A stretch of 60,870 nucleotides of DNA from positions 1 to 60,870 of the IMG/VR virus record IMGVR_UViG_3300045119_000559; one strand, 5' to 3'. The translations under genes were made by a program, and so were the position numbers. The stretch comes from a virus. The notes under the pieces were generated by a model. The model was not told the DNA's origin. It saw only the letters and a program-made list of their open reading frames with translations, and ran no database searches. Numbering within the stretch: the stretch's first letter is position 1; each line of letters starts with the position of its first letter. Positions 1 to 60,870 of this stretch are shown piece after piece.

Positions 1-1368
1 CTCGCGCAGATCACCGTGCGGCGGAGTGATCGCCAGAGGCGATCACTCTACACTGACAAGGGCCAGTTCATCGACTCGGACGGGCTGGTGGCGTCAGTGA
101 AGGCGAAGGGGGTGCTCAATCCCCTCATCGTGACGCGAGACTTCACCCTCGTCGCCGGCGAGCGCCGCCTCGAAGCATCGAAGCTCGCTGGTCGCACCGA
201 CGTTCCCGTACGGTTCATCGAGGACCTCGACGAAGCCGAAGCCAGGGAGGTGGAGCTTGAGGAGAACCTCAAGCGCACGGATTTGCCATGGCGCGACGAG
301 GTCGCGGCGATAGCGGAGTTGCACGCGCTGTACAAGAGCCGCAACCCCGCGCACACGCAAGCCGACACTTCTCGCCTCATCGGCTACGACAGCGTCGCCG
401 AGGCGCTACGTGTCGCCCGCGACCTCGACTCGCCGCGCATCGTCCATGCCAGCGGCATGCGGCAGGCATACAACGTGCTGTCGCGGATTGACGATCGCAA
501 AGCTGCCGACGCCGTCAACGACATAATCGACGGCGCAGCGGCGATATTCAGCGGGGCGGCTACACCTCCGCAACCAGAAGGCGCGGGCACCACAGCCCCG
601 CCCCAGGGGGGTACGGCGAGCCCAATCACCCACGCCGTACCCCCCGCCCGGCCCACGGCCACGGACTCCCCCGACATCATGCTCGGCGATTTCATCGAGT
701 GGTCGCGGACGTACAGCGGGCCGAGCTTCAACTTCATCCATTGCGACTTCCCCTACGGCATCGACCCGTTCAGCGGGCCGCAGGGGCGCATGGGTGCCAG
801 CACGGTGTACGCGGACACTCCAGACATATACGATGCCCTGATCCGCGCCCTGTGCTCCGCCCTGCCGCGCATCATGAGCCATAGCGCCCACCTGATGTTC
901 TGGCTCACCGCAGACATCGGCGTGCAGTGGCGGACGCTCGAAATGTTCCGAGCGCTCGCACCGTCGCTAACCTTCGCCATGAAGCCCCTCATCTGGCATA
1001 AGACCGACAACGTCGGGGTGCTCGCCGATCCGAAGCGCGGCCCACGGCATGTGTACGAGACAGCCTTGATCGCATCGCAGGAGGACAGGCTCATCGCCAA
1101 GGCGGTATCCGATGCATACGGCGCACCGACCGACAAATCCCACCACCCAAGCGCAAAGCCCGAGCCTGTGCTGCGCCACTTCATGCAGATGTTTATAGAT
1201 GATTGTTCGCTAGTGCTCGATCCTACATGCGGTGGCGGCAGTTCGCTTCGCGCGGCTGAAAGCCTAGGAGCGAGGAGGGTCTTTGGTATTGAAAGAGACC
1301 CTGAACACTACAATGCTGCGCAGAGCGCTATGCGGACGTTTAGGACCTTGCGGAGGGTAAGCAAGTGA
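1..1368 (+). CDS. ParB-like / DNA methyltransferase fusion (5' partial)
   Basis: The frame is open from base 1 (LAQIT precedes the first possible GTG at 16), so the true start lies outside the window. The first ~115 residues look like a ParB/Srx nuclease-like domain, with GERRLEASKLAG near residue 55. A Pro/Ala/Gly/Thr-rich linker follows. The second half is an amino-DNA methyltransferase: a DPPY-like motif (HCDFPYGI, residue ~247) precedes the SAM-binding motif (DPTCGGGSSLRAAE, residue ~407), which is the beta-class order. ParB-MTase fusions are common in phages and probably modify phage DNA against restriction. The stop overlaps the next GTG start (GTGA). From about base 1190 the base composition becomes visibly more AT-rich, continuing into the HNH gene. 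Confidence 0.85.
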   Translation, partial: LAQITVRRSDRQRRSLYTDKGQFIDSDGLVASVKAKGVLNPLIVTRDFTLVAGERRLEASKLAGRTDVPVRFIEDLDEAEAREVELEENLKRTDLPWRDEVAAIAELHALYKSRNPAHTQADTSRLIGYDSVAEALRVARDLDSPRIVHASGMRQAYNVLSRIDDRKAADAVNDIIDGAAAIFSGAATPPQPEGAGTTAPPQGGTASPITHAVPPARPTATDSPDIMLGDFIEWSRTYSGPSFNFIHCDFPYGIDPFSGPQGRMGASTVYADTPDIYDALIRALCSALPRIMSHSAHLMFWLTADIGVQWRTLEMFRALAPSLTFAMKPLIWHKTDNVGVLADPKRGPRHVYETALIASQEDRLIAKAVSDAYGAPTDKSHHPSAKPEPVLRHFMQMFIDDCSLVLDPTCGGGSSLRAAESLGARRVFGIERDPEHYNAAQSAMRTFRTLRRVSK

Positions 1369-1886
1369 GGAAAGCTGAGGGCAATTGCATCATCGAGGGC
1401 TGTACTTCTCCGAAGTACTCGCGAGGGTGGTGCAAAATGCATTACGGGCGTTGGTATAGACGAGGCGATCCACAAACACGCCTACACGCAGAAAAGAATG
1501 CTCATGTTGGTAAAACCTGCACAGTTGAGGGATGTACCAATCCACAACGATGGATTGGTTTGTGTAAGGTACATTATCACAGGCAACAACAATTCGGAAG
1601 ATTTCACACAATAAAACGTCTGGATGGAGAAGGCACAATAACAAGGAACGGGCACAAGCTTCTCCAGATCAACGGCAAGAAGCAGTTCGAGCATGTAATC
1701 CTTGCAGAGAAGGCTCTGGGAAAGAAACTCCCTCCCAAGGCTGTAATCCATCACATGAACGGTAAAGGCGACGACAATCACACTCCATTCAACTTGATTG
1801 TTTGTCCAGATCAAGCGTATCATATGCTGCTTCACAAGAGAACTCGCGAATATGAAGCCAGAGTTTTCTGGAGTCGCATAAAATGA
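1365..1886 (+). CDS. HNH homing-type endonuclease with two zinc fingers
   Basis: 173 aa. Two copies of a C-x4-C-x9-C-x2-H finger lie at residues 8-26 and 52-70, each followed by an aromatic/basic stretch. The C-terminal HNH core reads AVIHHMNGKGDDN (residues 126-138) with a later FNL and His153, as in phage HNH enzymes that cut and copy themselves into genomes. The GTG start overlaps the methyltransferase stop and the gene ends overlapping the kinase ATG. Codon and base use are more AT-rich than the neighbours, suggesting recent arrival. It may be a free-standing homing endonuclease; its target cannot be told from the sequence. Confidence 0.85.
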   Translation: MRKAEGNCIIEGCTSPKYSRGWCKMHYGRWYRRGDPQTRLHAEKNAHVGKTCTVEGCTNPQRWIGLCKVHYHRQQQFGRFHTIKRLDGEGTITRNGHKLLQINGKKQFEHVILAEKALGKKLPPKAVIHHMNGKGDDNHTPFNLIVCPDQAYHMLLHKRTREYEARVFWSRIK

Positions 1887-2431
1887 CCTCGCGCATCCTC
1901 ATCGGCCTTTGCGGCCTCGCCGGCAGCGGCAAGTCCACTGTCGCGGAGCATCTCACGCGCGTCCATGGGTTCAGCCGCATCCGTTTCGCGGGCGCCTTGA
2001 AGCGCATGCTCGCCGCAGCAGGTGTGACGCACGATATGCTCGACGGTAGCGCGAAGGAGGAGCCCTGTGCCCTGCTATGCAACCGCACCCCGCGCCACGC
2101 GATGCAAACCCTCGGCACCGAGTGGGGCCGCCAGTGCATCGGACAGGACTTCTGGATCGGGCTGTGGCGCGCGGAAGTGGAACGATGGCCCTCGATGCAC
2201 ATCGTGGCAGATGATGTACGGTTCCCGAACGAACTTGCCGCCGTCCGCGCCCTTGGCGGTCGCATCTGGCTCGTCAAACGCCCTGCGCTACGCGCTATGC
2301 CGCACGCGAGCGAGCAACTTGACTTCGGCACTTGTCCGCCCAACCTTACGCTGCACAACTACGGCAGCATCGACGACCTCCACACGAAGGTCGATGATAT
2401 CGCAGGGGCGATGCTGGCGCAAGCGCGATGA
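1883..2431 (+). CDS. deoxynucleoside monophosphate kinase
   Basis: 182 aa. A P-loop GLAGSGKST sits at residues 11-19. The body has features of T4 gp1-type dNMP kinases: RFAGALKRML after the P-loop, QTLGTEWGR in the middle, then VADDVRFPNE and IWLVKR. The family phosphorylates dNMPs to dNDPs for phage DNA synthesis in the cytoplasm. It lies between the HNH gene and a MazG-like gene, overlapping both by 4 nt, in a nucleotide-metabolism run that leads into DNA polymerase. No oddities seen. Confidence 0.88.
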   Translation: MTSRILIGLCGLAGSGKSTVAEHLTRVHGFSRIRFAGALKRMLAAAGVTHDMLDGSAKEEPCALLCNRTPRHAMQTLGTEWGRQCIGQDFWIGLWRAEVERWPSMHIVADDVRFPNELAAVRALGGRIWLVKRPALRAMPHASEQLDFGTCPPNLTLHNYGSIDDLHTKVDDIAGAMLAQAR

Positions 2432-2841
2432 CAGAGGAGTACCACGCAGTGGAAAAGATACGAGATCAAGCACACAGAGACGAAATCGAAGGGAAATCCA
2501 GCCTTTCATTTGATAGGCTTCGCGCCGTTAGCGCAGATCGCTGTAGAACAGGCTTCGGCCATACCTTAGACTCGTGGTCTGTCGCCGAGTGGGGCAACGC
2601 TGCCGCTGGTGAGTGCGGTGAAGCCTGCAACGTGGCGAAGAAGATACTTCGGTTCCGCGACGGCGTAGCGGGGAACAAGAAAACCAAGGAGGAATACATC
2701 GCAGACCTTGCCAGCGAAATCGCCGGTACGGTGATATATCTCGACTTGTGGGCCGCAAGCCAGGGTATTGACCTCGGCCAAGCCGTTATAGACGAGTTTA
2801 ACAAGAAGTCTATAGAAATCGGCTCGGATCGGCGACTATAG
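2428..2841 (+). CDS. MazG-like nucleotide pyrophosphohydrolase
   Basis: 137 aa, overlapping the kinase stop by 4 nt. The helix pair typical of all-alpha NTP pyrophosphatases is visible: AAGECGEACNVAKKI (ExxE) followed by SEIAGTVIYLDLWAASQGID and a C-terminal FNKKS. Family members hydrolyse NTPs or dNTPs to NMPs. In the second helix the acidic residue usually written ELAD is replaced by glycine (EIAG), so activity should not be assumed. Its position in the nucleotide operon supports a dNTP-pool role. Confidence 0.72.
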   Translation: MTEEYHAVEKIRDQAHRDEIEGKSSLSFDRLRAVSADRCRTGFGHTLDSWSVAEWGNAAAGECGEACNVAKKILRFRDGVAGNKKTKEEYIADLASEIAGTVIYLDLWAASQGIDLGQAVIDEFNKKSIEIGSDRRL

Positions 2842-2848
2842 CCCCGCG

Positions 2849-3967
2849 ATGCACACCCCCACCGCGCCCTTCGCCCACACCAGCGGCCCTCGCACCGCAG
2901 CGATCGCCATTGTCGGGGAGGCTTTCGGCGAGCAGGAGGATTTGGTCGGCCTCCCGTTCATCGGCAACGCTGGGCAGGAGCTAACGCGCCTGCTGGAGGA
3001 GGCCGGCATCGCGCGGAAGGACTGTTTCCTCACCAATACCTTCGCCCTGCGCCCCTACACCGACGGTGGCACCGGCGCCGATGGTAAGCCAATCCGCATC
3101 CCGACCAACGAGATCACCGCCCTCTGTGTGAGCAAGCGCGATGTACTATCCCTCGATGCTACCTACAGTGCCCCGGCCCTGCGTACAGGTAAGTACATCC
3201 GCCCCGAGTTCCTCCCCGAGGTGGATCGACTTCGCGTGGAACTGCGCACTGTACGCCCAAACCTCGTGCTGGCGCTCGGCGGCACGGCGCTCTGGGCACT
3301 GTGCGGCACAAGCGCTATCGGAACACTCCGTGGGACTGCGGTGCAGGCAACTCTCGGCGACTACACCGCTAAGGTCTTGCCTACCTACCACCCTTCTTAC
3401 CTGTTCAAAATGTGGTCATACCGTCCGATTGTCCTGGCGGATTTGATGAAGGCGGGCAGGGAGGCAAGGTTCCCCGAGATTCGGCGGCCGCGCCGGCGAG
3501 TGCTGGTATTCCCCACCGTTGCCGAAGTGCGCGAGTGGTTCGCCGAGCATATTCCATCGACGCAAATGCTCGCCGTGGACATCGAGACCGCACGCGGTCA
3601 GATCACCGAGATCGGCTTCGCCAACGCCCGGGATAATTGCATGGTCGTGACGCTCGTGCAGGAGGATGCGGCGGAGCCGAGCTACTACAGCGAAGATGAC
3701 GAGGCGGACGTTCGGCGCGCGATACAAGGCGCACTGTCTGCGCCTTGTCGCAAACTCTTTCAGAACGGCATCTACGATCTGTCGTACTTGCTGCGTGAAG
3801 GTTTCCACCCTCGCAATTGTAGCGAGGACACGATGCTCTTGCATCATTCGTACTACCCGGAGGTGATGAAGGGCCTCGGGTTCCTAGGGAGCATTTACAG
3901 TAGTGAGCCAGCGTGGAAGATGATGTCTCGTAAACCCAAGGTACAGGAGACGAAGCGAGATGAATGA
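2849..3967 (+). CDS. uracil-DNA glycosylase-like + N-terminal part of 3'-5' exonuclease (split DNA polymerase, part 1)
   Basis: 372 aa. Residues ~15-210 form a family-4/5-like uracil-DNA glycosylase domain: GEAFGEQED (23-31), LPFIGNAGQEL, LALGGTALWALCG and YHPSYLF. Residues ~225-372 start a DnaQ-like proofreading exonuclease, with ExoI DIET (~243) and ExoII FQNGIYDLSYLL (~304). The protein stops at EPAWKMM + basic tail, before ExoIII. The missing YxxxD motif (YNGLD) is at the start of the polymerase gene at 4396. In many phages UDG, exonuclease and polymerase are one protein, and 372 + 504 residues equals that usual size. Here a 428-bp insertion carrying another gene separates the halves. Confidence 0.85.
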   Translation: MHTPTAPFAHTSGPRTAAIAIVGEAFGEQEDLVGLPFIGNAGQELTRLLEEAGIARKDCFLTNTFALRPYTDGGTGADGKPIRIPTNEITALCVSKRDVLSLDATYSAPALRTGKYIRPEFLPEVDRLRVELRTVRPNLVLALGGTALWALCGTSAIGTLRGTAVQATLGDYTAKVLPTYHPSYLFKMWSYRPIVLADLMKAGREARFPEIRRPRRRVLVFPTVAEVREWFAEHIPSTQMLAVDIETARGQITEIGFANARDNCMVVTLVQEDAAEPSYYSEDDEADVRRAIQGALSAPCRKLFQNGIYDLSYLLREGFHPRNCSEDTMLLHHSYYPEVMKGLGFLGSIYSSEPAWKMMSRKPKVQETKRDE

Positions 3968-3976
3968 GGCCTTCGC

Positions 3977-4396
3977 ATGATCCGCGTTTACACAGCATCG
4001 AAGATCAGCACCGCGCCTGAGTGGCGCGACATCCATGCCACTCACCCCCATGTGCACTTCCACGCCCGGTGGCTCAAGCACAACCTCAAGGGCACGCCCG
4101 ACAGGGCAGACTTCGCATCGAAGTTCTGGCTGGAGGATGAGCGCGACGTTCACGACTGCGAGGCGCTCATCGTGTGGGCACGTGAGGGCGAGCACCTCCG
4201 TGGGGCGCTTGTCGAGGTCGGCATGGCCATCGCGTTTGGCAAACCAGTCATCGTCGTCGGCACGCATGCAGACTACAGCACCTGGCAGCATCATCCGCAG
4301 TGCCAACTGGCGCGCGATCTCGCGCATGCGCTGGAGTTGCTCGTGGCGCTGGACATCGCCAACGGCACGCACCAGGATCATGGGGCGCATCCCTGA
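3977..4396 (+). CDS. nucleoside 2-deoxyribosyltransferase-like protein
   Basis: 139 aa. It begins IRVYTASKIS, has HFHARW near residue 30, then DVHDCEALIVW and LRGALVEVGMAIAFGKPVIVVG, the Rossmann-like core and glutamate-bearing helix of the nucleoside 2-deoxyribosyltransferase-like family, which cleaves or exchanges bases on deoxynucleosides. Some members are only nucleotide-binding, so the reaction is uncertain. The gene lies exactly in the gap between the two parts of the split DNA polymerase, and its TGA overlaps the polymerase ATG (TGATG at 4394-4398). Confidence 0.72.
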   Translation: MIRVYTASKISTAPEWRDIHATHPHVHFHARWLKHNLKGTPDRADFASKFWLEDERDVHDCEALIVWAREGEHLRGALVEVGMAIAFGKPVIVVGTHADYSTWQHHPQCQLARDLAHALELLVALDIANGTHQDHGAHP

Positions 4397-5910
4397 TGCC
4401 CTACGTCTACACCGACGAGCTACAGCAGGGCATCCGGCACTTGTACAATGACCAATTGTACAACGGCCTCGACGCCTGCATAACGCTCGAGGTGTTCGAG
4501 GAGCTTTGCGGACTTAGCAACCGCCCCCCGCCGGTGTATGACTTCAGCCGGGCGCTCCAAGCGCCCGTGCTAGAGATGATGCTTCGCGGCTTCGCGGTGG
4601 ACGAGTATGAGCGCCAAGCAGGCCTGCGCCTGCTGCGCGAGCGCCGCACGGTTCTGAACAACGCGCTGCAGCTCATGGCCTACGCCGTATGGGACCGGCC
4701 CTTGAACCCACGCTCGCCGCCCGCTTTGCGGGCCTTCTTCTACGATACCATGCGGCTGCCTGTGCAGCATGCATCGACGAAAGGCGAACGCCGTGTTAGC
4801 ACAAATCGCGAATGCTTGGAGAAACTTGAGGTCTACTTGTATGCTCGACCCATCATCGCTACAATTCTTGCCGTACGAGACACTGACAAACAGATTGAAG
4901 ACTTTGAACAGTTGCTTGACCCTGATGGACGATTTAGAACTTCGTTCAACATCGCAGGGACGGAAACATGGCGCTTCTCTTCAAGCAAATCGCCAACTGG
5001 TACTGGCGGAAATATCCAGAACAAAACGCGCGATGACGATCCAGAATTCGGCAAACACGGAGAGCAGTCGTTACGGAAGCCCTTCATAGCCGACGCAGGG
5101 ATGAAGTTGTGCGAACTCGACCTTGAACAGGCCGAAAGTCGAGAGTGCGGCTTGATCTTCGGCACGCTCTTCGACGATTGGTCCTACCTCGACGCATGCG
5201 AGCAAGACGATCTTCACACCACCACGGCGCGTATGGTCTGGCCTGGCGTCATCACCGATCGCAAGTCTGCCGATCGGTCGTTCTACCGCAACTACACCTA
5301 CCGCGACATGTCGAAGCGCGGCGGGCATCTCACATCCTACATGGGCACTGCGTGGACCATGAGTCGTTCATTGAAAATCCCCCTTCGTACGGCAGAGGCA
5401 TTCCAACTTGCCTTCGCCACCGGGCCAAAGGCCGCCTTCCCTGCCTTCCCGCGCTGGTGGCGCCACTGTGCGCAGCAATTGCAGACGAAGCAGGAACTGT
5501 GCAACTCCTTCGGCGTCACGCGGCTTTTCTTCGGCAGGCCCAGCGACGACGCCACGCTCCGCGAGGCCGTAGCGTTCGGGCCGCAGAGCAGCACCGCGAT
5601 GCGGACGAACCTCGGCCTATGGCGCATCTGGCGCACCATGCACGATGCCGGAGTGCAGGTGCTGGCACAGAAGCACGACTCCGTGACATTCCAGTATCCC
5701 GAAGGGGCGGATGAAGCGGGCATCGTGAAGCGCGCCCGCGCATGCATGAGCACGCCACTGGCATGCGCCGGCCGCACATATGACGTTCCCACCGATGCGA
5801 AGGTCGGATGGAATTGGGGCGCGTACGGCCCGCGCAACCCGAATGGCATGCGCAAGTTCCGTGGCACCGATGACCGCCGCCGACTCGTCGGTATGGAGAG
5901 GCCTCTATGA
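4396..5910 (+). CDS. family A DNA polymerase (split DNA polymerase, part 2)
   Basis: 504 aa from the ATG overlapping the previous TGA; an in-frame ATG at 4300 lies inside the upstream gene and is rejected. Residues 22-26 (YNGLD) match ExoIII of the proofreading domain whose ExoI/II are in the gene at 2849. Polymerase motifs follow: motif A ELDLEQAESRECG, motif B RDMSKRGGHLTSYMG, motif C QKHDSVTF. It synthesises phage DNA. The stretch at about 4790-5110, over the approach to motif A, is visibly AT-richer with unlike codons, suggesting recombination or a homing co-conversion tract. It has no thumb/fingers deletions obvious by eye. Confidence 0.9.
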   Translation: MPYVYTDELQQGIRHLYNDQLYNGLDACITLEVFEELCGLSNRPPPVYDFSRALQAPVLEMMLRGFAVDEYERQAGLRLLRERRTVLNNALQLMAYAVWDRPLNPRSPPALRAFFYDTMRLPVQHASTKGERRVSTNRECLEKLEVYLYARPIIATILAVRDTDKQIEDFEQLLDPDGRFRTSFNIAGTETWRFSSSKSPTGTGGNIQNKTRDDDPEFGKHGEQSLRKPFIADAGMKLCELDLEQAESRECGLIFGTLFDDWSYLDACEQDDLHTTTARMVWPGVITDRKSADRSFYRNYTYRDMSKRGGHLTSYMGTAWTMSRSLKIPLRTAEAFQLAFATGPKAAFPAFPRWWRHCAQQLQTKQELCNSFGVTRLFFGRPSDDATLREAVAFGPQSSTAMRTNLGLWRIWRTMHDAGVQVLAQKHDSVTFQYPEGADEAGIVKRARACMSTPLACAGRTYDVPTDAKVGWNWGAYGPRNPNGMRKFRGTDDRRRLVGMERPL

Positions 5911-6266
5911 TGTGGCTGTTACGAACATTGTTCGGGGCACTAAGTTCTTCGGTGAATGCTGGCTTCGTCAACTCCATATCACCAACAGAGGCGAGACACG
6001 CACGACTAAAGTCCTTGCGAGATGAAACTCGAAAGTTCATATCTGAGATGAGAGAGCTACACGGAACTTCAGAATTTAGAATGTCAGAAATGGCGAAGCA
6101 ACATCAAGAAGAAACTTGCAGGCTCGTTGCCCGCATAGAATTTCTCGAGCAACTCAATGCTGCTCATCTTAAGGAGAAGATGGACGTTATCGAACTCATG
6201 AGGAAGATGTCGCACAGTGCCTTGGTAGGTGCGATAACTTCAGTCATAAACCGCCCGAGGCTGTAA
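5907..6266 (+). CDS. hypothetical protein, hydrophobic N-terminus plus coiled coil
   Basis: 119 aa. It starts at ATGATG overlapping the polymerase stop. The N-terminus (MMWLLRTLFGALSSSVNAGF) could be a membrane anchor. Residues ~27-105 are charged and heptad-like (RLKSLRDETRKFISEMREL and onward), suggesting a coiled coil. The gene is more AT-rich than its neighbours. No family is recognised; being between polymerase and a DUF3987-like ATPase it may belong to replication, but that is only context. Confidence 0.6.
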   Translation: MMWLLRTLFGALSSSVNAGFVNSISPTEARHARLKSLRDETRKFISEMRELHGTSEFRMSEMAKQHQEETCRLVARIEFLEQLNAAHLKEKMDVIELMRKMSHSALVGAITSVINRPRL

Positions 6267-6267
6267 T

Positions 6268-7440
6268 GTGGCTGCAGATTTCATCGACTCTTTCTTGGCG
6301 TACACCGATCAGGTGCCCTCGCCGTATATCTTCCGCCTCTGGGCGGGTATCGCCGGCGTGGCGGGCGCGCTGGAGCGCCGCGTCTGGGTCCGAGCGCTGC
6401 CGCAGCCGACGTTCGCGAACTTGTACGTCTTGCTCGTAGCCTCGCCGGGCATCGGCAAGGGCGTAATTGACGAGATCACCCATGTCTGGAAGCGCGCGAA
6501 GAAGTTGCACTTGGCACCCGACAGCGTCACCAGTGCTAGCCTCCTTGACGCCCTGCTCGATGCTCGTAGACTTATTGTCAAAGATGGAGTACCAGAGTTC
6601 GAGTACCATTCTCTTATCGTACCAAGCGAGGAATTTGGAGTTCTTGTTCCGGCACATGATCTTGAGTTCCTTTCCAGGCTTAACCGCATATTCACCAATC
6701 CCGAGGAGCTGCGTGTCCGCCGCAAGTACATCAAGGAGGAAATCCGCATCGTGCAGCCACAGCTAACGATATTGGCTGGAACCCAACCCGGTTACCTGGC
6801 GTCTCTGCTGCCCGAGGAGGCCTGGTCGATGGGTTTCACGCAGCGTATCCTGTTCATCCACGCGAGCAAGGGCGAGCACAAGACGCTATTCGCGCATGAG
6901 GAGCGCAGCGCCGAGTCCATCGGCGCGTGCATGCGACAACTGGCGGATATGAAGGGCGAAGTGCGATTTGCCCCTGTGGCGGCGAAGCGCATCGGCGAGT
7001 GGCACAACGCCGGAGGGCCGCCAAGGCCCTCCCATGTACGCCTAACGCACTACCTCAACCGCCGTACGCAGTTCATGCTCAAGTTGATGCTTGTGAGTTG
7101 CGCCAGCCGCCTCGACGGCGGCGAGGTCATCGAGTTCGACTATGAAAGGGCGCTCACTTGGCTGTTGGCCGCCGAGCATCACATGCCAGATGTGTTCCTG
7201 GAGATGGCCGGCAAGTCCGACGCCAATGTGCTGTCGGACCTCTCTTATTGGGGCTGGACCGTCTACACTCGGACGAAGTCTCCCATCCACGAGTCGCGCA
7301 TCCATGCCTTCCTCTCAACCCGCGTGCCGAGCGAGAAGGTGCCGCACATCTTCGCCCTGGCGATACGATCGGCGCTATGGGAGAATATCCCGGAGGGCAG
7401 CAAGACCTGGGTGCCACGAGCCAGAGAAACAGAGGCCTGA
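6268..7440 (+). CDS. DUF3987-like P-loop ATPase (replication-associated)
   Basis: 390 aa from GTG 6268; the ATG at 6266 is in another frame. A P-loop-like ASPGIGKGV is at residues ~58-66 with Gly in place of the usual Thr/Ser after Lys; IVPSEEFGVL could be the Walker B strand, and QPQLTILAGTQPGYL resembles the sensor region seen in DUF3987 proteins. Such proteins occur beside phage DNA polymerases and are thought to be helicase/primase-like ATPases. The window has no other DnaB-like helicase, so this could be the replicative one; that is inference. Confidence 0.65.
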   Translation: MAADFIDSFLAYTDQVPSPYIFRLWAGIAGVAGALERRVWVRALPQPTFANLYVLLVASPGIGKGVIDEITHVWKRAKKLHLAPDSVTSASLLDALLDARRLIVKDGVPEFEYHSLIVPSEEFGVLVPAHDLEFLSRLNRIFTNPEELRVRRKYIKEEIRIVQPQLTILAGTQPGYLASLLPEEAWSMGFTQRILFIHASKGEHKTLFAHEERSAESIGACMRQLADMKGEVRFAPVAAKRIGEWHNAGGPPRPSHVRLTHYLNRRTQFMLKLMLVSCASRLDGGEVIEFDYERALTWLLAAEHHMPDVFLEMAGKSDANVLSDLSYWGWTVYTRTKSPIHESRIHAFLSTRVPSEKVPHIFALAIRSALWENIPEGSKTWVPRARETEA

Positions 7441-7443
7441 CGC

Positions 7444-7566
7444 ATGCGCGATGAGCAGTCTGAACGCCTTATACGTGCTCTGGTAGAGATAGACAAAGGA
7501 CTTGGAGCAATTGCACTCGTGATGATGCTATGTACCTTCTTCCTTGTAGCCTGTGGTCACGGCTGA
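7444..7566 (+). CDS. small single-pass membrane protein (40 aa)
   Basis: A 40-codon frame beginning 3 nt after the ATPase stop. The first 18 residues are charged (RDEQSERLIRALVEIDKG), followed by one hydrophobic segment (IALVMMLCTFFLVACG). The LVAC near the C-terminus is not a usable lipobox because it follows, not precedes, a mature chain. It fits between flanking genes without overlap. Function unknown. Confidence 0.5.
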   Translation: MRDEQSERLIRALVEIDKGLGAIALVMMLCTFFLVACGHG

Positions 7567-7567
7567 T

Positions 7568-7795
7568 ATGAACCGCCTCCTCGCGAACTCTTACTTCCGC
7601 CCCGCCGGCACGGACCTCGTCCCGTGCAGCACCCTGCTGGCGAAGTACCGCCATTGGCGCTGGATTAACCGGGATAGGTCGCTCTGCGATAGGGTCCTCG
7701 CGCCCACACCGCCCGGCCACGACGCGCGGCCGGTGTGCCCTGAGTGCCACATCGCCCGCCGCTACATGCGCGCCAAGGCCGAGGCCTGCACATGA
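7568..7795 (+). CDS. small cysteine-containing protein
   Basis: 75 aa from ATG 7568 (an upstream in-frame GTG at 7553 overlaps the previous gene). A C-terminal pattern C-x(n)-CPECH followed by RRYMRAKAEA suggests a single zinc site, with CSTL and LCD earlier. Similar short zinc-ribbon-like proteins with basic tails are frequent in phage operons. Stop overlaps next ATG by 4 nt (ATGA). No function assigned. Confidence 0.55.
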   Translation: MNRLLANSYFRPAGTDLVPCSTLLAKYRHWRWINRDRSLCDRVLAPTPPGHDARPVCPECHIARRYMRAKAEACT

Positions 7796-8064
7796 GCGGC
7801 GCTGGTGCGCCGCAGGCGCTGGTCTACGCCTACACCGTACTGGCCTGCGAGCGCCGCAGGGCGCTGACGAGCGCGCAGAAGCTCGCCGACGGCACGGTGC
7901 GGCAGCTATTCACGGACTTGGGGTGGTTCGTCACGGTGCGGGCAGTTGCGCCGGCAACAGCCCCGGCGCTGTCCTTCGGCACCGGCACCGATGATCCGGG
8001 CTTCCGCGCCGGCATGATGATCGACCTTGTACTCAGACCCAGAAAGGACCAAGCAGATGGCTAA
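7792..8064 (+). CDS. hypothetical protein
   Basis: 90 aa, ATG overlapping the previous TGA. The sequence (VYAYTVLACERRRALTSAQK, later DLGWFVTVRAV) suggests a small mixed alpha/beta fold; no family is recognised. Its 3' end contains the ribosome-binding site of the downstream lysozyme gene and overlaps its start by 8 nt, so the two are translationally linked. Confidence 0.6.
   Translation: MSGAGAPQALVYAYTVLACERRRALTSAQKLADGTVRQLFTDLGWFVTVRAVAPATAPALSFGTGTDDPGFRAGMMIDLVLRPRKDQADG
8043..8056 (+). promoter_or_regulatory. ribosome-binding site of the endolysin
   Basis: AAAGGACCAAGCA followed by G and ATGGCT. The same 13 bases stand before the SSB-like gene at 60028. This choice sets the lysozyme start at 8057, not the in-frame upstream codon at 8027. 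Confidence 0.7.
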
Positions 8065-8725
8065 AGCAGCAGCAGCACCAGTGCAAGCACCACAGGCGGC
8101 ATACTCGCAGCCACTCGTCGTGGATATCTACCATGGCGACAACGTCATCGACTTCCACGCAGTGCGCGCCAGTGGCATCCTCGGAGTGATTCACAAGGCT
8201 TCCCAGGGCACCGGCATCACGGATGTGGCGTATGCCCAGCGACGCAAGGCGGCCCTAGCCGCCGGGCTGCGGTGGGGAGCGTATGGCTTCATGTCGCTGG
8301 AGGACGGAGTGGCCCAGGCGCGGCACCTGCTCAGCGTCGCCGACTGTGACGCTGATACGCTCATCGCCATCGACTGGGAGAACGTCGGGCGCGCAGCGCC
8401 GAGCGCGCACATCGCCCGCGCGATGCTCGAAGAGATCGCCGCGACTCTTGGCCGCCGGGCGAAAATCTACAGCGGCAACGTGGCGAAGGAGCAGCTCGGC
8501 GACTCGGCCGATGAGTTCTTCGCCGGGCATGATCTGTGGCTCTGCCAGTACGGGCCGAAGTGGCGGACACAGGCATCGTGGAAGCGCCCGTGGCTGTGGC
8601 AGAACAATGGCGACGCCTTTGGCCCCGGCCCGCACAGGATCGCGGGCATCTCCGGCCTATGCGACAACAACTGCGTCATCGCACCCGACACTGCAGAGTC
8701 GATGCTGGCGAGGTGGGCAGCATGA
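8057..8725 (+). CDS. GH25 lysozyme (endolysin)
   Basis: 222 aa. After an Ala/Gln-rich start the GH25 barrel begins with VVDIYHGDNVIDF (residues ~21-32). IHKASQGTGITD and YAQRRKAALAAGLRWGAYGF follow; the catalytic strand is IAIDWEN (~102-108) and LWLCQYGPKW marks a late beta strand. GH25 enzymes cut the N-acetylmuramyl bond of peptidoglycan. No signal peptide or cell-wall-binding repeat is seen, so release needs a holin; a holin candidate lies far away on the other strand at 24425. The start is set by a strong SD at 8043-8048. Confidence 0.9.
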   Translation: MAKAAAAPVQAPQAAYSQPLVVDIYHGDNVIDFHAVRASGILGVIHKASQGTGITDVAYAQRRKAALAAGLRWGAYGFMSLEDGVAQARHLLSVADCDADTLIAIDWENVGRAAPSAHIARAMLEEIAATLGRRAKIYSGNVAKEQLGDSADEFFAGHDLWLCQYGPKWRTQASWKRPWLWQNNGDAFGPGPHRIAGISGLCDNNCVIAPDTAESMLARWAA

Positions 8726-8997
8726 CAGTCGTCTGCGCTGGTGTTGTATTAGCGGTTGCCGTGCTTGGGCAACCGCTACACGTAGGGAACGACACCTGGG
8801 GAGCGTTCTGCTCCAGCGACTCTAGAGTCCTGCCCGATAATCTCAAGCTGATCTTCGACACTCCATACTACGCCGGAGTGTACTGCCGCACCAGTGATGA
8901 GATGACATTCTATGCATCTGGCGTAGTGCGGGAGATCGAACTACACCCGCGCAGCAAAGAAGTGCATTACTTCTGCGTATCGGGGCCAGGGGGCTGA
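8722..8997 (+). CDS. hypothetical exported protein
   Basis: 91 aa from an ATG overlapping the lysozyme stop. The N-terminus MTVVCAGVVLAVAVLG resembles a short signal or membrane segment. The rest has four cysteines (FCSS, YCRTSDE, YFCVSG among them) and beta-strand-like pattern. Last gene of the rightward run: it overlaps the end of the leftward operon by 31 bp (8967-8997), tail to tail. It could be lysis-related by position. Confidence 0.6.
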   Translation: MTVVCAGVVLAVAVLGQPLHVGNDTWGAFCSSDSRVLPDNLKLIFDTPYYAGVYCRTSDEMTFYASGVVREIELHPRSKEVHYFCVSGPGG

Positions 8998-9212
8998 TCC
9001 GCCAGTTGCGACTTCAACGCATCTCGCTCTTTCGTCACCGCCGCAACTTGCGCCTGCAGCGATTGCACCAGCGCTTGCAACCTCGCCACGGCAAGGTCCT
9101 GCAGCGCAAGTTGCTGACCATAGCCGGAGATGAGGCGCTCCTCTGGCGACTGTTGCGCTAGCGCTGGCGTCAGCACCAGGGCCAGCACCAGTGCAATTGC
9201 AATTCTATTCAT
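8967..9212 (-). CDS. small secreted coiled-coil protein
   Basis: 81 aa. A clear Sec signal peptide (MNRIAIALVLALVLTPALAQ, cleavage after ALA) is followed by a heptad-rich segment (QLALQDLAVARLQALVQSLQ to KSQLADQ). Last gene of the leftward operon. It could be a periplasmic spanin-like or tail-associated protein, but it has neither lipobox nor second membrane anchor. Function unknown. Confidence 0.65.
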   Translation of the reverse strand: MNRIAIALVLALVLTPALAQQSPEERLISGYGQQLALQDLAVARLQALVQSLQAQVAAVTKERDALKSQLADQPPGPDTQK

Positions 9213-9217
9213 CGCCT

Positions 9218-10483
9218 TTACCCCCCATTCCGTGCTATGCAGGTATAGTTGACCTTGTTGCTGCTCGTTGCGGTCTGCGTTATCGTTATTGCTGCGGTGC
9301 TAACCGTATAGTGCTGCGTTGCGAGCGGATCGCCCTGCCACGTCACGGTACAGAACGGTGCGGCATTGTATGCCCCGTACGTCCCCGGAGTGAACGAGAT
9401 CACACAGCCCGTCGGGGTGCCGGTGCCCATGGTCACTTCGCCGGCCGTGTCGCTCCCGGCGACTGCCGGGTTCGTGCCGCATGCTGTGAGCGTCGGCGGA
9501 ATAACGTGCGTAATCCAGTGCCCGCGCATCTCCACGGGCGTCTGCGCGGCGGTGAAGATGCATCGGCTGCTCGTCGATGCCGTCAGCGCCGGGCAGTTGT
9601 AGCAATTGTAATTGGCGACCGTCGCGCCGCCGCTGAGCGACACGTCCTGGCAATTCGCGAAGACCAATTGCGTCACAGCGCCTGCGGTGAGCGCCGGTGA
9701 GAAGTTCGCAAATCCCATCACCGCCATGGTGCCAGCGCCACTCCATGATATGAATGACTGGTAGCTGTAGCAGTGATTGGGATTGATAGCACCAGAGGTG
9801 CCAGTGCAGATCGTCTGGTCATCGTACGATGCGTGGCCGAGGCCGCTCGCGGTGTAGTTGATCGTGTCGGATACGCTGAAGTCGTGCGTATTGCCGTTCG
9901 TCGACAGCACCCGGCATGTCCAAATCTGCGAGCCGCCGGAGCGATCCGTGGTGCACCCATCGCCGGCGACGAGGCGGGTAACATTGAGGGGATTGAGCGT
10001 CGGCGGCCCGATGCCAATCTGCCAGTTGGTGCCATCGGAGACGATTTGGTACGATTGGTTGGTCGTGACGACGAGGTTCGACGCTCCGTTGATGGTACTC
10101 ACCTGCGGGGTGATTGTCACAGCCCCGACGCCGAGGTTGCGCATGAAGAAGTTGAATGTACTAAGTGCGCCGTTTGCCTGAGGCAGCGTTACAGCGATAG
10201 CCCCGGCATTGTTGTAGAGCACAAGCTGTCCATAGTCCCCGACGCCGATGGTATCAGTGACGCCAGTAACGTTGCGAATGCCCTCGTACTGCTGGTAGGA
10301 GTTCACAAGGGTCGTCATGAATGCTCGGACAGCGCTCGGTGTGATCGCCCCTACGGTCTGATCAGGGAACGTGGTGGCGATATTCGTCGCCATGGTGGAC
10401 TTCGACACCTGAGCGGCGCAGGGCGCCGCTGCCAGCACCCATGCCGCAACGGCCGCGATAATTGCCCTTGCTCTACTGCGCAT
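9218..10483 (-). CDS. exported tail-fibre-like protein
   Basis: 421 aa. N-terminal signal peptide (IIAAVAAWVLAAAPCAAQ). The mature part is Thr/Asn/Gly/Val-rich and beta-structured. It has fibre-like patterns such as TLPQANGALSTFNFFMRN and VTITPQVSTINGASNLV with SYQIVSDGTNWQIG, the unit that recurs in phage fibre and collar proteins. Several cysteines occur in spaced pairs (DGCTTD/WTCRV, ICTG/NHCYS, NCQD/YNCYNC). Overlaps the upstream gene by 11 nt. A receptor-binding role is likely from type and position; a Sec signal is unusual for a virion protein. Confidence 0.7.
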   Translation of the reverse strand: MRSRARAIIAAVAAWVLAAAPCAAQVSKSTMATNIATTFPDQTVGAITPSAVRAFMTTLVNSYQQYEGIRNVTGVTDTIGVGDYGQLVLYNNAGAIAVTLPQANGALSTFNFFMRNLGVGAVTITPQVSTINGASNLVVTTNQSYQIVSDGTNWQIGIGPPTLNPLNVTRLVAGDGCTTDRSGGSQIWTCRVLSTNGNTHDFSVSDTINYTASGLGHASYDDQTICTGTSGAINPNHCYSYQSFISWSGAGTMAVMGFANFSPALTAGAVTQLVFANCQDVSLSGGATVANYNCYNCPALTASTSSRCIFTAAQTPVEMRGHWITHVIPPTLTACGTNPAVAGSDTAGEVTMGTGTPTGCVISFTPGTYGAYNAAPFCTVTWQGDPLATQHYTVSTAAITITQTATSSNKVNYTCIARNGG

Positions 10484-11963
10484 TGACTTTGTCCTTAAAG
10501 CCCGTGATCCACAACGCGCCCGCTGCGCCGCTCGTGCAGGCCTGCAACGTGACGGCTTCGAGTTTCATCCAATCCCGGAGGATAGCCGCTGCGCCGGTGC
10601 CGATGGCGATGGGCGGCGGGTTCGTCGTGGTGAGATTGCCATAGTTCGCATTTGGCGCAATCATCGTCAGCACCGACGCTCCGCCATTGTAGTCGTTTTG
10701 CGCCGAGATGTGCACATCGGTGCCAGTCGGCGGCACCCACACCGTACTGCCCGGTGCGGTGCCCTGCACTGTCTCGGCGGCCCATGCAACGGCCCCGGCG
10801 CTGCAGTTCGACCCGACTGTGCCGTTGAACACCGGACGCATTGTGGCGTTGTTCGTGACGCCTGCGTTCACCCACTCGGTCGTCGCGCCTGTTTGCAGCG
10901 TGCGGTAGAAGTTCCCGCTGCCATCGACCGCCATGGTGCCCAGGCGGCACTTGTACGTGTACCCGCTGGGCATCGTCGGCGCGGTCGCGCTCAGCGACCC
11001 GAGGCTCGCCCCCTGCGCCCCGTTGTCAATGATCCAGATGTATATCCAAGCGCTCGTACCGGGGGCTTCGCCGTCCATGCCGTTCGCAGCGGCCGTGGCG
11101 GTGCCCGTCGTAATGTTGAGCGTATAGTTGGCGCTGGTACGCGAGACGGTCTGCGAGGACGGGTTGATTGCGGTGGTTTGGTCAGCCGTAATGACAGCCT
11201 GGCTATTGGGCGTCCCGCTGCTGTTGGTGATCTTCAGCCCGATGGCGCCGCAGAGCGTCTGTGCTGTGGTCGGATTACTTTGGTTCACGAGGTTCAAGAG
11301 ATGGAAGTTCGCCTGCGAGGCGCTGTACACCACGCTCACCACGTTGCTCGGGCTCGCTGCGACGATCTCGCCGCCCTGTAGCGCCACGGCACCAGTAGCG
11401 GTGTCCTTCACAATCGCGACAGGCACACCCGTACCGCTCGGCGTGAGCGTCGTGGCACCAGTATTGGTGAATATGGGAATGAACTGAATGATCGAGCCAT
11501 CGGTGGCATTGAAGCCAGCATCGACCACGGTGATGGCATTGGGAGTCCCGCCGGCCGTACCGGCCCAAAACACCGAGTTCGACGCGCTCGTGTCGCACGT
11601 CGTCTGGTCGTACAACTGCACGCTCGATGCATCGAAGACTACCTGGCGATAGCACCCCGTGCCGTAGATGACCGCCATGCCGTTCGAGTCGAGGGTGATG
11701 GGGCAAGTATTCGGCGCACTTTGCGCCGAGTCCTTCCACGTTGTCTTGCAGCTACTCGTGGCGGGCGAGTACATGAACACCGTGCCATTCGCTAGCGGCA
11801 CGCCGTTGCCGTTGATAAACTGCTGCTCGCCGTTGGGCAGCAAGGTCGCGGCGGGCGAGTGGGCGCAGGTGTACAGCGCCGCTGCGATGGCGATGACCGC
11901 TATGGGCCACCATCGCCACGACGAACGTGGCCTTCGGCCCTGCCACCGCTTACTGCCTCGCAT
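10473..11963 (-). CDS. exported tail-fibre-like protein with N-terminal membrane/signal segment
   Basis: 496 aa from ATG 11963, chosen over TTG 11984 because GGAGG lies 9 nt upstream. A basic N-terminus (SKRWQGRRPRSSWRWW) precedes a hydrophobic stretch (PIAVIAIAAALYTC) ending near AHSPAATLLP. The next part (GEQQFINGNGVPLANGTVFM) is the common 'fibre N-terminus' type: output of a value with name and default. The body is beta-rich with paired Cys (SSCKTTW, NTCPITL, GTGCYRQ, TTCDTS). Overlaps the end of the gp16-slot gene by 14 nt. Likely a fibre or appendage, exported. Confidence 0.72.
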   Translation of the reverse strand: MRGSKRWQGRRPRSSWRWWPIAVIAIAAALYTCAHSPAATLLPNGEQQFINGNGVPLANGTVFMYSPATSSCKTTWKDSAQSAPNTCPITLDSNGMAVIYGTGCYRQVVFDASSVQLYDQTTCDTSASNSVFWAGTAGGTPNAITVVDAGFNATDGSIIQFIPIFTNTGATTLTPSGTGVPVAIVKDTATGAVALQGGEIVAASPSNVVSVVYSASQANFHLLNLVNQSNPTTAQTLCGAIGLKITNSSGTPNSQAVITADQTTAINPSSQTVSRTSANYTLNITTGTATAAANGMDGEAPGTSAWIYIWIIDNGAQGASLGSLSATAPTMPSGYTYKCRLGTMAVDGSGNFYRTLQTGATTEWVNAGVTNNATMRPVFNGTVGSNCSAGAVAWAAETVQGTAPGSTVWVPPTGTDVHISAQNDYNGGASVLTMIAPNANYGNLTTTNPPPIAIGTGAAAILRDWMKLEAVTLQACTSGAAGALWITGFKDKVNAQ

Positions 11964-13755
11964 TGTAGAGGTCCTCCGTCGCAAGTATCGCCGGGTTCAT
12001 GCCGTGCAGCCACGGGGCCGTGCGGCCCTGCGCGATGTCCAGCAAGTGCCGCGTGTATGTCTGGGAGTTGAACCATGCATTGGCGGCCTTGCCCCCCGCC
12101 GCTGCTGCCGCAATGCCCATCGCAGGTAGCACCGCCTCGTGTGGATTATGCCACAAGTTTAGCAGGTGCTCGCCCGCAGGTCCGGCATAGTGCTCCGCGA
12201 GTGCTGGCACTGACGCTGCCGCGCCAATAGTCGCCAGCGGATGGCGGTACAGCACACTCCCCTGCTTCGCCGCAGGCACATCTGGCTTGTAGATGAACTG
12301 CCCCGCAGTGGCAATGTCGCCAATATCACCAGCCTTCATAGCATTGCCGAAGCTCTGCTGGATACGCTTCAACAAGTTGTGTGGATTGTACTCGCCGGCC
12401 TCATTCACGTCTTTGTCGATAGCTCGCGTAATGCGATAGCCCCGACGCGCACTTTGCCATGCTTGCACATCTTCGGGCGTACCACTCGACGCGATAGCAC
12501 GCTCCCAAGCATTATCCAGCACATCCCGTACATTCGGTATCGGATGTCCAGCACTATCGAAGCCGCCGTAGATATATGGCTTCATCGCAGGGTCCTTCGA
12601 GAAGCTGTACAGCTTCCCACCGTAGCCGGTCCACCGCTTGTACACTTCTCCTGGAACATCTCCAACAGCAAATTCACTCTTCAAATCGTCCAAGAGCCCG
12701 CTGAACTTCTTATACTGCTCCGTATCCATGGCGCCTTTTGCAGCGCCCTCGGCATGGGCAAAGTCTGATGCAAGGCGAGGATCGTTGCCAGGAATACTAT
12801 GGGCAGCTGCTACACGACCCATGGTGCCGCCATTGACGTTATCGGCCTCTTGTACCCACTTCTGCGTGATGCGCTCTGTTGGAACTCCTACTTCTCTCCC
12901 TACTGCATTCGCAAAGGCTCCTCGCTGCACCTCGCCTGATGCCTTCGAGGTAAACAGGCGATCCAAGAGCGTCAGCCCCGGCGCCGCGCCGGGCAACTTC
13001 CCAGCCTGCATTGGCAGGCCAAGGTCCATCGCCCTGCGTGTGCTCGCCGCGACTTCGGGCGAAATGTTGCTGCCATGGATGATCAGCAGATTGCCGAGCG
13101 GCCCCACTATGCTGCCGACCTCTGCGCCGGTCTTGACTTGATCCAGCAGCGAACCCTCGCCCGCGGGCGCCTGCACCGCTCCGCCAAAGGCGCCCTCAAT
13201 GGCGCCTCGCGTAGCACTCGACGCCACGCGAGTTGCCGAAGGCACGATGCCGCGTCCGTATGCGCCAGCGGAGCCACTGAGGAAATCAATCGCCGGCGCT
13301 ACGCGCGGGGCCATCGTCGCAATCCGTACTGCCAGCGGCGCCGCAATGTACTCCTGTCCTAGAATTGCCGCCGTCAGTGCCGGCACAATGTTGCCCATCA
13401 CATCGAGCTGCAACCCCTGCGTCGGGTGCTCCTTCATCCACGCATCGCGATCCGCAGCGATGCGCTCGGCCACAGGGCCGGGATTTAATGGTGACACTAA
13501 CGCCCCTGCGGCCTGCGGTCCGAGACCCATCGTCAATGCGCTGACGAAGTGCGACAGCGGACCCCACGCAGCGGGATCGCCGCCCTCGGCAGGCGCCACA
13601 GCGCCAGGCTTCGCTACTGGCCTCTCTGCACCGAAGTGTGCATCGAACAGCGTATCGAGATTGCGATCCGCGCCGAGTGGCACAGCTGGCACTGCCGCCG
13701 GTCGGCTGTCCTTGCCGAAGTACCCATCCAGCAGATCATCAAGTTCATCGGCCAT
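11950..13755 (-). CDS. DNA ejection / internal virion protein (P22 gp16 slot)
   Basis: 601 aa from the ATG (CAT at 13753-13755) that overlaps the previous stop. It has a short acidic repeat at the N-terminus: LDDLLDGYFGK and LDTLFDAHFGA. Long Ala/Gly/Pro-rich and hydrophobic helices follow (GNIVPALTAAILGQEYIAAP; LATIGAAASVPALAEHYAG), and tyrosine/lysine-rich parts, as in pilot proteins that leave the head with DNA and cross the cell envelope. Identification rests on size, composition and its place as the third ejection gene after gp7 and gp20 positions, not on sequence motifs. Confidence 0.6.
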   Translation of the reverse strand: MADELDDLLDGYFGKDSRPAAVPAVPLGADRNLDTLFDAHFGAERPVAKPGAVAPAEGGDPAAWGPLSHFVSALTMGLGPQAAGALVSPLNPGPVAERIAADRDAWMKEHPTQGLQLDVMGNIVPALTAAILGQEYIAAPLAVRIATMAPRVAPAIDFLSGSAGAYGRGIVPSATRVASSATRGAIEGAFGGAVQAPAGEGSLLDQVKTGAEVGSIVGPLGNLLIIHGSNISPEVAASTRRAMDLGLPMQAGKLPGAAPGLTLLDRLFTSKASGEVQRGAFANAVGREVGVPTERITQKWVQEADNVNGGTMGRVAAAHSIPGNDPRLASDFAHAEGAAKGAMDTEQYKKFSGLLDDLKSEFAVGDVPGEVYKRWTGYGGKLYSFSKDPAMKPYIYGGFDSAGHPIPNVRDVLDNAWERAIASSGTPEDVQAWQSARRGYRITRAIDKDVNEAGEYNPHNLLKRIQQSFGNAMKAGDIGDIATAGQFIYKPDVPAAKQGSVLYRHPLATIGAAASVPALAEHYAGPAGEHLLNLWHNPHEAVLPAMGIAAAAAGGKAANAWFNSQTYTRHLLDIAQGRTAPWLHGMNPAILATEDLYNARQ

Positions 13756-15332
13756 CAGGGCGCCCCCTTGCCAATGGCCCCGGCGGAGACCTGCCCGCGC
13801 TTCACGAGCATATTGTTGTACCAATTCTCAAACTGCGACAGATCGCTCATGCCATCCGGCAGCGGCTGTCCGCTGTTCGCCTTCCCGTACAGGATGCTCA
13901 GCGAGTGCATTCGCGCCATGGCGATGCTGTTCTGCTTGCGAATGAACTGGAACATCTTATCGACCGTCCGCGGATCGCTCTCGATGTTCGGGTTCTTGTC
14001 TTGATAGTTCTGATATTCGACCTGGAGGATGCGGCCTGGCCCGCCCTCACCCGCCGCGCCCATGAGGCCCTGCTTCAGCATGGCTACGCCCAACTGCAGG
14101 GAGAGTTTGTTGTACTCTTGCGCATCGGGCAGCGAGCCATTCGAGATTTTGTCCACCGTGGCGTTGTTGATGCCGAAAGCCTGCGCGATTTGGCCGATGT
14201 GCGCGAATAACTCCGCACCACCGCCTGTTTTCATCGCCGTGCGGGCTTTGTCCATCTCATCCATTATCTGGTTCACGGTGAGCGCCGTAGTGCCGAGCCT
14301 ATTGACACTCTGAATATACGGCCCCATACCCTTGAGCGCTTCCTCCTGCACAGGGCCGAGTTTGTTCATCCACGCGGCGGTGCCGGGGACTGGTTGGCCG
14401 GGCTCGGGGATGGTGGAGGTCGGCGCGCCTGGCGCGGGTGCTGCAGGCGCAGCAGTTGTACCGCCAGTTCCAGGTGCCGGTGTCCCCGCACCCGTCTGCA
14501 TCGGCATCGCGGCGCGCGAGGTCTGCGACTGCGCACCAGTTACAGGGTTCGTTGTCGTAACAGGAGCATTGCGCTCTGACGCAGTGGGCAACTCAGGGAA
14601 CTGTCCACCTGGCACTGGTGCACCCTGCAGAGGAGTATACGTACCTTGCGTCTTGGACACTGTCCCCCGCGATGTAACACCACCCTGCGCCGTACTCACT
14701 GCATCGAAGGTACTTCCAAGGGTCTTCTCCGCCCCTTGCTGCGCCTGCGTAAATCGCAGCAGGTGCTGGTAGCCCAATCGCGGATCGTACTTGCCGGTCT
14801 TTGGATCAACGCCCATATTGCTGAGGAATGCGATCTGATCATCGTGCGAGATCTGGTGCAAGTCTCCTGCGGTCTTAACAGCCCCGACGAGGTCCTCGCG
14901 CGAGATGGCATCGCTCACTGGGTTACCTTGCGGGTCCTTGAACGATCTGCCGGAGTGCCCGCTATCGACTAGCCCGCCGGCGATGCCCCCGAGCGATGCC
15001 GCACGCTTGTTCGCTATGTCGAGGTTTGTCAGCACCGTATCGGCCTGGGTTTTCTCCCGTGCGATCCACCCATTGATGATGTCCGGGGCGAGGAATGCCG
15101 CATCGGGGTGGGTGCTGAGCATCACTGCTGCACGATTGTAGTCAATGCTTCCGTCGGGATTGACCGCCTGCTGCATGATCGGGCCGATAGCCTTGCGCGC
15201 CGCAAAGGTCTGCTCAAATAGCTGGTTCTGATTCAGAGCGTTCTGCGTCCGGGCGAAGTCCCCGATCATGCCGAGCATATTCACCTGCGGCTGCGCAGGC
15301 GGAGCGTACATGCTGGTGTCGATGCCGGGCAT
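13755..15332 (-). CDS. DNA ejection / internal virion protein (P22 gp20 slot)
   Basis: 525 aa from ATG 15332, preferred to TTG 15356 because AGGAG is 10 nt upstream. N-terminal MPGIDTSMYAPPAQ, then helical regions (FARTQNALNQNQLFEQTFAA), a Pro/Thr/Ala/Gly linker at about residues 270-320, and helical C-terminus (EGGPGRILQVEYQNYQDKNP). Such a head-located, helix-plus-linker protein between two other ejection-type genes matches P22 gp20. No enzymatic motif is seen. Confidence 0.6.
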   Translation of the reverse strand: MPGIDTSMYAPPAQPQVNMLGMIGDFARTQNALNQNQLFEQTFAARKAIGPIMQQAVNPDGSIDYNRAAVMLSTHPDAAFLAPDIINGWIAREKTQADTVLTNLDIANKRAASLGGIAGGLVDSGHSGRSFKDPQGNPVSDAISREDLVGAVKTAGDLHQISHDDQIAFLSNMGVDPKTGKYDPRLGYQHLLRFTQAQQGAEKTLGSTFDAVSTAQGGVTSRGTVSKTQGTYTPLQGAPVPGGQFPELPTASERNAPVTTTNPVTGAQSQTSRAAMPMQTGAGTPAPGTGGTTAAPAAPAPGAPTSTIPEPGQPVPGTAAWMNKLGPVQEEALKGMGPYIQSVNRLGTTALTVNQIMDEMDKARTAMKTGGGAELFAHIGQIAQAFGINNATVDKISNGSLPDAQEYNKLSLQLGVAMLKQGLMGAAGEGGPGRILQVEYQNYQDKNPNIESDPRTVDKMFQFIRKQNSIAMARMHSLSILYGKANSGQPLPDGMSDLSQFENWYNNMLVKRGQVSAGAIGKGAP

Positions 15333-15345
15333 ATGCAGTGGGCTC

Positions 15346-16134
15346 CTATCCAGCAACGCCAGGACCGCCAGAGAAGTCGAAACTTCCTGGATTGCTCATG
15401 CCTATGGAAGACAAAGGCCCGAGCGGGTTTGGCTCGCCAAATGCACCGAGGCGATTTAGCATTGAGTACTGCATGTAGGAGTTGAGCGCGTTGGTAGGGA
15501 GGCTTCCAAGGGCGTTCGTACCAGCCATTGTTGCAGCAGCTTGTGCATTCCCCGCCCCAATCATGTTTGAGCCAATCTGCCCTCCCGTACCGACCGCGCC
15601 GCCGAGCAGCGATTGTCCCGCGCTCGCGCCGAGTTGCGACGGCCCCATCATCATGCCATATTGCTGCTGATGCTGTTGCAAGTAATTCTGAAACTGCTGT
15701 TGAAACGTCGTAGATGCAAGTCCCTGTGAATAGTCGGCGATACCGCGGCCTAGGGCGCCACTGGTACCAAGGCCCATTGCGGTAAGCGCGTTGGTAGTGG
15801 ACTTGAGGCCCTGGCCGAGAGTGAACTGATATCCCGGTGTGTTCTCCAATGCTGTTTGCAGTCCGTGCTGATCAACCTGCCCACCAGGGCCGCTGCCGGC
15901 GGGGGCGCCAAAGGGCGTCGTGAGCGCGGACAGGTTCGAGTTAAGCATGTTGAATGCGCCAGCACCGCCACTGATGTACGGATCGAGGGCCTGCTTGCCT
16001 TGGTTGAACATTTGCAGCTGCGCCTGCGTCGCAGCCTGCGCTGCGGCTGTCTGCGCGCTCGCAGCGCGATTGGCACCGTAAATCGACGCACCCGCACCAA
16101 CGGCTGCCGCAGCAAGTGGTCCTCCTATGGGCAT
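15346..16134 (-). CDS. DNA ejection / internal virion protein (P22 gp7 slot)
   Basis: 262 aa. The N-terminus PIGGPLAAAAVGAGASIYGA resembles the membrane-active start of gp7-like pilot proteins. It continues with Gln/Ala-rich helix (AQTAAAQAATQAQLQMF), a repeated Gly/Ser/Gln pattern and FQQQFQNYLQQHQQQYGMMM. Its start overlaps the GNAT-like gene stop by 10 nt. The order GNAT-like (gp14), this (gp7), gp20 slot, gp16 slot equals P22. Confidence 0.62.
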   Translation of the reverse strand: MPIGGPLAAAAVGAGASIYGANRAASAQTAAAQAATQAQLQMFNQGKQALDPYISGGAGAFNMLNSNLSALTTPFGAPAGSGPGGQVDQHGLQTALENTPGYQFTLGQGLKSTTNALTAMGLGTSGALGRGIADYSQGLASTTFQQQFQNYLQQHQQQYGMMMGPSQLGASAGQSLLGGAVGTGGQIGSNMIGAGNAQAAATMAGTNALGSLPTNALNSYMQYSMLNRLGAFGEPNPLGPLSSIGMSNPGSFDFSGGPGVAG

Positions 16135-16925
16135 AGCTCTACCTCGAAGCTTCCATCATCGCCGATGGCCACGAACGCTCCCGGCAGCGCGAGGTCCAGC
16201 ACGAGTGGATAGCGCTGCACGATGCCGATGCCGGCATAGCCGGCGAAACGTGCCCAACGATTGTACAGGATGAGGGCTTTGTCAACCTGCCCCGCGCGAA
16301 TGGTGTCCACCGTGGCCCCCACGGCCCGGTCATGCGCGCTATCGCGCGGATGGGGCGCATGGGCAATGCCGAGTTCCTCACATTGCTGCTCCAACTCCGC
16401 ATGGAAGTCCGCCCCCCGACGCTCGATGCCGCTGGCGGTGTACAACCAGTCCCAATATCGCAAAGCGTAGTGCTCGCAATCCACGGCAGGTGAGCCGTCC
16501 TGCGGTCTCCATTCGCCCTCACGGAGGTACTCCCGGCGTCCATGTATCGCCCGGACAAGCCCGAGTGCCGCCGGATTGTTGCACGGCACGCGGGTCAGCA
16601 ACTCCATGGCATCTGTGCGGGTGAACATCCACCATATCGCCTCGCGCACTGCACGGATCGCACCAGCGCCACGCGCCCCCTCGATGAACTGTGTATGGAC
16701 CTCATACACCGTTGGCTCATGGAAGTGGAACAGCACGACGCCGCCAATGGGCGCCAGCAGCGCCACATTGCGCCGGTCGCTTAGCAGCGCCGTTGCGTCG
16801 AGGCGCTCTTGTCCAGCCTGGGCTATCCACGGTAGCACACCTGGATCATTCAGCACAGCATTGACCTTCGCTGGCTGGAAGGTGCGCCAGACAAGTGCTT
16901 GCGGCGTGGCCGAAGGTGCGAGCAT
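16125..16925 (-). CDS. GNAT-fold-like virion protein (P22 gp14 slot)
   Basis: 266 aa. Residues ~50-140 carry the acetyltransferase-like pattern seen in phage virion GNAT proteins: GGVVLFHFHEPTVYEVHTQF, then ARGAGAIRAVREAIWWMF (acyl-CoA-loop position) and LLTRVPCNNPAALGLVRAIH. A C-terminal helix-strand extension follows. P22 gp14 and T7 gp13 are GNAT-related proteins needed for ejection-protein loading. The position just upstream of the ejection genes agrees. Confidence 0.65.
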   Translation of the reverse strand: MLAPSATPQALVWRTFQPAKVNAVLNDPGVLPWIAQAGQERLDATALLSDRRNVALLAPIGGVVLFHFHEPTVYEVHTQFIEGARGAGAIRAVREAIWWMFTRTDAMELLTRVPCNNPAALGLVRAIHGRREYLREGEWRPQDGSPAVDCEHYALRYWDWLYTASGIERRGADFHAELEQQCEELGIAHAPHPRDSAHDRAVGATVDTIRAGQVDKALILYNRWARFAGYAGIGIVQRYPLVLDLALPGAFVAIGDDGSFEVELCP

Positions 16926-16932
16926 CGAAAGG

Positions 16933-17370
16933 CTATCCTAACTGCGTACTGCTAAGCTGTGTCGTGGTCTGGAACCAGAAGATTTGCGCCTTGCCGCTCG
17001 CCAGGGCATATGAGGCATTCGCGCTGAGGGCGTCAATCTGCGCACCAACAGGCGGGAACACGTTGGCGGTGCCCCCTAGGGCAAACACCATGACGAACTG
17101 AAACGCCTGCAGCGCCGGGATCACCACACCGCCACCGGCAGCATTGACGAAGTTAATCCCCGGTATGAGTTGTGTGCCATCGGCCTGTGTGTTCGTCCCG
17201 TCGAAGAGCACAGCCCCGGCAAACGTGGGCGCTCCGTTCCCCCCGCCCGTCCGGGTGAAGAACGTACGCAGCAGCTTGTACCAAGTATTATCAATAACCC
17301 TGTCCTCATCAACCAGCGCAAGCGTACGGTTCGGGAACAGTTGTGCATTGCCAACGACCGGATTGCCCAT
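16933..17370 (-). CDS. tail protein at the P22 tail-needle (gp26) position
   Basis: 145 aa. It starts MGNPVVGNAQLFPNRTLALV and has TFFTRTGGGNG, then a beta-like C-terminal half (GINFVNAAGGGVVIPALQAF). No long coiled coil is present, so it is not a classical gp26 needle. It lies between the gp10-like and gp14-like genes, the slot for the tail plug/needle in P22. A structural role is likely; the exact part is not determined. Confidence 0.5.
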   Translation of the reverse strand: MGNPVVGNAQLFPNRTLALVDEDRVIDNTWYKLLRTFFTRTGGGNGAPTFAGAVLFDGTNTQADGTQLIPGINFVNAAGGGVVIPALQAFQFVMVFALGGTANVFPPVGAQIDALSANASYALASGKAQIFWFQTTTQLSSTQLG

Positions 17371-17374
17371 AGCA

Positions 17375-18889
17375 CTAGCCTGCCTGCCCCTGGCGCGTTT
17401 TCATCGCCGGCGTGGAGTCGAGCCAGGCACCCTGCAGCGCCGTCGCCACCGGGGAGGCCCAAAACACCTCCAGCACCGCATCGCGCGAAAGCCCCATGTT
17501 GCGCCACTGCGGCTGTACGAGGGTATTGCCCGTGCCGCCAAGGGTCTGCCCGACGGGCTGGCCATACGATTTGCCCCGGTCCAAGGACACCCGCAGGTAG
17601 ACTTCGTCGAGTGAGAGCACCCCCGGAGGGCCGAAGCCAGGGCTGAAGCCCAAGGACCACGGCGAACCACCGGTGGCGAACACCGTGCCGCACTCCATGT
17701 TGAGCCGTACTGCGCCGATGGCGAATTGGTTGCCGTCAGCGACAATGTGGCGGAACCCCCTTCGCCGTACGATCGGAGCCCCTGCATCGGTGTAGTTGTC
17801 CAAGTCAAGCGTGTAGAGTTGCCCATTTGCGTAGTCCCCGCACACGATGCTGCCATAGGCGTTGGCGATGCAATTCATCCGGTGCCGATGCTCCACGCCA
17901 TTCACATCCAGCCACGAGCGCTGGTGCCATGCGAAGTCCTCCGTAATGTCGCATGCGAGCGTCACATCGGAGCTTGGAAACGTGAGCACATAGAACGTAT
18001 GATCTTGCTGCTGATATGTCATCCCGATGGCATCATCGACTCGCGGCAACTTCCTCAGCAGATCGCTCACGAACCTGTCGCTGATGCGCTTCGCCGTGTA
18101 CCCCGCGCCCATATACACCGTACGATTACCGGCAATGTCGGTGCCGAGCCAGAACACTACGAGGTCCCCGCTCTTTGCAATGCTGTACGGTGCGATGCAC
18201 CCGTGCTCGATGTATATCCCAGGCGATATGGCGAACGGAAACGCGGCGCCGCCAGCATTGTACCAGACCTCCGTCCCCTGCTGATTACCGAAGAGCCACA
18301 GCTCGCGATGCATCACGATGAGGCCCGCCAGGGCATCGGGGTAGCCAGACTTTGCCGCGAGGTACGTCCCGTCGAAAGCGACTTGGTTGCTGAGCGAGGA
18401 GTAGAAGTTCCGCGTACCGGGCTGGTTGAACAGCAGGAACGTATCGAGGAAGCCCGCGTGCGTGCCGCCGAGAAAGTTCGGGTCGCCTATTTGCGCCACG
18501 GCATTCGTCGCAAGGTCGATGGTGTAGCCCTGCGGAGAGCCATCCACGATGACAGCATTTTGCCCATTATCGGCGAACTTTACAGGCGTCTGCGCGGGTG
18601 CAGTGAGCGGGCCGCCAATCGGCGTGGCGACCCAGTTCGCGTCGATGTAGTAGACGTTTTGGTTCAGCACTCCGTAGAGTTTGCGATTTGTCGCGGTGTA
18701 CAGCCCGCGCCATGTGCCAGCTTCCGGCACTGCACCCACGGCCGTCAGGCCGGGCGTCGGATACAGCGTATATGGGTCCGGTGCATCTGGCTCCCTGTTC
18801 CGCTCCGGGTAGAGGTTCGTGCAGCGCTGAGTGTCGGCGATAGCACTGCGCGCTACGCGATATCCACCGATAAGGGGAAGCTGCGCCAT
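17375..18889 (-). CDS. packaged-DNA stabilisation protein, P22 gp10-like
   Basis: 504 aa. N-terminal AQLPLIGGYRVARSAIADTQ and RCTNLYPERN followed by LYPTPGLTAVG is the hallmark start of gp10 tail-hub proteins (phage_stabilise family). The remainder is a beta-propeller-like series with repeated aromatic/Gly patterns. Examples are WRGLYTATNRKLYGVLNQNV, KFADNGQNAVIVDGSPQGY and GDLVVFWLGTDIAGN. In P22, gp10 closes the portal vertex together with gp4. Length is close to P22 gp10. Strong call. Confidence 0.85.
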   Translation of the reverse strand: MAQLPLIGGYRVARSAIADTQRCTNLYPERNREPDAPDPYTLYPTPGLTAVGAVPEAGTWRGLYTATNRKLYGVLNQNVYYIDANWVATPIGGPLTAPAQTPVKFADNGQNAVIVDGSPQGYTIDLATNAVAQIGDPNFLGGTHAGFLDTFLLFNQPGTRNFYSSLSNQVAFDGTYLAAKSGYPDALAGLIVMHRELWLFGNQQGTEVWYNAGGAAFPFAISPGIYIEHGCIAPYSIAKSGDLVVFWLGTDIAGNRTVYMGAGYTAKRISDRFVSDLLRKLPRVDDAIGMTYQQQDHTFYVLTFPSSDVTLACDITEDFAWHQRSWLDVNGVEHRHRMNCIANAYGSIVCGDYANGQLYTLDLDNYTDAGAPIVRRRGFRHIVADGNQFAIGAVRLNMECGTVFATGGSPWSLGFSPGFGPPGVLSLDEVYLRVSLDRGKSYGQPVGQTLGGTGNTLVQPQWRNMGLSRDAVLEVFWASPVATALQGAWLDSTPAMKTRQGQAG

Positions 18890-18901
18890 GCAATCACGAT
18901 G

Positions 18902-18976
18902 CTATGTGTTACGCCAATAGCCCCAAGTAACATACATCGCGTTCGCAGCGAGCACTACGGCGAGGACTGTCATCAT
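18902..18976 (-). CDS. 24-residue membrane peptide
   Basis: ATG at 18976 (or 18973) overlaps the TGA of the beta-helix protein gene (CAATGATGA). The peptide is a single hydrophobic helix: TVLAVVLAANAMYVTWGYW then RNT. It fills the space before the gp10-like gene. Too short for family comparison; the overlap geometry is the main support. Confidence 0.4.
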   Translation of the reverse strand: MMTVLAVVLAANAMYVTWGYWRNT

Positions 18977-21234
18977 TGCAGCGGGCCAAGGGTCGGTGTC
19001 GTCTGCGGCACGGCTTTCCCGGCGAAGTCGAACCACACCGGCGCGGCCACGCCAACGCTCTTGTAGTTCGAAAGCCCCACGGCGTAATCGCTGTAGAGCG
19101 AATAACCGCCGCTGCCGTTGCTCCACATCGGGTTGACGGTGGCGCCACCGCCCGACACTTGATCCGAATTACCAGCCTTCACCGGCACCGATGAAGAACC
19201 CGAGTCGGTCACAACTGGTGCACTCGTCGCCTGCACACAGAATTGCAAGTTGTTCTTAAAGAAGCTCGTTCCCGGAACGTATTGCTCCTCGAAATGGAAC
19301 ATCCCGCTGCCAGAAGTGGTGATGTTGTTCGTGTTGCAATTGTAGGCGTTGAAGTAAGCCCATATATTCTGCGGCTGCGGATGAAACGGAGTATCCATGT
19401 CCCATATCAGTGCGTATCCCGCCACGGTATTGCCAGCCGCACGGAGGATACCATTCACTATGTTGTTACGCCAAGTGACGTTGCTCGCTTCTGCTGTGTT
19501 GATGCACCCATGCGAAGATGTGATGCCCATCCAGCAAGCATTGCTTTCAACAAGTATGTCTTGAATACCGTAATCCTGCGGGCTGCTTTGCGGCTCGTTG
19601 ACGATCAGCGGGTTGCCGCCGCCGCCTGTTTCACCGTTTGCCCAAAGGACGTTGTGGTGAATGTTTGCGAATTTGTCATATATAACAGGCCCACCGGCCT
19701 GCGGGCTCGTATCGCCACGAAGATCTATTCCGGCCCTGCCGGGGCAAGGTCTGCCGTATATATTCCAGCCAACCTCGGCCTCATTCCATGTTTGAAGCCG
19801 CGTCATGCTTTGTGACATACTGTCGGCCATCTCAAAGACGGACCCAAGAACTGATAGCCTTGTCACGCCTCGAAAGAATACGACCTCAAGACCGCACTTT
19901 GTTTGATCTCCAGTGGTCGAGCCAGACCCATGCCAAATCACGCTGTTGATGTAGACTTCATCGACAACCGCCGAACTGTTAGTCGGCGTGCTGCTGCCGA
20001 GGTAGGAGCCAGAATTCGTGCAAGTTACATTGAACGTCAAGAATCTTTTGCTATTCTGTGGCAGGTTGAAGCAGGCGTTGTTATCGCCCACCGCATCAAC
20101 CTGCACGTCATGCACAGATAGATTGCTGCTACCGGCGCCCCCTAGTCCGCCAATGATAACATTGGCGCTGGATGCCACGGTGCTAGTAACTATGGCCTTC
20201 GACTGGATGATAGGCTGCGCCCCGGTATCAAAACTTCCAATCTGGCAGCTGCTGCATTGAACCAGCACGCCACCAACGTTCATCGTCCCGCCCGTGATGG
20301 TCGCTGCGCCAACGTTCGTCGGAGTCACGTAAGTGACAGTCGAACCACTCACAGATGCAGAGGCAAAGTTTCCCTCCAGCGACGCGAAGGCGCCTGTTCC
20401 GGTAAGGCCGCTTATGGCGAGTGTATCCCCAACCTGCATACTCTGCGCGGGTGCTGCTAGCGTCAAAGTAACAGTGCGCGTCCCTGTGTTGTAAGTGCCA
20501 GACGAAATTGTCTGAGCCGCGCCGGTATCGAGCGACTCCGTCGCGTGCAATAGCACACGATGCGAGCCACTAGTGGCAGTCAGGTAAGTGTTGGCAATAG
20601 CTGCAACAACAATGCCGGCAGACTTCGGATCATTGTTGCTAGCACCGCCGGGGCAGTTCGTAAAGGCTGCCCCGATGCACACGGTGCAGCCGATCGCAGG
20701 AGAGTTCGCGGTGCAATTGCCGCCGCTCCACGTCCCGCCATAGATATCGTTCGGGTTATTGACCGTCACCGTCACAGCAGCGGATTGAACCGAACCGTAA
20801 GGCCCGGTCATCGTGGTGACGATGCTATACACGCCTGCTGTGCGGTAGACGTGCCCGACCTCTGGCCCGATGCCGATGTTCTTGCTGGTGAGCGATGCCG
20901 GCAAGCCCACCATGAAGCCGCAATACGTTGTCTGCGGAGTTCCCGGCACAGTGCAGGGCGTCAGGACCGAATTGCTGGAGCCATAGCCATCCGTCCAATT
21001 GCCGTAGCCCGGATCGACACCAGTAGCGTCGAAGTTCGTGCTATAATATCGCTCGTGGTACGGCCAGAACGTCGAGGCGTCGGTGGATTGATCCAGGCGC
21101 ACGAACACCGGGCACGGTGCGGTGCAAGACGACACCGACACATTTGGCACCGGCGTCGGCGATGAGACCTGAAAGCCCTGCGCCTGCGCGGCGGCAGAGC
21201 AGATCGCGAGGGCCGCAGCGAGAAGCCAACGCAT
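18973..21234 (-). CDS. exported tailspike-like beta-helix protein
   Basis: 753 aa. N-terminal signal peptide MRWLLAAALAICSAAAQAQ. Residues ~25-170 look like a PKD/Ig-like domain (GHVYRTAGVYSIVTTMTGP; SAAVTVTVNNP). Then comes a long right-handed beta-helix pattern: NVIIGGLGGAGSSNLSVHDV, RFLTFNVTCTNSGS, VDEVYINSVIWHG, TRLSVLGSVFEMADS, NVTWRNNIVNGIL. Such helices occur in tailspikes that bind or cut polysaccharide. Many cysteines occur in close pairs. Tailspike role inferred from fold and location; the Sec signal argues instead, or also, for export. Confidence 0.65.
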   Translation of the reverse strand: MRWLLAAALAICSAAAQAQGFQVSSPTPVPNVSVSSCTAPCPVFVRLDQSTDASTFWPYHERYYSTNFDATGVDPGYGNWTDGYGSSNSVLTPCTVPGTPQTTYCGFMVGLPASLTSKNIGIGPEVGHVYRTAGVYSIVTTMTGPYGSVQSAAVTVTVNNPNDIYGGTWSGGNCTANSPAIGCTVCIGAAFTNCPGGASNNDPKSAGIVVAAIANTYLTATSGSHRVLLHATESLDTGAAQTISSGTYNTGTRTVTLTLAAPAQSMQVGDTLAISGLTGTGAFASLEGNFASASVSGSTVTYVTPTNVGAATITGGTMNVGGVLVQCSSCQIGSFDTGAQPIIQSKAIVTSTVASSANVIIGGLGGAGSSNLSVHDVQVDAVGDNNACFNLPQNSKRFLTFNVTCTNSGSYLGSSTPTNSSAVVDEVYINSVIWHGSGSTTGDQTKCGLEVVFFRGVTRLSVLGSVFEMADSMSQSMTRLQTWNEAEVGWNIYGRPCPGRAGIDLRGDTSPQAGGPVIYDKFANIHHNVLWANGETGGGGNPLIVNEPQSSPQDYGIQDILVESNACWMGITSSHGCINTAEASNVTWRNNIVNGILRAAGNTVAGYALIWDMDTPFHPQPQNIWAYFNAYNCNTNNITTSGSGMFHFEEQYVPGTSFFKNNLQFCVQATSAPVVTDSGSSSVPVKAGNSDQVSGGGATVNPMWSNGSGGYSLYSDYAVGLSNYKSVGVAAPVWFDFAGKAVPQTTPTLGPLQ

Positions 21235-22838
21235 CAGAAGCTCTCAATAATCATGAACCCAGCGCCACCCTGCGCACCTGCGCCAGCGGTTTGCCCGGCA
21301 ATGGCGGTGCCACCGCCGCCACCGCCGCCACCGGCAGTTCCAGCACTGCCATTGCCCGCTACCGTGGTGCTACCGCCGCCGCCAGCACCGCCACAGCCAG
21401 AGTGGTAGTTAAAGTCCGGGTTAACTGCCGTGCCACCATTGGTGCTGGTCGCACCGCCCGTGGGCGGGGCTAAGCAGCCGAGCGACTTGCCGCCCATGCC
21501 AGTCGCGGCCGTGACGGCCGCACCGCCGTTCGTGCCACCGCCGCTGGCGCCCCCTGGCGCTCCCGTGGGGGTGAAACCGCCCGTCCTCGCAATGCCAGCG
21601 GCCGACGAGCCACCGCCGCCGGCACTGCACGACAGGCCGTCCGAGCCAACCGCACCGCTGCCGCCCCCGCCGATGCTTCCGCATCCAACTTGGCCCGCCG
21701 TGGTGGCGTTCGCGCCAAGCGCGAACGGCGAACCTCCCTGCCCGCCGACCGACGCGGCGCCACCTTGGCCCACACCCCCACCGCCGCCGCCGAAGAAGGT
21801 AATCAAGGCGCCAAAGGTGCTCGATGTCCCCTGCGTGCCGCCTGCGCCAGCCGCCCCGCCATTCGCCGCATTGCCAATGGTAATGGTCTGTGAGACCCCC
21901 GCATCAGCTGCCTTGAGCCATACATCGTGGCAATCGCCCCCGCCGCCCCCGGCGCCACCACTCGCAGTGCTATTGGCAATGCCGCCGCCGCCCCCACCAC
22001 CCTGCCCACATCCAAAGATGTGGACAAGCGTAACGCTCGCCGACCGCGTCCAGGTGCCATTGCCTGTGAAGACCTGCACGTCCACCGCGCAGGTTCCGGT
22101 TGATGTAATCACGCCGCCTGATGGACACGTTACAGACGTTACTGGGTTCGCCGCACAGCCAGTCCCGACGCCATTCAGCGCAGCACAGTTCAGCGTGGCG
22201 TAGGTGCCATCGCCACGGAAGAACGTAGTGGTAGTGTTCGGGAATGCTGGCAGCGCCCCTGGCAGGGCCGCCGTCGCGGCATTGATCAGCGCCGTCAGCG
22301 CGGTGTTGGTAATCCCGTTGAACCCGCCAGAGCCATTGTTGGTCTGCACTTGGCCGTTCGACCCGCCCGGTGCGGCGCCAACGCCGCAGGCGATATTCCA
22401 GTTCGTCCCGTCGAACTCAATGTCTGCGGATTGGTTCTGCGCAACGGAGGTACACCCGGCGTTGATCGCCCCGACGCCCGCTGCGAGGGTCCACGTCCCA
22501 GCACCCTTGTTGATGAACCTGAAGTATGTATTCGCTGCGAGGTTCTGCAGCGTGAGCGTCGCAGCACCGGCAGAATTGCCAATGACCTGCTGCCCGCACC
22601 ACGCAGCGGCGTCCTGCTGGCTCACTGTGATGGTAGCGGCGGTGGCCAGTGTAATTGCCACTGTGACCACCCCGCTTGCGGGGCCGCTGGAGGGGCAGCT
22701 GGTCGAGATCGACGTAACGCCCGCGCCACCGCCTCCGCTTGCAGTGGTCGTGGTAATCGTCTCGGCATCGGCAACGGCGAGCCAGGCGAATAGCAGCGCT
22801 ATCGCAATACTCCCGACGCCCCACACCGCTTTGCGCAT
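21234..22838 (-). CDS. exported glycine-rich fibre-tip-like protein
   Basis: 534 aa from ATG 22838 (SD GGAGG 7 nt upstream; GTG 22841 is the alternative). Signal peptide RKAVWGVGSIAIALLFAWLAVADA. Middle contains fibre units such as NGQVQTNNGSGGFNGITN and TFFRGDGTYATLN. Then VQVFTGNGTWTRSASVTLVH opens a ~270-residue domain of glycine runs (up to 8-9 Gly in a row), the Gly-rich domain found on fibre ends and capable of polyglycine-II packing. Cysteines are regularly spaced. Probably receptor-binding or adhesive. Confidence 0.7.
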   Translation of the reverse strand: MRKAVWGVGSIAIALLFAWLAVADAETITTTTASGGGGAGVTSISTSCPSSGPASGVVTVAITLATAATITVSQQDAAAWCGQQVIGNSAGAATLTLQNLAANTYFRFINKGAGTWTLAAGVGAINAGCTSVAQNQSADIEFDGTNWNIACGVGAAPGGSNGQVQTNNGSGGFNGITNTALTALINAATAALPGALPAFPNTTTTFFRGDGTYATLNCAALNGVGTGCAANPVTSVTCPSGGVITSTGTCAVDVQVFTGNGTWTRSASVTLVHIFGCGQGGGGGGGIANSTASGGAGGGGGDCHDVWLKAADAGVSQTITIGNAANGGAAGAGGTQGTSSTFGALITFFGGGGGGVGQGGAASVGGQGGSPFALGANATTAGQVGCGSIGGGGSGAVGSDGLSCSAGGGGSSAAGIARTGGFTPTGAPGGASGGGTNGGAAVTAATGMGGKSLGCLAPPTGGATSTNGGTAVNPDFNYHSGCGGAGGGGSTTVAGNGSAGTAGGGGGGGGTAIAGQTAGAGAQGGAGFMIIESF

Positions 22839-23311
22839 CACTGCACCTCCCCGGCGAACGTGCAGTCGCTAGTCACGGTCTTGGTGAATGGGCCGGTAGT
22901 GGAGCAGACGAGTGTGATGCCGGCGAGGAACCGAGGGAACGGCCCCGGAGCCCATGTAACGCCAATGGTGTTATTCGCCGGGATTTGGTACGAGCGCGCG
23001 ACGCACGGGCGGGTGCTCTGCGCATTGGTACAGCCGGTCACGGCTCCGTCGCTCGGCACCGTTGCGGAGTCAAAAAGCAATATCCAGCGCGCAGCGGCAT
23101 TGGTGTTGTTGGCGCTGAAGCCGGCGAGCGTGCCCGCAGTGGCCTTCAAGATACGCGAGCCCTCCACGGCGCTCGCCATGCCGAGCGGAACGATGAGCGC
23201 GGCGCAGCCGGCATTGTTCACCTGGCTCAGGCATGACGCTACAGGCGCCTGCGCCAAGGCGGGCGGCGCAAAGAGCGCCAGCAACAGCGCAATAGTGCCA
23301 AGTACCTTCAT
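22838..23311 (-). CDS. exported cysteine-rich protein
   Basis: 157 aa. Signal peptide MKVLGTIALLLALFAPPALA, cleaved before QAPVASC. The mature chain has six to eight Cys in pairs (SCLSQVNNAGC, GCTNAQSTRPC, VCSTTG/SDCTF) and beta-like repeats (ILLFDSATVPSDGAV; SYQIPANNTIGVTWAPG). Similar beta sheets are seen in phage decoration/fibre base proteins, but no family is recognised. The ATGA overlaps link it to both neighbours. Confidence 0.62.
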   Translation of the reverse strand: MKVLGTIALLLALFAPPALAQAPVASCLSQVNNAGCAALIVPLGMASAVEGSRILKATAGTLAGFSANNTNAAARWILLFDSATVPSDGAVTGCTNAQSTRPCVARSYQIPANNTIGVTWAPGPFPRFLAGITLVCSTTGPFTKTVTSDCTFAGEVQ

Positions 23312-23547
23312 CTTTGTGTCTCCGTTGCTGCTTGCCCTTGCAAGACACCCTTCGCGTGCTCGGACTCGCCCGTGACCTTCAGCAATTGCTCGAATTTGCT
23401 ATTCGTGTTGACTTCAAGGGTCTTGATGGTCTTGGCGGTCTCCGTCTGCATCCTCGATGCTCGGTGGGTCATTACGATGCCATAGATCGTAATGACCGTA
23501 TTGACGATCATCGCGATGCCGATGAAGAGTTCGCCAAGACCCTCCAT
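23308..23547 (-). CDS. small membrane protein with cytoplasmic coiled coil
   Basis: 79 aa. One N-terminal transmembrane helix (LFIGIAMIVNTVITIYGIVM) then a charged helical tail (RMQTETAKTIKTLEVNTNSK onward). The layout is like an inner-membrane spanin or a small holin-associated protein. It sits 2 genes from the holin candidate. No lipoprotein partner is adjacent. Function unassigned. Confidence 0.55.
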   Translation of the reverse strand: MEGLGELFIGIAMIVNTVITIYGIVMTHRASRMQTETAKTIKTLEVNTNSKFEQLLKVTGESEHAKGVLQGQAATETQR

Positions 23548-23570
23548 AGTGTGTAGCGCCTGCGCGCGGG

Positions 23571-24377
23571 CTAGAAGTTGATCTTCGCGTAGACTTCGTA
23601 CTTGCGGCCGACACTCAGCGAGCCGATGGTTGGCCCCCCGGCGGTGCCGAAGGCATTGCTCACGCCGAGGGCCTTATCGGCGAAGACAATTTGCGCGCCG
23701 GTGTCGAGCACGTAGCCCGTCGGCACGCCCTTGGCATCGAGGATTTGGTTGAAGATGCCGGCACCGACGAGCGGCGCGATGCCCACTGTGCTGCCACCAG
23801 CGGTGAAGAACTGCCCCTCGACGCCAAACGCCTCAACGCCCGCGGCGAAGTACATGAGGCCCGGCGACAGCACGCTGATGCCTGGCAGGGTCGGCGGGGC
23901 GGGTAGGCCAGGGAACGTAATGCCGAGGTTCGGCAGCCACGACAGCGGATTGAAGCCCCCGAACTTCACGGTGGCATCAGCACTCCAGCGCGATGCGTAC
24001 GATGCCGGCAGCGCAACGGCCACGCCAGCCCCATTCACTGCCGGCGCTGCAGCCGTGATGTTCTGGTAGTACGCAGTGGCTTCGTAGCCGATCCACTGGA
24101 TCGACGAGCCCGGTCCGTAGTAGTGAATGCAGCCAACATCCCCGCCCACGCCACCACCGGCAGCGGTGAGGCTCCCCGACGCAAGCGACGTGGCAAACAG
24201 CGCATTGCCACTCGCATTGACCTGATCCACTCCGCCCTTGATCGCGATGCCAAAGTAGCACCCCGTCGATGCGTACGGGAAGGCCTTCGACTGTGGGGCC
24301 TTTACTACGAGATCGGCGGCGCACGCCGGCGCCACGATTGCGGTGCTGAGCACCAGTGCTGCGATGATCTTCTTCAT
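23571..24377 (-). CDS. outer-membrane beta-barrel protein of alphaproteobacterial type
   Basis: 268 aa from ATG 24377 (GGAG/AGGGG upstream); upstream in-frame codons are rejected. Signal peptide MKKIIAALVLSTAIVAPACA, then AADLVVKAPQ, the mature start common in Hyphomicrobiales porin/Omp25-31-like proteins, and GCYFGIAIKGG. Strands alternate (YEATAYYQNITAAAP; RWSADATVKFGGFNPL). The chain ends KYEVYAKINF with terminal Phe, the usual BAM-recognised signal. Located among phage structural genes, it may change the infected cell's surface (superinfection exclusion) or was captured from the host. Barrel prediction by eye only. Confidence 0.65.
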   Translation of the reverse strand: MKKIIAALVLSTAIVAPACAADLVVKAPQSKAFPYASTGCYFGIAIKGGVDQVNASGNALFATSLASGSLTAAGGGVGGDVGCIHYYGPGSSIQWIGYEATAYYQNITAAAPAVNGAGVAVALPASYASRWSADATVKFGGFNPLSWLPNLGITFPGLPAPPTLPGISVLSPGLMYFAAGVEAFGVEGQFFTAGGSTVGIAPLVGAGIFNQILDAKGVPTGYVLDTGAQIVFADKALGVSNAFGTAGGPTIGSLSVGRKYEVYAKINF

Positions 24378-24424
24378 ATCCCCTACTCCTACTTCATACC
24401 CCTGTATCGTCGAGGCGTAACGCT

Positions 24425-24898
24425 TCATGGCGCCTTTGGCACTTCGGCCACTGTGGCGACGACCTTCTCGCTTACAGTGGCGTTTGCCACTGCGGGCGTA
24501 GCTACAATGGCGCGGACCTCTGGCATCTGCGCCACCGCATTCACAAGGAGATTGCGCGAAGCGGGGTCTACCGCCGCATTCGCATCCTGCACGGACTTCG
24601 GCTGAGCCAGTGTGTCCGCCACGGATTTGATCTGCGCCGACGGGCTCGCGCTGGCAGCGCCCTTCAGCGCGCTGTAGATGGGTGCCACGGCGCCAATGAG
24701 CGCCACGATCCCCGTAACGACTTCCATAAATCCGTGCCATATCTGGTTCACGTCCGTGGCAATGTCGCTCGCTGCCTGCGGCGTGAGGCCAGAGATAAAG
24801 TGCATCGTAGCCAGCGTCGCGAGGATGGTTCCCCCTGTGTTAAGCGCATGCCGACCAGCCGAACTGATCTGGTCCCAATTCCACTTCAGTGGGTTCAT
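24425..24898 (-). CDS. putative holin (Pam3-gp28-like)
   Basis: 157 aa. N-terminus MNPLKWNWDQISSAGRHALN and a hydrophobic helix TGGTILATLATMHFISGL; a second helix GFMEVVTGIVALIGAVAPIY, then SALKGAASASPSAQIKSVAD. This layout fits the putative phage holins known from alphaproteobacterial phages as Pam3-gp28-like. The C-terminal tail (Ala/Val rich, 70 residues) is longer than needed. The endolysin is on the opposite strand at 8057. Confidence 0.6.
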   Translation of the reverse strand: MNPLKWNWDQISSAGRHALNTGGTILATLATMHFISGLTPQAASDIATDVNQIWHGFMEVVTGIVALIGAVAPIYSALKGAASASPSAQIKSVADTLAQPKSVQDANAAVDPASRNLLVNAVAQMPEVRAIVATPAVANATVSEKVVATVAEVPKAP

Positions 24899-24928
24899 GC
24901 AGGGCGCCCCTTCATCCTTGGCCTGGCA

Positions 24929-25093
24929 TCAAAGGCGCCCGGTAATCAGGAGGATGAGCAAGACGATGACCAAGAGCCCCACAAGCCCAATGCCGCTGTG
25001 TCCATAGCCATATCCGTAGCCCCACGGAGCCAGGCTGCCGCCGAGACCGCCGAACAGCAGGAGGATCAAGATGATGAGGATGATGAGTCCCAC
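24929..25093 (-). CDS. DUF3309-like small membrane protein
   Basis: 54 aa from GTG 25093, with AGGAG 7 nt upstream. Two hydrophobic helices (VGLIILIILILLLFGGLGG; LVGLLVIVLLILLITGRL) are joined by a Trp/Tyr/Gly-rich link, APWGYGYGYGHSG. This is the DUF3309 pattern (L-I-I-L-L-L-GG ... WGYGPSGG ... LLLILLLLGR), widespread in Hyphomicrobiales chromosomes. Function unknown even in bacteria. It neighbours the holin candidate. Confidence 0.65.
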   Translation of the reverse strand: MGLIILIILILLLFGGLGGSLAPWGYGYGYGHSGIGLVGLLVIVLLILLITGRL

Positions 25094-25103
25094 TGGCGCG
25101 CTC

Positions 25104-25532
25104 CTATGACGACTTCGCCGCTGCGAGCGACATCCACGTACGGACGCCGCCGGCTTCCAGCACACAGGCGAAAATGGCGCCCTTGTTATTGCCTAGGTTC
25201 ACCGCTGCGCCGGCTGTGCCGCCGTCGATGATATCGTTCGCCCCACCAGGGAACACTTGCACCGTCTGCCCGCTCTCGTTGAACACCACGAGCATGTTGA
25301 GCGCCCCGGCGCCGCTGGCGGGGAGCTTCACCGCATCGCTCGCAGCGGAGGTCGTAACGCTGGTGATCGCCTGCGTGAGTTGCTTCGCGCCGGCGCGGGT
25401 CTGCACCGTCGATGCCGTCACGCCGCTATCGGTACTGAGGCTAAAGCCGGCGATGGCCTTGTTCAGATCCGTGCCGTCGATGAGCCGGAAGCCCGGCTGG
25501 AAGAGCGTGGGGGTAGTGGAGACTTCGGCCAT
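25104..25532 (-). CDS. hypothetical structural protein
   Basis: 142 aa. No signal peptide. Beta-rich with Ala/Gly/Val/Thr pattern (QPGFRLIDGTDLNKAIAGFS; VVFNESGQTVQVFPGGAND), ending TWMSLAAAKSS. The unit FNESGQTVQVFP...NDIID...V...GAIFACV is typical of phage virion proteins near the neck or head. Located after gp4-like. No function beyond that. Confidence 0.55.
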   Translation of the reverse strand: MAEVSTTPTLFQPGFRLIDGTDLNKAIAGFSLSTDSGVTASTVQTRAGAKQLTQAITSVTTSAASDAVKLPASGAGALNMLVVFNESGQTVQVFPGGANDIIDGGTAGAAVNLGNNKGAIFACVLEAGGVRTWMSLAAAKSS

Positions 25533-25604
25533 CGTGTGTGCTCCTTAGTCGCACAGGCGGGATTGCCTGCGTTCTGATCGCACGTGCGGCGGCAAGCCGC
25601 GAAA

Positions 25605-26333
25605 TTATCTCACTTGGTCACTGTACGGATTATAAATACCCGGCCGAGCGAGATCGGTAGGCATCTGCAGGGCTGCGATTTGCGTATTGGCCTTGCGCAT
25701 GATGTTCAGGGCATTCTTCGCGAGCCCGATGAAATCGGGCCTGGGCGGCAGGTCGTACCCCGCGCGCAGGCGCACGACGAGGTTCCAATGGATTGCGCTG
25801 AAGTACTCCTTCGGCAGCACCAGCGCGACGTTCATGGCATTCGCTGCGATGTCGCTCAGGATGGCCTTCACCGTGATGTGCAGCTCGTAGATGTTCGGCT
25901 GCGCTATGGGCCAAAAGTACACCCGGCCGAGGGGATAGTCGCTGTCGTAGAAGACATTCATCGGGAAGGACTGCAGCTGCTTCAGCGCGATGAGGTTGTA
26001 GTCCTCGCGGCTCTGCAGCACCCTGCATGGGTAGTCGATCTGGTTTGGGGTGCTCTGCACGAGCTGGCGGAAGAATGCAGCCTCCAGCCGGTCGGGCGCG
26101 TCGGGAGTGTTGATATCCCCGGCGGGGCCAACCGTGTAGCTCTGCGCCCCCGTCGAGACCACCGACAGGTCCTGCAGATGCCGCACGAACCACCTGTTGT
26201 GGTTCCACTCCCCGAGCATGTAGTTGAACCGTTGACGGCACAGCTCGATGTCCTGGCCAGTGGCCGCTTGGCCGGTGCCCACAACCCCCGCGTCGAACAA
26301 CGCGAGGGTAAAGAGATCGAGTGCTGTGGGCAC
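25605..26333 (-). CDS. P22 gp4-like tail accessory / head completion protein
   Basis: 242 aa from GTG 26333; an in-frame TAA lies just upstream, so no earlier start exists. Pattern ALDLFTLALFDAGVVG, QRFNYMLGEWNHNRWF, then VVSTGAQSYTVGPAGDI and RPDRLEAAFFRQL (as PDAPDRLEAAFFRQL) matches the gp4 family, which binds beneath the portal and lengthens it. P22 gp4 is 166 aa; longer forms exist in relatives. Its partner gp10 is ~7 kb further on instead of next to it. Confidence 0.8.
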   Translation of the reverse strand: MPTALDLFTLALFDAGVVGTGQAATGQDIELCRQRFNYMLGEWNHNRWFVRHLQDLSVVSTGAQSYTVGPAGDINTPDAPDRLEAAFFRQLVQSTPNQIDYPCRVLQSREDYNLIALKQLQSFPMNVFYDSDYPLGRVYFWPIAQPNIYELHITVKAILSDIAANAMNVALVLPKEYFSAIHWNLVVRLRAGYDLPPRPDFIGLAKNALNIMRKANTQIAALQMPTDLARPGIYNPYSDQVR

Positions 26334-26348
26334 GCGCAGGCACCATGG

Positions 26349-26732
26349 TTAGAGCTTCGCCGCAGGGCGCGGGGGCGAAGGCGGCGGGGGTTTCGGCGTC
26401 GCCATCGGCGGCACGTACGGAGGCTTCGCGATGGGCGGCACGGGCGGTTTCGCCGGGGGCGCGGGCTCGCCAGCGAACGGATCGAACGGAGGTTCGGGCT
26501 TCGCCGCCGCAGGTGGCGGGAACTCCGGCTCAGGCACCGTGCCCTCCGGCGGGGGCACATCGGCGCCGGGCGGCGGTACGAAGGTCATATCCTTCGGCTC
26601 TGCCGGCGGATGATCGAGGGCCTCTTCCTCCGCGCGGGAGTGTGCCACGACGCCATGCTTCGCGACGTACTTCGGATACTCCACGACTGGCTTGTCCTCA
26701 GGCATCTCCTGGCCGCACTGGCTGCACTTCAT
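26349..26732 (-). CDS. proline-rich protein with N-terminal zinc-finger-like motif
   Basis: 127 aa. CSQCG at residues 3-7 is a half zinc site. EYPKYVAKHGVVAHSRAEEE (18-37) resembles a segment in the next gene. From ~45 on it is almost all Pro, Ala, Lys and Glu (EPEFPPPAAAKPEPP, KPPVPPIAKPPY), probably unstructured. It lies between the coat and gp4 genes; role unknown. Confidence 0.55.
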   Translation of the reverse strand: MKCSQCGQEMPEDKPVVEYPKYVAKHGVVAHSRAEEEALDHPPAEPKDMTFVPPPGADVPPPEGTVPEPEFPPPAAAKPEPPFDPFAGEPAPPAKPPVPPIAKPPYVPPMATPKPPPPSPPRPAAKL

Positions 26733-26767
26733 CGAGGTAGCTCCTATGTAGGCGGCGCCTCGCGCCG

Positions 26768-27130
26768 CTATTGCTTCGTCTGCACTGCGCCAATCTTCAC
26801 GCCTGGCGGCAGGGCGTCGTCGGGCTTCACCGGCACCGGAGGTGACTCGACGCGCGGGGCCTCCGCGAGTTGCGCCAGTTCCGCGCGCAACTTCGCATTC
26901 TCTGCCGCCAGCCTGTTGCGCTCCGCAACGACCGGATCATCTTCGGCCTTGATCCCCGGCGCGCTTTCGCCCGCCTTGGCGAGTTCTTCCCGTTGGTTCT
27001 GCACGATGCATGGCTTGCCATCGGCGCCAGTGATCCACTTCGGATACTCGGCGTAGGGGCGCGGCCGTCCGTTCTCGTCAAACTGCCCGATCTTGCCTTC
27101 GGCTTCCATACGCTTGTAGACCTGTAGCAT
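26768..27130 (-). CDS. hypothetical protein with coiled coil
   Basis: 120 aa from ATG 27130 (AAGGAG 6 nt before). N-terminal VYKRMEAEGKIGQFDENGRP; EYPKWITGADGKPCIVQNQ follows, then a helix with heptads (RNRLAAENAKLRAELAQLAE) and Pro-rich end. The first gene after the coat protein and beyond a hairpin. A structural or decoration role is possible from position only. Confidence 0.55.
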   Translation of the reverse strand: MLQVYKRMEAEGKIGQFDENGRPRPYAEYPKWITGADGKPCIVQNQREELAKAGESAPGIKAEDDPVVAERNRLAAENAKLRAELAQLAEAPRVESPPVPVKPDDALPPGVKIGAVQTKQ

Positions 27131-27167
27131 TGTCGGCTCCTTATTTGCTTCGGCGAAAGTGCTGCAA

Positions 27168-27202
27168 CGGGAGTGGGAGGGGGTTAAGTCTGCCCTCTCC
27201 CG
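27168..27202 (-). terminator. hairpin downstream of the coat gene
   Basis: CGGGAG-(TGGG)-AGGG and CCCTCTCCCG pair across ~12 nt (10 bp with a 4-nt bulge). No strong T-run follows on the leftward strand, so this may only weaken read-through or stabilise the coat mRNA 3' end. The rest of 27131-27257 shows nothing else. Confidence 0.4.
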
Positions 27203-27257
27203 TCGCGCCAAGTCACAAGCGACGCCGACCGCACCTGTGACAAGCAAGCATAGCGCA

Positions 27258-28490
27258 TCAGATTGCGTCGGCGACGGCACAGGCCCATTCCGGCCTGACC
27301 CAGAGATATCCGTACAGCACATCGAGTCTCGTGATGAACTGATCCGACATGATATTGTATGCGCTGATCATGCGCATCGAGATGCCATCGAAGGCCTCTC
27401 TCGCCGCCTCATGCACGCCACGCGGCAGCTCCAGGTCCGCCGTCGCCATTGTCACGGCCTCTGGCACAAAGGCGAAGTTCTTGCGATACGACGATGCACT
27501 CAGCGTCGCCGGCACGACATTCGCGGCGTTCGCCGGCGAGGCATCGACCGTCTGGTACTGCACAGGCGTCGGGCCTGCCGCGGGCGGGATGAGCGCGGGA
27601 TAGATGTTCAGCGTGGTGCCGCCATTCGCCAGTGGCGAAGTGACTACGAACTGCATGAGGGTCTGCGTGGAGACCTTCGTGATGCGGTTGACGGAGTTGA
27701 CGCCCGCGAACGTCACAATATCGCCCTGCGCGAGCGGCCCACCAGCGGCGTTGATGGTGATCGCGAGGCCGGTCTGCGTCGCGCCATTCACGGTGAAGGC
27801 AGTGGCCTGCGCGCCTGTGTATGCCCCGGTAGTGTGCTTAATCGTGGTCTGATCCATATACCAGTCGAAGCCGAGCGTATCGCTGGCGATCTGCCCACTC
27901 CGGTACTGGTCGCCGATCTTGCTCTGCGGGTTGAGCAGCCCGGCGAGGCTCGCGACGCTGCGGGCCATGGTCAGCGGATCGAGGATGAGCTTGCGGCGCC
28001 CGCGCGGCGCGGAGTTCAGGTCGAGGATCGCGCCGGCCTGCAGCCAGGTCTGCGCCACTGGGGTCTGTACATTGCCGGCGCCATCGAAGTTGGCGGTGAG
28101 GCGGGCCACGCCGCCCTCGACACCGCCCATGATATTGGCGGCGACCGCGCCGGCAAGGTTGTTGACCATCGGTGCGAGCACCCGGCGCGAGAAGTCGTCC
28201 AGGGACATGGTGCGATCCACGGACGAGTATGATACGTCCACGCCCTGCTGGGTCGAAAGTGACAGCGTGGTGGACTGTTCCGAGGTGTCCTGCACCGAGG
28301 CGGCGGGGCCGGTACGGACTGTGAAATCGTTGGGCAGCCGAATCCGTACCGTGGTGCCGATCTTCGCGCCAGTCTTGGCGAACTGATCGTCGTACTGCTG
28401 GTCGATGTGCTGGATGAACTCGTTGGAGTTCTTCCACAGCCGTACAGCCTCGCGGGTAATCATGTTGATCGTAAGGAGGGTATTCGCCAT
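27258..28490 (-). CDS. major capsid (coat) protein, P22 gp5-like
   Basis: 410 aa; P22 coat is 430. The N-terminus MITREAVRLWKNSNEFIQ and HIDQQYDDQFAKTGAKIG, then VRIRLPNDFTV, is the standard start of the P22-coat family. SLDDFSRRVLAPMVNNLAG (96-114) follows, and the central domain has SLAGLLNPQSKIGDQYRSG and DWYMDQTTI. It forms the icosahedral shell with the scaffold just upstream. Segments of this protein recur, in swapped order, in the pseudogene at 42072-42513. Confidence 0.92.
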   Translation of the reverse strand: MANTLLTINMITREAVRLWKNSNEFIQHIDQQYDDQFAKTGAKIGTTVRIRLPNDFTVRTGPAASVQDTSEQSTTLSLSTQQGVDVSYSSVDRTMSLDDFSRRVLAPMVNNLAGAVAANIMGGVEGGVARLTANFDGAGNVQTPVAQTWLQAGAILDLNSAPRGRRKLILDPLTMARSVASLAGLLNPQSKIGDQYRSGQIASDTLGFDWYMDQTTIKHTTGAYTGAQATAFTVNGATQTGLAITINAAGGPLAQGDIVTFAGVNSVNRITKVSTQTLMQFVVTSPLANGGTTLNIYPALIPPAAGPTPVQYQTVDASPANAANVVPATLSASSYRKNFAFVPEAVTMATADLELPRGVHEAAREAFDGISMRMISAYNIMSDQFITRLDVLYGYLWVRPEWACAVADAI

Positions 28491-28534
28491 GGCTCAGGCT
28501 CCAAGGGCGCGGACGCGCGCTGTTGACACAATGG

Positions 28535-28549
28535 GCGGCCAACGGCCGC
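28535..28549 (-). repeat. perfect inverted repeat upstream of the coat gene
   Basis: GCGGCC-AAC-GGCCGC lies in the 144-nt scaffold-coat spacer (28491-28634), 45 nt before the coat ATG. The spacer has no gene. A hairpin here could separate scaffold and coat expression. No promoter seen on the leftward strand. Confidence 0.4.
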
Positions 28550-28634
28550 GCCGCTCGTGCCAAGGGCCTGAGGCTTGGCAATTCGTTGCAGGCAGGCAGG
28601 ACGCGATGCAGGGTCCTGAAGTCTGCGCCGAGCA

Positions 28635-29639
28635 TTACGCCCGGCCATTGGCGCGCGCTGCGCGCTCCTTCTCATTCCGTTGCTTGATGAAATCATCCAT
28701 CGAGCAAGTTTCAAGGTCGATGTTCGGTGTGGTGCGGGCACCGACGCGCGGCTTGATCGGCTCCGGTGCAGCGCTCACGCGCCGACCTGCGGTCAGCGCG
28801 GCAGCGGCGCGCAGGACAGGATTGGCTTCGCTGCCTTCACCGGCGAGTTCATCGCCTTCTGGCGCGGTCGTCTTAGGCTTCAGCCCCTCGCTATATCGTG
28901 CCACCGCGATCGCCATTCGCATCGGCGGGAGGGACAGTATCCGGTCGAGTTCATCGGGGTCCTTGCCAAGCCTGTACAGCACTTCCCCTGCATGTTGCGA
29001 GTCGCCAGTCTCCAGCACGGCCTGGACGAAGTCCCCCGGCACGACAGGGCCGGTGAGGGCCTTCAGCCCTGCAATCGACTCGTCATAATCCGCATGGGTC
29101 TTACGCCCGGCGATCACCGCGTCATCGACTCGGCGGTTGAAGAGGTTCTGCTCAGCGAGGCGGCCGGCTTCGCGCTGGAGATCGGCCTCGGTGTAAGTGC
29201 GCTTCGCGGGCGGCGCAGGCGCGGCAGGATCACCCGGCTTCGCCGCACCTTCGGCACCGGGCAACTTTGCGAGTTCCGCCAGGGTCTCCTCGGCGAGCCG
29301 CGCCCTGGCCTCTGCGGCCTCTGCGCGCCTGCGCTCGGCCCACTTCTCGCTCGTGAGCCGCGAGATGCGCCCGGTGGCGGTGTCTGCGGCGGGCCTTGGC
29401 GCTGTCGGCGCGGCGGCGGGCTCATCAGCGGGAGGCTCAGTCCCGCCGCCGCCCTCTGCACCCGCCGCTGCTGCCGGGGGCTTCGCTGCGGGCGAGAGGA
29501 GTTCACTTAAAGGCTTCAGCGGCGCTGCAGGCGCGTCGCTCGGCTGTGGTGTCGGAGTCGGGCCGGGCTCAGGCGTGGGCGTCGGCACTCCGCCGGGGCC
29601 AGCGGCCAGTTCGGGATTTGCGTCGTCTGGAGGTGTCAT
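28635..29639 (-). CDS. scaffolding protein
   Basis: 334 aa immediately before the coat gene. A long Pro/Ala/Gly/Glu-rich N-terminal half with charged helix KWAERRRAEAAEARARLAEE, then helical segments (AGRLAEQNLFNRRVDDAVIA) and a basic C-terminal helix DDFIKQRNEKERAARANGR. The end matches the P22-type coat-binding helix-turn-helix. Low complexity, high charge and position support scaffold identity. Start ATG overlaps the upstream stop by 4 nt. Confidence 0.8.
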   Translation of the reverse strand: MTPPDDANPELAAGPGGVPTPTPEPGPTPTPQPSDAPAAPLKPLSELLSPAAKPPAAAAGAEGGGGTEPPADEPAAAPTAPRPAADTATGRISRLTSEKWAERRRAEAAEARARLAEETLAELAKLPGAEGAAKPGDPAAPAPPAKRTYTEADLQREAGRLAEQNLFNRRVDDAVIAGRKTHADYDESIAGLKALTGPVVPGDFVQAVLETGDSQHAGEVLYRLGKDPDELDRILSLPPMRMAIAVARYSEGLKPKTTAPEGDELAGEGSEANPVLRAAAALTAGRRVSAAPEPIKPRVGARTTPNIDLETCSMDDFIKQRNEKERAARANGRA

Positions 29640-30007
29640 GGGGCAGTTGTTCCGCGTTGTCGGCCGCGCGTCAGGGTGGCATCGGCGATTAGGGCATCGT
29701 ACACGCGCTCTTTCAAGGCCTCCGGGGCCGGGGATGCCAACACGGCGGCGAGTGTGGCCCGAGCCGATCCGTCGCGCACGAACACCGGATACAGCAGTTC
29801 GATGAACTCAATCTCCAGCAGCGCGGGCGATAGCTCAGGGCAGAGGGCCTTCATCTGCGCGTAGAGGGCATTATCCCCACCCATGACCTTCGCGTATAGC
29901 TCGTGGGCCATCTCGATCGCAGTGTTGCGCACCAGGGGATGGCAGTGCATATCCCGCCGGGTGTCGCGGCGCGCCAGCGCGCGCTTCATAGCAGACATCT
30001 CACTCAT
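29636..30007 (-). CDS. hypothetical head-operon protein
   Basis: 123 aa from ATG 30007 (GGAG 8 nt upstream; overlaps the previous gene by 8 nt). Helical, with MHCHPLVRNTAIEMAHELYA, VMGGDNALYAQMKALCPELS and FVRDGSARATLAAVLASP. No family recognised. Located between an ADP-ribosyltransferase-like gene and the scaffold; its last bases overlap the scaffold ATG. Confidence 0.6.
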   Translation of the reverse strand: MSEMSAMKRALARRDTRRDMHCHPLVRNTAIEMAHELYAKVMGGDNALYAQMKALCPELSPALLEIEFIELLYPVFVRDGSARATLAAVLASPAPEALKERVYDALIADATLTRGRQRGTTAP

Positions 30008-31427
30008 CTGCGAACTCCGGGATGCCGGCGGCGGGGCGAAGCTCGCGGGGCTTCCCGTCCGTGCCGAGGGCGTACGCGCCTGTGGCCGCTGCGAGTGGCA
30101 CGCCCATGCGCAGCACGCCGGGGTGCTTGAACATCGCCGGGTCGAACTTCGCCCATGGCACCCTGGCGCCGTACACGTAGCCCGGCTTGTGCGGAGACTC
30201 GCGGAATAGGATGTACGAGTCATGGCCTGGGTCCTCGACGGTGTTCTCGTACACAATAGAGTCGTGGCCCTTCGACTCAAGGTAATTGCGGAGGTTCTTC
30301 ACCTGCTTCTCGCGATTGCCGAGGTAGTCGGAGAATGCGCGGACGGACTGAGGATTTGTCGCATCATGCGGCGCGCGGGGTTCGAGGAAGCTCTCTGGCA
30401 CTACGTCCTTCGCCAGCGCGCGCTTCAGTTCCTCCATCGGGAACTTGTCCGGGTCCATAAGATGTAACTTGTTTGCGACCTTGCCGGCTTCCCACGTGCC
30501 GGCGTCCGGCATGCGCAGCGGGTTCTGCGCCACGATGGCACTCGGGTACACCCGCGGTGCCTGCGTCAAGCCAAGTGGATTGCCTTCGCCTGCGTACTCC
30601 TTGTATGTGTTGGGAGTACCACTAGGCATGATTTCCTGCGCCGCGCGGGGCGAGCCGAAGTGGACGCCCAGTTCATCGTCCGGCAACTTGAACTCATCGA
30701 ATACGTTGTGCGAGCCGGAAGCGCTGCGATCCATCTGGTTCGTACCGTGATGCACTGCGACGTTGTAGCCCTGTGCCTGCGCCTCTGGCGGGATGGTCCA
30801 TTGGGCCTCGCGCGGCAGCGCGTGCGGGTCGAGGGGCGCGGGTGGAGGTGCCGGTGGTGCCTCTGCTCCCGATACATCGAAGATACTTGCACCAGGGTCC
30901 TTCGCCAACTTCGCTGCTATGGCAGCATCACTAATGTCAACCTTGTGCCAATTAGCACCCTCCCCAGACGGGAGCCCGAGTGCATCTTCGACGTGCTTCA
31001 TTGCCTCCTTGGATGACAATTTGCTGAACTCTGCCCACGTTGGCATCTTCATCGGCGCGTTCATGCCGAGGGCTCCCGTGCGGCCGAACGGCATGGCGCC
31101 TCCAGCGGCGTAGCCGCTCATCGTCACTGCGTCGCGCACGAGCGCGTTCATCTCGGGCAGGCTCTGCGGCTGCAGATTCGAGCCGTGGGTGTAGGCGCGT
31201 TCGAGGCCCTCCTGCGTCAGCCGCCCCGGAGTGAGCAGCGCCTGTGGCGCGGCGGCAAGGAGATCGTATAGCATATTGCCGCCGGCGAAAAGGCCACGGG
31301 CAACACTGCCGGGGGCTCCGGGCGGGCCGAGAGGCGCCCTGTGCGTCATGGTCGCCGCGAGGGCGTCATAGTCCACCGGCAGCAAGTCGCGCGGCGGGGT
31401 GTCAAGTTCGGTGTCGGGCGGGCACAC
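30000..31427 (-). CDS. head-operon protein with ADP-ribosyltransferase-like domain
   Basis: 475 aa from GTG 31427 (3 nt after the portal stop). The N-terminal ~230 residues are helical/Pro-rich. Residues ~235-445 resemble phage and toxin ADP-ribosyltransferases: VAVHHGTNQMDRSASGSHNV, FDEFKLPDDELGVHFGSP and a late block SKGHDSIVYENTVEDPGHDS ... YILF. HHGT and GVHFG match the NAD-binding strand and following loop of the H-Y-E class. No signal peptide. Since it lies between portal and scaffold, it may be packaged and injected like T4 Alt; this is inference. Confidence 0.65.
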   Translation of the reverse strand: MCPPDTELDTPPRDLLPVDYDALAATMTHRAPLGPPGAPGSVARGLFAGGNMLYDLLAAAPQALLTPGRLTQEGLERAYTHGSNLQPQSLPEMNALVRDAVTMSGYAAGGAMPFGRTGALGMNAPMKMPTWAEFSKLSSKEAMKHVEDALGLPSGEGANWHKVDISDAAIAAKLAKDPGASIFDVSGAEAPPAPPPAPLDPHALPREAQWTIPPEAQAQGYNVAVHHGTNQMDRSASGSHNVFDEFKLPDDELGVHFGSPRAAQEIMPSGTPNTYKEYAGEGNPLGLTQAPRVYPSAIVAQNPLRMPDAGTWEAGKVANKLHLMDPDKFPMEELKRALAKDVVPESFLEPRAPHDATNPQSVRAFSDYLGNREKQVKNLRNYLESKGHDSIVYENTVEDPGHDSYILFRESPHKPGYVYGARVPWAKFDPAMFKHPGVLRMGVPLAAATGAYALGTDGKPRELRPAAGIPEFADE

Positions 31428-31429
31428 GT

Positions 31430-33772
31430 CTACTTCACCACACTATACGCATTGCTGGCACCATAGTTCCGCACGTACCAGTGGCCGTCCTTGCCCTTCC
31501 GCGCGCCAGGGATGGGTGGAACGTCGGTGACCTTGCTCGGCAACTGGATTGGGCCACCTTGGCCGTTGGCTGCTGCAGGACCATTGCCGCCTACGTCCTG
31601 CATATTCGCCCGGAGTATCTCGCCCGTGGCATCGGTGCCGATGATCTCGCGCATCGTGCGGTCGATCATCTCGTCCAGCCCCGGCACTGCCGGCGGGCCG
31701 CCCTCGCCACCTTGCTGCTTCTTGTAGTCCAGCAGGGTCTTGAGGCGCTCTCGCACCTCGCGCATCGCGTCGATATCTCGCCGCTCGTCCTTGCCGCGCA
31801 GCTTCAGCTTGTCGCCGGCGGTGTCCATGAGGGTCTTGCGCAGCAGGTCCTGCAATTGGGCTACTTGGGCCTGGAGTTGTTGCTCGGTGATTGTTGGTCC
31901 TTCGCCGAGGGCTTGCGGCGGAACCATGCGGCGCAGCCTAGCGGCCGCCTCATCCGCCATATCGAAGTCCATCGAGCGCAATAGCAAGTCCCCGACGAGC
32001 GGGACCATTGTTGGGGCCTGCGTAAGTAGCAGCGTAAGGGCATTCGCGGTCTCCTCGCGCTTGGTGCCATAGGAGGGCCCGATATCGGCCTCGACTTCGT
32101 AGGTGCCAACGGCGGGATTCAGCACATGCGCCGCGACGGTGCCATCATGCTGCATTCGCTTCGCATACACCGCCTGCGCCTGGGGGTCGATCTCCAGCTG
32201 GAAGTCGATGCCATCCTCTGCGACGATGCGCATCACGCGAGCGGTGTCGAACAGCCTCGGGATGAGATCGAGGAGGATTTTGCCGACCTGGCGTATCGCA
32301 ATGGCCAGATTGTCGATGTAGTGATACGTTGCGTTATCGCCCTGGCGCTGGCGTTCGCCGATGGCCTTGGCAGAGCGCTCGTTGCTGCGCTCGCCCATGG
32401 AGTCTTGGTACTGGCCCGAGACCATGGCGAGCTCATTCGCACTGATCTGCATGCCACTGAGGGCCACGGGCGCCGCGACGGGCGGCTCGACGCGCTGCGG
32501 CGCCGGGATGGGGTTGCCAGCGTCATCAAGGCCATTGAATGGCAGTACAGAGTGATTCGTCCTGTTTGCGGTGTTCCAATAAGACTCGTACCCCTCGATG
32601 GCCTCTGCCGGCGCGATCCAAGGGCTCTTCGCCTGCAGCGCGCCGTACTCCACCGCCAGCGACGACCAGTAGTTGTACATCCGCTGCGGATCAATCATCG
32701 CACGAGTGTGGCCCTTGCAGTCATACACCCCGTCGATGACGACCTCTTCGCCGATGACCGGCACCAGCGGGATGTACTTCCCGACCCATTCTTTCGACTC
32801 TACAACCCTGTCGCCGACGATGAAGTGCCACTCAATGCGCTCAGTGGTAGTATCGCGGCGCTTAGTTTGCGGAGCGTCTTGGATCATCTTGAGCAGGTCT
32901 GGCGCCTCCTTCAGTATGCTCTCGCGCATAGTCAGCACGGTGCCAGACTTCGGATCGGTGTAGGCGTACAGCACATCTGCTTCGGACACCTTGCGGAAGT
33001 ACTCACAGACGCGGACGAAGTCGGTATGGACCCATGATCCGTCCGCGCTAACTGCGTTGTCTGGCGCGGCGAAGCCCTTGAACTCCGGGTACTGCGTGTC
33101 GAACTCGTCCTTGAGCACATCATCGAAGATGAACGCATAGCGCATGTCGGACTTGTCCGCCTCGCGGCACTCAGGATCGACGTACACCGTAAGCGGGTCG
33201 TCGATGCGCATGATCCGGGGCTCCTGGTCGAAGGAGTCCTCATTCACATACTGCGTCGTGACGCGGAGCCAGCCCTTCCCGGCCTCCACCTGGAACCGCG
33301 TCGCGGTGTCGTACGCCACGGTGGCGTTGCTGCGGTACTCGATATACCTCATGATGGCATTCAGCATGCTCGCTGACTCTGCCGTCGCACCGTTCCCCGT
33401 CGGCCTGATCTTGATCGCCGGTTTGTTCTGCAGCGCGTCGTTGATGATTTGCCTGTTGTGCTGCCGAACCTTGTTGATCGTCAGGCAGGGGCGCTCTTCC
33501 ACATCCCGGTTGCGGCGGATGTCATTCGGCCACTGGTAGCCATTATAGGCGTCTGCGTTGGCGAACTTGATATCATCGAGGTAATACTGCCGCGCGTTGT
33601 GCTCCCACTTCGCCGAGTGATTGAAGCGATCCTTGGCCTCGCGCAGGAGGGTGGCATCGGTGCTGTTGCCCGTGTGCGGGTTGTCGTCCGAGCGCTCCAT
33701 GGCGCTATTGCCGGGCGCAGAGCCCTGCGGCATGGGCGACGGGTTGGCGCGGGAGGCGAGGGTGTCGGCCAT
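31430..33772 (-). CDS. portal protein, P22 gp1-like
   Basis: 780 aa; P22 portal is 725. Residues ~45-140 carry DRFNHSAKWEHNARQYYLDD, KFANADAYNGYQWPNDIRR and RPCLTINKVRQHNRQIINDA, which are characteristic of the P22 portal family. WLRVTTQYVNEDSF, VYVDPECREADKSDMRYAFI and FEGVEYG-like positions (LIRTLFD as LIPRLFDTARVM) follow. It forms the dodecameric DNA gate. The gene stops 3 nt before the GTG of the ART-like gene. The terminal extension could reach into the capsid as the P22 barrel does. Confidence 0.9.
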   Translation of the reverse strand: MADTLASRANPSPMPQGSAPGNSAMERSDDNPHTGNSTDATLLREAKDRFNHSAKWEHNARQYYLDDIKFANADAYNGYQWPNDIRRNRDVEERPCLTINKVRQHNRQIINDALQNKPAIKIRPTGNGATAESASMLNAIMRYIEYRSNATVAYDTATRFQVEAGKGWLRVTTQYVNEDSFDQEPRIMRIDDPLTVYVDPECREADKSDMRYAFIFDDVLKDEFDTQYPEFKGFAAPDNAVSADGSWVHTDFVRVCEYFRKVSEADVLYAYTDPKSGTVLTMRESILKEAPDLLKMIQDAPQTKRRDTTTERIEWHFIVGDRVVESKEWVGKYIPLVPVIGEEVVIDGVYDCKGHTRAMIDPQRMYNYWSSLAVEYGALQAKSPWIAPAEAIEGYESYWNTANRTNHSVLPFNGLDDAGNPIPAPQRVEPPVAAPVALSGMQISANELAMVSGQYQDSMGERSNERSAKAIGERQRQGDNATYHYIDNLAIAIRQVGKILLDLIPRLFDTARVMRIVAEDGIDFQLEIDPQAQAVYAKRMQHDGTVAAHVLNPAVGTYEVEADIGPSYGTKREETANALTLLLTQAPTMVPLVGDLLLRSMDFDMADEAAARLRRMVPPQALGEGPTITEQQLQAQVAQLQDLLRKTLMDTAGDKLKLRGKDERRDIDAMREVRERLKTLLDYKKQQGGEGGPPAVPGLDEMIDRTMREIIGTDATGEILRANMQDVGGNGPAAANGQGGPIQLPSKVTDVPPIPGARKGKDGHWYVRNYGASNAYSVVK

Positions 33773-33775
33773 TTG

Positions 33776-35203
33776 CTAGTGCCCAAGCCAGCGGGTGTTG
33801 GCGCGGGCGGCTTCGCCGGCGTACGGCACGCCGGTGTGGTCCTCGGGCTCGCCAAAGGCCCCCGCAATGGCACCGATGACGCTCGCCATGCCTGGCAATG
33901 CAAGCCGCCGGCGCTGCGAGGGCATCTTGCTCGCTACGCCGAAGTACTCGAAGGCCTTCGATGCATCGGAGTGCTCGTCGTGCAGCGGGTGCTGCGAGAA
34001 TTGCTTCGTCTGCGAGTCGATGTCATAGCGGTAATGCCGCAAGTGGTGTATTCCTTCGGCGCACCGCGCCGCATCGAAGTAGCACTGCGGGAACACCGTG
34101 CGTGCGGCGTTGATGAGGTCCTTCTCACTCACCTTCTGCACAATACGCACGGTCTGCAGCTTCGCCCTGGCCTGCTCCTCGATGGTCATCTTCATGCCGA
34201 GCTGCTTCGCCCTGGCATCGTGCGGGAGCCAGTGGGTGCCGTACAGATAGGATCTGTCCTGCAAGACCTTCAAGTAGTGGTCGATGTGCTTCAGCCGGGA
34301 CTCGTAGAAGTCGATGATACGGTACTCATAGCCGACTTGCTGCACAAACCATATGCTGGTGTGATCGCTGCGGCCAAGGTCCCAATAGGTGTTCACCGGC
34401 ACGGCACGGTCATAGGGGACCTTGCAAATGCGCTCCTGCACCGCAGCCTCACGCAGCTCATCGGCATAGACACTACCTTCGAGGTTGCGCTTGCACTGAC
34501 CTTCCCACACATGCAGGTAGGAGTCATAATTGCGTGCCTTCAGCGCATCCCGTTCCGCCGGGAGTTCTGTTTCGGCGAACCACGGGTTATCCCGCCACGT
34601 CATGAACACTGCGATGCAATTCGGCGGGGGGTTCTTCACGAAGCGCTCGTACGTCGCGTCAGTCTCCAGATCGGGATTGAAGGTGGCAATGATCTCGCTT
34701 CCAGGTTTCCGAACTGTGGGGATCAACACGTCCCAGGAGTTCGCACTCACCGCATTGGCCTCTTCGACCCAACAGTAGTCCACGCCCTCGTAGGACTTGA
34801 TCTTCGTAATGTTGTGCCGGATGCCCTCGAAGCGGAACTCACTGCCGCACGCAGAGCGGATCACCGCCTGCTGCACATCGTAGAGATGCCCGAGGCCGAG
34901 CTTGTCGATCTGCTGAACCAGCAGCTTATGCACCGAGTCCTGAATGGAGTGCTGCAGCTCGCGACCGCAGAGGAATTGCAGCGGGCGCCGGGCGGCCTCG
35001 ATGACGGCCCACCTGGCCACGCCCCACGACCTGCCGGCACCGCGGCCTCCGTACAGTATCTTGTACCGGCTTGCCCGGTGCTTGGGCTGCCCATCTGGGG
35101 CCAGCACCGGCGATCCGTCCTTCAGCGTTTCGTAGAAGGTGTGGAAGATTTTCGAGGGGAACTGCGCGTCGATGCGCGCTGCGGCGGGGGCTGTTGCGTA
35201 CAT
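33776..35203 (-). CDS. terminase large subunit
   Basis: 475 aa. Walker A GGRGAGRS at residues 52-59 has Arg instead of the usual Lys; Walker B VDYCWVEEA at 141-149; coupling motif region IIATFNPD (~171-178). The RNase-H-like nuclease follows: WDLGRSDHTS (274-283), LPHDARAK (326-333) and HDEHSDASKA (408-417). Terminase_3/PBSX-like headful packaging enzymes, which include P22 gp2, have this order. The TerS-like gene lies 6 kb upstream in the same operon. Confidence 0.88.
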   Translation of the reverse strand: MYATAPAAARIDAQFPSKIFHTFYETLKDGSPVLAPDGQPKHRASRYKILYGGRGAGRSWGVARWAVIEAARRPLQFLCGRELQHSIQDSVHKLLVQQIDKLGLGHLYDVQQAVIRSACGSEFRFEGIRHNITKIKSYEGVDYCWVEEANAVSANSWDVLIPTVRKPGSEIIATFNPDLETDATYERFVKNPPPNCIAVFMTWRDNPWFAETELPAERDALKARNYDSYLHVWEGQCKRNLEGSVYADELREAAVQERICKVPYDRAVPVNTYWDLGRSDHTSIWFVQQVGYEYRIIDFYESRLKHIDHYLKVLQDRSYLYGTHWLPHDARAKQLGMKMTIEEQARAKLQTVRIVQKVSEKDLINAARTVFPQCYFDAARCAEGIHHLRHYRYDIDSQTKQFSQHPLHDEHSDASKAFEYFGVASKMPSQRRRLALPGMASVIGAIAGAFGEPEDHTGVPYAGEAARANTRWLGH

Positions 35204-35216
35204 GCTATGGAGCGAA

Positions 35217-35252
35217 GTGGGGCCACGTTCGTCTCAACGATTGTGGCCCCAC
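35217..35252 (-). repeat. 10-bp perfect inverted repeat before terL
   Basis: GTGGGGCCAC and GTGGCCCCAC with a 16-nt loop. Bases 35223-35246 match 54314-54337 at 21 of 24 positions in the same top-strand direction. The terL-to-35371 spacer (167 nt) holds no gene. May be a terminator for the gene at 35371 or a protein-binding site. Confidence 0.55.
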
Positions 35253-35370
35253 ACCCATCCCCCCGTTCACTGTGCTCGCCGCTGTCGGCCCATTTGCCAG
35301 TCTCGACAAAACGTTTCCATCGGAACAGCCGATGGAGGCGCATGGCAGCGGCGGGGCCGCTGCCAGTGCA

Positions 35371-35691
35371 CTACGCCAGCCCAAGGGCTGCAATGAGTGC
35401 CGAGTCGCCCGTAATGGTCGGGCTGCCGACCAGCACAATTCGTCCATTGCGATCGAGCGACGCGATGCCGGGGATGAAGTCGTTGAAGCGCTGCACGATG
35501 AGCGCTGGCGTGCGGCGCATCAAGTCACAGGAGAACGTAGTGCCATTCACCGTGATCGTGGCGCCAGGCTGCGGCGTCGTGAGCGTCCGCGGAGCTTGGC
35601 CCTCGAACGCCGGCGGCTGCACGAACGTCGCCGATTGTGACGGCGGGGCGATAGGGCACTGCGACACAGTCCACTGCGCTACGGTAGTCAT
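35371..35691 (-). CDS. hypothetical protein
   Basis: 106 aa from ATG 35691 (GGAG 9 nt upstream; GTG 35706 rejected). TTVAQWTVSQCPIAPPSQSA at the start, CDLMRRTPALIVQRFNDFIP in the middle, ending in a hydrophobic ALIAALGLA. No signal peptide or known motif. It lies between the O-antigen-ligase-like gene and terL. A virion role is possible. Confidence 0.5.
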   Translation of the reverse strand: MTTVAQWTVSQCPIAPPSQSATFVQPPAFEGQAPRTLTTPQPGATITVNGTTFSCDLMRRTPALIVQRFNDFIPGIASLDRNGRIVLVGSPTITGDSALIAALGLA

Positions 35692-35745
35692 GGGCAAAAA
35701 CTCCACTCGGGTTGATAAGAGAGGCGCATTTGCGCGCCCAAGTCT

Positions 35746-35782
35746 ACAGGTCGCTGCCGTGGGAGGCTTTCAGACAACCTGT
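35746..35782 (-). repeat. inverted repeat after the ligase-like gene
   Basis: ACAGGT at 35746-35751 and ACCTGT at 35777-35782 enclose 25 nt; GGCGC/GCGCC at 35723-35738 forms a second small stem. They lie between the ligase-like gene and the gene at 35371. Possible terminator, weak. Confidence 0.3.
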
Positions 35783-35787
35783 CCTTC

Positions 35788-36066
35788 CTAGTGCGTGGCG
35801 AGCCACCTCGCTACATTCGCCAAGTCAGGCGCGTACGGATCATTGCGTTGCGCAATTGCCACTGCTGCGCGCAACTCCATTACAGTCGTCGGCCTTTGCA
35901 TCAGTTCATACGCCCATACCGACGTTACTCGACGCTCGAACGGGAACAACAGCGCCGCGTCCATATAGTGATGCTGTGCAATATTCACCTGTGCCACGAT
36001 AAGCATACTCGCGTACAACGCACCCAGCCCGACACAGAGCACCAGCAGCGCTTGCAGCCAGGAATG
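35788..36066 (-). pseudogene. out-of-frame C-terminus of the O-antigen ligase-like gene
   Basis: From ~36066 the frame shifted by one nucleotide reads ALLVLCVGLGALYASMLIVA, then QHHYMDAALLFPFERRVTS and ALRAAVAIAQRNDPYAPDLA. This is a last membrane helix plus periplasmic helical repeat as expected for this family, whereas the annotated frame turns into Arg/Gly-rich sequence (GTGEYCTASLYGRG). A one-base indel in CTGGCTGCAAGCGCTGCTGG would join them. Either a real frameshift (inactive or programmed) or a sequencing/assembly error. Confidence 0.6.
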
Positions 36067-37072
36067 CTGTTGCGGGTTCGTGGGCTGGGAAGCCCGCCAG
36101 CGCACATACGCCAAACGCCACGAGGCTTGCGCGCTCGCCGGCGCACGCGCCCGTGCCCCAACCACGCAGCAGGCGCCATCCGGCAGGAAGCAGCAGCAGC
36201 ACTCCCAATCCATATTCGGCGAGAGCCTCGATGAAGTCCGCATGCGCATGTTCAGGCCGCCACTCGAAGATCGGCAGCTGCGCGATGCGCGGATATTCGG
36301 CGGGCCAAGAGCCCGCACCGAAGCCGAACCACTCCAGATTGCGCACCGTGTACAGCACATAGTCGAAACGCTCGTGCAAATGCGGCGATTTCGCCAGCAG
36401 GGCAGCGGCGGCGACGGTCGCCAGTGCAATTCCCCACATCCACCACAAGCGAGTGGAACGAACGCTCAGTGGTGCAAGAGCACATACCACGGCGATAGCA
36501 CTGGTGATATTGCCCACTACCAATTCCACTCCGTCCGGCCGTGGCACGAGGAACCAGCACAGGAAGCACGGCACTACGGCTGCTGCGGCGATCCACTCGC
36601 GCCGGCCGTAGGCCCATGCGAACACCACTGCTGCAGTCCAGCCGAGCACGTTGCTGTTGACGAACAGCCCCGCTGGCATCGCACCCGGCCCAGCCTGGGC
36701 TACGCCGTCCCAGCCAAAGAGTTGCGCTAGCACTACGGCAGAGTTGACCGCCATGCCAGCCGCTGCACCGCGCCACAACCACCGCGTGTCGCCCTGCGTC
36801 GCTAGCGCGAAGCCCATCGCCACCAAGACGCATTGCCACACGGTGTTGACGGACTCCAGCGGCACAGGGGACCATGCGACGCTGAGCGCGGCATATGCGA
36901 GGAACGCAACGATGGCGCCGATGCCAGGCACTTTCGTCCATGGCATTGCCACTGCGATACATGGCACTATGGTTGCAAGGAGTATCCACTTCGGAGCCTC
37001 AGAGGGGTCGATCCACCCAGGTACGAACGCAGCGCACAGCAAAAACCCGAAGGCTGCTTGCGCTGCGTTCAC
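35906..37072 (-). CDS. O-antigen ligase/polymerase-like membrane protein (main reading frame)
   Basis: 388 aa from GTG 37072 (GGAG 6 nt upstream). At least nine hydrophobic helices, e.g. ALSVAWSPVPLESVN loop, VNSNVLGWTAAVVFAW, LWWMWGIALATVAAAALL. The signature of Wzy_C/O-antigen ligase-type proteins is seen in NLEWFGFGAGSWPAEYP and EHAHADFIEALAEYGLGVLL, where an H-x-H-x-D/N segment precedes a Gly-rich helix. In bacteria such proteins join or polymerise O-antigen. In a phage they may alter host LPS. From about base 36065 the natural C-terminus continues in another frame (see 35788). Confidence 0.65.
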   Translation of the reverse strand: MNAAQAAFGFLLCAAFVPGWIDPSEAPKWILLATIVPCIAVAMPWTKVPGIGAIVAFLAYAALSVAWSPVPLESVNTVWQCVLVAMGFALATQGDTRWLWRGAAAGMAVNSAVVLAQLFGWDGVAQAGPGAMPAGLFVNSNVLGWTAAVVFAWAYGRREWIAAAAVVPCFLCWFLVPRPDGVELVVGNITSAIAVVCALAPLSVRSTRLWWMWGIALATVAAAALLAKSPHLHERFDYVLYTVRNLEWFGFGAGSWPAEYPRIAQLPIFEWRPEHAHADFIEALAEYGLGVLLLLPAGWRLLRGWGTGACAGERASLVAFGVCALAGFPAHEPATAFLAASAAGALCRAGCVVREYAYRGTGEYCTASLYGRGAVVPVRASSNVGMGV

Positions 37073-37090
37073 GTCGCGCTCCGCGGGGGC

Positions 37091-38356
37091 CTAGAGGCCC
37101 GTCCAGGCGTTGATGACGCCACTGCCGCCCATCGACAGGATGTAGATGCTGCTGCCAGCGGCGGGGAAGCCCGCGGTGCTGGTGCACTCGATCGGTACGT
37201 TCACCTGCGTGGCGAGGAACGTCTGCAGGGTGCTGGTGCGCAGGGCAGTACAGGCGGTATTGCCGGTGCATGCAGTCGTGGTACATGACCCGAAGCCCGC
37301 CGTGTACGTCATCGTCGGGGTCTTATACATCTGCACAGGGAAGGGCAGAATGCCCTCCGCGAGCGATGTGGTGGAGGTGAAGCCCCCGGCGATCACCGCA
37401 CCGGCACCGGCGCCCTCGGAGAGCTTGTAGAAGTACTTCAGCGCTGCCGCGGCGTCCTTCTCCTTCGGCTGGACCTCGAACAGCGACGCCACGCCGCTGC
37501 GCTCCAGCTGCGCCCCGGTCCAGGCGAAGCCATCCGTGGCTCCGCTGCCGGCAGCCGTCGGGGTGAAGCAAATCTCGACACCGACCTCGGTCGCCGTGGC
37601 GGGAATCGTGACAGTGGTGCTATACCTCGCGAAGGTCGTGGAGACCGAAAGCGAGGTGTTGACCACCGTGGTGATGCCGGTCCAGGCGGGGGTGATGGCC
37701 GGCGAAGCCGTGGGCGTTGCATTGAGGCCTTCATCGGTGCCGGTGCCGCTGATGACGATCATGTTCACTACATTGCCGTTGTCGGCCGAAAGGCCGGCCA
37801 AGGCGGCAATGTATGCGCTGAACGTCACGACCTGCCCAGCGAGCTGGGTGGCATCGGGCGTGGGCACAGCCGACATGACACACACGGGTTGCGTCAGTGC
37901 GCCCGAGGTGCGGAACACCTTCATCACATTGGTGAAGCCCGCAGGCGGCGACGGCGACGAAGTCACGATGGCCGTACGGCCAGCGCCTACAGCGACATTG
38001 GCGATGCAGCCCCACCGATCGGCCGAAAGGCCCGTGGTGGCAATCGCCGCGTTCTGGGCACATGTGACCGTGCCAGTGCCGTTGGTATTGGTGATGTTGA
38101 GCGCGCCGTTGCCGAGGAAGTTCCTCGGGGTGCCCCAGGTGGCACCGATGGCACTCGATGGGATCGTCACGGTCTGCGGGAACGCCCCACCGGGGAGGAG
38201 GGTGTCGGCTGGTACGTTCTCATTGCCCGTGATATACGGGTAGCCGGGAGACGAGCCTGGCGTGGGGTAGCCGGGGAACTGCCCCGCCGCGTACGCGGCC
38301 GTTGCCGCCACCATCGCGAGCGCGCCGAGGGCGCCAAAAACCTTACGCCTGTGCAT
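37091..38356 (-). CDS. exported tail-fibre-like protein
   Basis: 421 aa. N-terminus MHRRKVFGALGALAMVAATA with cleavage after AYA: a signal peptide with an Arg pair, possibly Tat-like. The body has NFLGNGALNITNTNGTGT, TGLSADRWGCIANVAVGAG and TGAQLERSGVASLFEVQP, then DAAAALKYFYKL. This 'N-x-x-NG ... ADRW ... QLE.G..A..FE ... Y' pattern belongs to many phage receptor-binding fibres. Cysteines are again paired (SCTTTAC, GNTAC). Stop codon 19 nt before the ligase GTG. Confidence 0.7.
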   Translation of the reverse strand: MHRRKVFGALGALAMVAATAAYAAGQFPGYPTPGSSPGYPYITGNENVPADTLLPGGAFPQTVTIPSSAIGATWGTPRNFLGNGALNITNTNGTGTVTCAQNAAIATTGLSADRWGCIANVAVGAGRTAIVTSSPSPPAGFTNVMKVFRTSGALTQPVCVMSAVPTPDATQLAGQVVTFSAYIAALAGLSADNGNVVNMIVISGTGTDEGLNATPTASPAITPAWTGITTVVNTSLSVSTTFARYSTTVTIPATATEVGVEICFTPTAAGSGATDGFAWTGAQLERSGVASLFEVQPKEKDAAAALKYFYKLSEGAGAGAVIAGGFTSTTSLAEGILPFPVQMYKTPTMTYTAGFGSCTTTACTGNTACTALRTSTLQTFLATQVNVPIECTSTAGFPAAGSSIYILSMGGSGVINAWTGL

Positions 38357-38403
38357 CTTGCTTACTCCGTGTGCCCCCGGTGCAAGGGATCAGGTCGGGA
38401 CGA

Positions 38404-38438
38404 GTGGCCGGGGCCACCAGCACCGACGCTACTCGGTG
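38404..38438 (-). terminator. two tandem hairpins after the gene at 38439
   Basis: GTGGCC-GG-GGCCAC (38404-38417) and CACCGA-6 nt-TCGGTG (38421-38438) lie directly behind the stop codon of the gene read leftward, in the 82-nt space before the fibre gene. There is no T-run. Probably transcript end or processing. Confidence 0.45.
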
Positions 38439-38699
38439 TTACTTCAGCGACTTCACGGCGTCGCGCAAGGACTCGCTACCGGCGTTGGTGCCCTGGCCCT
38501 CGATTTCACTCAGCCGCGGGCGCTCCGCGTGGTATTCCTCGCGCCGGTGGTAGCCAGTACGGTCGCTGCGCGAATGGCAGGACACCCAGCCGTTGTCGAT
38601 CTTCCGCACGTCGATGCTCATGCTCTCGCCCATATCTTCGCGAGAGCCTACGGGGGCTGTGGCGATCACATCGACGCTACTGCGACTGCGCTTTCCCAT
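38439..38699 (-). CDS. hypothetical charged protein
   Basis: 86 aa. MGKRSRSSVDVIATAPVG then ESMSIDVRKIDNGWVSCHSR and basic/acidic mix RTGYHRREEYHAERPRLSEI. One beta strand may be formed by VRKIDNGWVS; no family recognised. Upstream neighbour is a 59-aa membrane peptide. Read leftward in the structural operon. Confidence 0.55.
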   Translation of the reverse strand: MGKRSRSSVDVIATAPVGSREDMGESMSIDVRKIDNGWVSCHSRSDRTGYHRREEYHAERPRLSEIEGQGTNAGSESLRDAVKSLK

Positions 38700-38717
38700 A
38701 CCACTTTGCCCTTGCTG

Positions 38718-38897
38718 CTACCGCCCACCCTGCAGGATGAAGCCGAAGTTGTGCCAACCGAGGAGGAACAGAAGTACCCACAGGAACAAGCCCGTCATGT
38801 ACGGACCGCGGACTCCGCCCCAGCCCCACCAGCCGACACCGACGTAGCCGAGGAGCCACAGGAGCATCAATATCCAGAAGAGGAAGCCAATCGGCAT
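38718..38897 (-). CDS. 59-aa two-helix membrane protein
   Basis: MPIGFLFWILMLLWLLGYVG, then Trp/Gly-rich turn VGWWGWGGVRGPYM, and TGLFLWVLLFLLGWHNFGF. Two transmembrane helices with many tryptophans. Start ATG 38897 is 4 nt downstream of the previous stop. Small membrane proteins of this type are common in phage operons; function unknown. Confidence 0.55.
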   Translation of the reverse strand: MPIGFLFWILMLLWLLGYVGVGWWGWGGVRGPYMTGLFLWVLLFLLGWHNFGFILQGGR

Positions 38898-38901
38898 GGC
38901 G

Positions 38902-39120
38902 CTAGCACCCGTGCTCGTTGCGCTTATGCCCGAACAGGCGGCCCTTCATGTCCGGCGTGGGGCCTAGGTGCGTCAGGCCGGCCTTCGCCGAAGGCGGCGA
39001 GGCGATGCGGGTGCTCGGCCCGTGCTTCCCACGGTCCTTGCCACTCATCTCCATGCGATCGTGCGGCTTCGGGAGGGCGTTTTCGCCCCCTTCGGGGCTC
39101 TTGAGGTGCTTGCCGCGCAT
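38902..39120 (-). CDS. hypothetical basic protein
   Basis: 72 aa from ATG 39120 (GGAG upstream). Sequence rich in Lys, Gly, Pro and His: RGKHLKSPEGGENALPKPHD, MEMSGKDRGKHGPS, DMKGRLFGHKRNEHGC. Likely unstructured. A promoter-like sequence at 39172-39200 precedes it. Confidence 0.5.
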   Translation of the reverse strand: MRGKHLKSPEGGENALPKPHDRMEMSGKDRGKHGPSTRIASPPSAKAGLTHLGPTPDMKGRLFGHKRNEHGC

Positions 39121-39170
39121 ATCAGGGGGCTCCAGCAGTGCGGGATGGGCGCGCGTTGCGCTATGCCGGC

Positions 39171-39200
39171 ATATGATCGCGCCTGCGCGGGCGCTGTCAA
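39171..39200 (-). promoter_or_regulatory. possible leftward promoter
   Basis: TTGACA (39195-39200, read leftward) followed, after 18 nt, by TCATAT. The -10 is poor, so this is weaker than the promoters at 43-47 kb. It would serve the gene at 38902 and the fibre genes. Confidence 0.4.
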
Positions 39201-39233
39201 CGCCTACGGCGTCGCAATGGCGTTGGTGTGGCC

Positions 39234-39485
39234 TCAGCAACCACCAGCAGCTATCTCCCCGCCCGGTCCGGGCCTATTTCCGTCGTTTAACGGGATTGGA
39301 AATCGAGGATGTACTGCATTTACAATGCAGGGACCGAAATGGTCCGTATATTCGCGCAATTCAGCGTTGCTCATGTATCCTGCACGCTTCCCGCAGTCTA
39401 CACACTCGCCCCACATGCCTGTTTCATCACTCGCAGGGCGAAACGGGCACATTTGAAGCCAACAGCGGATGAATCTGAACATCAT
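39234..39485 (-). CDS. hypothetical small zinc-finger-like protein
   Basis: 83 aa; its ATGATG start overlaps the previous TGA. ECVDCGKRAGYMSNAEL has a CxxC pair; MCPFRPASDETGMWG and FGPCIVNAVHP add cysteines. The last 15 residues are Gly/Pro-rich. Function unknown. Confidence 0.5.
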   Translation of the reverse strand: MMFRFIRCWLQMCPFRPASDETGMWGECVDCGKRAGYMSNAELREYTDHFGPCIVNAVHPRFPIPLNDGNRPGPGGEIAAGGC

Positions 39486-39694
39486 TTCCTCACTGACTGT
39501 CCGAACAGGAACCCCAGCGCGAGGCTCAAGAAGTCGCTAACTGCGTCCAGGGCGTCTTTCTTCGTCACCCCGGCATCGTTCGGCGCGAAGAACAGCACTG
39601 CGGTGAACAAAACGAGTGCCAAGAGGGTCACCAGCGCTGCTGTGTTGCCGGGAAGGTGCGCCGGATCGCCGAAGATGCGGTTGAGCCAGCCCAC
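39482..39694 (-). CDS. small membrane protein
   Basis: 70 aa from GTG 39694, 1 nt after the nuclease stop. MGWLNRIFGDPAHL then helix AALVTLLALVLFTAVLFFA; a second amphipathic/hydrophobic helix VSDFLSLALGFLFGQSV. Might be a holin-like protein, but it lies far from the endolysin. No family recognised. Confidence 0.5.
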   Translation of the reverse strand: MGWLNRIFGDPAHLPGNTAALVTLLALVLFTAVLFFAPNDAGVTKKDALDAVSDFLSLALGFLFGQSVRK

Positions 39695-39695
39695 T

Positions 39696-40196
39696 CTACG
39701 GTGCCCCTTTGCCGATGTAGTGCCACGTCGGTATTTGCGAGCCCCCGAGCGCCACGCGCAGCGCGGTGCGGAAGTCCCCGTACACGAGCGTTGGGTCGCT
39801 ATCTCGGGTCAAGTGGCGAGTGACGACAATGCCGGCGACGTGGCGGCCGTACGCAGCACCGACGACAGGCATGTACAGCGTGCGCAGCGACTGCCTGGCA
39901 CTCGTGGTGTCGGTGAGTTTGCACTCCAGCACCACCCAGGCATCGACGTTCTCGATGTGCAAGAGCACATCCGCCTGGCAGTACCCGCGACCGTTGGCGT
40001 CGATGTAATCGAACCACTGCCCAATGTGCCATCTGCTCGATGGAAATGCCCCCTTGAGGGCCTTGGCCACCGTGCGCTCGTACCGAATGCCGAGGGCCTT
40101 AACGCCGCGTGGGCGGCCGATAGGGATGCAACGCGGCCGAGGGCACGGTTCGGCGCGCAGGAGGTCCGCAACGCAGCGTTTTGCCTCAGCTGCCAC
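39696..40196 (-). CDS. PD-(D/E)xK-type nuclease-like protein
   Basis: 166 aa from GTG 40196 (overlaps upstream by 11 nt). YERTVAKALKGAF, then WFDYIDANGRGYCQADVLLH and VVLECKLTDT: Asp followed by a beta hairpin and ExK, with later helix RTLYMPVVGAAYGRHVAGIV. This is the core of restriction-fold nucleases. Could be a Holliday-junction or packaging-related nuclease; location near the terminase genes suits either. Confidence 0.6.
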   Translation of the reverse strand: MAAEAKRCVADLLRAEPCPRPRCIPIGRPRGVKALGIRYERTVAKALKGAFPSSRWHIGQWFDYIDANGRGYCQADVLLHIENVDAWVVLECKLTDTTSARQSLRTLYMPVVGAAYGRHVAGIVVTRHLTRDSDPTLVYGDFRTALRVALGGSQIPTWHYIGKGAP

Positions 40197-40875
40197 CGCC
40201 GGAGTCCCATTTATCGCATACGTACTCGGGCGCTATCTTGCCCTTCACCCAGGTGCAGAGCCCCGTGCGGGGCAGGAACATGCCGCACGAAGCGCATGCA
40301 CGGGTATCGCGGCCCTCCTCGCGGTAGCGGACCTCGGCCTGCGTGAACTGCGACTTCGCCCGCACGCGCTCCATGTGGGCGAGCAACTTGCCGCCGTACG
40401 GATACAGCGCCAAGTCCCGTGGTACACGCGTGATGCGCTCGTGCTCGATCGGCGCGTACTCGGGGTGCAGGGCACCTCGATAGGTCTGCCAATCATAGCC
40501 AGCGCTGACTACCGCATATTGCTCCGCCGCTGTGGCGAGATGGTGGCACGGCTCGTACTTGCGATACTCACGCAGGCCTGCTTCGGCCTTTGCCTGCAAC
40601 TGCGCCTCGTGCCAGATGGCCTCCTCGATGGCCTCATGGACTTCGAGGAACTTGTCCAGCGGAATTCCGCTCACCTCCGCGGGGAGGTCCTTGTCCACAT
40701 AGACATACAGCCCATCCTCGCTAATACCGGCGAGATACGGAATGGTGAAGGTGCGCAAGATGCGGCGCTTGCGACCGATCCGTGCGCCGATGGCGGGGTA
40801 CTTCAGCAGCAAGGCGCGCAAGCGCGGCAACGAGCCGGGGGCATCATCATACAGTGAATGATCCCCGCTGGCCAT
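40186..40875 (-). CDS. hypothetical protein with C-terminal cysteine cluster
   Basis: 229 aa from ATG 40875, 2 nt after the previous stop. N-terminal part helical (EVHEAIEEAIWHEAQLQAKA). The C-terminus CASCGMFLPRTGLCTWVKGK with VCDKWD gives C-x2-C-x9-C-x(10)-C. This is a zinc- or iron-sulphur-like site like those in phage-associated HiPIP-type proteins (KCxxC...C...VC..W). LPAEVSGIPLDKFLEVHE hints at a protease-like or decoration role, unproven. Confidence 0.5.
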   Translation of the reverse strand: MASGDHSLYDDAPGSLPRLRALLLKYPAIGARIGRKRRILRTFTIPYLAGISEDGLYVYVDKDLPAEVSGIPLDKFLEVHEAIEEAIWHEAQLQAKAEAGLREYRKYEPCHHLATAAEQYAVVSAGYDWQTYRGALHPEYAPIEHERITRVPRDLALYPYGGKLLAHMERVRAKSQFTQAEVRYREEGRDTRACASCGMFLPRTGLCTWVKGKIAPEYVCDKWDSGGGS

Positions 40876-40877
40876 GG

Positions 40878-41099
40878 CTACGCCAGCCTGCCGGGGCGCA
40901 ACGTCACAAGTTGATCTGCTGAGGGCGGCGCGTCGCGCCTGAGCGGATCGCGCGCTCGCGCATCCTCGATGTGCGCGTTGTACCATGCGAGCATGGCATC
41001 AGCGTCGCTGAGCACCGTGGCGACCTGCCCATCGTCGTTAATGCGCGTGGCGCAATCGATGCACATCGTCAGCGTGGCGCGGTCGCCTAGGGCGCTCAT
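40878..41099 (-). CDS. hypothetical protein
   Basis: 73 aa; ATG overlaps the previous TGA. CIDCATRIN is a CxxC pair near the N-terminus; QVATVLSDADAMLAWYNAHI may form a helix. C-terminus LRPGRLA. No family recognised. Confidence 0.5.
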   Translation of the reverse strand: MSALGDRATLTMCIDCATRINDDGQVATVLSDADAMLAWYNAHIEDARARDPLRRDAPPSADQLVTLRPGRLA

Positions 41100-41341
41100 C
41101 GGTGCAAGTGCTCCATATCATGCAGGACCTTACGGATATCCGCGGGCTTGATGCCCCTGCAGGAGTTATCCGGCAATAGCTCGTCGATTTCCGCCTGCAG
41201 TTGCTCCTGTGTCACCACCCGCGTAGCGCGCCACTCAGCCATCTGGCGAGTGACAGGGTCATCACACACAGCGCCGCCGATGGTGCCATCGCAGCTGGCG
41301 AGCATTAGTGCTGCGCCGATCGCCGCGCAAAGCGCCCTCAC
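41096..41341 (-). CDS. putative lipoprotein
   Basis: 81 aa from GTG 41341 overlapping the TerS-like stop. MRALCAAIGAALMLASCDGT contains a lipobox (LASC). The mature part is short, with helix QAEIDELLPDNSCRG and a C-terminal KVLHDMEHLHR. Could be the outer-membrane half of a spanin pair, but no inner-membrane partner overlaps it. Envelope-located. Confidence 0.55.
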   Translation of the reverse strand: MRALCAAIGAALMLASCDGTIGGAVCDDPVTRQMAEWRATRVVTQEQLQAEIDELLPDNSCRGIKPADIRKVLHDMEHLHR

Positions 41342-42075
41342 TGCTCGTCCTCCGTGCTGCTTGCGTCGGGCGACCCGATCAGGCCTAAGGGGCCTGCTGG
41401 CGCCTGCGGCGAGGTGATCTGCGGGAATGCGTGGCCAGAGCCGCCGGTGATGAGGGCCTCGTCTCCATCGAGGGTCAGGGCGAGTTCGGGCGTGCCGGCC
41501 TTCGGGGTGACGCAGGAGATGGTGAGGTGCAGGCCAGGGCCGGTGCCGTTGGTGCTGCCGCGCGCACCGCGCCGCTCTGCCGCAGGCCCGATGAACTCCG
41601 TGACGATCTCCTTCAGCTGCGTGTTGGTGAATTTCTCCGGGGCGTCTTCAAGGCGATCCAGTAACTCCTCCGCTGCGGTCATCCCCACTACTGCCAGCCG
41701 CGAGGCCGCATCACCGAACTTCGCGTCATGGAGGTCCTTATAGTGCGCCACGAGGTCCATGAAGCCCTGGTCGCTCGACTGCAGGCGATAGATGGTCGTG
41801 AGGGCGTGGCCGGTGAGGGCGCTACATTCGGCGGGGGACTTGCCGAGGGCGATAAGGCGGGCGAGCATATGATGCGAGTACCGTAGCCGCGCGAGCTGTG
41901 GGGCGCCGGTGCCGAGGGGGGTAGTGTTGAGGGTGTGAATGTCATCCGGCGTGAGGTCGCGCAGATATGTGAGGTGAACATCGACTTCCCGCGCCTTGCG
42001 CGTGCCGGGGCCGCCGGCGAAAGCCTCCAGCCCGAGCAACGCGATGTCGTCGAGAATCTCGCCGGTGCGGGTCAT
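41338..42075 (-). CDS. terminase small subunit-like DNA-binding protein
   Basis: 245 aa. The middle reads LRYSHHMLARLIALGKSPAE, CSALTGHALTTIYRLQSSD and FMDLVAHYKD, a helix-turn-helix of the kind at the front of TerS proteins. Acidic/Pro-rich C-terminus would interact with TerL. It starts at ATG 42075, overlapping (ATGA) the stop of the coat-like pseudogene read in its second frame. TerL is 6 kb further on, more separated than usual. Confidence 0.65.
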   Translation of the reverse strand: MTRTGEILDDIALLGLEAFAGGPGTRKAREVDVHLTYLRDLTPDDIHTLNTTPLGTGAPQLARLRYSHHMLARLIALGKSPAECSALTGHALTTIYRLQSSDQGFMDLVAHYKDLHDAKFGDAASRLAVVGMTAAEELLDRLEDAPEKFTNTQLKEIVTEFIGPAAERRGARGSTNGTGPGLHLTISCVTPKAGTPELALTLDGDEALITGGSGHAFPQITSPQAPAGPLGLIGSPDASSTEDEQ

Positions 42076-42513
42076 AGCGGCGCAGCGACAGTGGTGAGGT
42101 TAAATGGAAGTACTTCGCGCACGGTGAAAGCCTTTGGCAACCTGATGCAACTGCGTACCGAGTTTGCTCTGCGTCTGCGCGAAGGCTTCGTCGTATTGGT
42201 GGTCGATGTGCTGCAGGGATGCGTTTGAGTCCTTCCACAAGCGCACCGACTCGCGCGTGATTTGCGAAACGCCGAGGAGGTTCCCAGCACCAGTGCTGCC
42301 ATACATCACCGCATCGGCGACCTGCTGCTGCAGCTTGTCGATCATCAGCCCCATGATGCGCGCGGCGCACTCGTCGAGCGTGAGCCAATCGCGCGCTGCG
42401 AGCGCCCTGACGGGCATGATATTCGTCGCCTTGACGATCGCCGGGGCGAAGATGAAGAGCGCGCCGAGGCCAGTGATGAAGCCGCGCCGATGCAGGGCAG
42501 GCGAGTCGATCAT
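42072..42513 (-). pseudogene. Tat-like leader joined to permuted, frameshifted coat-protein fragments
   Basis: Open frame 42100-42513 (137 aa). Residues 9-29 are a Tat-type leader (RRGFITGLGALFIFAPAIVK). Residues 44-72 (LTLDECAARIMGLMIDKL...) resemble coat residues 95-123. Residues 85-122 match coat residues 11-48 at 24 of 38 positions, so the coat order is reversed. After GT in the matched piece the coat-like sequence IRLPKAFTVR continues only in another frame, reaching a TGA at 42072 that overlaps the TerS-like ATG. One indel (2 nt lost or 1 gained) explains this. Likely a decayed duplicate, possibly still making the 137-aa product. Confidence 0.7.
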
Positions 42514-42761
42514 TATCTGGTTCCTAAGATTTTCTTGCTATCTGCTTCAGATGCGCGCACCGCGCCGGACTGCAAGGGCTCATATGAGCTGTGATCTCCG
42601 GGTACGTTCTCGTGGTGCTTGAACATGCACTTGCGGCAGAAGTACACATGAGCATAGTACACGTAGTGCGCGCCGCTGCCTGGGCGTAAATGATCGCTAA
42701 TTGCTGCGACAAGACCCTGATACTGGAAGTCGTGGTCTAAGCCTTGGTCTTGGCACTGCAT
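42513..42761 (-). CDS. hypothetical zinc-binding-like protein
   Basis: 82 aa. Pattern FCRKCMFKHHE (C-x2-C-x3-H-H) after HYVYYAHVYF; start MQCQDQGLDHDFQYQG. Its TAA overlaps the Tat-leader ATG (TAATG). Similar short C-x2-C..HH proteins are found beside phage nucleases and terminases; no function assigned. Confidence 0.55.
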   Translation of the reverse strand: MQCQDQGLDHDFQYQGLVAAISDHLRPGSGAHYVYYAHVYFCRKCMFKHHENVPGDHSSYEPLQSGAVRASEADSKKILGTR

Positions 42762-42765
42762 CGAG

Positions 42766-42999
42766 CTATAGCTCCCTCACGATGTTCACCTGCGTCACGT
42801 AGCACCGGCCCAGGAGGTCCATGCCGGTCGAGACGCTCATGTGGAAGTTGTGCTTCCGGGCCTCCTCGAATATACGGCACACTGGCTCGTATGCCTCTAG
42901 CACGCGCTTGCGCAGATCCGCGGCGAGTTGCACGTCGGTCTGCGTGGCGGGAGCAAGCCGGGTGATGTTGGATGGCTCGGGGGCGGGGATGTCGGTCAT
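42766..42999 (-). CDS. hypothetical protein, first gene of the structural operon
   Basis: 77 aa, MTDIPAPEPSNITRLAPATQ then helices ADLRKRVLEAYEPVCRIFEE and NFHMSVSTGMDLLGRCYV. No SD sequence precedes the ATG; a -10-like TACACC ends 7 nt before it, so the transcript may be leaderless. It would open the leftward run. Confidence 0.55.
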   Translation of the reverse strand: MTDIPAPEPSNITRLAPATQTDVQLAADLRKRVLEAYEPVCRIFEEARKHNFHMSVSTGMDLLGRCYVTQVNIVREL

Positions 43000-43006
43000 G
43001 GGCGGC

Positions 43007-43036
43007 GGTGTAGCATGCGCGGCGCGGTGGCGTCAA
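43007..43036 (-). promoter_or_regulatory. leftward promoter of the structural operon (weaker)
   Basis: TTGACG (43031-43036), 18-nt spacer ending TGC, then TACACC (43007-43012), as read leftward. It is the same type as the others here but with a poor -10 and 18-nt spacer; possible need for an activator. Confidence 0.5.
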
Positions 43037-43123
43037 GGCTGCTGTGGTGGGCCGCGCCGGGGAGGTGCACAACGTGGCCCCAGCGGCGCGGCCCCGGTAA
43101 GGTGACGGCAGACGATGCAGGCG

Positions 43124-43363
43124 CTATGCCGCGAGCCCAGCTTCGCCCGCTTCGCCGCCGAGAGCATCGTAACGCACCGTAGCGGGCTCTGGCAGCCCGC
43201 GAGGGCCGTAGACGAACGCCGTGCCGTTGCGGACGAAAGCCACAGTTCGCACCACGCCCTCGGACGTAACCACGCGCTGGCCGGGGAGGGCGGTTGTGCC
43301 GGGGCGCCCCGTGGTGCGGGATCGCAACAGGACGCTACCATTGGCGCGATGCATTACAGACAT
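43124..43363 (-). CDS. hypothetical small protein
   Basis: 79 aa from ATG 43363 with TTGGAG upstream. SVMHRANGSVLLRSRTTGRP and GQRVVTSEGVVRTVAFVRNG look like an SH3-like beta barrel or a small beta domain; ends GGEAGEAGLAA. Own promoter at 43398-43426. Function unknown. Confidence 0.6.
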   Translation of the reverse strand: MSVMHRANGSVLLRSRTTGRPGTTALPGQRVVTSEGVVRTVAFVRNGTAFVYGPRGLPEPATVRYDALGGEAGEAGLAA

Positions 43364-43397
43364 GGAATTTCTCCAACGATTTCCAACCATTGCCCAC

Positions 43398-43426
43398 ACC
43401 ATACCACGGCCGTAGGCCCGTGTCAA
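43398..43426 (-). promoter_or_regulatory. leftward promoter
   Basis: TTGACA, 17-nt spacer ending GTGG, TATGGT, ending 34 nt before the ATG at 43363. Near-consensus sigma-70-type with extended -10. Confidence 0.75.
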
Positions 43427-43439
43427 GCGATACGTTGTG

Positions 43440-43477
43440 GCGAGCGACGGCGCAGCCGTCCCACAATGTGGGCTCGC
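43440..43477. other. perfect three-way-junction element
   Basis: P1 GCGAGC (43440-43445) / GCTCGC (43472-43477); P2 GACGGC / GCCGTC with GCA loop (43446-43460); P3 CCAC / GTGG with AAT loop (43461-43471). No base in the 38-nt unit is unpaired except the two 3-nt loops. It lies between the gene at 43609 and the promoter at 43426. The remainder of 43427-43608 shows no convincing gene. Confidence 0.6.
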
Positions 43478-43608
43478 AGTCTTAGCGATCGCACAGAGGT
43501 CGCTTCTATGCCACGTAACTGGCGATCCCTTATGGCCAGTACCCCCGGTCGCCTACAGCGACGAGCGCTTGCAGCGCGAGGGGAGGGCGCCGCAACGCCC
43601 TCGTCGCG

Positions 43609-43791
43609 TCAGTCATACATCGCTGCTCGTATCGCCTCGTTCGCTACCGTTGCAGGCCTTGCTCCTTCCTCATACCTGTCTGCGTAGCAGTAGTCAGGCA
43701 GATCATCGTAGCTCATGCCTGTCTTTGCCCGCACCACTGCATCGACCTTGCGCAGCCAGTCGCGAAACTTTGCCTCGTTCCAATCCGACAT
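43609..43791 (-). CDS. small protein with DUF5419-like pattern
   Basis: 60 aa. MSDWNEAKFRDWLRKVDAVV then GMSYDDLPDYCYADRYEEG ... ATVANEAIRAA. The D-Y-x-Y-x-D-x-Y-x-x-G-x-x-P-x-x-x-A pattern matches phage proteins of this small unknown family. Preceded by its own promoter. Confidence 0.65.
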   Translation of the reverse strand: MSDWNEAKFRDWLRKVDAVVRAKTGMSYDDLPDYCYADRYEEGARPATVANEAIRAAMYD

Positions 43792-43874
43792 GCTCTTTCC
43801 CTTTTCCCGTTACCGGCGCGGTATCCGCGCGCCCACTGTGTGATATTCCCAGGCCTGTCCGATCCAACTCGCGC

Positions 43875-43903
43875 ACTATAGCACAACGCGCGGCGCGATG
43901 CAA
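43875..43903 (-). promoter_or_regulatory. leftward promoter
   Basis: TTGCAT, 17-nt spacer ending TTGTGC, TATAGT. Drives the gene at 43609; 84 nt from the -10 to its ATG. Confidence 0.7.
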
Positions 43904-43943
43904 GCACAATCTTTGTGCACCAGTGCTGCGGCGTTGCCGCGAT

Positions 43944-43964
43944 GCACATGCGGGGTGCATGTGC
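43944..43964. repeat. 8-bp perfect inverted repeat
   Basis: GCACATGC - GGGGT - GCATGTGC. Confidence 0.5.
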
Positions 43965-44005
43965 GCTCGTGGCGGGCGTTGCGCCGACCCTATGTCGCGG
44001 GCCGA

Positions 44006-44034
44006 ATGGGGCGCGCCGGGGCAGCGCGCCCCAT
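44006..44034. repeat. 11-bp perfect GC-rich inverted repeat
   Basis: ATGGGGCGCGC - 7 nt - GCGCGCCCCAT. Very stable as RNA or as a cruciform; no T-run on either side. Confidence 0.6.
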
Positions 44035-44131
44035 GGGTGCGATTTGGCGCAATCGGCCTATACCGATGTCGCGGGCGTCCGTCGCGTGTTAGCACCCCGC
44101 GCGGCGATTGCGTCGCGTTGCGCACAATGTC

Positions 44132-44152
44132 GCGCACTATACCGCGCACATG
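44132..44152. repeat. 21-nt repeat, copy 1
   Basis: GCGCACTATACCGCGCACATG; copy 2 at 44529-44549 differs in one base (C for T at position 7). Read leftward each contains CGG TATAGT or CGG TATGGT but without a TTGACA-like element. Confidence 0.5.
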
Positions 44153-44308
44153 GATTTGCGTATCCCAGGGGTCTCGTCGGTCCCCGGTGCGTGGGCGCAG
44201 CGCGCCGTCCCACCATCGCCGCGACGAGCGTGGCCCCATGCCTGCGCCGCGCCGCGCGTGCGGTCCAATCTGTGCCCTGCGTACCACACCCCTCGACCCC
44301 TACCCTCA

Positions 44309-44444
44309 GATTGTGGCTTTTCTGTGTCATTATTTTTATATTACAGACAGACAGCCCTACGGCACACGCGCGGGGGGACGGGGAGGGGCCTGGCATGCCA
44401 AAATCCATGTGCGCAGCACGGTGCGCAGCATTGTGCGCATGCCG
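44309..44444. other. candidate replication origin (AT-rich patch + iteron-like repeats)
   Basis: Bases 44309-44346 form the only strongly AT-rich patch in this non-coding region (CATTATTTTTATATTACA inside). ACAG occurs three times at 44343-44354. GTGCGCA recurs at 44409, 44421 and 44433, exactly 12 nt apart. Origins with iterons and an adjacent AT-rich melting region have this layout. No initiator gene is recognised nearby, so it is a hypothesis. Confidence 0.4.
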
Positions 44445-44490
44445 CGCGGTGCGCGCCAAATCCCGTGCAATTCCAACCACATACCGCACT

Positions 44491-44521
44491 GCGCAATAGT
44501 CCTGTTTCGGACCTATTGCGC
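44491..44521. repeat. 12-bp inverted repeat with one bulge
   Basis: GCGCAATAGTCC - TGTTTC - GGA(C)CTATTGCGC. Symmetric, so effective on both strands; possible terminator for the gene at 44564, which ends 43 nt away on the leftward strand. Confidence 0.5.
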
Positions 44522-44528
44522 ATGTGCT

Positions 44529-44549
44529 GCGCACCATACCGCGCACATG
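44529..44549. repeat. 21-nt repeat, copy 2
   Basis: GCGCACCATACCGCGCACATG; see copy 1 at 44132. Confidence 0.5.
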
Positions 44550-44563
44550 TTTTCGCTCGCCCA

Positions 44564-44821
44564 TCACGGCAACGCAACAGGCTTAATCACCACAATTTGC
44601 GCCTCGACGCCTGCGCGCAGCACATCATACAAATCCCGCGCAACACGCGATCGCATCGACTCCATAGCCCTCGCGATCCGCGCCCCTGGCGCACTGCTAT
44701 CCGACCACGTTGGCGCAACAGCCCGCGCAAAGTCCTTCAGGTCCTGTTGATCGGCGTACTTGGGCGCCCAATCGGGCGCGATCAGGTCCAATGCCTTCAT
44801 AAGTTTCTCGATATCATCCAT
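44564..44821 (-). CDS. hypothetical small protein
   Basis: 85 aa from ATG 44821. MDDIEKLMKALDLIAPDW then DLKDFARAVAPTWSDSSAPG and RIARAMESMRSRVARDLYDV; mostly helical. Its own promoter lies at 44861. No family known. Confidence 0.6.
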   Translation of the reverse strand: MDDIEKLMKALDLIAPDWAPKYADQQDLKDFARAVAPTWSDSSAPGARIARAMESMRSRVARDLYDVLRAGVEAQIVVIKPVALP

Positions 44822-44860
44822 GGCGTCAGCCCTCCATATCGTGTTGCATTCAACTCGCGC

Positions 44861-44889
44861 AATGTAGCACATGCGCGGCGCGCACGCAA
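44861..44889 (-). promoter_or_regulatory. leftward promoter
   Basis: TTGCGT, 17-nt spacer ending ATGTGC, TACATT; 40 nt before the ATG at 44821. Confidence 0.65.
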
Positions 44890-44892
44890 GCA

Positions 44893-45126
44893 CTATTTCT
44901 CACGCCGCACAACACCATCAGCAGAAACGTTCGCCAATGCGACTGCATCCTCGAAGCGTGCATAGTCGAAGCGCCCGTCCCCAAATTCTGTGCATACCAG
45001 GGCGATTTGATCCAACACGGTTTCCTGCACCAGCGCCCGCGCCGCGAATGGCACGCCTTCAATTGCAAGGGACTTATCAATCGCACCGATTGCTTTCGCA
45101 AGGCGAATGAAGTGGTGTTTGTGCAT
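44893..45126 (-). CDS. hypothetical small protein
   Basis: 77 aa. MHKHHFIRLAKAIGAIDKSL and RALVQETVLDQIALVCTEFG, then FDYARFEDAVALANVS. Looks helical; a phage-family HHFIxLAxxI...(F/Y)D..RFxxA pattern is common in small phage proteins but has no known function. Own promoter just upstream. Confidence 0.6.
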   Translation of the reverse strand: MHKHHFIRLAKAIGAIDKSLAIEGVPFAARALVQETVLDQIALVCTEFGDGRFDYARFEDAVALANVSADGVVRREK

Positions 45127-45152
45127 GGTGAAGCCTCCAAGTTGATAGCGCG

Positions 45153-45181
45153 ACTATACCACGGTGCTGCGCATGTGTCAA
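45153..45181 (-). promoter_or_regulatory. leftward promoter
   Basis: TTGACA, 17-nt spacer CATGCGC...GTGG, TATAGT. Nearly perfect consensus; 26 nt from the ATG at 45126. Confidence 0.8.
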
Positions 45182-45351
45182 GCGCCCCGCAACGTAATGT
45201 ACCAATACCAGTACGCATCATCATGCCACCACAGCGCGATCACCAGCACGCGCCCGCGATACGGCGGCGCGTTGCCGAATGCGCGCACGCGCACATAGTT
45301 GTTCGCCCAGATGGCCGCAATGCGTGCGGCAAGCGTGGTTTTCATGTGCAT
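45178..45351 (-). CDS. hypothetical small protein
   Basis: 57 aa from ATG 45351 (GGAG 8 nt upstream). KTTLAARIAAIWANNYVRVR and VLVIALWWHDDAYWYWYITL; many Trp/Tyr near the end. Its last bases overlap the -35 region of the next promoter. Function unknown. Confidence 0.5.
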   Translation of the reverse strand: MHMKTTLAARIAAIWANNYVRVRAFGNAPPYRGRVLVIALWWHDDAYWYWYITLRGA

Positions 45352-45378
45352 GACGTGTGCTCCCGATTTGATGTACAC

Positions 45379-45407
45379 ATAGTAGCACATGCAGGCGCAT
45401 GTGTCAA
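45379..45407 (-). promoter_or_regulatory. leftward promoter
   Basis: TTGACA, 17-nt spacer CATGCGCC...TGTGC, TACTAT; serves the gene at 45178. Confidence 0.8.
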
Positions 45408-45447
45408 GCGGGCGATGCAAACAATCCGCTCGCATCGCCCCGTCGCA

Positions 45448-45630
45448 TCATTCGGGCAATTTCACCGGCGCGAGCGTAATGGGCGCGCGTTTACGGTTGC
45501 CACGATTGGCGAGCCGTCGCCGCAATGTTTGCGGCCCAAACACGCGCGGCAAATTGCGCACGACAACTCGCGACCACGCATGCACGGGGCCAATTTGATC
45601 CAACCCCGCACGTCGCCGCGTGCGCCGCAT
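45448..45630 (-). CDS. small basic protein
   Basis: 60 aa from ATG 45630, which overlaps the preceding TGA. Very Arg-rich (RRTRRRAGLDQ; RRRLANRGNRKRAPITL). Might bind nucleic acid. A longer start (45669) overlaps the upstream gene and is not favoured. Confidence 0.5.
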   Translation of the reverse strand: MRRTRRRAGLDQIGPVHAWSRVVVRNLPRVFGPQTLRRRLANRGNRKRAPITLAPVKLPE

Positions 45631-45944
45631 CACAACGGCTCGCACGAATGCCCGATACCATCGGTGCATTCCACAACGCACGACGAGCCGTCAATGAACG
45701 CGACCGTCGCGACGTACAACGTCGCGGGCGCAACATCACCGGCCCGCACCGCATCGGCTTCCCTCATATGCACCACATGCGCCTCGTCACGGTACAATAT
45801 ACCAATAACATCGAACAGGTTTTCCACGTTTGTTCGATGCGTCTTGACATACGCCGCGCACGCCCGTGCAACGCCCGTATGCGACGAGTCTGTATCGCCC
45901 CACAGCACGGACATAACATCCGCGCACAGTTCGGCCATGGTCAT
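45630..45944 (-). CDS. hypothetical protein
   Basis: 104 aa from ATG 45944, chosen because AAAGGA stands 9 nt upstream. MTMAELCADVMSVLWGD, ACAAYVKTHRTNVENLFDVI and APATLYVATVAFIDGSSCVV. Mixed helix/strand; unknown. First leftward gene after the divergent promoters. Confidence 0.6.
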   Translation of the reverse strand: MTMAELCADVMSVLWGDTDSSHTGVARACAAYVKTHRTNVENLFDVIGILYRDEAHVVHMREADAVRAGDVAPATLYVATVAFIDGSSCVVECTDGIGHSCEPL

Positions 45945-46021
45945 CTTGGATGGTCCTTTCATCGGGCACGCTCGCGCGGTCCCATTACGCATGGTGGCAT
46001 TGTTGCCCACATGACGCGCGT

Positions 46022-46050
46022 AGGATAGCACAACGCCGCGCATGTGTCAA
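46022..46050 (-). promoter_or_regulatory. leftward promoter of the divergent pair
   Basis: TTGACA, 17-nt spacer CATGCGCGGCG...TGTGC, TATCCT, driving 45630 and 45448. Confidence 0.75.
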
Positions 46051-46107
46051 CCCACATTATCGCCCCACGATATCACAATTTCGTGATCGACTTTCCGCAC
46101 AATGCCA

Positions 46108-46136
46108 TTGCAATCCAAGCTGGTCCGTGCTATACA
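46108..46136 (+). promoter_or_regulatory. rightward promoter of the divergent pair
   Basis: TTGCAA, 17-nt spacer ending CCGTGC, TATACA. Fifty-eight bases separate the two -35 hexamers of the divergent pair. It drives the gene at 46194. Confidence 0.65.
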
Positions 46137-46193
46137 TCACGGTGTCGGGCGCAGCCAATGCGCCGCACCATCAACCCAAAAGGACGCCACACC

Positions 46194-46742
46194 ATGGACC
46201 CCAATACCAACCCCGAACCGACTGCGACCAGTACACTGTCGTATGGTCGCTGGAGCACAGATGCCAATCACCTTCCGCCGAAGGCTGTTGCGTACCTGTT
46301 GGCGAACGGCTTCACACAGAGCATGACCGATGCGGCTGCGTTCACCAAGGAGCAGAAGGCCAACGCACACGAGGCGTTCGCGAAGGCCCACGGCGTCGAG
46401 GTGGCGTCGCTCAGCGAGGCCGACAAGGAGTCCGCCGTCGCGGCCCTCGCGGACGAAAAGCGCGAAGCCCGGTTTCAGGCCATCCTGAAGGGCGAAGTCG
46501 GCACCCGCGTAGGCGGACCGCGCCTGCCGCAAATCGACCGCGTGATGCGCGAAGTGGCGGAAGAGACGGTGCGAGCGATTGCGACTGCGCGCAACGTCGC
46601 GATGCCCAAGGGCGATGTCCTGAAGGCCGCGATTGAGAAGGTCCTGGCGCGCAATCCCGACGAAATCCGGGCGAAGGCCCAGGAGCGCATCGACAGCGCC
46701 AAGGCCCTCGCGGAAGGCGCGGACGACTTGTTCGCGGCTTAG
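46194..46742 (+). CDS. hypothetical early protein
   Basis: 182 aa from ATG 46194 (AAAGGA 10 nt upstream; the 46044 start is rejected). TATSTLSYGRWSTDANHLPP then KAVAYLLANGFTQSMTDAAA and a helical, charged rest ending AKALAEGADDLFAA. The GFTQSMTDAAAFTKEQK pattern is a recurrent unknown phage protein. It is followed by a terminator and so is a single-gene unit. Confidence 0.65.
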   Translation: MDPNTNPEPTATSTLSYGRWSTDANHLPPKAVAYLLANGFTQSMTDAAAFTKEQKANAHEAFAKAHGVEVASLSEADKESAVAALADEKREARFQAILKGEVGTRVGGPRLPQIDRVMREVAEETVRAIATARNVAMPKGDVLKAAIEKVLARNPDEIRAKAQERIDSAKALAEGADDLFAA

Positions 46743-46768
46743 CGGCCAGCCTCGATGCCACGGCGAGC

Positions 46769-46792
46769 GGGCAGCGCAAATGCTGCCCTTTC
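46769..46792 (+). terminator. rho-independent terminator
   Basis: GGGCAGC - GCAAAT - GCTGCCC then TTTC. A second stem CACGGC-CCTTA-GCCGTG with TTCT follows at 46807-46827. The rest of 46743-47070 holds only the promoter at 46902. Confidence 0.7.
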
Positions 46793-46901
46793 GCGCTTGC
46801 GCGCAGCACGGCCCTTAGCCGTGTTCTGGTCACACGACGCGCGCCGCGCCTACGGCGCAGCCCATTCACGCATTTGTGATGCCAGCGCGCGCACATTTCG
46901 G

Positions 46902-46930
46902 TTGACACATAGGCGCGCATGTGCTACTAT
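46902..46930 (+). promoter_or_regulatory. rightward promoter
   Basis: TTGACA, 17-nt spacer CATAGGCGCGCATGTGC, TACTAT; drives the gene at 47071. Confidence 0.8.
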
Positions 46931-47070
46931 CCGCGCATAGACATGGAGGGCGCCAACGGCGCCAGCATCGAGGGGGAACCCAATGCCTGTACGGCGGCGC
47001 GTTCGCGGCGCACAGCACCGATGCCGATGGCGGCGACAATGATCCAGGCTAATAGGAGGGCCACCGCTGC

Positions 47071-47544
47071 ATGCCCATAACCCAGGACCGCATCCTAGCC
47101 CTCTGCGACGCAGCGCAAGCGGCGTACTCGAAGCTCGAGGCGCTCAGCGCATGCGTCGCGGCATCGGCAGCGGCCGAGAATAGCGAGGATGCCCTCGCGG
47201 GCCTTGCCGCCGTGATGCACCTCTATGCCCTGGAACCCCGCCACATTGCGACGCTCATCCGCGAGCGGACGCATTTCGAGATGCATCGCCACCGCAACGC
47301 CCGCAACGCCGCGCGCATGCGCAAGGTGCGCCACGCGCCACGCGATGGCGACGAGGAATACTTCCGCCCGGCGCCACCAGCACCCGACGCCGGCGCCATC
47401 GCAGCAGAAATGCTCGCCGATGGCAGCGCGGCGGCACTATTCGCGGACATACACGCGGCCGCACGCGTCGCGCCCGCCATCGGCACCGACGGCACCGCCG
47501 ACGGCCCGTTGCAAATAGTTATTGACACGGCCCACGGTGTGTGA
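47071..47544 (+). CDS. hypothetical protein
   Basis: 157 aa; AGGAGG stands 11 nt before the ATG. Helical, Ala-rich: RILALCDAAQAAYSKLEALS, then ERTHFEMHRHRNARNAARMR and an acidic/Pro part (DEEYFRPAPPAPDAG). The stop is in the spacer of the next promoter, so the two transcription units overlap. No family. Confidence 0.6.
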   Translation: MPITQDRILALCDAAQAAYSKLEALSACVAASAAAENSEDALAGLAAVMHLYALEPRHIATLIRERTHFEMHRHRNARNAARMRKVRHAPRDGDEEYFRPAPPAPDAGAIAAEMLADGSAAALFADIHAAARVAPAIGTDGTADGPLQIVIDTAHGV

Positions 47545-47550
47545 TACACT
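47522..47550 (+). promoter_or_regulatory. rightward promoter, leaderless type
   Basis: TTGACA, 17-nt spacer ending GTGTGA, TACACT. Only six bases separate the -10 from ATG 47557, so transcription would start at or near the A of the ATG. Confidence 0.7.
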
Positions 47551-47556
47551 ACGCAA

Positions 47557-47739
47557 ATGATGAACCGTCCGACACGTCGCGCCATGCATGCACATGCCGC
47601 GCAACGCGCGGCGCAATGGCAGGCACACTTCCCCTTGCTCACAACCGACATCGGTGCACCGAGCAACAGTGGGCAATTGTGCAATCGCGCATTGCGTGCA
47701 TGCATGGCGCGACGTGTCGCGCGGGCGGATCGGGCATAG
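47557..47739 (+). CDS. small Arg/Ala/His-rich protein (leaderless)
   Basis: 60 aa: MMNRPTRRAMHAHAAQRAAQ then WQAHFPLLTTDIGAPSNSGQ and LCNRALRACMARRV. The codon-start position right after a strong -10 is the main support; there is no SD. No family recognised. A hairpin follows the stop. Confidence 0.45.
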   Translation: MMNRPTRRAMHAHAAQRAAQWQAHFPLLTTDIGAPSNSGQLCNRALRACMARRVARADRA

Positions 47740-47767
47740 TATAGCGTCCCGAAACCCGTCCGCCGAT

Positions 47768-47803
47768 GGCGGCAGGGCCTCGCCAGCCCCGAGCCCTGCC
47801 GCC
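47768..47803 (+). terminator. 11-bp perfect hairpin
   Basis: GGCGGCAGGGC - 14 nt - GCCCTGCCGCC; no T-run. Between the leaderless gene and the DUF2786-like gene. Confidence 0.5.
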
Positions 47804-47864
47804 ACTACCTCGCCAGGGGCTGTCGGGCGGCATTCGCCGCCGCAACGCAGAGGGCTGCTGCATC

Positions 47865-48611
47865 ATGACCAACACCACCGCATCGCGCGACTCCATAGTG
47901 GATCGCATTCGCAAACTGGCGAAATTCACCACCGCCAACGGTTGCACGGAGGCCGAGGCCGGCCTAGCGGCGGCGAAAGTCGCCGCGCTTATCGCCGAGT
48001 ATGACGTTACGCAAGACGAACTGTCCTTGCGCCGCGACGACACAGGCTGCATCACCGACGACTACACCGAACTGAATGCCACCATCAGCGATTGGGCTGA
48101 GTGCTGCGCCGACATCGCGGCGCTGTACGGCACGCGCGGGTGGTTCAAGCAGGGCAGTGAGGATGCCCTCGGCCTGGGCTTCGAAACCCCCACGGTACGC
48201 ATAAAGTATTTCGGCCTCCCTTCGGACGTAGCGGCATGCCTGGCGACAAGCGCCCTCATCTGCGTCGCCGTGAATACCGAGGCCGTCGCGTTCAAGACGC
48301 GCAGCCCTAACGCGCGCCTCGACTTCCGCGGCGGCATGGTGTCGAGGCTGTGCGAGAGGCTCCAGCAAATGCATCGCGAGCGTACCGTAGCGCAACGCAG
48401 CACCGGCACGGCGCTCATCGTGCTGAAGGACCAGCTCGTTACGGAGGAATACGCCAAACTTAACATGCGCCTTCGCGCCCGCTACGGCAGCGCGCCGACG
48501 CGCCAGCGCAATGCCGACGCCTGGGTCGCAGGCCGCAATGCCGGAGCGCGCGTGGACCTCACCGGCAGCGCGAAGATCGCCCAGGCGCCACTGCGCATCG
48601 GGAGGGCATAG
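47865..48611 (+). CDS. DUF2786-like protein
   Basis: 248 aa from ATG 47865. N-terminal SIVDRIRKLAKFTTANGCTE and AEAGLAAAKVAALIAEYDV is the DUF2786 helix pair. The middle part has a zincin-like or nucleotidyl-type fold (DWAECCADIAALYGTRGWFK) and C-terminal RLQQMHRERTV. Common in phage early regions; function unknown. Confidence 0.7.
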   Translation: MTNTTASRDSIVDRIRKLAKFTTANGCTEAEAGLAAAKVAALIAEYDVTQDELSLRRDDTGCITDDYTELNATISDWAECCADIAALYGTRGWFKQGSEDALGLGFETPTVRIKYFGLPSDVAACLATSALICVAVNTEAVAFKTRSPNARLDFRGGMVSRLCERLQQMHRERTVAQRSTGTALIVLKDQLVTEEYAKLNMRLRARYGSAPTRQRNADAWVAGRNAGARVDLTGSAKIAQAPLRIGRA

Positions 48612-48612
48612 C

Positions 48613-48891
48613 ATGAGCACCACCGCCGAAGGCGATATCATCCTGCTCGTCCTGGTGCAAGACCGCCGCATATCGCACAAGTACGCGCTGTCAATGCAGG
48701 GGCTCCAAGCGCGCCCCGAATACGTCGAGCGTATCGAGGACTGCCTCGCGGCATGGCTCGCGCGCGAGCCACGGCGCCGCTTGTTCGCGCAATTCCGAGG
48801 CATGACGCACATCATCGGCGCGCACGTCAGCACGACCCCCGGCCGTGATCTGGTCGCAAGCGCCACACAGGCGGAGGGCCACGCGCAATGA
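48613..48891 (+). CDS. hypothetical protein
   Basis: 92 aa from ATG 48613. STTAEGDIILLVLVQDRRIS, then ERIEDCLAAWLAREPRRRLF; small mixed fold. Stop overlaps the next ATG. Confidence 0.55.
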   Translation: MSTTAEGDIILLVLVQDRRISHKYALSMQGLQARPEYVERIEDCLAAWLAREPRRRLFAQFRGMTHIIGAHVSTTPGRDLVASATQAEGHAQ

Positions 48892-49076
48892 AGATGGTCA
48901 GCACATATCTCGTTGCGCGGCAGGAAACACCCGACTCGTCCAACCCATGGTGGGTTATGCGAGTGGACTACCTTCTCGATGGCTTCTATACCACGAAGCA
49001 TAGCCTAACCATCGGCCCCTTCAAGACCGAGGAAGAAGCCATCGCTGCCAAACGTAGCGCGGAGGGCTTGCCATGA
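48888..49076 (+). CDS. hypothetical small protein
   Basis: 62 aa: MKMVSTYLVARQETPDSSNP, YLLDGFYTTKHSLTIGPFKT, EEEAIAAKRSAEGLP. A strand-strand-helix layout like small phage nucleotide-pathway accessory proteins; overlaps both neighbours by 4 nt. Unknown. Confidence 0.55.
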   Translation: MKMVSTYLVARQETPDSSNPWWVMRVDYLLDGFYTTKHSLTIGPFKTEEEAIAAKRSAEGLP

Positions 49077-49444
49077 ACCCCGAGCGCGACACGTACCCCG
49101 TGCCGGCGTTCGCCGCCTATGTGTGGCTGGCAGGGGATAGGCTCATGGTCGGCCTCCCGCCAGGGGCGGGCCACGAGCGCGGTCACACGGTGGCGCTGCC
49201 GCTCGCGAAGTGCGAAGTGGAGCGCAGCATCATGGGCGCTGTGCCCGCCCGCGTAGCGGGTTGGGCCACCCTGCTCGACCTGCTGAAGCAACGCGAGCGT
49301 GCCGGCCGCATCGCACCCATCGGCGAGCGCTCGGAGCCCACGCAATACCAACTCGACGCGGTGCTCGCGAACATCACCCGATTTGCGGCCAAGGGCCGCA
49401 AGCCCGCCGCCACCTCGCTCAACGACCTTGGACTGGAGGACTAA
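49073..49444 (+). CDS. hypothetical protein with C-terminal SLNDLGLED
   Basis: 123 aa. MNPERDTYPVPAFAAYVWL, then LPLAKCEVERSIMGAVPARV and a helical end KPAATSLNDLGLED. The last nine residues resemble the ends of the proteins at 53661 and 56937. N-terminal part is beta-rich. Function unknown. Confidence 0.6.
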   Translation: MNPERDTYPVPAFAAYVWLAGDRLMVGLPPGAGHERGHTVALPLAKCEVERSIMGAVPARVAGWATLLDLLKQRERAGRIAPIGERSEPTQYQLDAVLANITRFAAKGRKPAATSLNDLGLED

Positions 49445-49448
49445 CGCA

Positions 49449-49856
49449 ATGGCAAAGTCACAGGTAATGGAAGTCGTCTTGCACGTCAACGCCGCAACGC
49501 TCCCGGCACTCCTGGAGGTCATCGTGCCGCAATGCAAGCTCGTGAGCGTCAGGGCACACGAGGCGCCCGATGATGCCAGCGCGCATGCCAATGCCCTGCA
49601 CCGACAGCCGCGCTTCCACGGCGGCAAGAGCAACAAGGGCATCAGCGCCTCGGCGCTCGTGCTCGAAGTCCTTGCCGACGGCAAGCTGCACACCTACACG
49701 GAGATCACCGAGGCCTTCGCAGCGCGCGACTTCGCACGTAATAGCGCCTCGCCAGCCATCAGCAACTGCGCCGCCGAAGGCACCGTGCGGGCGCTTGGCA
49801 ACGGCATCTACGCCCTCACCGACAGCACAGTCGTCAAAACGGAAGCCACAGCATGA
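49449..49856 (+). CDS. hypothetical protein with winged-helix-like C-terminus
   Basis: 135 aa. MAKSQVMEVVLHVNAATLPA then ASALVLEVLADGKLHTYTEI and ISNCAAEGTVRALGNGIYAL, which fits a winged-helix (HTH) domain with wing ending in YALT. Possibly a DNA-binding regulator of early genes. ATG 4 nt after the previous stop. Confidence 0.55.
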   Translation: MAKSQVMEVVLHVNAATLPALLEVIVPQCKLVSVRAHEAPDDASAHANALHRQPRFHGGKSNKGISASALVLEVLADGKLHTYTEITEAFAARDFARNSASPAISNCAAEGTVRALGNGIYALTDSTVVKTEATA

Positions 49857-50266
49857 CCATCGCCACAGCGCCGCTCGTCGGCATGCACTTCCGTCCGCCT
49901 GCCAAGGCCATCCTCGCCGTCCTTCCCGGCCACACACCGCTGCGCTGCGTGCTGGAGCCCGACAACCCCTACGACGCGAACGCCATCGCGGTGTTCATCG
50001 CCAGGGAGGCCCTGGAGGCCCTGCCCCTCGCGGCACGCGCCGACTTCGAGCGCGAAGGCGAAGGCTACGGCTTCGCGGTATTCACCGCGCTCTTGGAGCG
50101 CGAAGCGTGGCAACTCGGCTATGTGAAGGCCACAGACGCATTGCATCTCGCCCCGCGCATTGGATGCGCCATCGCCGATGCTGGCGAGACCGACGAGCCT
50201 GCATGGCCCGCGCACCTCGCCTTCGATCCCGCCGGCAAGCCCCTCGTGCAGATGGACCTGCCCTAG
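49853..50266 (+). CDS. HIRAN-domain protein
   Basis: 137 aa. GMHFRPPAKAILAVLPGHTP, LRCVLEPDNPYDANAIAVFI and REAWQLGYVKATDALHLAP show the HIRAN fold, which in other proteins binds DNA ends or stalled forks. It adjoins helicase and recombination genes. The stop lies inside a hairpin. Confidence 0.7.
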   Translation: MTIATAPLVGMHFRPPAKAILAVLPGHTPLRCVLEPDNPYDANAIAVFIAREALEALPLAARADFEREGEGYGFAVFTALLEREAWQLGYVKATDALHLAPRIGCAIADAGETDEPAWPAHLAFDPAGKPLVQMDLP

Positions 50267-50273
50267 CGGGCAG
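50258..50273 (+). terminator. hairpin over the HIRAN stop codon
   Basis: CTGCCC - TAGC - GGGCAG; the UAG stop is the loop. Confidence 0.45.
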
Positions 50274-50320
50274 CACAAGTGCCGATGCCAATGCTCATAG
50301 CCATCAAGGAGCCACCGCGC

Positions 50321-50761
50321 ATGACCACCAAGCCCAACGGCACGCTGCAAGTAAAGCCAGCACCAGTGCAAGGCATAGCGCCAGCGGCGCCCGGCACCAA
50401 GTCCGCCGAGCCAGACGCCCCGCCACCGGCGCCGCTGGCCATCGCCCCGGAGGACGCTCCTGCGCACCTGCTGCGCTCTGCCATGTCCCGCAGCATCGAG
50501 GACGCGACGCAGTCGGTGCTTGCGGAGATGGAAGGGCTGAAGCAGGAAATAGATGCACTGTGCTCTGATATCCTGCAGCGCGCCGCCCTGGCGAAGGACG
50601 TTCTTAGCGAGCACATGAGCGTTATGGCCGAAGCCGTCGCGTTTCGCCAGCGCGTGAGCGAGCGCCTTGCATCGCTGTCGGACGCCCCGCGCGGGCCGGG
50701 ATGCCGCGTAACGGACGCCACGGGCGCGGGTGTGCCGCAAATCACGCACGATAGGGGTTGA
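50321..50761 (+). CDS. hypothetical coiled-coil protein
   Basis: 146 aa from ATG 50321 (AAGGAG 10 nt upstream). Pro/Ala-rich start (PAPVQGIAPAAPGTKSAEPD), then helix SIEDATQSVLAEMEGLKQEI and HMSVMAEAVAFRQRVSERLA, likely a dimeric coiled coil. Ends in the next promoter. Unknown function. Confidence 0.5.
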   Translation: MTTKPNGTLQVKPAPVQGIAPAAPGTKSAEPDAPPPAPLAIAPEDAPAHLLRSAMSRSIEDATQSVLAEMEGLKQEIDALCSDILQRAALAKDVLSEHMSVMAEAVAFRQRVSERLASLSDAPRGPGCRVTDATGAGVPQITHDRG

Positions 50762-50786
50762 CACAACCCACGGCGTGTGCTATACA
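50758..50786 (+). promoter_or_regulatory. rightward promoter
   Basis: TTGACA, 17-nt spacer CAACCCACGGCGTGTGC, TATACA; drives the helicase gene at 50850. Confidence 0.75.
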
Positions 50787-50849
50787 CCACCATCGCACCG
50801 CGCGGGCGCATGTGCGCGCCGCCATCGCATAACAGGGGCATCCGCCACT

Positions 50850-52379
50850 ATGCAACACACTCCAACACCGGAACAGCAAGCCATCATCGACGCAGCGCGC
50901 AGCGCGCGCACCTCGCTCATGATCCGGGCATATGCTGGCTGCAGCAAGACCACGGTGCTTGAGATGTGCTCGCGCAGCGCCATCGCCGAGCCGCATCTCT
51001 ACATCGTGTTCAACACCAAGAACCGCAAGGAGGCCGAAGGGCGATTCCCCTCGCACTGCACGGTCAAGACCATCAATAGCATCGGCCATAGCGCCTGGGG
51101 CCGCGCCATCGGCAAGACCCTCGGCAAGCCCGACGACCGGAAGCAGGGCAAAGCGGTGACAGCGGTGTTTAAAGAGGCAGGCTTCCAGGCGACCACGGAG
51201 CAATGGTCCGCTTGCAAGGGCATCGTCACGCTGGCGATGCAGTGCGGGCTTGTCCCGCGGGAGTTCCACCCGCGCAGTCTGGTGCCCGACACTGACGACA
51301 CATGGCGCGACCTCGCCACCGAGGCTGTCGCCAATGGCGACAGCGCGGTGCTCGTGGAGTTCGCCAGGAAGGCCCTGGTGCTGAGCATCAAGCAATCTTT
51401 CGAGGGCAACATTTCCTTCGACGATCAGATTTATATGTCTGTTTGCTTCAACGGAGTATTCCCGCGCTTCAGCACCGTCATGGTGGACGAAGCACAAGAT
51501 CAATCCGTGCTGAATATCGAGATGATCCGCCGTTGCTGCGCGGATCGCCTTATCGTTGTGGGCGATCAAATGCAAGCTTGCTACGCATTCCGCGGTGCTG
51601 CGGGCGATGCACTTGACCTATTGCGCGCTCTGCGCCAGGAGTGGATCGACCTGCCCCTCGCCACTACCTTCCGCTGCCCGAAGCGCATCGTGTCGCGCAG
51701 CGCTACGCACGCCATCGGCTTCATCGCATGGCACGCCAATGCCGAGGGCGAGCACCTCGCATGGCCCACCAACGACCAGATCGAGGACCATTGTGGCTGG
51801 AACGCCAGCGACGTAGCGCGGTGCGCCGAAGGCGGTACAGTGGCAGTACTCTGCCGCAACAACGCCCCGCTGCTGGGCCTCGCTTTCAAGCTCCTCGCGG
51901 CGCGCGTGCCGGTGGTAATGCTCGGCCGGGACATCGGCAAGGGCCTCACAGCACTCGCGAAGAAGCTCCTACCAGACAACGCCCTTGGCGCCCCGGAGTG
52001 CGCGCGCAGGATCAACGAGTGGGCAGACAGGGAGGCCGCCTTGGCGGAGGCCAACGACAAACCCTCGCAGGCGGAAAGCGTGCGCGATAGGGCTGAATGC
52101 TTGCTTGCAGTGCTGAATGGTGGCGCCGCCTATGCCGGCGACCTCATCGCCATGCTCACCGACCTGTTCGCCCGCGACAGCGGTCGCGTTACGCTCAGCA
52201 GCATCCACCGGGCGAAGGGCCTTGAGTGGGATACGGTGTTGCATTTGGACCCTTGGAGGATACCCTCGAAGTGGGCGAGAGGGGTGCAACTGGTGCAGGA
52301 GCGAAACTTGAAGTATATCTGCGAGACCCGCACCAAGCATACACTCATCGAGGCCTCGCTAGAGGACTTCGCTGCTTAA
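50850..52379 (+). CDS. UvrD/Rep-like SF1 helicase
   Basis: 509 aa from ATG 50850. TPEQQAIIDAA (Q motif), P-loop AYAGCSKTT (residues 27-35) where Ser stands for the usual Gly before Lys, Walker B MVDEAQDQS (~211-219), motif III VGDQMQACYAFRGA, motif IV TFRCPKRI, motif V SSIHRAKGLEWD and VI LKYICETRTKHTLIEAS. Such enzymes unwind DNA 3'-5'. Located after the early promoter in the rightward operon. Strong call. Confidence 0.88.
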   Translation: MQHTPTPEQQAIIDAARSARTSLMIRAYAGCSKTTVLEMCSRSAIAEPHLYIVFNTKNRKEAEGRFPSHCTVKTINSIGHSAWGRAIGKTLGKPDDRKQGKAVTAVFKEAGFQATTEQWSACKGIVTLAMQCGLVPREFHPRSLVPDTDDTWRDLATEAVANGDSAVLVEFARKALVLSIKQSFEGNISFDDQIYMSVCFNGVFPRFSTVMVDEAQDQSVLNIEMIRRCCADRLIVVGDQMQACYAFRGAAGDALDLLRALRQEWIDLPLATTFRCPKRIVSRSATHAIGFIAWHANAEGEHLAWPTNDQIEDHCGWNASDVARCAEGGTVAVLCRNNAPLLGLAFKLLAARVPVVMLGRDIGKGLTALAKKLLPDNALGAPECARRINEWADREAALAEANDKPSQAESVRDRAECLLAVLNGGAAYAGDLIAMLTDLFARDSGRVTLSSIHRAKGLEWDTVLHLDPWRIPSKWARGVQLVQERNLKYICETRTKHTLIEASLEDFAA

Positions 52380-52404
52380 CCCGGCATAGAGAGGACCCTT
52401 CCCG

Positions 52405-53661
52405 ATGCCCATCACCTTCACCAATCCCGGCACCATCGACCCTCGCCTCATCACGACGCTCGGCGTCAACGTAAAGGACACCGCGAGTGCCATCGGCTAC
52501 TTCGGCACGGGGCTGAAGTACGCCATCGCCACGTTGCTGCGCGAGAAGCAGGCTATCGCCATCCGCAGCGGCGGCGTGGAGTACACCTTCGCCCCGCGCA
52601 CGGAGGAAGTGCGCGGGAAGGCTTTCCAGTTCATCCGCATGCGCGCGGCGGGCGGCCTCGGCGCACCCACCTGCATCGACCTCGGCTTCACCACAGATCT
52701 CGGCCGCAACTGGCAGTTGGAGCAGGCATACAGGGAACTCTGGAGCAACTGCCAGGATGAAGGCGGCACGGTGCTAGAGCACGCGCGGCCGATGCCACCC
52801 GAGGGCCACACAGATATCACAGTCTTTGGCAGCGACTTCGACACCGTCCACCGCCGGCGCTACGCCTTCCTCATCAATCCGGCGCTGCCGGTGCTGTGGT
52901 CCAACGATGCGCTGCAGGTGCTGCCGGGGCAAAACGATCGGCTCTTCTACCGCGGCATCGCTGTGGCGAAGTTGCATGTGCCCGCCGGGCACACCTACAA
53001 CATCCTCGCGCCCCTGCGCCTCACCGAAGACCGCACCGTGGAGTCCGACTGGAGTGCGCAGCAGATCGTCGGGCAGGCGCTCGCGCGGTGCGATGTGCAC
53101 ACAGTGGTGGAGGATGCCTTCGCGCAACCGCATCGGTGGGAGCAAGGCATCTCGTTCTCCTTCATGGATTGCAGCGAGGAGTTTCTCAACATCATCGGCG
53201 ATGTGTACGCGCGGAAGCCACTCGAAGTGTCGAAGGAAGTCGTGCAGCGGTACATGCGCCTGCGCAAAGCGCGCGCGGATCGCACCGCAGTGCCCATGGC
53301 CGAGTGGCAACGCGCGGCGCTCGCCGAGGCGCAAGTGTGGTGCGCAAACGTAGGGTTCCCCGTCGCCGGCTACGACACCATCATGTGCGCCAGCCTCGGC
53401 AAAGACGTGCTGGCGTGTGCCGAACATGGCACCATATACCTCACGCCGGAGTGCTTCCTCGGCGGGGTGTTGCGGCGGGCACTGCTGGAGGAATACGTGC
53501 ACCTTGCACACTCGGTGCCCGACCATTCGCGGGCGATGCAGAACGTCCTGTTCGACCAAATCGTGCGCCTTGGCGAAGCAGTGATCGCTGCGAAAGCGCC
53601 AACCACGAGGCGTATGCCATCGCCACTCGGCAAGGTGCTCAACGACAAGGTGCCCTTCTGA
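52405..53661 (+). CDS. GHKL-like ATP-binding protein
   Basis: 418 aa. N-terminal FTNPGTIDPRLITTLGVNV, then IGYFGTGLKYAIATLLR is a GHKL-type glycine-rich lid; KAFQFIRMRAAGGLGAPTCI and DLGRNWQLEQAYRELWSNCQ follow, as in a recurrent phage family. C-terminal ALLEEYVHLAH could be a metal site. Possibly an ATPase acting on DNA or a chaperone; unknown substrate. Confidence 0.6.
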   Translation: MPITFTNPGTIDPRLITTLGVNVKDTASAIGYFGTGLKYAIATLLREKQAIAIRSGGVEYTFAPRTEEVRGKAFQFIRMRAAGGLGAPTCIDLGFTTDLGRNWQLEQAYRELWSNCQDEGGTVLEHARPMPPEGHTDITVFGSDFDTVHRRRYAFLINPALPVLWSNDALQVLPGQNDRLFYRGIAVAKLHVPAGHTYNILAPLRLTEDRTVESDWSAQQIVGQALARCDVHTVVEDAFAQPHRWEQGISFSFMDCSEEFLNIIGDVYARKPLEVSKEVVQRYMRLRKARADRTAVPMAEWQRAALAEAQVWCANVGFPVAGYDTIMCASLGKDVLACAEHGTIYLTPECFLGGVLRRALLEEYVHLAHSVPDHSRAMQNVLFDQIVRLGEAVIAAKAPTTRRMPSPLGKVLNDKVPF

Positions 53662-54026
53662 TGCACCTGCATGCCCCCGAGCGCCCGCGCTACGCCAACG
53701 GTACGCCGTTGCTGGTGCTCGACAGCGGTAAGGCCGTCGGGCCTCACCTCGCGGTGCCCGCGGTGTACGTCACTCCGCTCGAAGGTCTCCCCGACGGGTA
53801 CGAGTTGCAGATGCTCGCACCAGCCGCGACGTACGCCGCCTTCACTTCCTTGCGCATGCCGTGGCATGAGGGCCTCGACAGGTTCTTCGCTTTGTGGCGC
53901 GAGGACCCCGAGGGCGTCCTGTGGCGGGTGTTCAAGTACAAGGTGCAGGCGCAAGGCGCGCGGCCTACGGCCGCAGCAGCACCATTGCGCAAAGTCACCA
54001 CCACACTCGCCGATCTCGGACTCTAA
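53661..54026 (+). CDS. hypothetical protein with C-terminal TLADLGL
   Basis: 121 aa; ATG overlaps the GHKL stop (TGATG). MHLHAPERPRYANGTPLLVL and EGLPDGYELQMLAPAATYAA; a helical tail, then KVTTTLADLGL at the end, shared with the proteins at 49073 and 56937. Unknown. Confidence 0.55.
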   Translation: MHLHAPERPRYANGTPLLVLDSGKAVGPHLAVPAVYVTPLEGLPDGYELQMLAPAATYAAFTSLRMPWHEGLDRFFALWREDPEGVLWRVFKYKVQAQGARPTAAAAPLRKVTTTLADLGL

Positions 54027-54051
54027 CCACCAACGCAACGGAGCCACGCCG

Positions 54052-54294
54052 ATGCCGCTGAAAATCACCGCCACCCTGCATATCGAGCAGATCCTCGACC
54101 TCGCCGACTACGCCGACGCGATCCTCGATGCTCACAATGAGGACCTCGAAGATGAAGATCAGGTCGCCTCAATTGACGACCTCAGCACTGGCGATGTGAA
54201 GAGTGCACTGCAGAAGCTCCTTGACGATGACTTCGACATCTTCGATTGGGATATCGACTCGGACAAAGTCACCATCAAAGTCACGAACGCTTAG
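54052..54294 (+). CDS. small acidic protein
   Basis: 80 aa, CGGAG 9 nt upstream. MPLKITATLHIEQILDLADY, then a strongly acidic part EDLEDEDQVASIDDLSTGDV and DFDIFDWDIDSDKVTIKVTN. Acidic phage proteins often mimic DNA; here that is a guess. A hairpin-rich spacer follows. Confidence 0.55.
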   Translation: MPLKITATLHIEQILDLADYADAILDAHNEDLEDEDQVASIDDLSTGDVKSALQKLLDDDFDIFDWDIDSDKVTIKVTNA

Positions 54295-54310
54295 GCGGGT
54301 GTAGCGCCAC

Positions 54311-54363
54311 GGCCCACGTTCGCCTTAACGATAGTGGGATGCGGCCATGCGGGCCGCATGGCC
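54311..54363 (+). terminator. branched hairpin element
   Basis: CCCAC (54313-54317)/GTGGG (54334-54338) enclosing 16 nt, then ATGCGGCC - ATGCG - GGCCGCAT (54339-54359), with GGCC at 54311-54314 and 54360-54363 able to close them. Its first hairpin shares 21 of 24 bases with the one at 35223. Likely transcript end or a regulatory structure before the GTG at 54421. Confidence 0.5.
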
Positions 54364-54420
54364 CATTGACCCGCTGTCCCACATCGTGCACTATAACCCC
54401 GCACCCAGGAGACCTTCCCC

Positions 54421-54942
54421 GTGAACGCCACGCCGAACCCTGCCCCCCGTACCGCACACATCACCATCCTCGGCCTCACGTTCGAGGCCCCGCAGCCCTA
54501 CAGCACCGGGCACCAGTGCACCGAAGCCGAGGCCGGAGTGCTCAACTCGGCCCTAGCTGAGAACTTGCGCAATAACTTCTCCCGCAAGGTGCGCGCAGCG
54601 TGCGAGGAAACAAAGACCGAGAAAGCACTGGAATTGAGTGTTCCGCACGTTGCGGAGCTGCAGCATCAATTCGCCAAATATGCCGCCGAGTATACCTTCG
54701 CCTCCGCGCGCCCCTCCGCAGCGCGATTGTCCCCCGTCGATCGCGCCGCGCATCGCATCGCCGCGGACCTCGTCCGGGAGAAGCTCCGCGAGCGCGGCCT
54801 ATCGGCGGTGGACTTGGCCGAGGGCAAGTTCGACGAACTCGTTGCGCAAGTCGCAGCGCGCGAAGCGGTGCAGGCAGAGGCCGCGCGAAGGGTCGCTGCA
54901 ACGCAGGCCATCGTGGACACTGCGCTCGATATCGGGGCTTAG
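54421..54942 (+). CDS. hypothetical early protein
   Basis: 173 aa from GTG 54421 (AGGAG 10 nt upstream). PQPYSTGHQCTEAEAGVLNS, ALAENLRNNFSRKVRAACEE and HRIAADLVREKLRERGLSAV. The 'H-x-x-T-E-A-E-A-x-x-L-N ... NxRNNF' pattern is a known unknown phage family with helical fold. Follows a hairpin region. Confidence 0.6.
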   Translation: MNATPNPAPRTAHITILGLTFEAPQPYSTGHQCTEAEAGVLNSALAENLRNNFSRKVRAACEETKTEKALELSVPHVAELQHQFAKYAAEYTFASARPSAARLSPVDRAAHRIAADLVREKLRERGLSAVDLAEGKFDELVAQVAAREAVQAEAARRVAATQAIVDTALDIGA

Positions 54943-54945
54943 CCA

Positions 54946-55182
54946 ATGCCTGTGTGGTACTTTTTCGCCGTCGTCTGCATGTCAAACGCGCCAGCCGATT
55001 GCGAGCGAGTTGTGCTTGACAAGCCGCGCGAAGCGGCAAGCATCCACAGCAAAGGTATAATCATGCCTCCAGTGTTCGCCAGCGCTGCCGACTGCGTCCA
55101 TTCGATGCCGTCTATTCAGAATTTCCTCCCATTCAAGGTTATGGGTTCAGAATGGACTTCGATCGGCTGCATGAGGCAATAA
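54946..55182 (+). CDS. hypothetical protein
   Basis: 78 aa starting MPVWYFFAVVCMSNAPAD, with Cys spaced through (CERVVLDK, DCVHSM) and FLPFKVMGSEWTSIGCMRQ at the end. The N-terminus could be a short signal or membrane segment. Unknown. Confidence 0.45.
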   Translation: MPVWYFFAVVCMSNAPADCERVVLDKPREAASIHSKGIIMPPVFASAADCVHSMPSIQNFLPFKVMGSEWTSIGCMRQ

Positions 55183-55187
55183 TACGC

Positions 55188-55316
55188 ATGTACCGAACCA
55201 TCGCCGAAGCCGCCATCTGGCTTGTCCTTGCCGCCATGGTGCTCGCCATCGCTGCCGGCACCGCGCCGGATTGGCGCAATGAATACATCGGAGCCGCGCA
55301 GCATGTCAGGCAGTGA
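55188..55316 (+). CDS. 42-aa membrane protein
   Basis: MYRTIAEAAIWLVLAAMVLA, then IAAGTAPDWRNEYIGAAQHV. One transmembrane helix and a short polar tail. Overlaps the following ORF by 14 nt. Function unknown. Confidence 0.5.
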   Translation: MYRTIAEAAIWLVLAAMVLAIAAGTAPDWRNEYIGAAQHVRQ

Positions 55317-55545
55317 ACTCAGGGCGCTCTGTACGGAGCTGCTGTATCAGGCCCTCACGGCGCCGATTGGCATCGCAGTTGTGACGAACGACCCAGAGCG
55401 GGCAGTACAGAGGTTGTATGCTGCCCGCACCGCTGCAGGCGATCCGCAGCTCGCGCGGCTGTCCCTGCGCCGCAACCCGCTGCGCCCGGAGGCCGAAGTG
55501 TTCATCATCAAGACCACCGTGGAGCGAACGGAGGCAATGCCATGA
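55303..55545 (+). CDS. hypothetical small protein
   Basis: 80 aa from ATG 55303. MSGSELRALCTELLYQALTA then PIGIAVVTNDPERAVQRLYA and LRPEAEVFIIKTTV. A helix-strand-helix-strand layout of an unknown recurrent phage protein (IGIxVxTNDPxRxxxxLYxxR). Overlaps the P-loop gene by 4 nt. Confidence 0.6.
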   Translation: MSGSELRALCTELLYQALTAPIGIAVVTNDPERAVQRLYAARTAAGDPQLARLSLRRNPLRPEAEVFIIKTTVERTEAMP

Positions 55546-55748
55546 ACACCCTGAAGATCAAAGTCATTGGCGCTCGTGGCAGCGGCAAAACCACCATCAT
55601 GCGTCACATTCGGCGCATGCTGCAGGAACTCGACATTGCATGCACCAGCGAAGTGTGCGAGAACATCGACACAGAGAACCTGCTAGTGCAACTCAGCAAA
55701 CACGACCTTGCATTCCTGCAGGGCAAGATTGAGAGTCCTGCTGCATGA
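55542..55748 (+). CDS. very small P-loop protein
   Basis: 68 aa. LKIKVIGARGSGKTTIMRH holds a full Walker A (GARGSGKTT, residues 10-18). Then VCENIDTENLLVQLSKHDLA; no Walker B and no rest of a fold, so a minimal nucleotide-binding unit or N-terminal subunit. Both ends overlap neighbours by 4 nt, so it is a true gene. Confidence 0.6.
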   Translation: MNTLKIKVIGARGSGKTTIMRHIRRMLQELDIACTSEVCENIDTENLLVQLSKHDLAFLQGKIESPAA

Positions 55749-55999
55749 CCTCCCGCCGCGACGGCGAACCGCGCACTCGGCGCCATATCTGGATCGACGA
55801 CGACGACTGGCAGTGGATCACCTCCCGGTGGGGCTCGCGGGACAGCATCGGAGTGTCGAAGGCGATAAGGCTCATCATAAAGACCTTCCGCCGCAATGCC
55901 GAGGCCGCGGCAGGGGCCAGCGCGAAGCGCCCACAGGTGGACATCAGCGCCGAGGTCGATGCGGCCGTCGCGGCACGCGAGGCGCAGGAACTTCCATAA
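55745..55999 (+). CDS. ribbon-helix-helix-type DNA-binding protein
   Basis: 84 aa. RRHIWIDDDDWQWITSRWGS then SIGVSKAIRLIIKTFRR: a beta strand followed by two helices as in Arc/MetJ-type repressors; an Ala-rich tail ends ELP. Probably a small regulator. Overlaps the P-loop gene by 4 nt. Confidence 0.6.
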   Translation: MTSRRDGEPRTRRHIWIDDDDWQWITSRWGSRDSIGVSKAIRLIIKTFRRNAEAAAGASAKRPQVDISAEVDAAVAAREAQELP

Positions 56000-56011
56000 C
56001 GGAGACGCAAC

Positions 56012-56233
56012 ATGAACGGGTGCAGTTACCAAGGTAACAACACGTATCAGTGCTCTGGCAACATCGGCAACGGCACTGGCGTTGTGGTCTTCGAGACCAC
56101 GAAGTGGGCCAGCGATTCCGTCTACCTCGGCGAGACAGCCATTCTCCTCGGCATCGCCATCTGCCTCGTCACCGCCGCCCGCATCGCCTGGGTCAATCAG
56201 GCGAAGCTCTTTGGCCCCAGGGGCCGCCGCTGA
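56012..56233 (+). CDS. small single-pass membrane protein
   Basis: 73 aa. Polar N-terminus MNGCSYQGNNTYQCSGNIGN with a Cys pair, then a helix YLGETAILLGIAICLVTAARI and basic end. Its stop overlaps the tatA start (TGATG), so both are made together. Function unknown. Confidence 0.55.
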   Translation: MNGCSYQGNNTYQCSGNIGNGTGVVVFETTKWASDSVYLGETAILLGIAICLVTAARIAWVNQAKLFGPRGRR

Positions 56234-56445
56234 TGGGTGCATTCAGCCTCACGCATTGGCTCCTCGTCGCCGGGGCGGTGATGTTGCTGTTCGGCGGCGG
56301 CAGGATATTCACCCGGACAATGGGCGACCTCGGGCAGGGGCTACGCCAGTTCAAGTCCGGCATGACGGAGGCGCTGGGGCCTACGGCCCCACCCACAGCG
56401 AAGTTGCCTCCGAAGGAGGACGAAGATGACGACCTCGATGCATAG
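56233..56445 (+). CDS. tatA: TatA/E-like twin-arginine translocase subunit
   Basis: 70 aa. MGAFSLTHWLLVAGAVMLLF forms the short membrane helix, FGG is the hinge, and MGDLGQGLRQFKSGMTEALG the amphipathic helix; the tail is acidic (KEDEDDDLDA). This is the full TatA architecture; the usual LPEL after the hinge is replaced by IFTRT. TatA forms the pore that moves folded proteins over the inner membrane. No TatB or TatC is seen, so it would act with the host's. The next gene starts inside its end and carries an Arg-pair leader. Confidence 0.75.
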   Translation: MGAFSLTHWLLVAGAVMLLFGGGRIFTRTMGDLGQGLRQFKSGMTEALGPTAPPTAKLPPKEDEDDDLDA

Positions 56446-56944
56446 CACCCTGCTGCGTCCGAGCCGCCGTGGCATCATCGGTGCCCTGGGCGCCCTGTTC
56501 GCCGCCCCTGCCATCGTACGAGCCGCGTCCTTGGACGCCCTGCGCGGCGTGCCGTACGGCCTCGGTGCCGATGGCACCCTCGCGCCCATCACGCAGGGCT
56601 ACGCGACGGAGTCGCTCGACTACGAGTATTGGGTCTCCATGGGCGGCACCATCGTGCGTCGCAGTGCTCGCGACATCCTCGCCGCGCCTGCGGGCACGTA
56701 CCAACCTTGGCTTGGCATCAATGATACGCATATTGGTTCCAGCATAGCCTTCCGCCCTACCGACGGACAAAAGAAGGGTCTGTCATTCGCGTATGACAAG
56801 ACTACGCGCAGCTTGCAGATCATTAACTTCGACGACCCCCTTGCGCGCGATCCGGTCATTCTGCGGCTTCGCCAAGAGCAGGACGACTTACGCCAGCGCC
56901 TACAGCGGGCACAACTCGCGACGGGAGATGTACTTTATGGCTGA
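56426..56944 (+). CDS. Tat-leader protein, unknown function
   Basis: 172 aa, ATG with AAGGAGG 6 nt upstream, overlapping tatA by 20 nt. N-terminus RPSRRGIIGALGALFAAPAI and VRA-A is a twin-arginine-type leader, the same kind as in the pseudogene at 42072. The rest has beta parts (LDYEYWVSMGGTIVRR) and a helical C-terminus RLRQEQDDLRQRLQRAQL. Likely exported via TatA; function unknown. Confidence 0.65.
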   Translation: MTTSMHSTLLRPSRRGIIGALGALFAAPAIVRAASLDALRGVPYGLGADGTLAPITQGYATESLDYEYWVSMGGTIVRRSARDILAAPAGTYQPWLGINDTHIGSSIAFRPTDGQKKGLSFAYDKTTRSLQIINFDDPLARDPVILRLRQEQDDLRQRLQRAQLATGDVLYG

Positions 56945-57221
56945 TGCATCCGCCACATCTGCACTCGACGGCCCCGCCGCCTTGGCGCAGGCCGATGCAC
57001 AATCCCTAGAGGAACTTTTCTCCCGCGATCCCTTCGAGATGGCTGCGGAGGACAGCGCGGCGCAAAGCGCCGGCACCGCGCCTCGCAACTTCCCGGCCAT
57101 CGTCGCGGCGTTGCGGCGCCAGCGCTCCGCGTGGAAGATCGCCGAGACCCAGGGTGCGAAGCAGGGCAAGGCTAAGGCCCCGAAGGCCTCCGTGTCGCTC
57201 GCGGACCTCGGGCTAGAGTAG
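56937..57221 (+). CDS. hypothetical protein ending SLADLGLE
   Basis: 94 aa. Acidic N-terminal part, then SLEELFSRDPFEMAAED and FPAIVAALRRQRSAWKIAET; a known unknown phage family has LDELFSRDPxxLxxEDIxxIVxxLRxxRxxW. Ends KASVSLADLGLE (see also 49073 and 53661). Function unknown. Confidence 0.6.
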   Translation: MADASATSALDGPAALAQADAQSLEELFSRDPFEMAAEDSAAQSAGTAPRNFPAIVAALRRQRSAWKIAETQGAKQGKAKAPKASVSLADLGLE

Positions 57222-57226
57222 CGCCG

Positions 57227-57361
57227 ATGCAAACGTGGCAATGGGTGCTTCTCGGCATCGCCCAATTGGGGCAGTTCGCCGTCGCCGCACATTGCGTCTA
57301 TGACGAGTACTGGCTTGCCCCGCGCCGCCGCATCGCGCGCATTGCCAAGGTGTTCGAATGA
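57227..57361 (+). CDS. 44-aa membrane protein
   Basis: MQTWQWVLLGIAQLGQFAVA then AHCVYDEYWLAPRRRIARIA. One helix and a basic cytoplasmic tail. Overlaps the nuclease gene by 4 nt. Function unknown. Confidence 0.5.
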   Translation: MQTWQWVLLGIAQLGQFAVAAHCVYDEYWLAPRRRIARIAKVFE

Positions 57362-58353
57362 CCGCTGCAGCCGCGATGCAAGCGCCCGAGTCACCGGGCA
57401 TCGTCAATTCGTCATTCTCGCGCGTGCTGCCGCGCCTGCAGCTAGCATGGGACAGCACCTCCATCGGGGCGCTTAAGACCTGCCCGGAGTTCTACCACCT
57501 GAGCATCGTGGAGGGCTACCAGCCGCGCTTGCAGTCGCCTCATCTGACGTTCGGTATCCTTGTGCATCAGGCGAAGGAGACATACGACCGCCAGCGCGCC
57601 AGCGGCGCCGACCACGATGCCGCTGTGCTCGCCGTCGTGCAGCACCTCATGTGCGCAACGTGGGACCGCGAGCGCAAGCGCCCGTGGGCCAGCGGCGACG
57701 AGAATAAGAACCGCTATACCCTGTTGCGCACCGTGGTGTGGTACTTCGAGGAGTACAAGGACGATCCCATCCGCACGGTGCAGTTTGCGAATGGCAAGCC
57801 CGCGGTGGAACTGTCATTCTCGTTCGAGAGTGGCATCACCGCCAACACCGGCGAGCCCTACCTGCTGTGCGGCCACATCGACCGAGTGGGCGCCCTGAAC
57901 GACAAACTCTACGGCTGCGACGTGAAGACCTCGAAGTACGAACTCAACGCACGGTGGGTCGCGCAGTTTAGCCCGCACAATCAGTTCACCCTCTACGCCT
58001 TCGCCCTGCGGGTGTTCTACCAGCTGCCCGTGCAAGGGTTCATCGTCGATGGCGCGCAGGTGCTCGTGACTCTGTCGCGCTTCGGACGGGAGTTCATCCC
58101 GAGGGCGGAATCGCAGCTGGAGGAATGGTTTAGGGGCTTCGCGGTGTTGGTTCGGCAGGCCGAAGGCTACGCCCGCGATGGCTTCTGGCCCCTCAACGAG
58201 ACTTCTTGCGACAAATTCATGACCGCAGACGGCCGAGGTGGCTGCCCATTCCGCACCGTGTGCGCCCGGCCCCCTGAGGCCCGCGCCGCATGGTTGAAGA
58301 GCGACTTCGTGCGTAGGGTGTGGGACCCGCTGCAGGTGCGAGGGGATGTATGA
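57358..58353 (+). CDS. RecB/Cas4-like PD-(D/E)xK nuclease
   Basis: 331 aa. STSIGALKTCPEFYHLSIVE, then LLCGHIDRVGALNDKLYGCD with VKTSK (GxxDR...DxK core), SPHNQFTLYAFALRVFY. Cys44 and a C-terminal GGCPFRTVCARP give four-Cys cluster candidates like those of Cas4/AddB. The family trims DNA ends. It is followed by the Sak4-like and SSB-like genes, a recombination set. Confidence 0.8.
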   Translation: MTAAAAMQAPESPGIVNSSFSRVLPRLQLAWDSTSIGALKTCPEFYHLSIVEGYQPRLQSPHLTFGILVHQAKETYDRQRASGADHDAAVLAVVQHLMCATWDRERKRPWASGDENKNRYTLLRTVVWYFEEYKDDPIRTVQFANGKPAVELSFSFESGITANTGEPYLLCGHIDRVGALNDKLYGCDVKTSKYELNARWVAQFSPHNQFTLYAFALRVFYQLPVQGFIVDGAQVLVTLSRFGREFIPRAESQLEEWFRGFAVLVRQAEGYARDGFWPLNETSCDKFMTADGRGGCPFRTVCARPPEARAAWLKSDFVRRVWDPLQVRGDV

Positions 58354-58556
58354 CCACTATCAACGCCGTGCAAATCTACGTCCCGGAGGACTGTCGGCAC
58401 GGTCTGTGCGACTGCGCCAGCGCGAAGGAGTGCAAGTTTCCGCGCTGCGACAATTGCGACGAAATCCTCGACGCCAATGGCAAGTGGATCGACGACAATC
58501 AGTACCACGGTGAGGAACCGCTGCATTGCCCAGACTGTGGAGCACCGCTGAAATGA
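58350..58556 (+). CDS. zinc-ribbon-like small protein
   Basis: 68 aa. CRHGLCDCASAKECKFPRCD and CDEIL with HCPDCGAPLK: two pairs of CxxC-type knuckles. ATG overlaps the nuclease stop. Typical of phage recombination operons; no function known. Confidence 0.6.
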   Translation: MTTINAVQIYVPEDCRHGLCDCASAKECKFPRCDNCDEILDANGKWIDDNQYHGEEPLHCPDCGAPLK

Positions 58557-58813
58557 GTGTCGATCTCTGGTGGCAGCACGACGAGCATAGCAAGTACGAA
58601 TATCTCCACGCTGGTTGCTGCCCAAACCACATCGGATGGATCGAACGCAGCAGCAGTGGCAAAACGATGCTCATGGTACTCGATCTCCCAGGTGTAGCGT
58701 TGCGGAAATCTTACCTGCCGCCTGCGGAGGCCCGCGTGGAGATGGAGCGCGCCGCGGGAGACTGGTTCGACTTTGCCTGCACCAACCGCCCTGCAACAGA
58801 GGACGCCACATAG
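58553..58813 (+). CDS. hypothetical protein
   Basis: 86 aa. MSVDLWWQHDEHSKYEYLHA with HAGCCPNHIGW; then KTMLMVLDLPGVALRKSYL. Unknown. Start overlaps the zinc-ribbon stop and end overlaps the ATPase GTG. Confidence 0.55.
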   Translation: MSVDLWWQHDEHSKYEYLHAGCCPNHIGWIERSSSGKTMLMVLDLPGVALRKSYLPPAEARVEMERAAGDWFDFACTNRPATEDAT

Positions 58814-59721
58814 TGCCCAACATCGCGCAGCACCCGAGCGCCCGCTCGACGAAGCTCCTCCTCATCGGCGAGAGCGGCAGCGGCAAGACCGGCGGGCTGT
58901 GCAGCCTCGCCGCGGCGGGATATCGCCTGCGCATACAGGACTTCGACAACGGCACAGAGATAATGCGCAATTACCTCCTCGGCGACACGGCATATGTCAA
59001 GCAGTGCCCCGGTGTTGCCGCCAACGTCGAGTACGTCACCCTCACCGACCCAATGCGCAACATCGGCGGGCAGATATCGCCGCTGAGGGCCACCGCATGG
59101 CAACACGCGACGCAGCTGCTGATGCATTGGCGTTACTGGCTCGCCGCCGATGGCACCGTGCTGTGGGACAAGCCCAAGGACGATGCAGGAGCCACGCTCG
59201 TCGATCTTGGAAAGATCGTCGATTGGACCGAGCAGGACGTGCTCGTCATCGACACCCTCACCGGCGCCGCCAGCGCCGCCCTGAACTTCCACCTGCAGAT
59301 GAACGGCAAGCTCGGGCAGGCCAGGACGAGCAACGAGATAAGGCGGGATATTGGTGCGGCGCAGGGGCACATTCGCAAGTTGCTCGAACTCCTATACGAC
59401 GAAAGCATCAAGTGCAATGTCATCGTCAACAGCCATGTAACAACCGTCACCGAGAGTGGCTTGTCACCGCAGAGCGAGGACGCGAAGGACGAGCGCGACA
59501 CGGCGCGGGGGTTCCCCTCTGCCATCGGCCGGGCACTTTCACCACTGATACCCCGGTACTTCAACAGCGTGCTGGAGGCCGACACCGTCGGCTCCCGCCA
59601 CATCATCCGCACCGTGACGCGCAGCAGCGTCCTGTGCAAGACCGCTGCGCCGACCAAGGTCAAAGCAGAGTACGACCTGGCGAACGGGCTGGCGGAGTAC
59701 TTCAAGGCGGTGCGGGCATGA
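58813..59721 (+). CDS. Sak4-like RecA-fold ATPase
   Basis: 302 aa from GTG 58813. P-loop LIGESGSGKTGGLCSLAAAG, Walker B VLVIDTLTGAASAALNFHL, then QGHIRKLLELLYDESIKCNV and IVNSHVTTVTESG, the order of AAA_24 phage ATPases. Sak4 proteins work with an SSB in annealing. Its neighbours, RecB-like and SSB-like, support this. Confidence 0.78.
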   Translation: MPNIAQHPSARSTKLLLIGESGSGKTGGLCSLAAAGYRLRIQDFDNGTEIMRNYLLGDTAYVKQCPGVAANVEYVTLTDPMRNIGGQISPLRATAWQHATQLLMHWRYWLAADGTVLWDKPKDDAGATLVDLGKIVDWTEQDVLVIDTLTGAASAALNFHLQMNGKLGQARTSNEIRRDIGAAQGHIRKLLELLYDESIKCNVIVNSHVTTVTESGLSPQSEDAKDERDTARGFPSAIGRALSPLIPRYFNSVLEADTVGSRHIIRTVTRSSVLCKTAAPTKVKAEYDLANGLAEYFKAVRA

Positions 59722-59963
59722 GCGCAAGCGCAGACATGGACGCTGACATCCGCGCGGTGAAGATCAAGTACTTCGGGCAATGCCCTGAGTACAAGTCGCA
59801 CGACGAAGGGGTGTTTGTGCTGGGCATGGTGACATGTTTTCTCATCTGTGCCGTGGGAGCAGTAATCATCAACTACCTTGCCGCAAGCAACTCGACCAGC
59901 GATATGATCAAGCACGGCTGTGGATCGTGGGCTCCGACAGGGCAATGGACATGGACGAGATAG
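59718..59963 (+). CDS. hypothetical membrane protein
   Basis: 81 aa. MSASADMDADIRAVKIKYFG, then helix VFVLGMVTCFLICAVGAVII; polar end CGSWAPTGQWTWTR. Overlaps the Sak4-like stop by 4 nt. A GCGCGC-TTT-GCGCGC hairpin and CCGCC-TAGA-GGCGG follow before the SSB-like gene. Unknown. Confidence 0.5.
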   Translation: MSASADMDADIRAVKIKYFGQCPEYKSHDEGVFVLGMVTCFLICAVGAVIINYLAASNSTSDMIKHGCGSWAPTGQWTWTR

Positions 59964-60027
59964 CGCGCTTTGCGCGCCACCGAGGCACCGCCTAGAGGCG
60001 GAGCATTCACCGTAACGTCAACCTCAT

Positions 60028-60042
60028 AAAGGACCAAGCAAA
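60028..60042 (+). promoter_or_regulatory. ribosome-binding site of the SSB-like gene
   Basis: AAAGGACCAAGCA then AA and ATGGCT; same 13 bases as before the endolysin at 8043. Suggests strong translation. Confidence 0.65.
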
Positions 60043-60498
60043 ATGGCTGTAGACTTCAAAATGCTGCTCGCTCGCAATCCCTCCGACGCTAAGCGCCCCC
60101 CGACGCTCCCCGCCGGCACGTACTACGGCGTCATCACGGCGTTCAAGTTCCAGGAGTCCAAGTGGGACAACCAGGACACCGGGGACAAGGACGCGCAGGT
60201 GCGCTACACGATCAAGAACCTCGAACCCGGCGAGGACATCCAGGCGACGCCGCAGTTGCTCGAAGGCATCGACCTCGCGAAGCGCCAGACGCAGGCCGAC
60301 CTGCCGCTGAGCGGCGGCAACGAGTACGTCACGAAGATGTTCCTCGAGTCCTTGGGCATCACGGCTGCGTCGTGGGGCGAAGCCTGCCCCGAAGCGCAAG
60401 GCAAGGCCGTCATGTTTGACGGAGTGCAGCGGATGAATAAGAACGACCCGAGCGCGCCGTTCTTCGACGTACGGAATTTGCGAGCGCGCCCTGCGTAG
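60043..60498 (+). CDS. SSB-like / DUF669-type ssDNA-binding protein
   Basis: 151 aa. MAVDFKMLLARNPSDAKRPP, LPAGTYYGVITAFKFQESKW, AQVRYTIKNLEPGEDIQATP and YVTKMFLESLGITAASWGEA. OB-like strand pattern and helix like the phage proteins that accompany Sak4 recombinases. Strong RBS. Presumed to coat ssDNA. Confidence 0.7.
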   Translation: MAVDFKMLLARNPSDAKRPPTLPAGTYYGVITAFKFQESKWDNQDTGDKDAQVRYTIKNLEPGEDIQATPQLLEGIDLAKRQTQADLPLSGGNEYVTKMFLESLGITAASWGEACPEAQGKAVMFDGVQRMNKNDPSAPFFDVRNLRARPA

Positions 60499-60517
60499 CG
60501 CCCGCAACGAGAGTGGT

Positions 60518-60659
60518 GCGGTTCAATTCCGCCTCGGTGACTGAGATCAGGTGAGTAATAGGGTTCGAATCCCTCCCATGCGCGAGCATGGTTCCATTGC
60601 CCGCGCGGAGGCGGGAGTCTGACGGCTTGGCGGTTGCTGACAAGTGCAAGGAACCGCCA
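60518..60659 (+). ncRNA. string of hairpins, candidate structured RNA
   Basis: GCGG-TTCAATT-CCGC (60518-60532), AGGG-TTCGAAT-CCCT (60560-60574), CCATGC-GCGA-GCATGG with a GNRA loop (60576-60591), CCCGC-6-GCGGG (60600-60615), TGGCGGTT-16-AACCGCCA (60628-60659). The first two look like tRNA T-arms, but no tRNA can be folded. Lies in the 169-nt space before the last gene, which has no other gene. Confidence 0.45.
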
Positions 60660-60667
60660 CTAACATC

Positions 60668-60870
60668 GTGGAGCCCTTCGTGCCGTCCGTCCCGCCCGCC
60701 CTTGGCCGCCGCTACAGCCAGATCTTCTGGTTCGTGGCCCTCTCGCCAAGCGGCGTCATGAAGGCCCAGATATACGATATGCTCTACGCCGACGATGCAG
60801 ACGGCGGTCCCGACACTCGGTGCATTGACACCTACATCTCGCAACTCAACACCATGCTTCGCCAGCACGG
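60668..60870 (+). CDS. probable winged-helix regulator (3' partial)
   Basis: Open from GTG 60668 to the window end (67 codons seen). LSPSGVMKAQIYDMLYADDA and DTRCIDTYISQLNTMLRQHG resemble the DNA-binding domain of OmpR/CtrA-type regulators (xxLYxxDxDGGPxxxxIDxxIxxLRxxL). The rest is outside. It could control the early or late genes. Confidence 0.5.
   Translation, partial: MEPFVPSVPPALGRRYSQIFWFVALSPSGVMKAQIYDMLYADDADGGPDTRCIDTYISQLNTMLRQH

Follow-up and report, generated by a model that had tools for sequence, protein, structure and literature searches.

The virus record of 60,870 bases analysed here (the window) contains a P22-type head module and encodes a 137-residue protein in which a Tat-type leader is followed by two pieces of the phage's own coat protein, in an order swapped relative to the coat. 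Sequence comparisons indicate that this is one member of a widespread class of small proteins, recurring in dozens of uncultured and mutually unrelated phages, that combine a leader of this type with short pieces of the own capsid protein, sometimes permuted; the anatomy itself, leader plus swapped capsid pieces recurring across phages, we hold with high confidence. Codon comparisons further indicate that the capsid pieces are under purifying selection. As to function, we tentatively propose, with a probability of roughly 0.35, that the product would act as a membrane-directed capsid-mimic bait engaging a protein that binds the N-arm and spine helix of the capsid.

Anatomy of the window protein

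The relevant features of the window are as follows:

42513..42761 (-): 82-residue ORF upstream, with a TAATG stop/start overlap with the leader ORF (sequence)
42100..42513 (-): 137-residue ORF, Tat-type leader plus two coat pieces in swapped order (translation, alignment, relatives)
42403..42513 (-): residues 1-37, the Tat-type leader MIDSPALHRRGFITGLGALFIFAPAIVKATNIMPVRA (twin Arg, a hydrophobic stretch and APAIVKA)
42298..42384 (-): coat piece 1 (residues 44-72), corresponding to coat residues 95-123, the long P-domain "spine" helix (score 47)
42148..42282 (-): coat piece 2 (residues 78-122), corresponding to coat residues 4-48, N-arm and F-loop (E=1e-12 to the own coat)
42072..42149 (-): second-frame continuation CIRLPKAFTVREVLPFNLTTVAAPL, ending in a stop that overlaps the TerS-like ATG as ATGA (translation, alignment)
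41338..42075 (-): TerS-like gene, 245 residues (homologues directly after leader genes in L004 and G047)
27258..28490 (-): P22-family major coat protein (PF11651, 3.4e-36; phrog_283, 2.9e-61)
28347..28487 (-): coat residues 2-48, counterpart of piece 2 (alignment)
28113..28208 (-): coat residues 95-126, counterpart of piece 1 (alignment)
31430..33772 (-): portal (PF16510)
33776..35203 (-): TerL (position and sequence)
56426..56944 (+): second leader-bearing ORF, 172 residues, APAIVRAASLDALRGV, C-part not capsid-like (homologue in G001)

Alignment places residues 44-75 of the 137-residue protein against coat residues 95-126, followed by residues 76-122 against coat residues 2-48, which confirms the swapped order described in an earlier note on this DNA. 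The N-arm piece reaches a local score of 148 against the own coat (BLOSUM62), and the 24 identities in 38 positions that the note had counted between residues 85-122 and coat residues 11-48 were correct on recounting from the translations. The nucleotide alignment with the coat gene that had been suggested as a check gives this piece a local score of 49 (maximum of 16 in 200 shuffles), with a 2-nt gap marking a frame break. The spine piece is the weaker of the two (E=0.22 when searched against the own genome alone); the segment of residues 44-75 scores 47 against coat residues 95-126, a value reached in 0 of 1000 shuffles. Its homology to the coat, where the note had seen a resemblance of residues 44-72 to coat residues 95-123, is settled because the same segment recurs in relatives, namely the second leader gene of L004, L060, L161, G051 and G055.

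The window protein thus joins a leader to segments homologous to the P22 coat protein family (PF11651), and homology along the full length of that profile (roughly 420 residues) is lacking: against Pfam it has no match at E<=1, and PF11651 gives sub-threshold partial matches only with its relatives. Pfam, PHROG and curated models were also searched for a known non-coat family that the protein would match over its whole length, which would have spoken for mere chance likeness, and none was found. Chance or convergence as the source of the coat likeness is ruled out by the shuffles, by the own-capsid test described below, in which the window protein matches its coat with E=6e-15, and by matches to a capsid library. 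A structure model of the protein is of low confidence (pLDDT 54), and its secondary structure alone was used; in it the pieces are helical. The model of the coat is likewise of low confidence (pLDDT 44) and has helices at residues 8-27 and 97-122.

The leader of the 137-residue ORF reads HRRGFITGLGALFIFAPAIVKATNIMPVRAL in translation. A twin arginine and a hydrophobic stretch lie near the N-terminus both in this copy (HRRGFITGLGALFIFAPAIVKA) and in the leader family consensus (SRRGFLxGLGAxxxAAPAIVRASSLMPVKAL), from which we infer recognition by Tat. The curated TAT_signal models (TIGR01409/PF10518) have no match in the window copy and stay below cut-off in its relatives (the highest scores are 14.4 bits for a cut-off of 16.7 and 15.0 bits for one of 22.7). 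Leader-bearing loci in bacterial MAGs carry the labels Rhizobiales, Methylocapsa, Alphaproteobacteria and Betaproteobacteria, and because of these labels the hosts are probably proteobacteria. A search of 50,697 phage records did not find the leader at the sensitivity used. The homologue of the second leader-bearing ORF of the window has 202 residues and a leader of its own (G001:2850-3458). Separately, a 421-residue tail-fibre-like protein of the window (37091-38356, minus strand), conserved in L004 and L005, has a leader-like start (MHRRKVFGALGALAMVAATAAYAA).

Terminase coupling and the frame break

The leader ORF directly precedes the TerS-like gene, which has no match in PHROG or Pfam, and the earlier description of a leader fused to coat-derived pieces in a terminase-coupled operon holds. 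After the residues QL, at about 42148, the coat-like reading shifts frame (CIRLPKAFTVR...). As the note had stated, IRLPKAFTVR does run on in a second frame (ORF 42302-42072, minus strand), the TGA of which shares an ATGA with the start codon of the TerS-like gene at 42075-41338 (minus strand). The indel region had been put at 42160-42175; the break actually lies at about 42148/42149 (CAGTT^GCATC, with the 2-nt alignment gap), some 15 bases away. The equivalent of the second-frame continuation is in frame in L004:718-1104 (IRIRLPGDFTIR), and the intact version that the note had advised seeking in related phages does exist, with both frame and ATGA coupling kept. A second copy of the window phage was sought to judge the frame break and none was found; this copy may be intact, truly frameshifted or misassembled, and the break by itself, here in the window, may reflect decay or error. 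As a separate observation, an 81-residue ORF directly after the TerS-like gene (window 41096-41341, minus strand) has a lipobox-like N-terminus (MRALCAAIGAALMLASCDG).

Relatives with a leader and capsid pieces

Single-protein scans of viral and genome contigs with the 137-residue ORF as query returned no relatives, because the query patterns fell on variable parts; relatives were reached via the portal and then via the leader. The contig L004, whose portal is 63% identical to that of the window, has two tandem leader genes immediately before TerS. One of these (718-1104) joins the leader to the coat N-terminus, and the other (1101-1481) joins it to a C-terminal coat piece SITRLHVLFGSMQVRPEW and a spine piece LDEYSARIIKPM; ATGA overlaps link both genes to each other and to TerS. 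In L060 the leader is followed by MTLDEYAERVLAPTVNN and then by the coat N-terminus, which is the swapped order of the window, and the gene overlaps TerL, while in L070 the leader is followed by the coat N-terminus. Swapped order is also seen in a leader-type ORF of G002, with coat residues 78-92 preceding 33-59. The N-arm and spine pieces occur together either in a single protein (window, L060) or in two adjoining leader genes (G001, G051), one of those in G051 having the spine piece and the other the N-arm piece.

Capsid-like pieces were also observed in other settings. Leaderless capsid mosaics of another kind are encoded in L115 (G030:35500-37500) at 146-1030 (+), with 294 residues, and at G002:58853-59626 (+), with 257 residues; both have C-terminal coat pieces, a shared domain (LLKSWL..QLR.F...FTV.GSDTG..YRLV.ERSYNILEL) and a coat N-arm at the C-terminus. 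A 196-residue protein in L131 (G030:44425-45015, minus strand) has a different RR leader (MKRRDVLLGGAAATMIPIAAKTVQA), followed by segments that resemble the F-loop and the C-terminal part of the coat and are colinear with it. In L204:4486-5049 (+) (G088), a 187-residue gene with an ATGA overlap with a leader gene has segments resembling the coat C-terminus (ISMREITEYKPG) and the I-domain (ALVVDPLHEDLPVGIVIE). An open frame at G005:8235-8486 (L136), immediately upstream of the coat gene, has spine-helix-like and IRLP-like coat pieces and no recognised leader. The leader proteins of L189 (G074) and L208 (G092) share a C-terminal tail (ILRPDPAVG..READLDVEVLGEEAGER), and the C-part of the G074 protein is derived from the portal and not from the capsid.

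The class across phages

Leader-only scans of viral contigs gave 52 loci and then 80, partly overlapping, which amount to about 100 distinct leader proteins; these are small and their C-parts very different. Among the 99 distinct C-parts compared, 37 match a pooled capsid library (0.6 for shuffled sequences) and 62 have no recognised capsid match. The best capsid match starts within capsid residues 1-21 in 21 of the 37 (2.3 expected if uniform), and the others fall mainly in the spine helix, the C-terminal P-domain and the I-domain. One C-part, from a record outside the capsid test set, is derived from an HK97-type portal.

The own-capsid test covered 25 leader proteins in 35 records whose capsid gene was identified by homology to the capsids of other contigs. 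At E<=0.01, 16 of these 25, which are not fully independent samples, match the capsid gene, compared with 14 among 1086 small genes of the same records that lack the leader pattern (p=1e-21, Fisher test); with the threshold at E<=1e-4 the figures are 12/25 and 6/1086. Not one leader protein matches only some non-capsid gene of its contig. Most of the 14 control matches are probable out-of-frame matches in one record (G073), and another (G002 30144-30371) is a leader protein that the search pattern had missed. The matched genes are PHROG major head proteins of four families (phrog_283, to which the window coat belongs, 334, 9953 and 212). The P22-type share among the pieces is biased by the P22-type queries that began the search; the presence of non-P22 capsid families in the class is not explicable by that bias.

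In the window, L004, L060, G047 and others the stop of the leader gene overlaps the start of the gene that follows it, and this following gene is often a terminase gene. In 20 loci, a non-random set chosen for having a large downstream gene, that gene is TerL in 12 and the portal in 1.

When the pieces are compared codon by codon with the own capsid gene, pS is 0.58-0.84, near saturation, and pN 0.21-0.34, one weak case excepted. The window piece (45 codons, 27 identical residues) has pS 0.73, pN 0.27 and w about 0.12, and w of the other pieces, where computable, is 0.11-0.34. In most pairs conservative replacements make up 30-70% of the amino-acid differences, where random single-base changes would be expected to give 32%. 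A neutral copy at such a synonymous distance would lose its likeness; hence the pieces are constrained, without the relaxed constraint of a capsid pseudogene or decayed duplicate, and the codon comparison rules out decay at the level of the family. Branch lengths, from a tree on about 50 residues whose branching is unresolved, indicate that the pieces change faster than the coats.

Possible function

Residues 2-30 of the P22 coat form the N-arm, 34-50 the F-loop, and 79-127 together with 358-416 the P-domain; the scaffold is bound at its C-terminus by the N-arm residues D14, E15, E18 and N4 and by R101 (PMC9965877). A MAFFT mapping to P22 gp5 places the window pieces at about 2-43 and 92-127, uncertain by about a residue; hhalign of the coat with P22 gp5 did not confirm this mapping in the N-terminal part, and a PDB sequence search with the coat left the N-terminal half uncovered. 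Because of the MAFFT mapping and the low-confidence coat model, we read the pieces as N-arm/F-loop and P-domain helix, candidate counterparts of the regions that bear the P22 scaffold contacts; this is a lead, not proof. The residue aligned with R101 is Ala in the window copy, next to an invariant Arg that is kept, and is not conserved among the leader proteins.

Since the leader gene overlaps or adjoins terminase genes, its product would be synthesised along with those of the packaging genes. It would be brought by the leader to the cytoplasmic membrane, where it might be translocated or held, and the capsid pieces, mimicking the N-arm and P-domain helix, could bind the usual partners of those segments. 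The likeliest partner would be the scaffolding or capsid protein during assembly, or alternatively a host capsid sensor, and the product could then be a bait that tunes assembly or packaging. The own-capsid matches (16/25 vs 14/1086), the four PHROG families, the 37/99 library matches, the constraint seen in pS and pN, the pairing of N-arm and spine, the downstream TerL genes and the ATGA-type overlaps all favour such a bait. Against it, expression, export and binding to scaffold or capsid are predicted only, the R101-aligned residue is Ala in the window copy, pieces from the I-domain misfit a pure mimic of the scaffold site, 62/99 C-parts lack a capsid match and one is portal-derived, the TAT models stay below cut-off, and a periplasmic product could not meet assembly partners in the cytoplasm. 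Stated more generally, there is a chance somewhat short of even that many unrelated tailed phages, probably of Alphaproteobacteria, make and retain a membrane-directed mimic of their own capsid assembly interface, encoded alongside the terminase.

The exported coat-like decoy that the note had offered as its second reading may still apply. In one form of it, the pieces might bind host sensors of newly made capsid protein, and the leader would then bring the bound sensor to the membrane or across it; simple titration of the sensor would be another way to act. Capsid proteins do directly trigger bacterial immunity (PMC9712102), the pieces follow the phage's own capsid family, and they outpace the coats in change as in an arms race; nevertheless, an immune decoy is rather unlikely, as it is without a known defence partner, the terminase coupling and N-arm bias suit an assembly role at least equally, and export would take the decoy out of the cytoplasm unless the sensor were carried along. 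It is unlikely, too, that capsid pieces are simply raw material recombined with a useful leader in the birth of new genes, with selection now acting on a different feature, for instance toxicity, the timing of lysis or an amphipathic membrane helix. This would accommodate the 62/99 C-parts without a capsid match, the portal-derived one and the helical pieces of the low-confidence model, but all own-contig matches of leader proteins in the test set are to the capsid gene, and the capsid likeness is conserved, so that the likeness itself seems selected.

Interference with a co-infecting relative or satellite, whose head assembly the capsid fragments would poison, strikes us as distinctly improbable: the pieces match the own capsid family, which would be expected to cause self-poisoning, no protecting partner was seen, and the genes sit in the packaging operon, even though virion-assembly blockers encoded by prophages exist (Tab, PMC10884400) and interface fragments could be dominant negatives. 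A decaying partial coat duplication that landed by chance behind a leader, close to the first of the two readings in the earlier note, has the frame break at about 42148 in the window copy as its sign of decay. It is very improbable and is contradicted at the family level, given that the architecture recurs in unrelated phages with the frame and ATGA overlap kept and that low pN accompanies near-saturated pS.

Implications and comparison with known systems

The leader proteins represent a repeated mode of gene building, in which a leader and shuffled pieces of the own capsid have been selected across unrelated capsid families, and which is absent from the isolate phage records and the literature searched. 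If the pieces are mimics, they would mark capsid segments (N-arm, spine helix) that partners bind or hosts sense, and as small defined proteins they would make head assembly at the membrane and host capsid sensing testable. If our proposal is true, these phage proteins would form a new class, with members that either control head assembly or packaging while at the membrane, or use Tat hitch-hiking to clear the cytoplasm of immune proteins that sense the capsid.

No description of proteins with a leader and capsid pieces was found in the open-access literature, and one may exist elsewhere. The SaPI1 proteins CpmA/CpmB (PMC5644958) and the tail-assembly blocker Tab (PMC10884400) are likewise small proteins acting on virion assembly, and are set apart by their description, as they are not leader-bearing copies of own capsid segments. 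With the P22-type coat (PF11651, phrog_283) the leader proteins share pieces homologous to the N-arm/F-loop, the spine helix, C-terminal P-domain strands or the I-domain; in contrast to it, they hold only about 16-90 of its residues, permuted and behind a leader, without a full HK97 fold. Tat substrates of Alphaproteobacteria have the same RR-x-F/G-hydrophobic core and APAIVRA end, whereas the SSLMPVKAL tail is phage-specific and the passenger is derived from a capsid. In the case of the T4 Gol peptide and Lit, a capsid piece is itself the active signal. CapRel-SJ46 is a host defence protein that senses newly made major capsid protein (PMC9712102). In both systems the signal is capsid protein, whole or as a short piece, and the pieces described here might likewise act as signals; however, there the capsid protein itself is the trigger, whereas here the pieces reside in separate leader-bearing genes and come from many capsid families.
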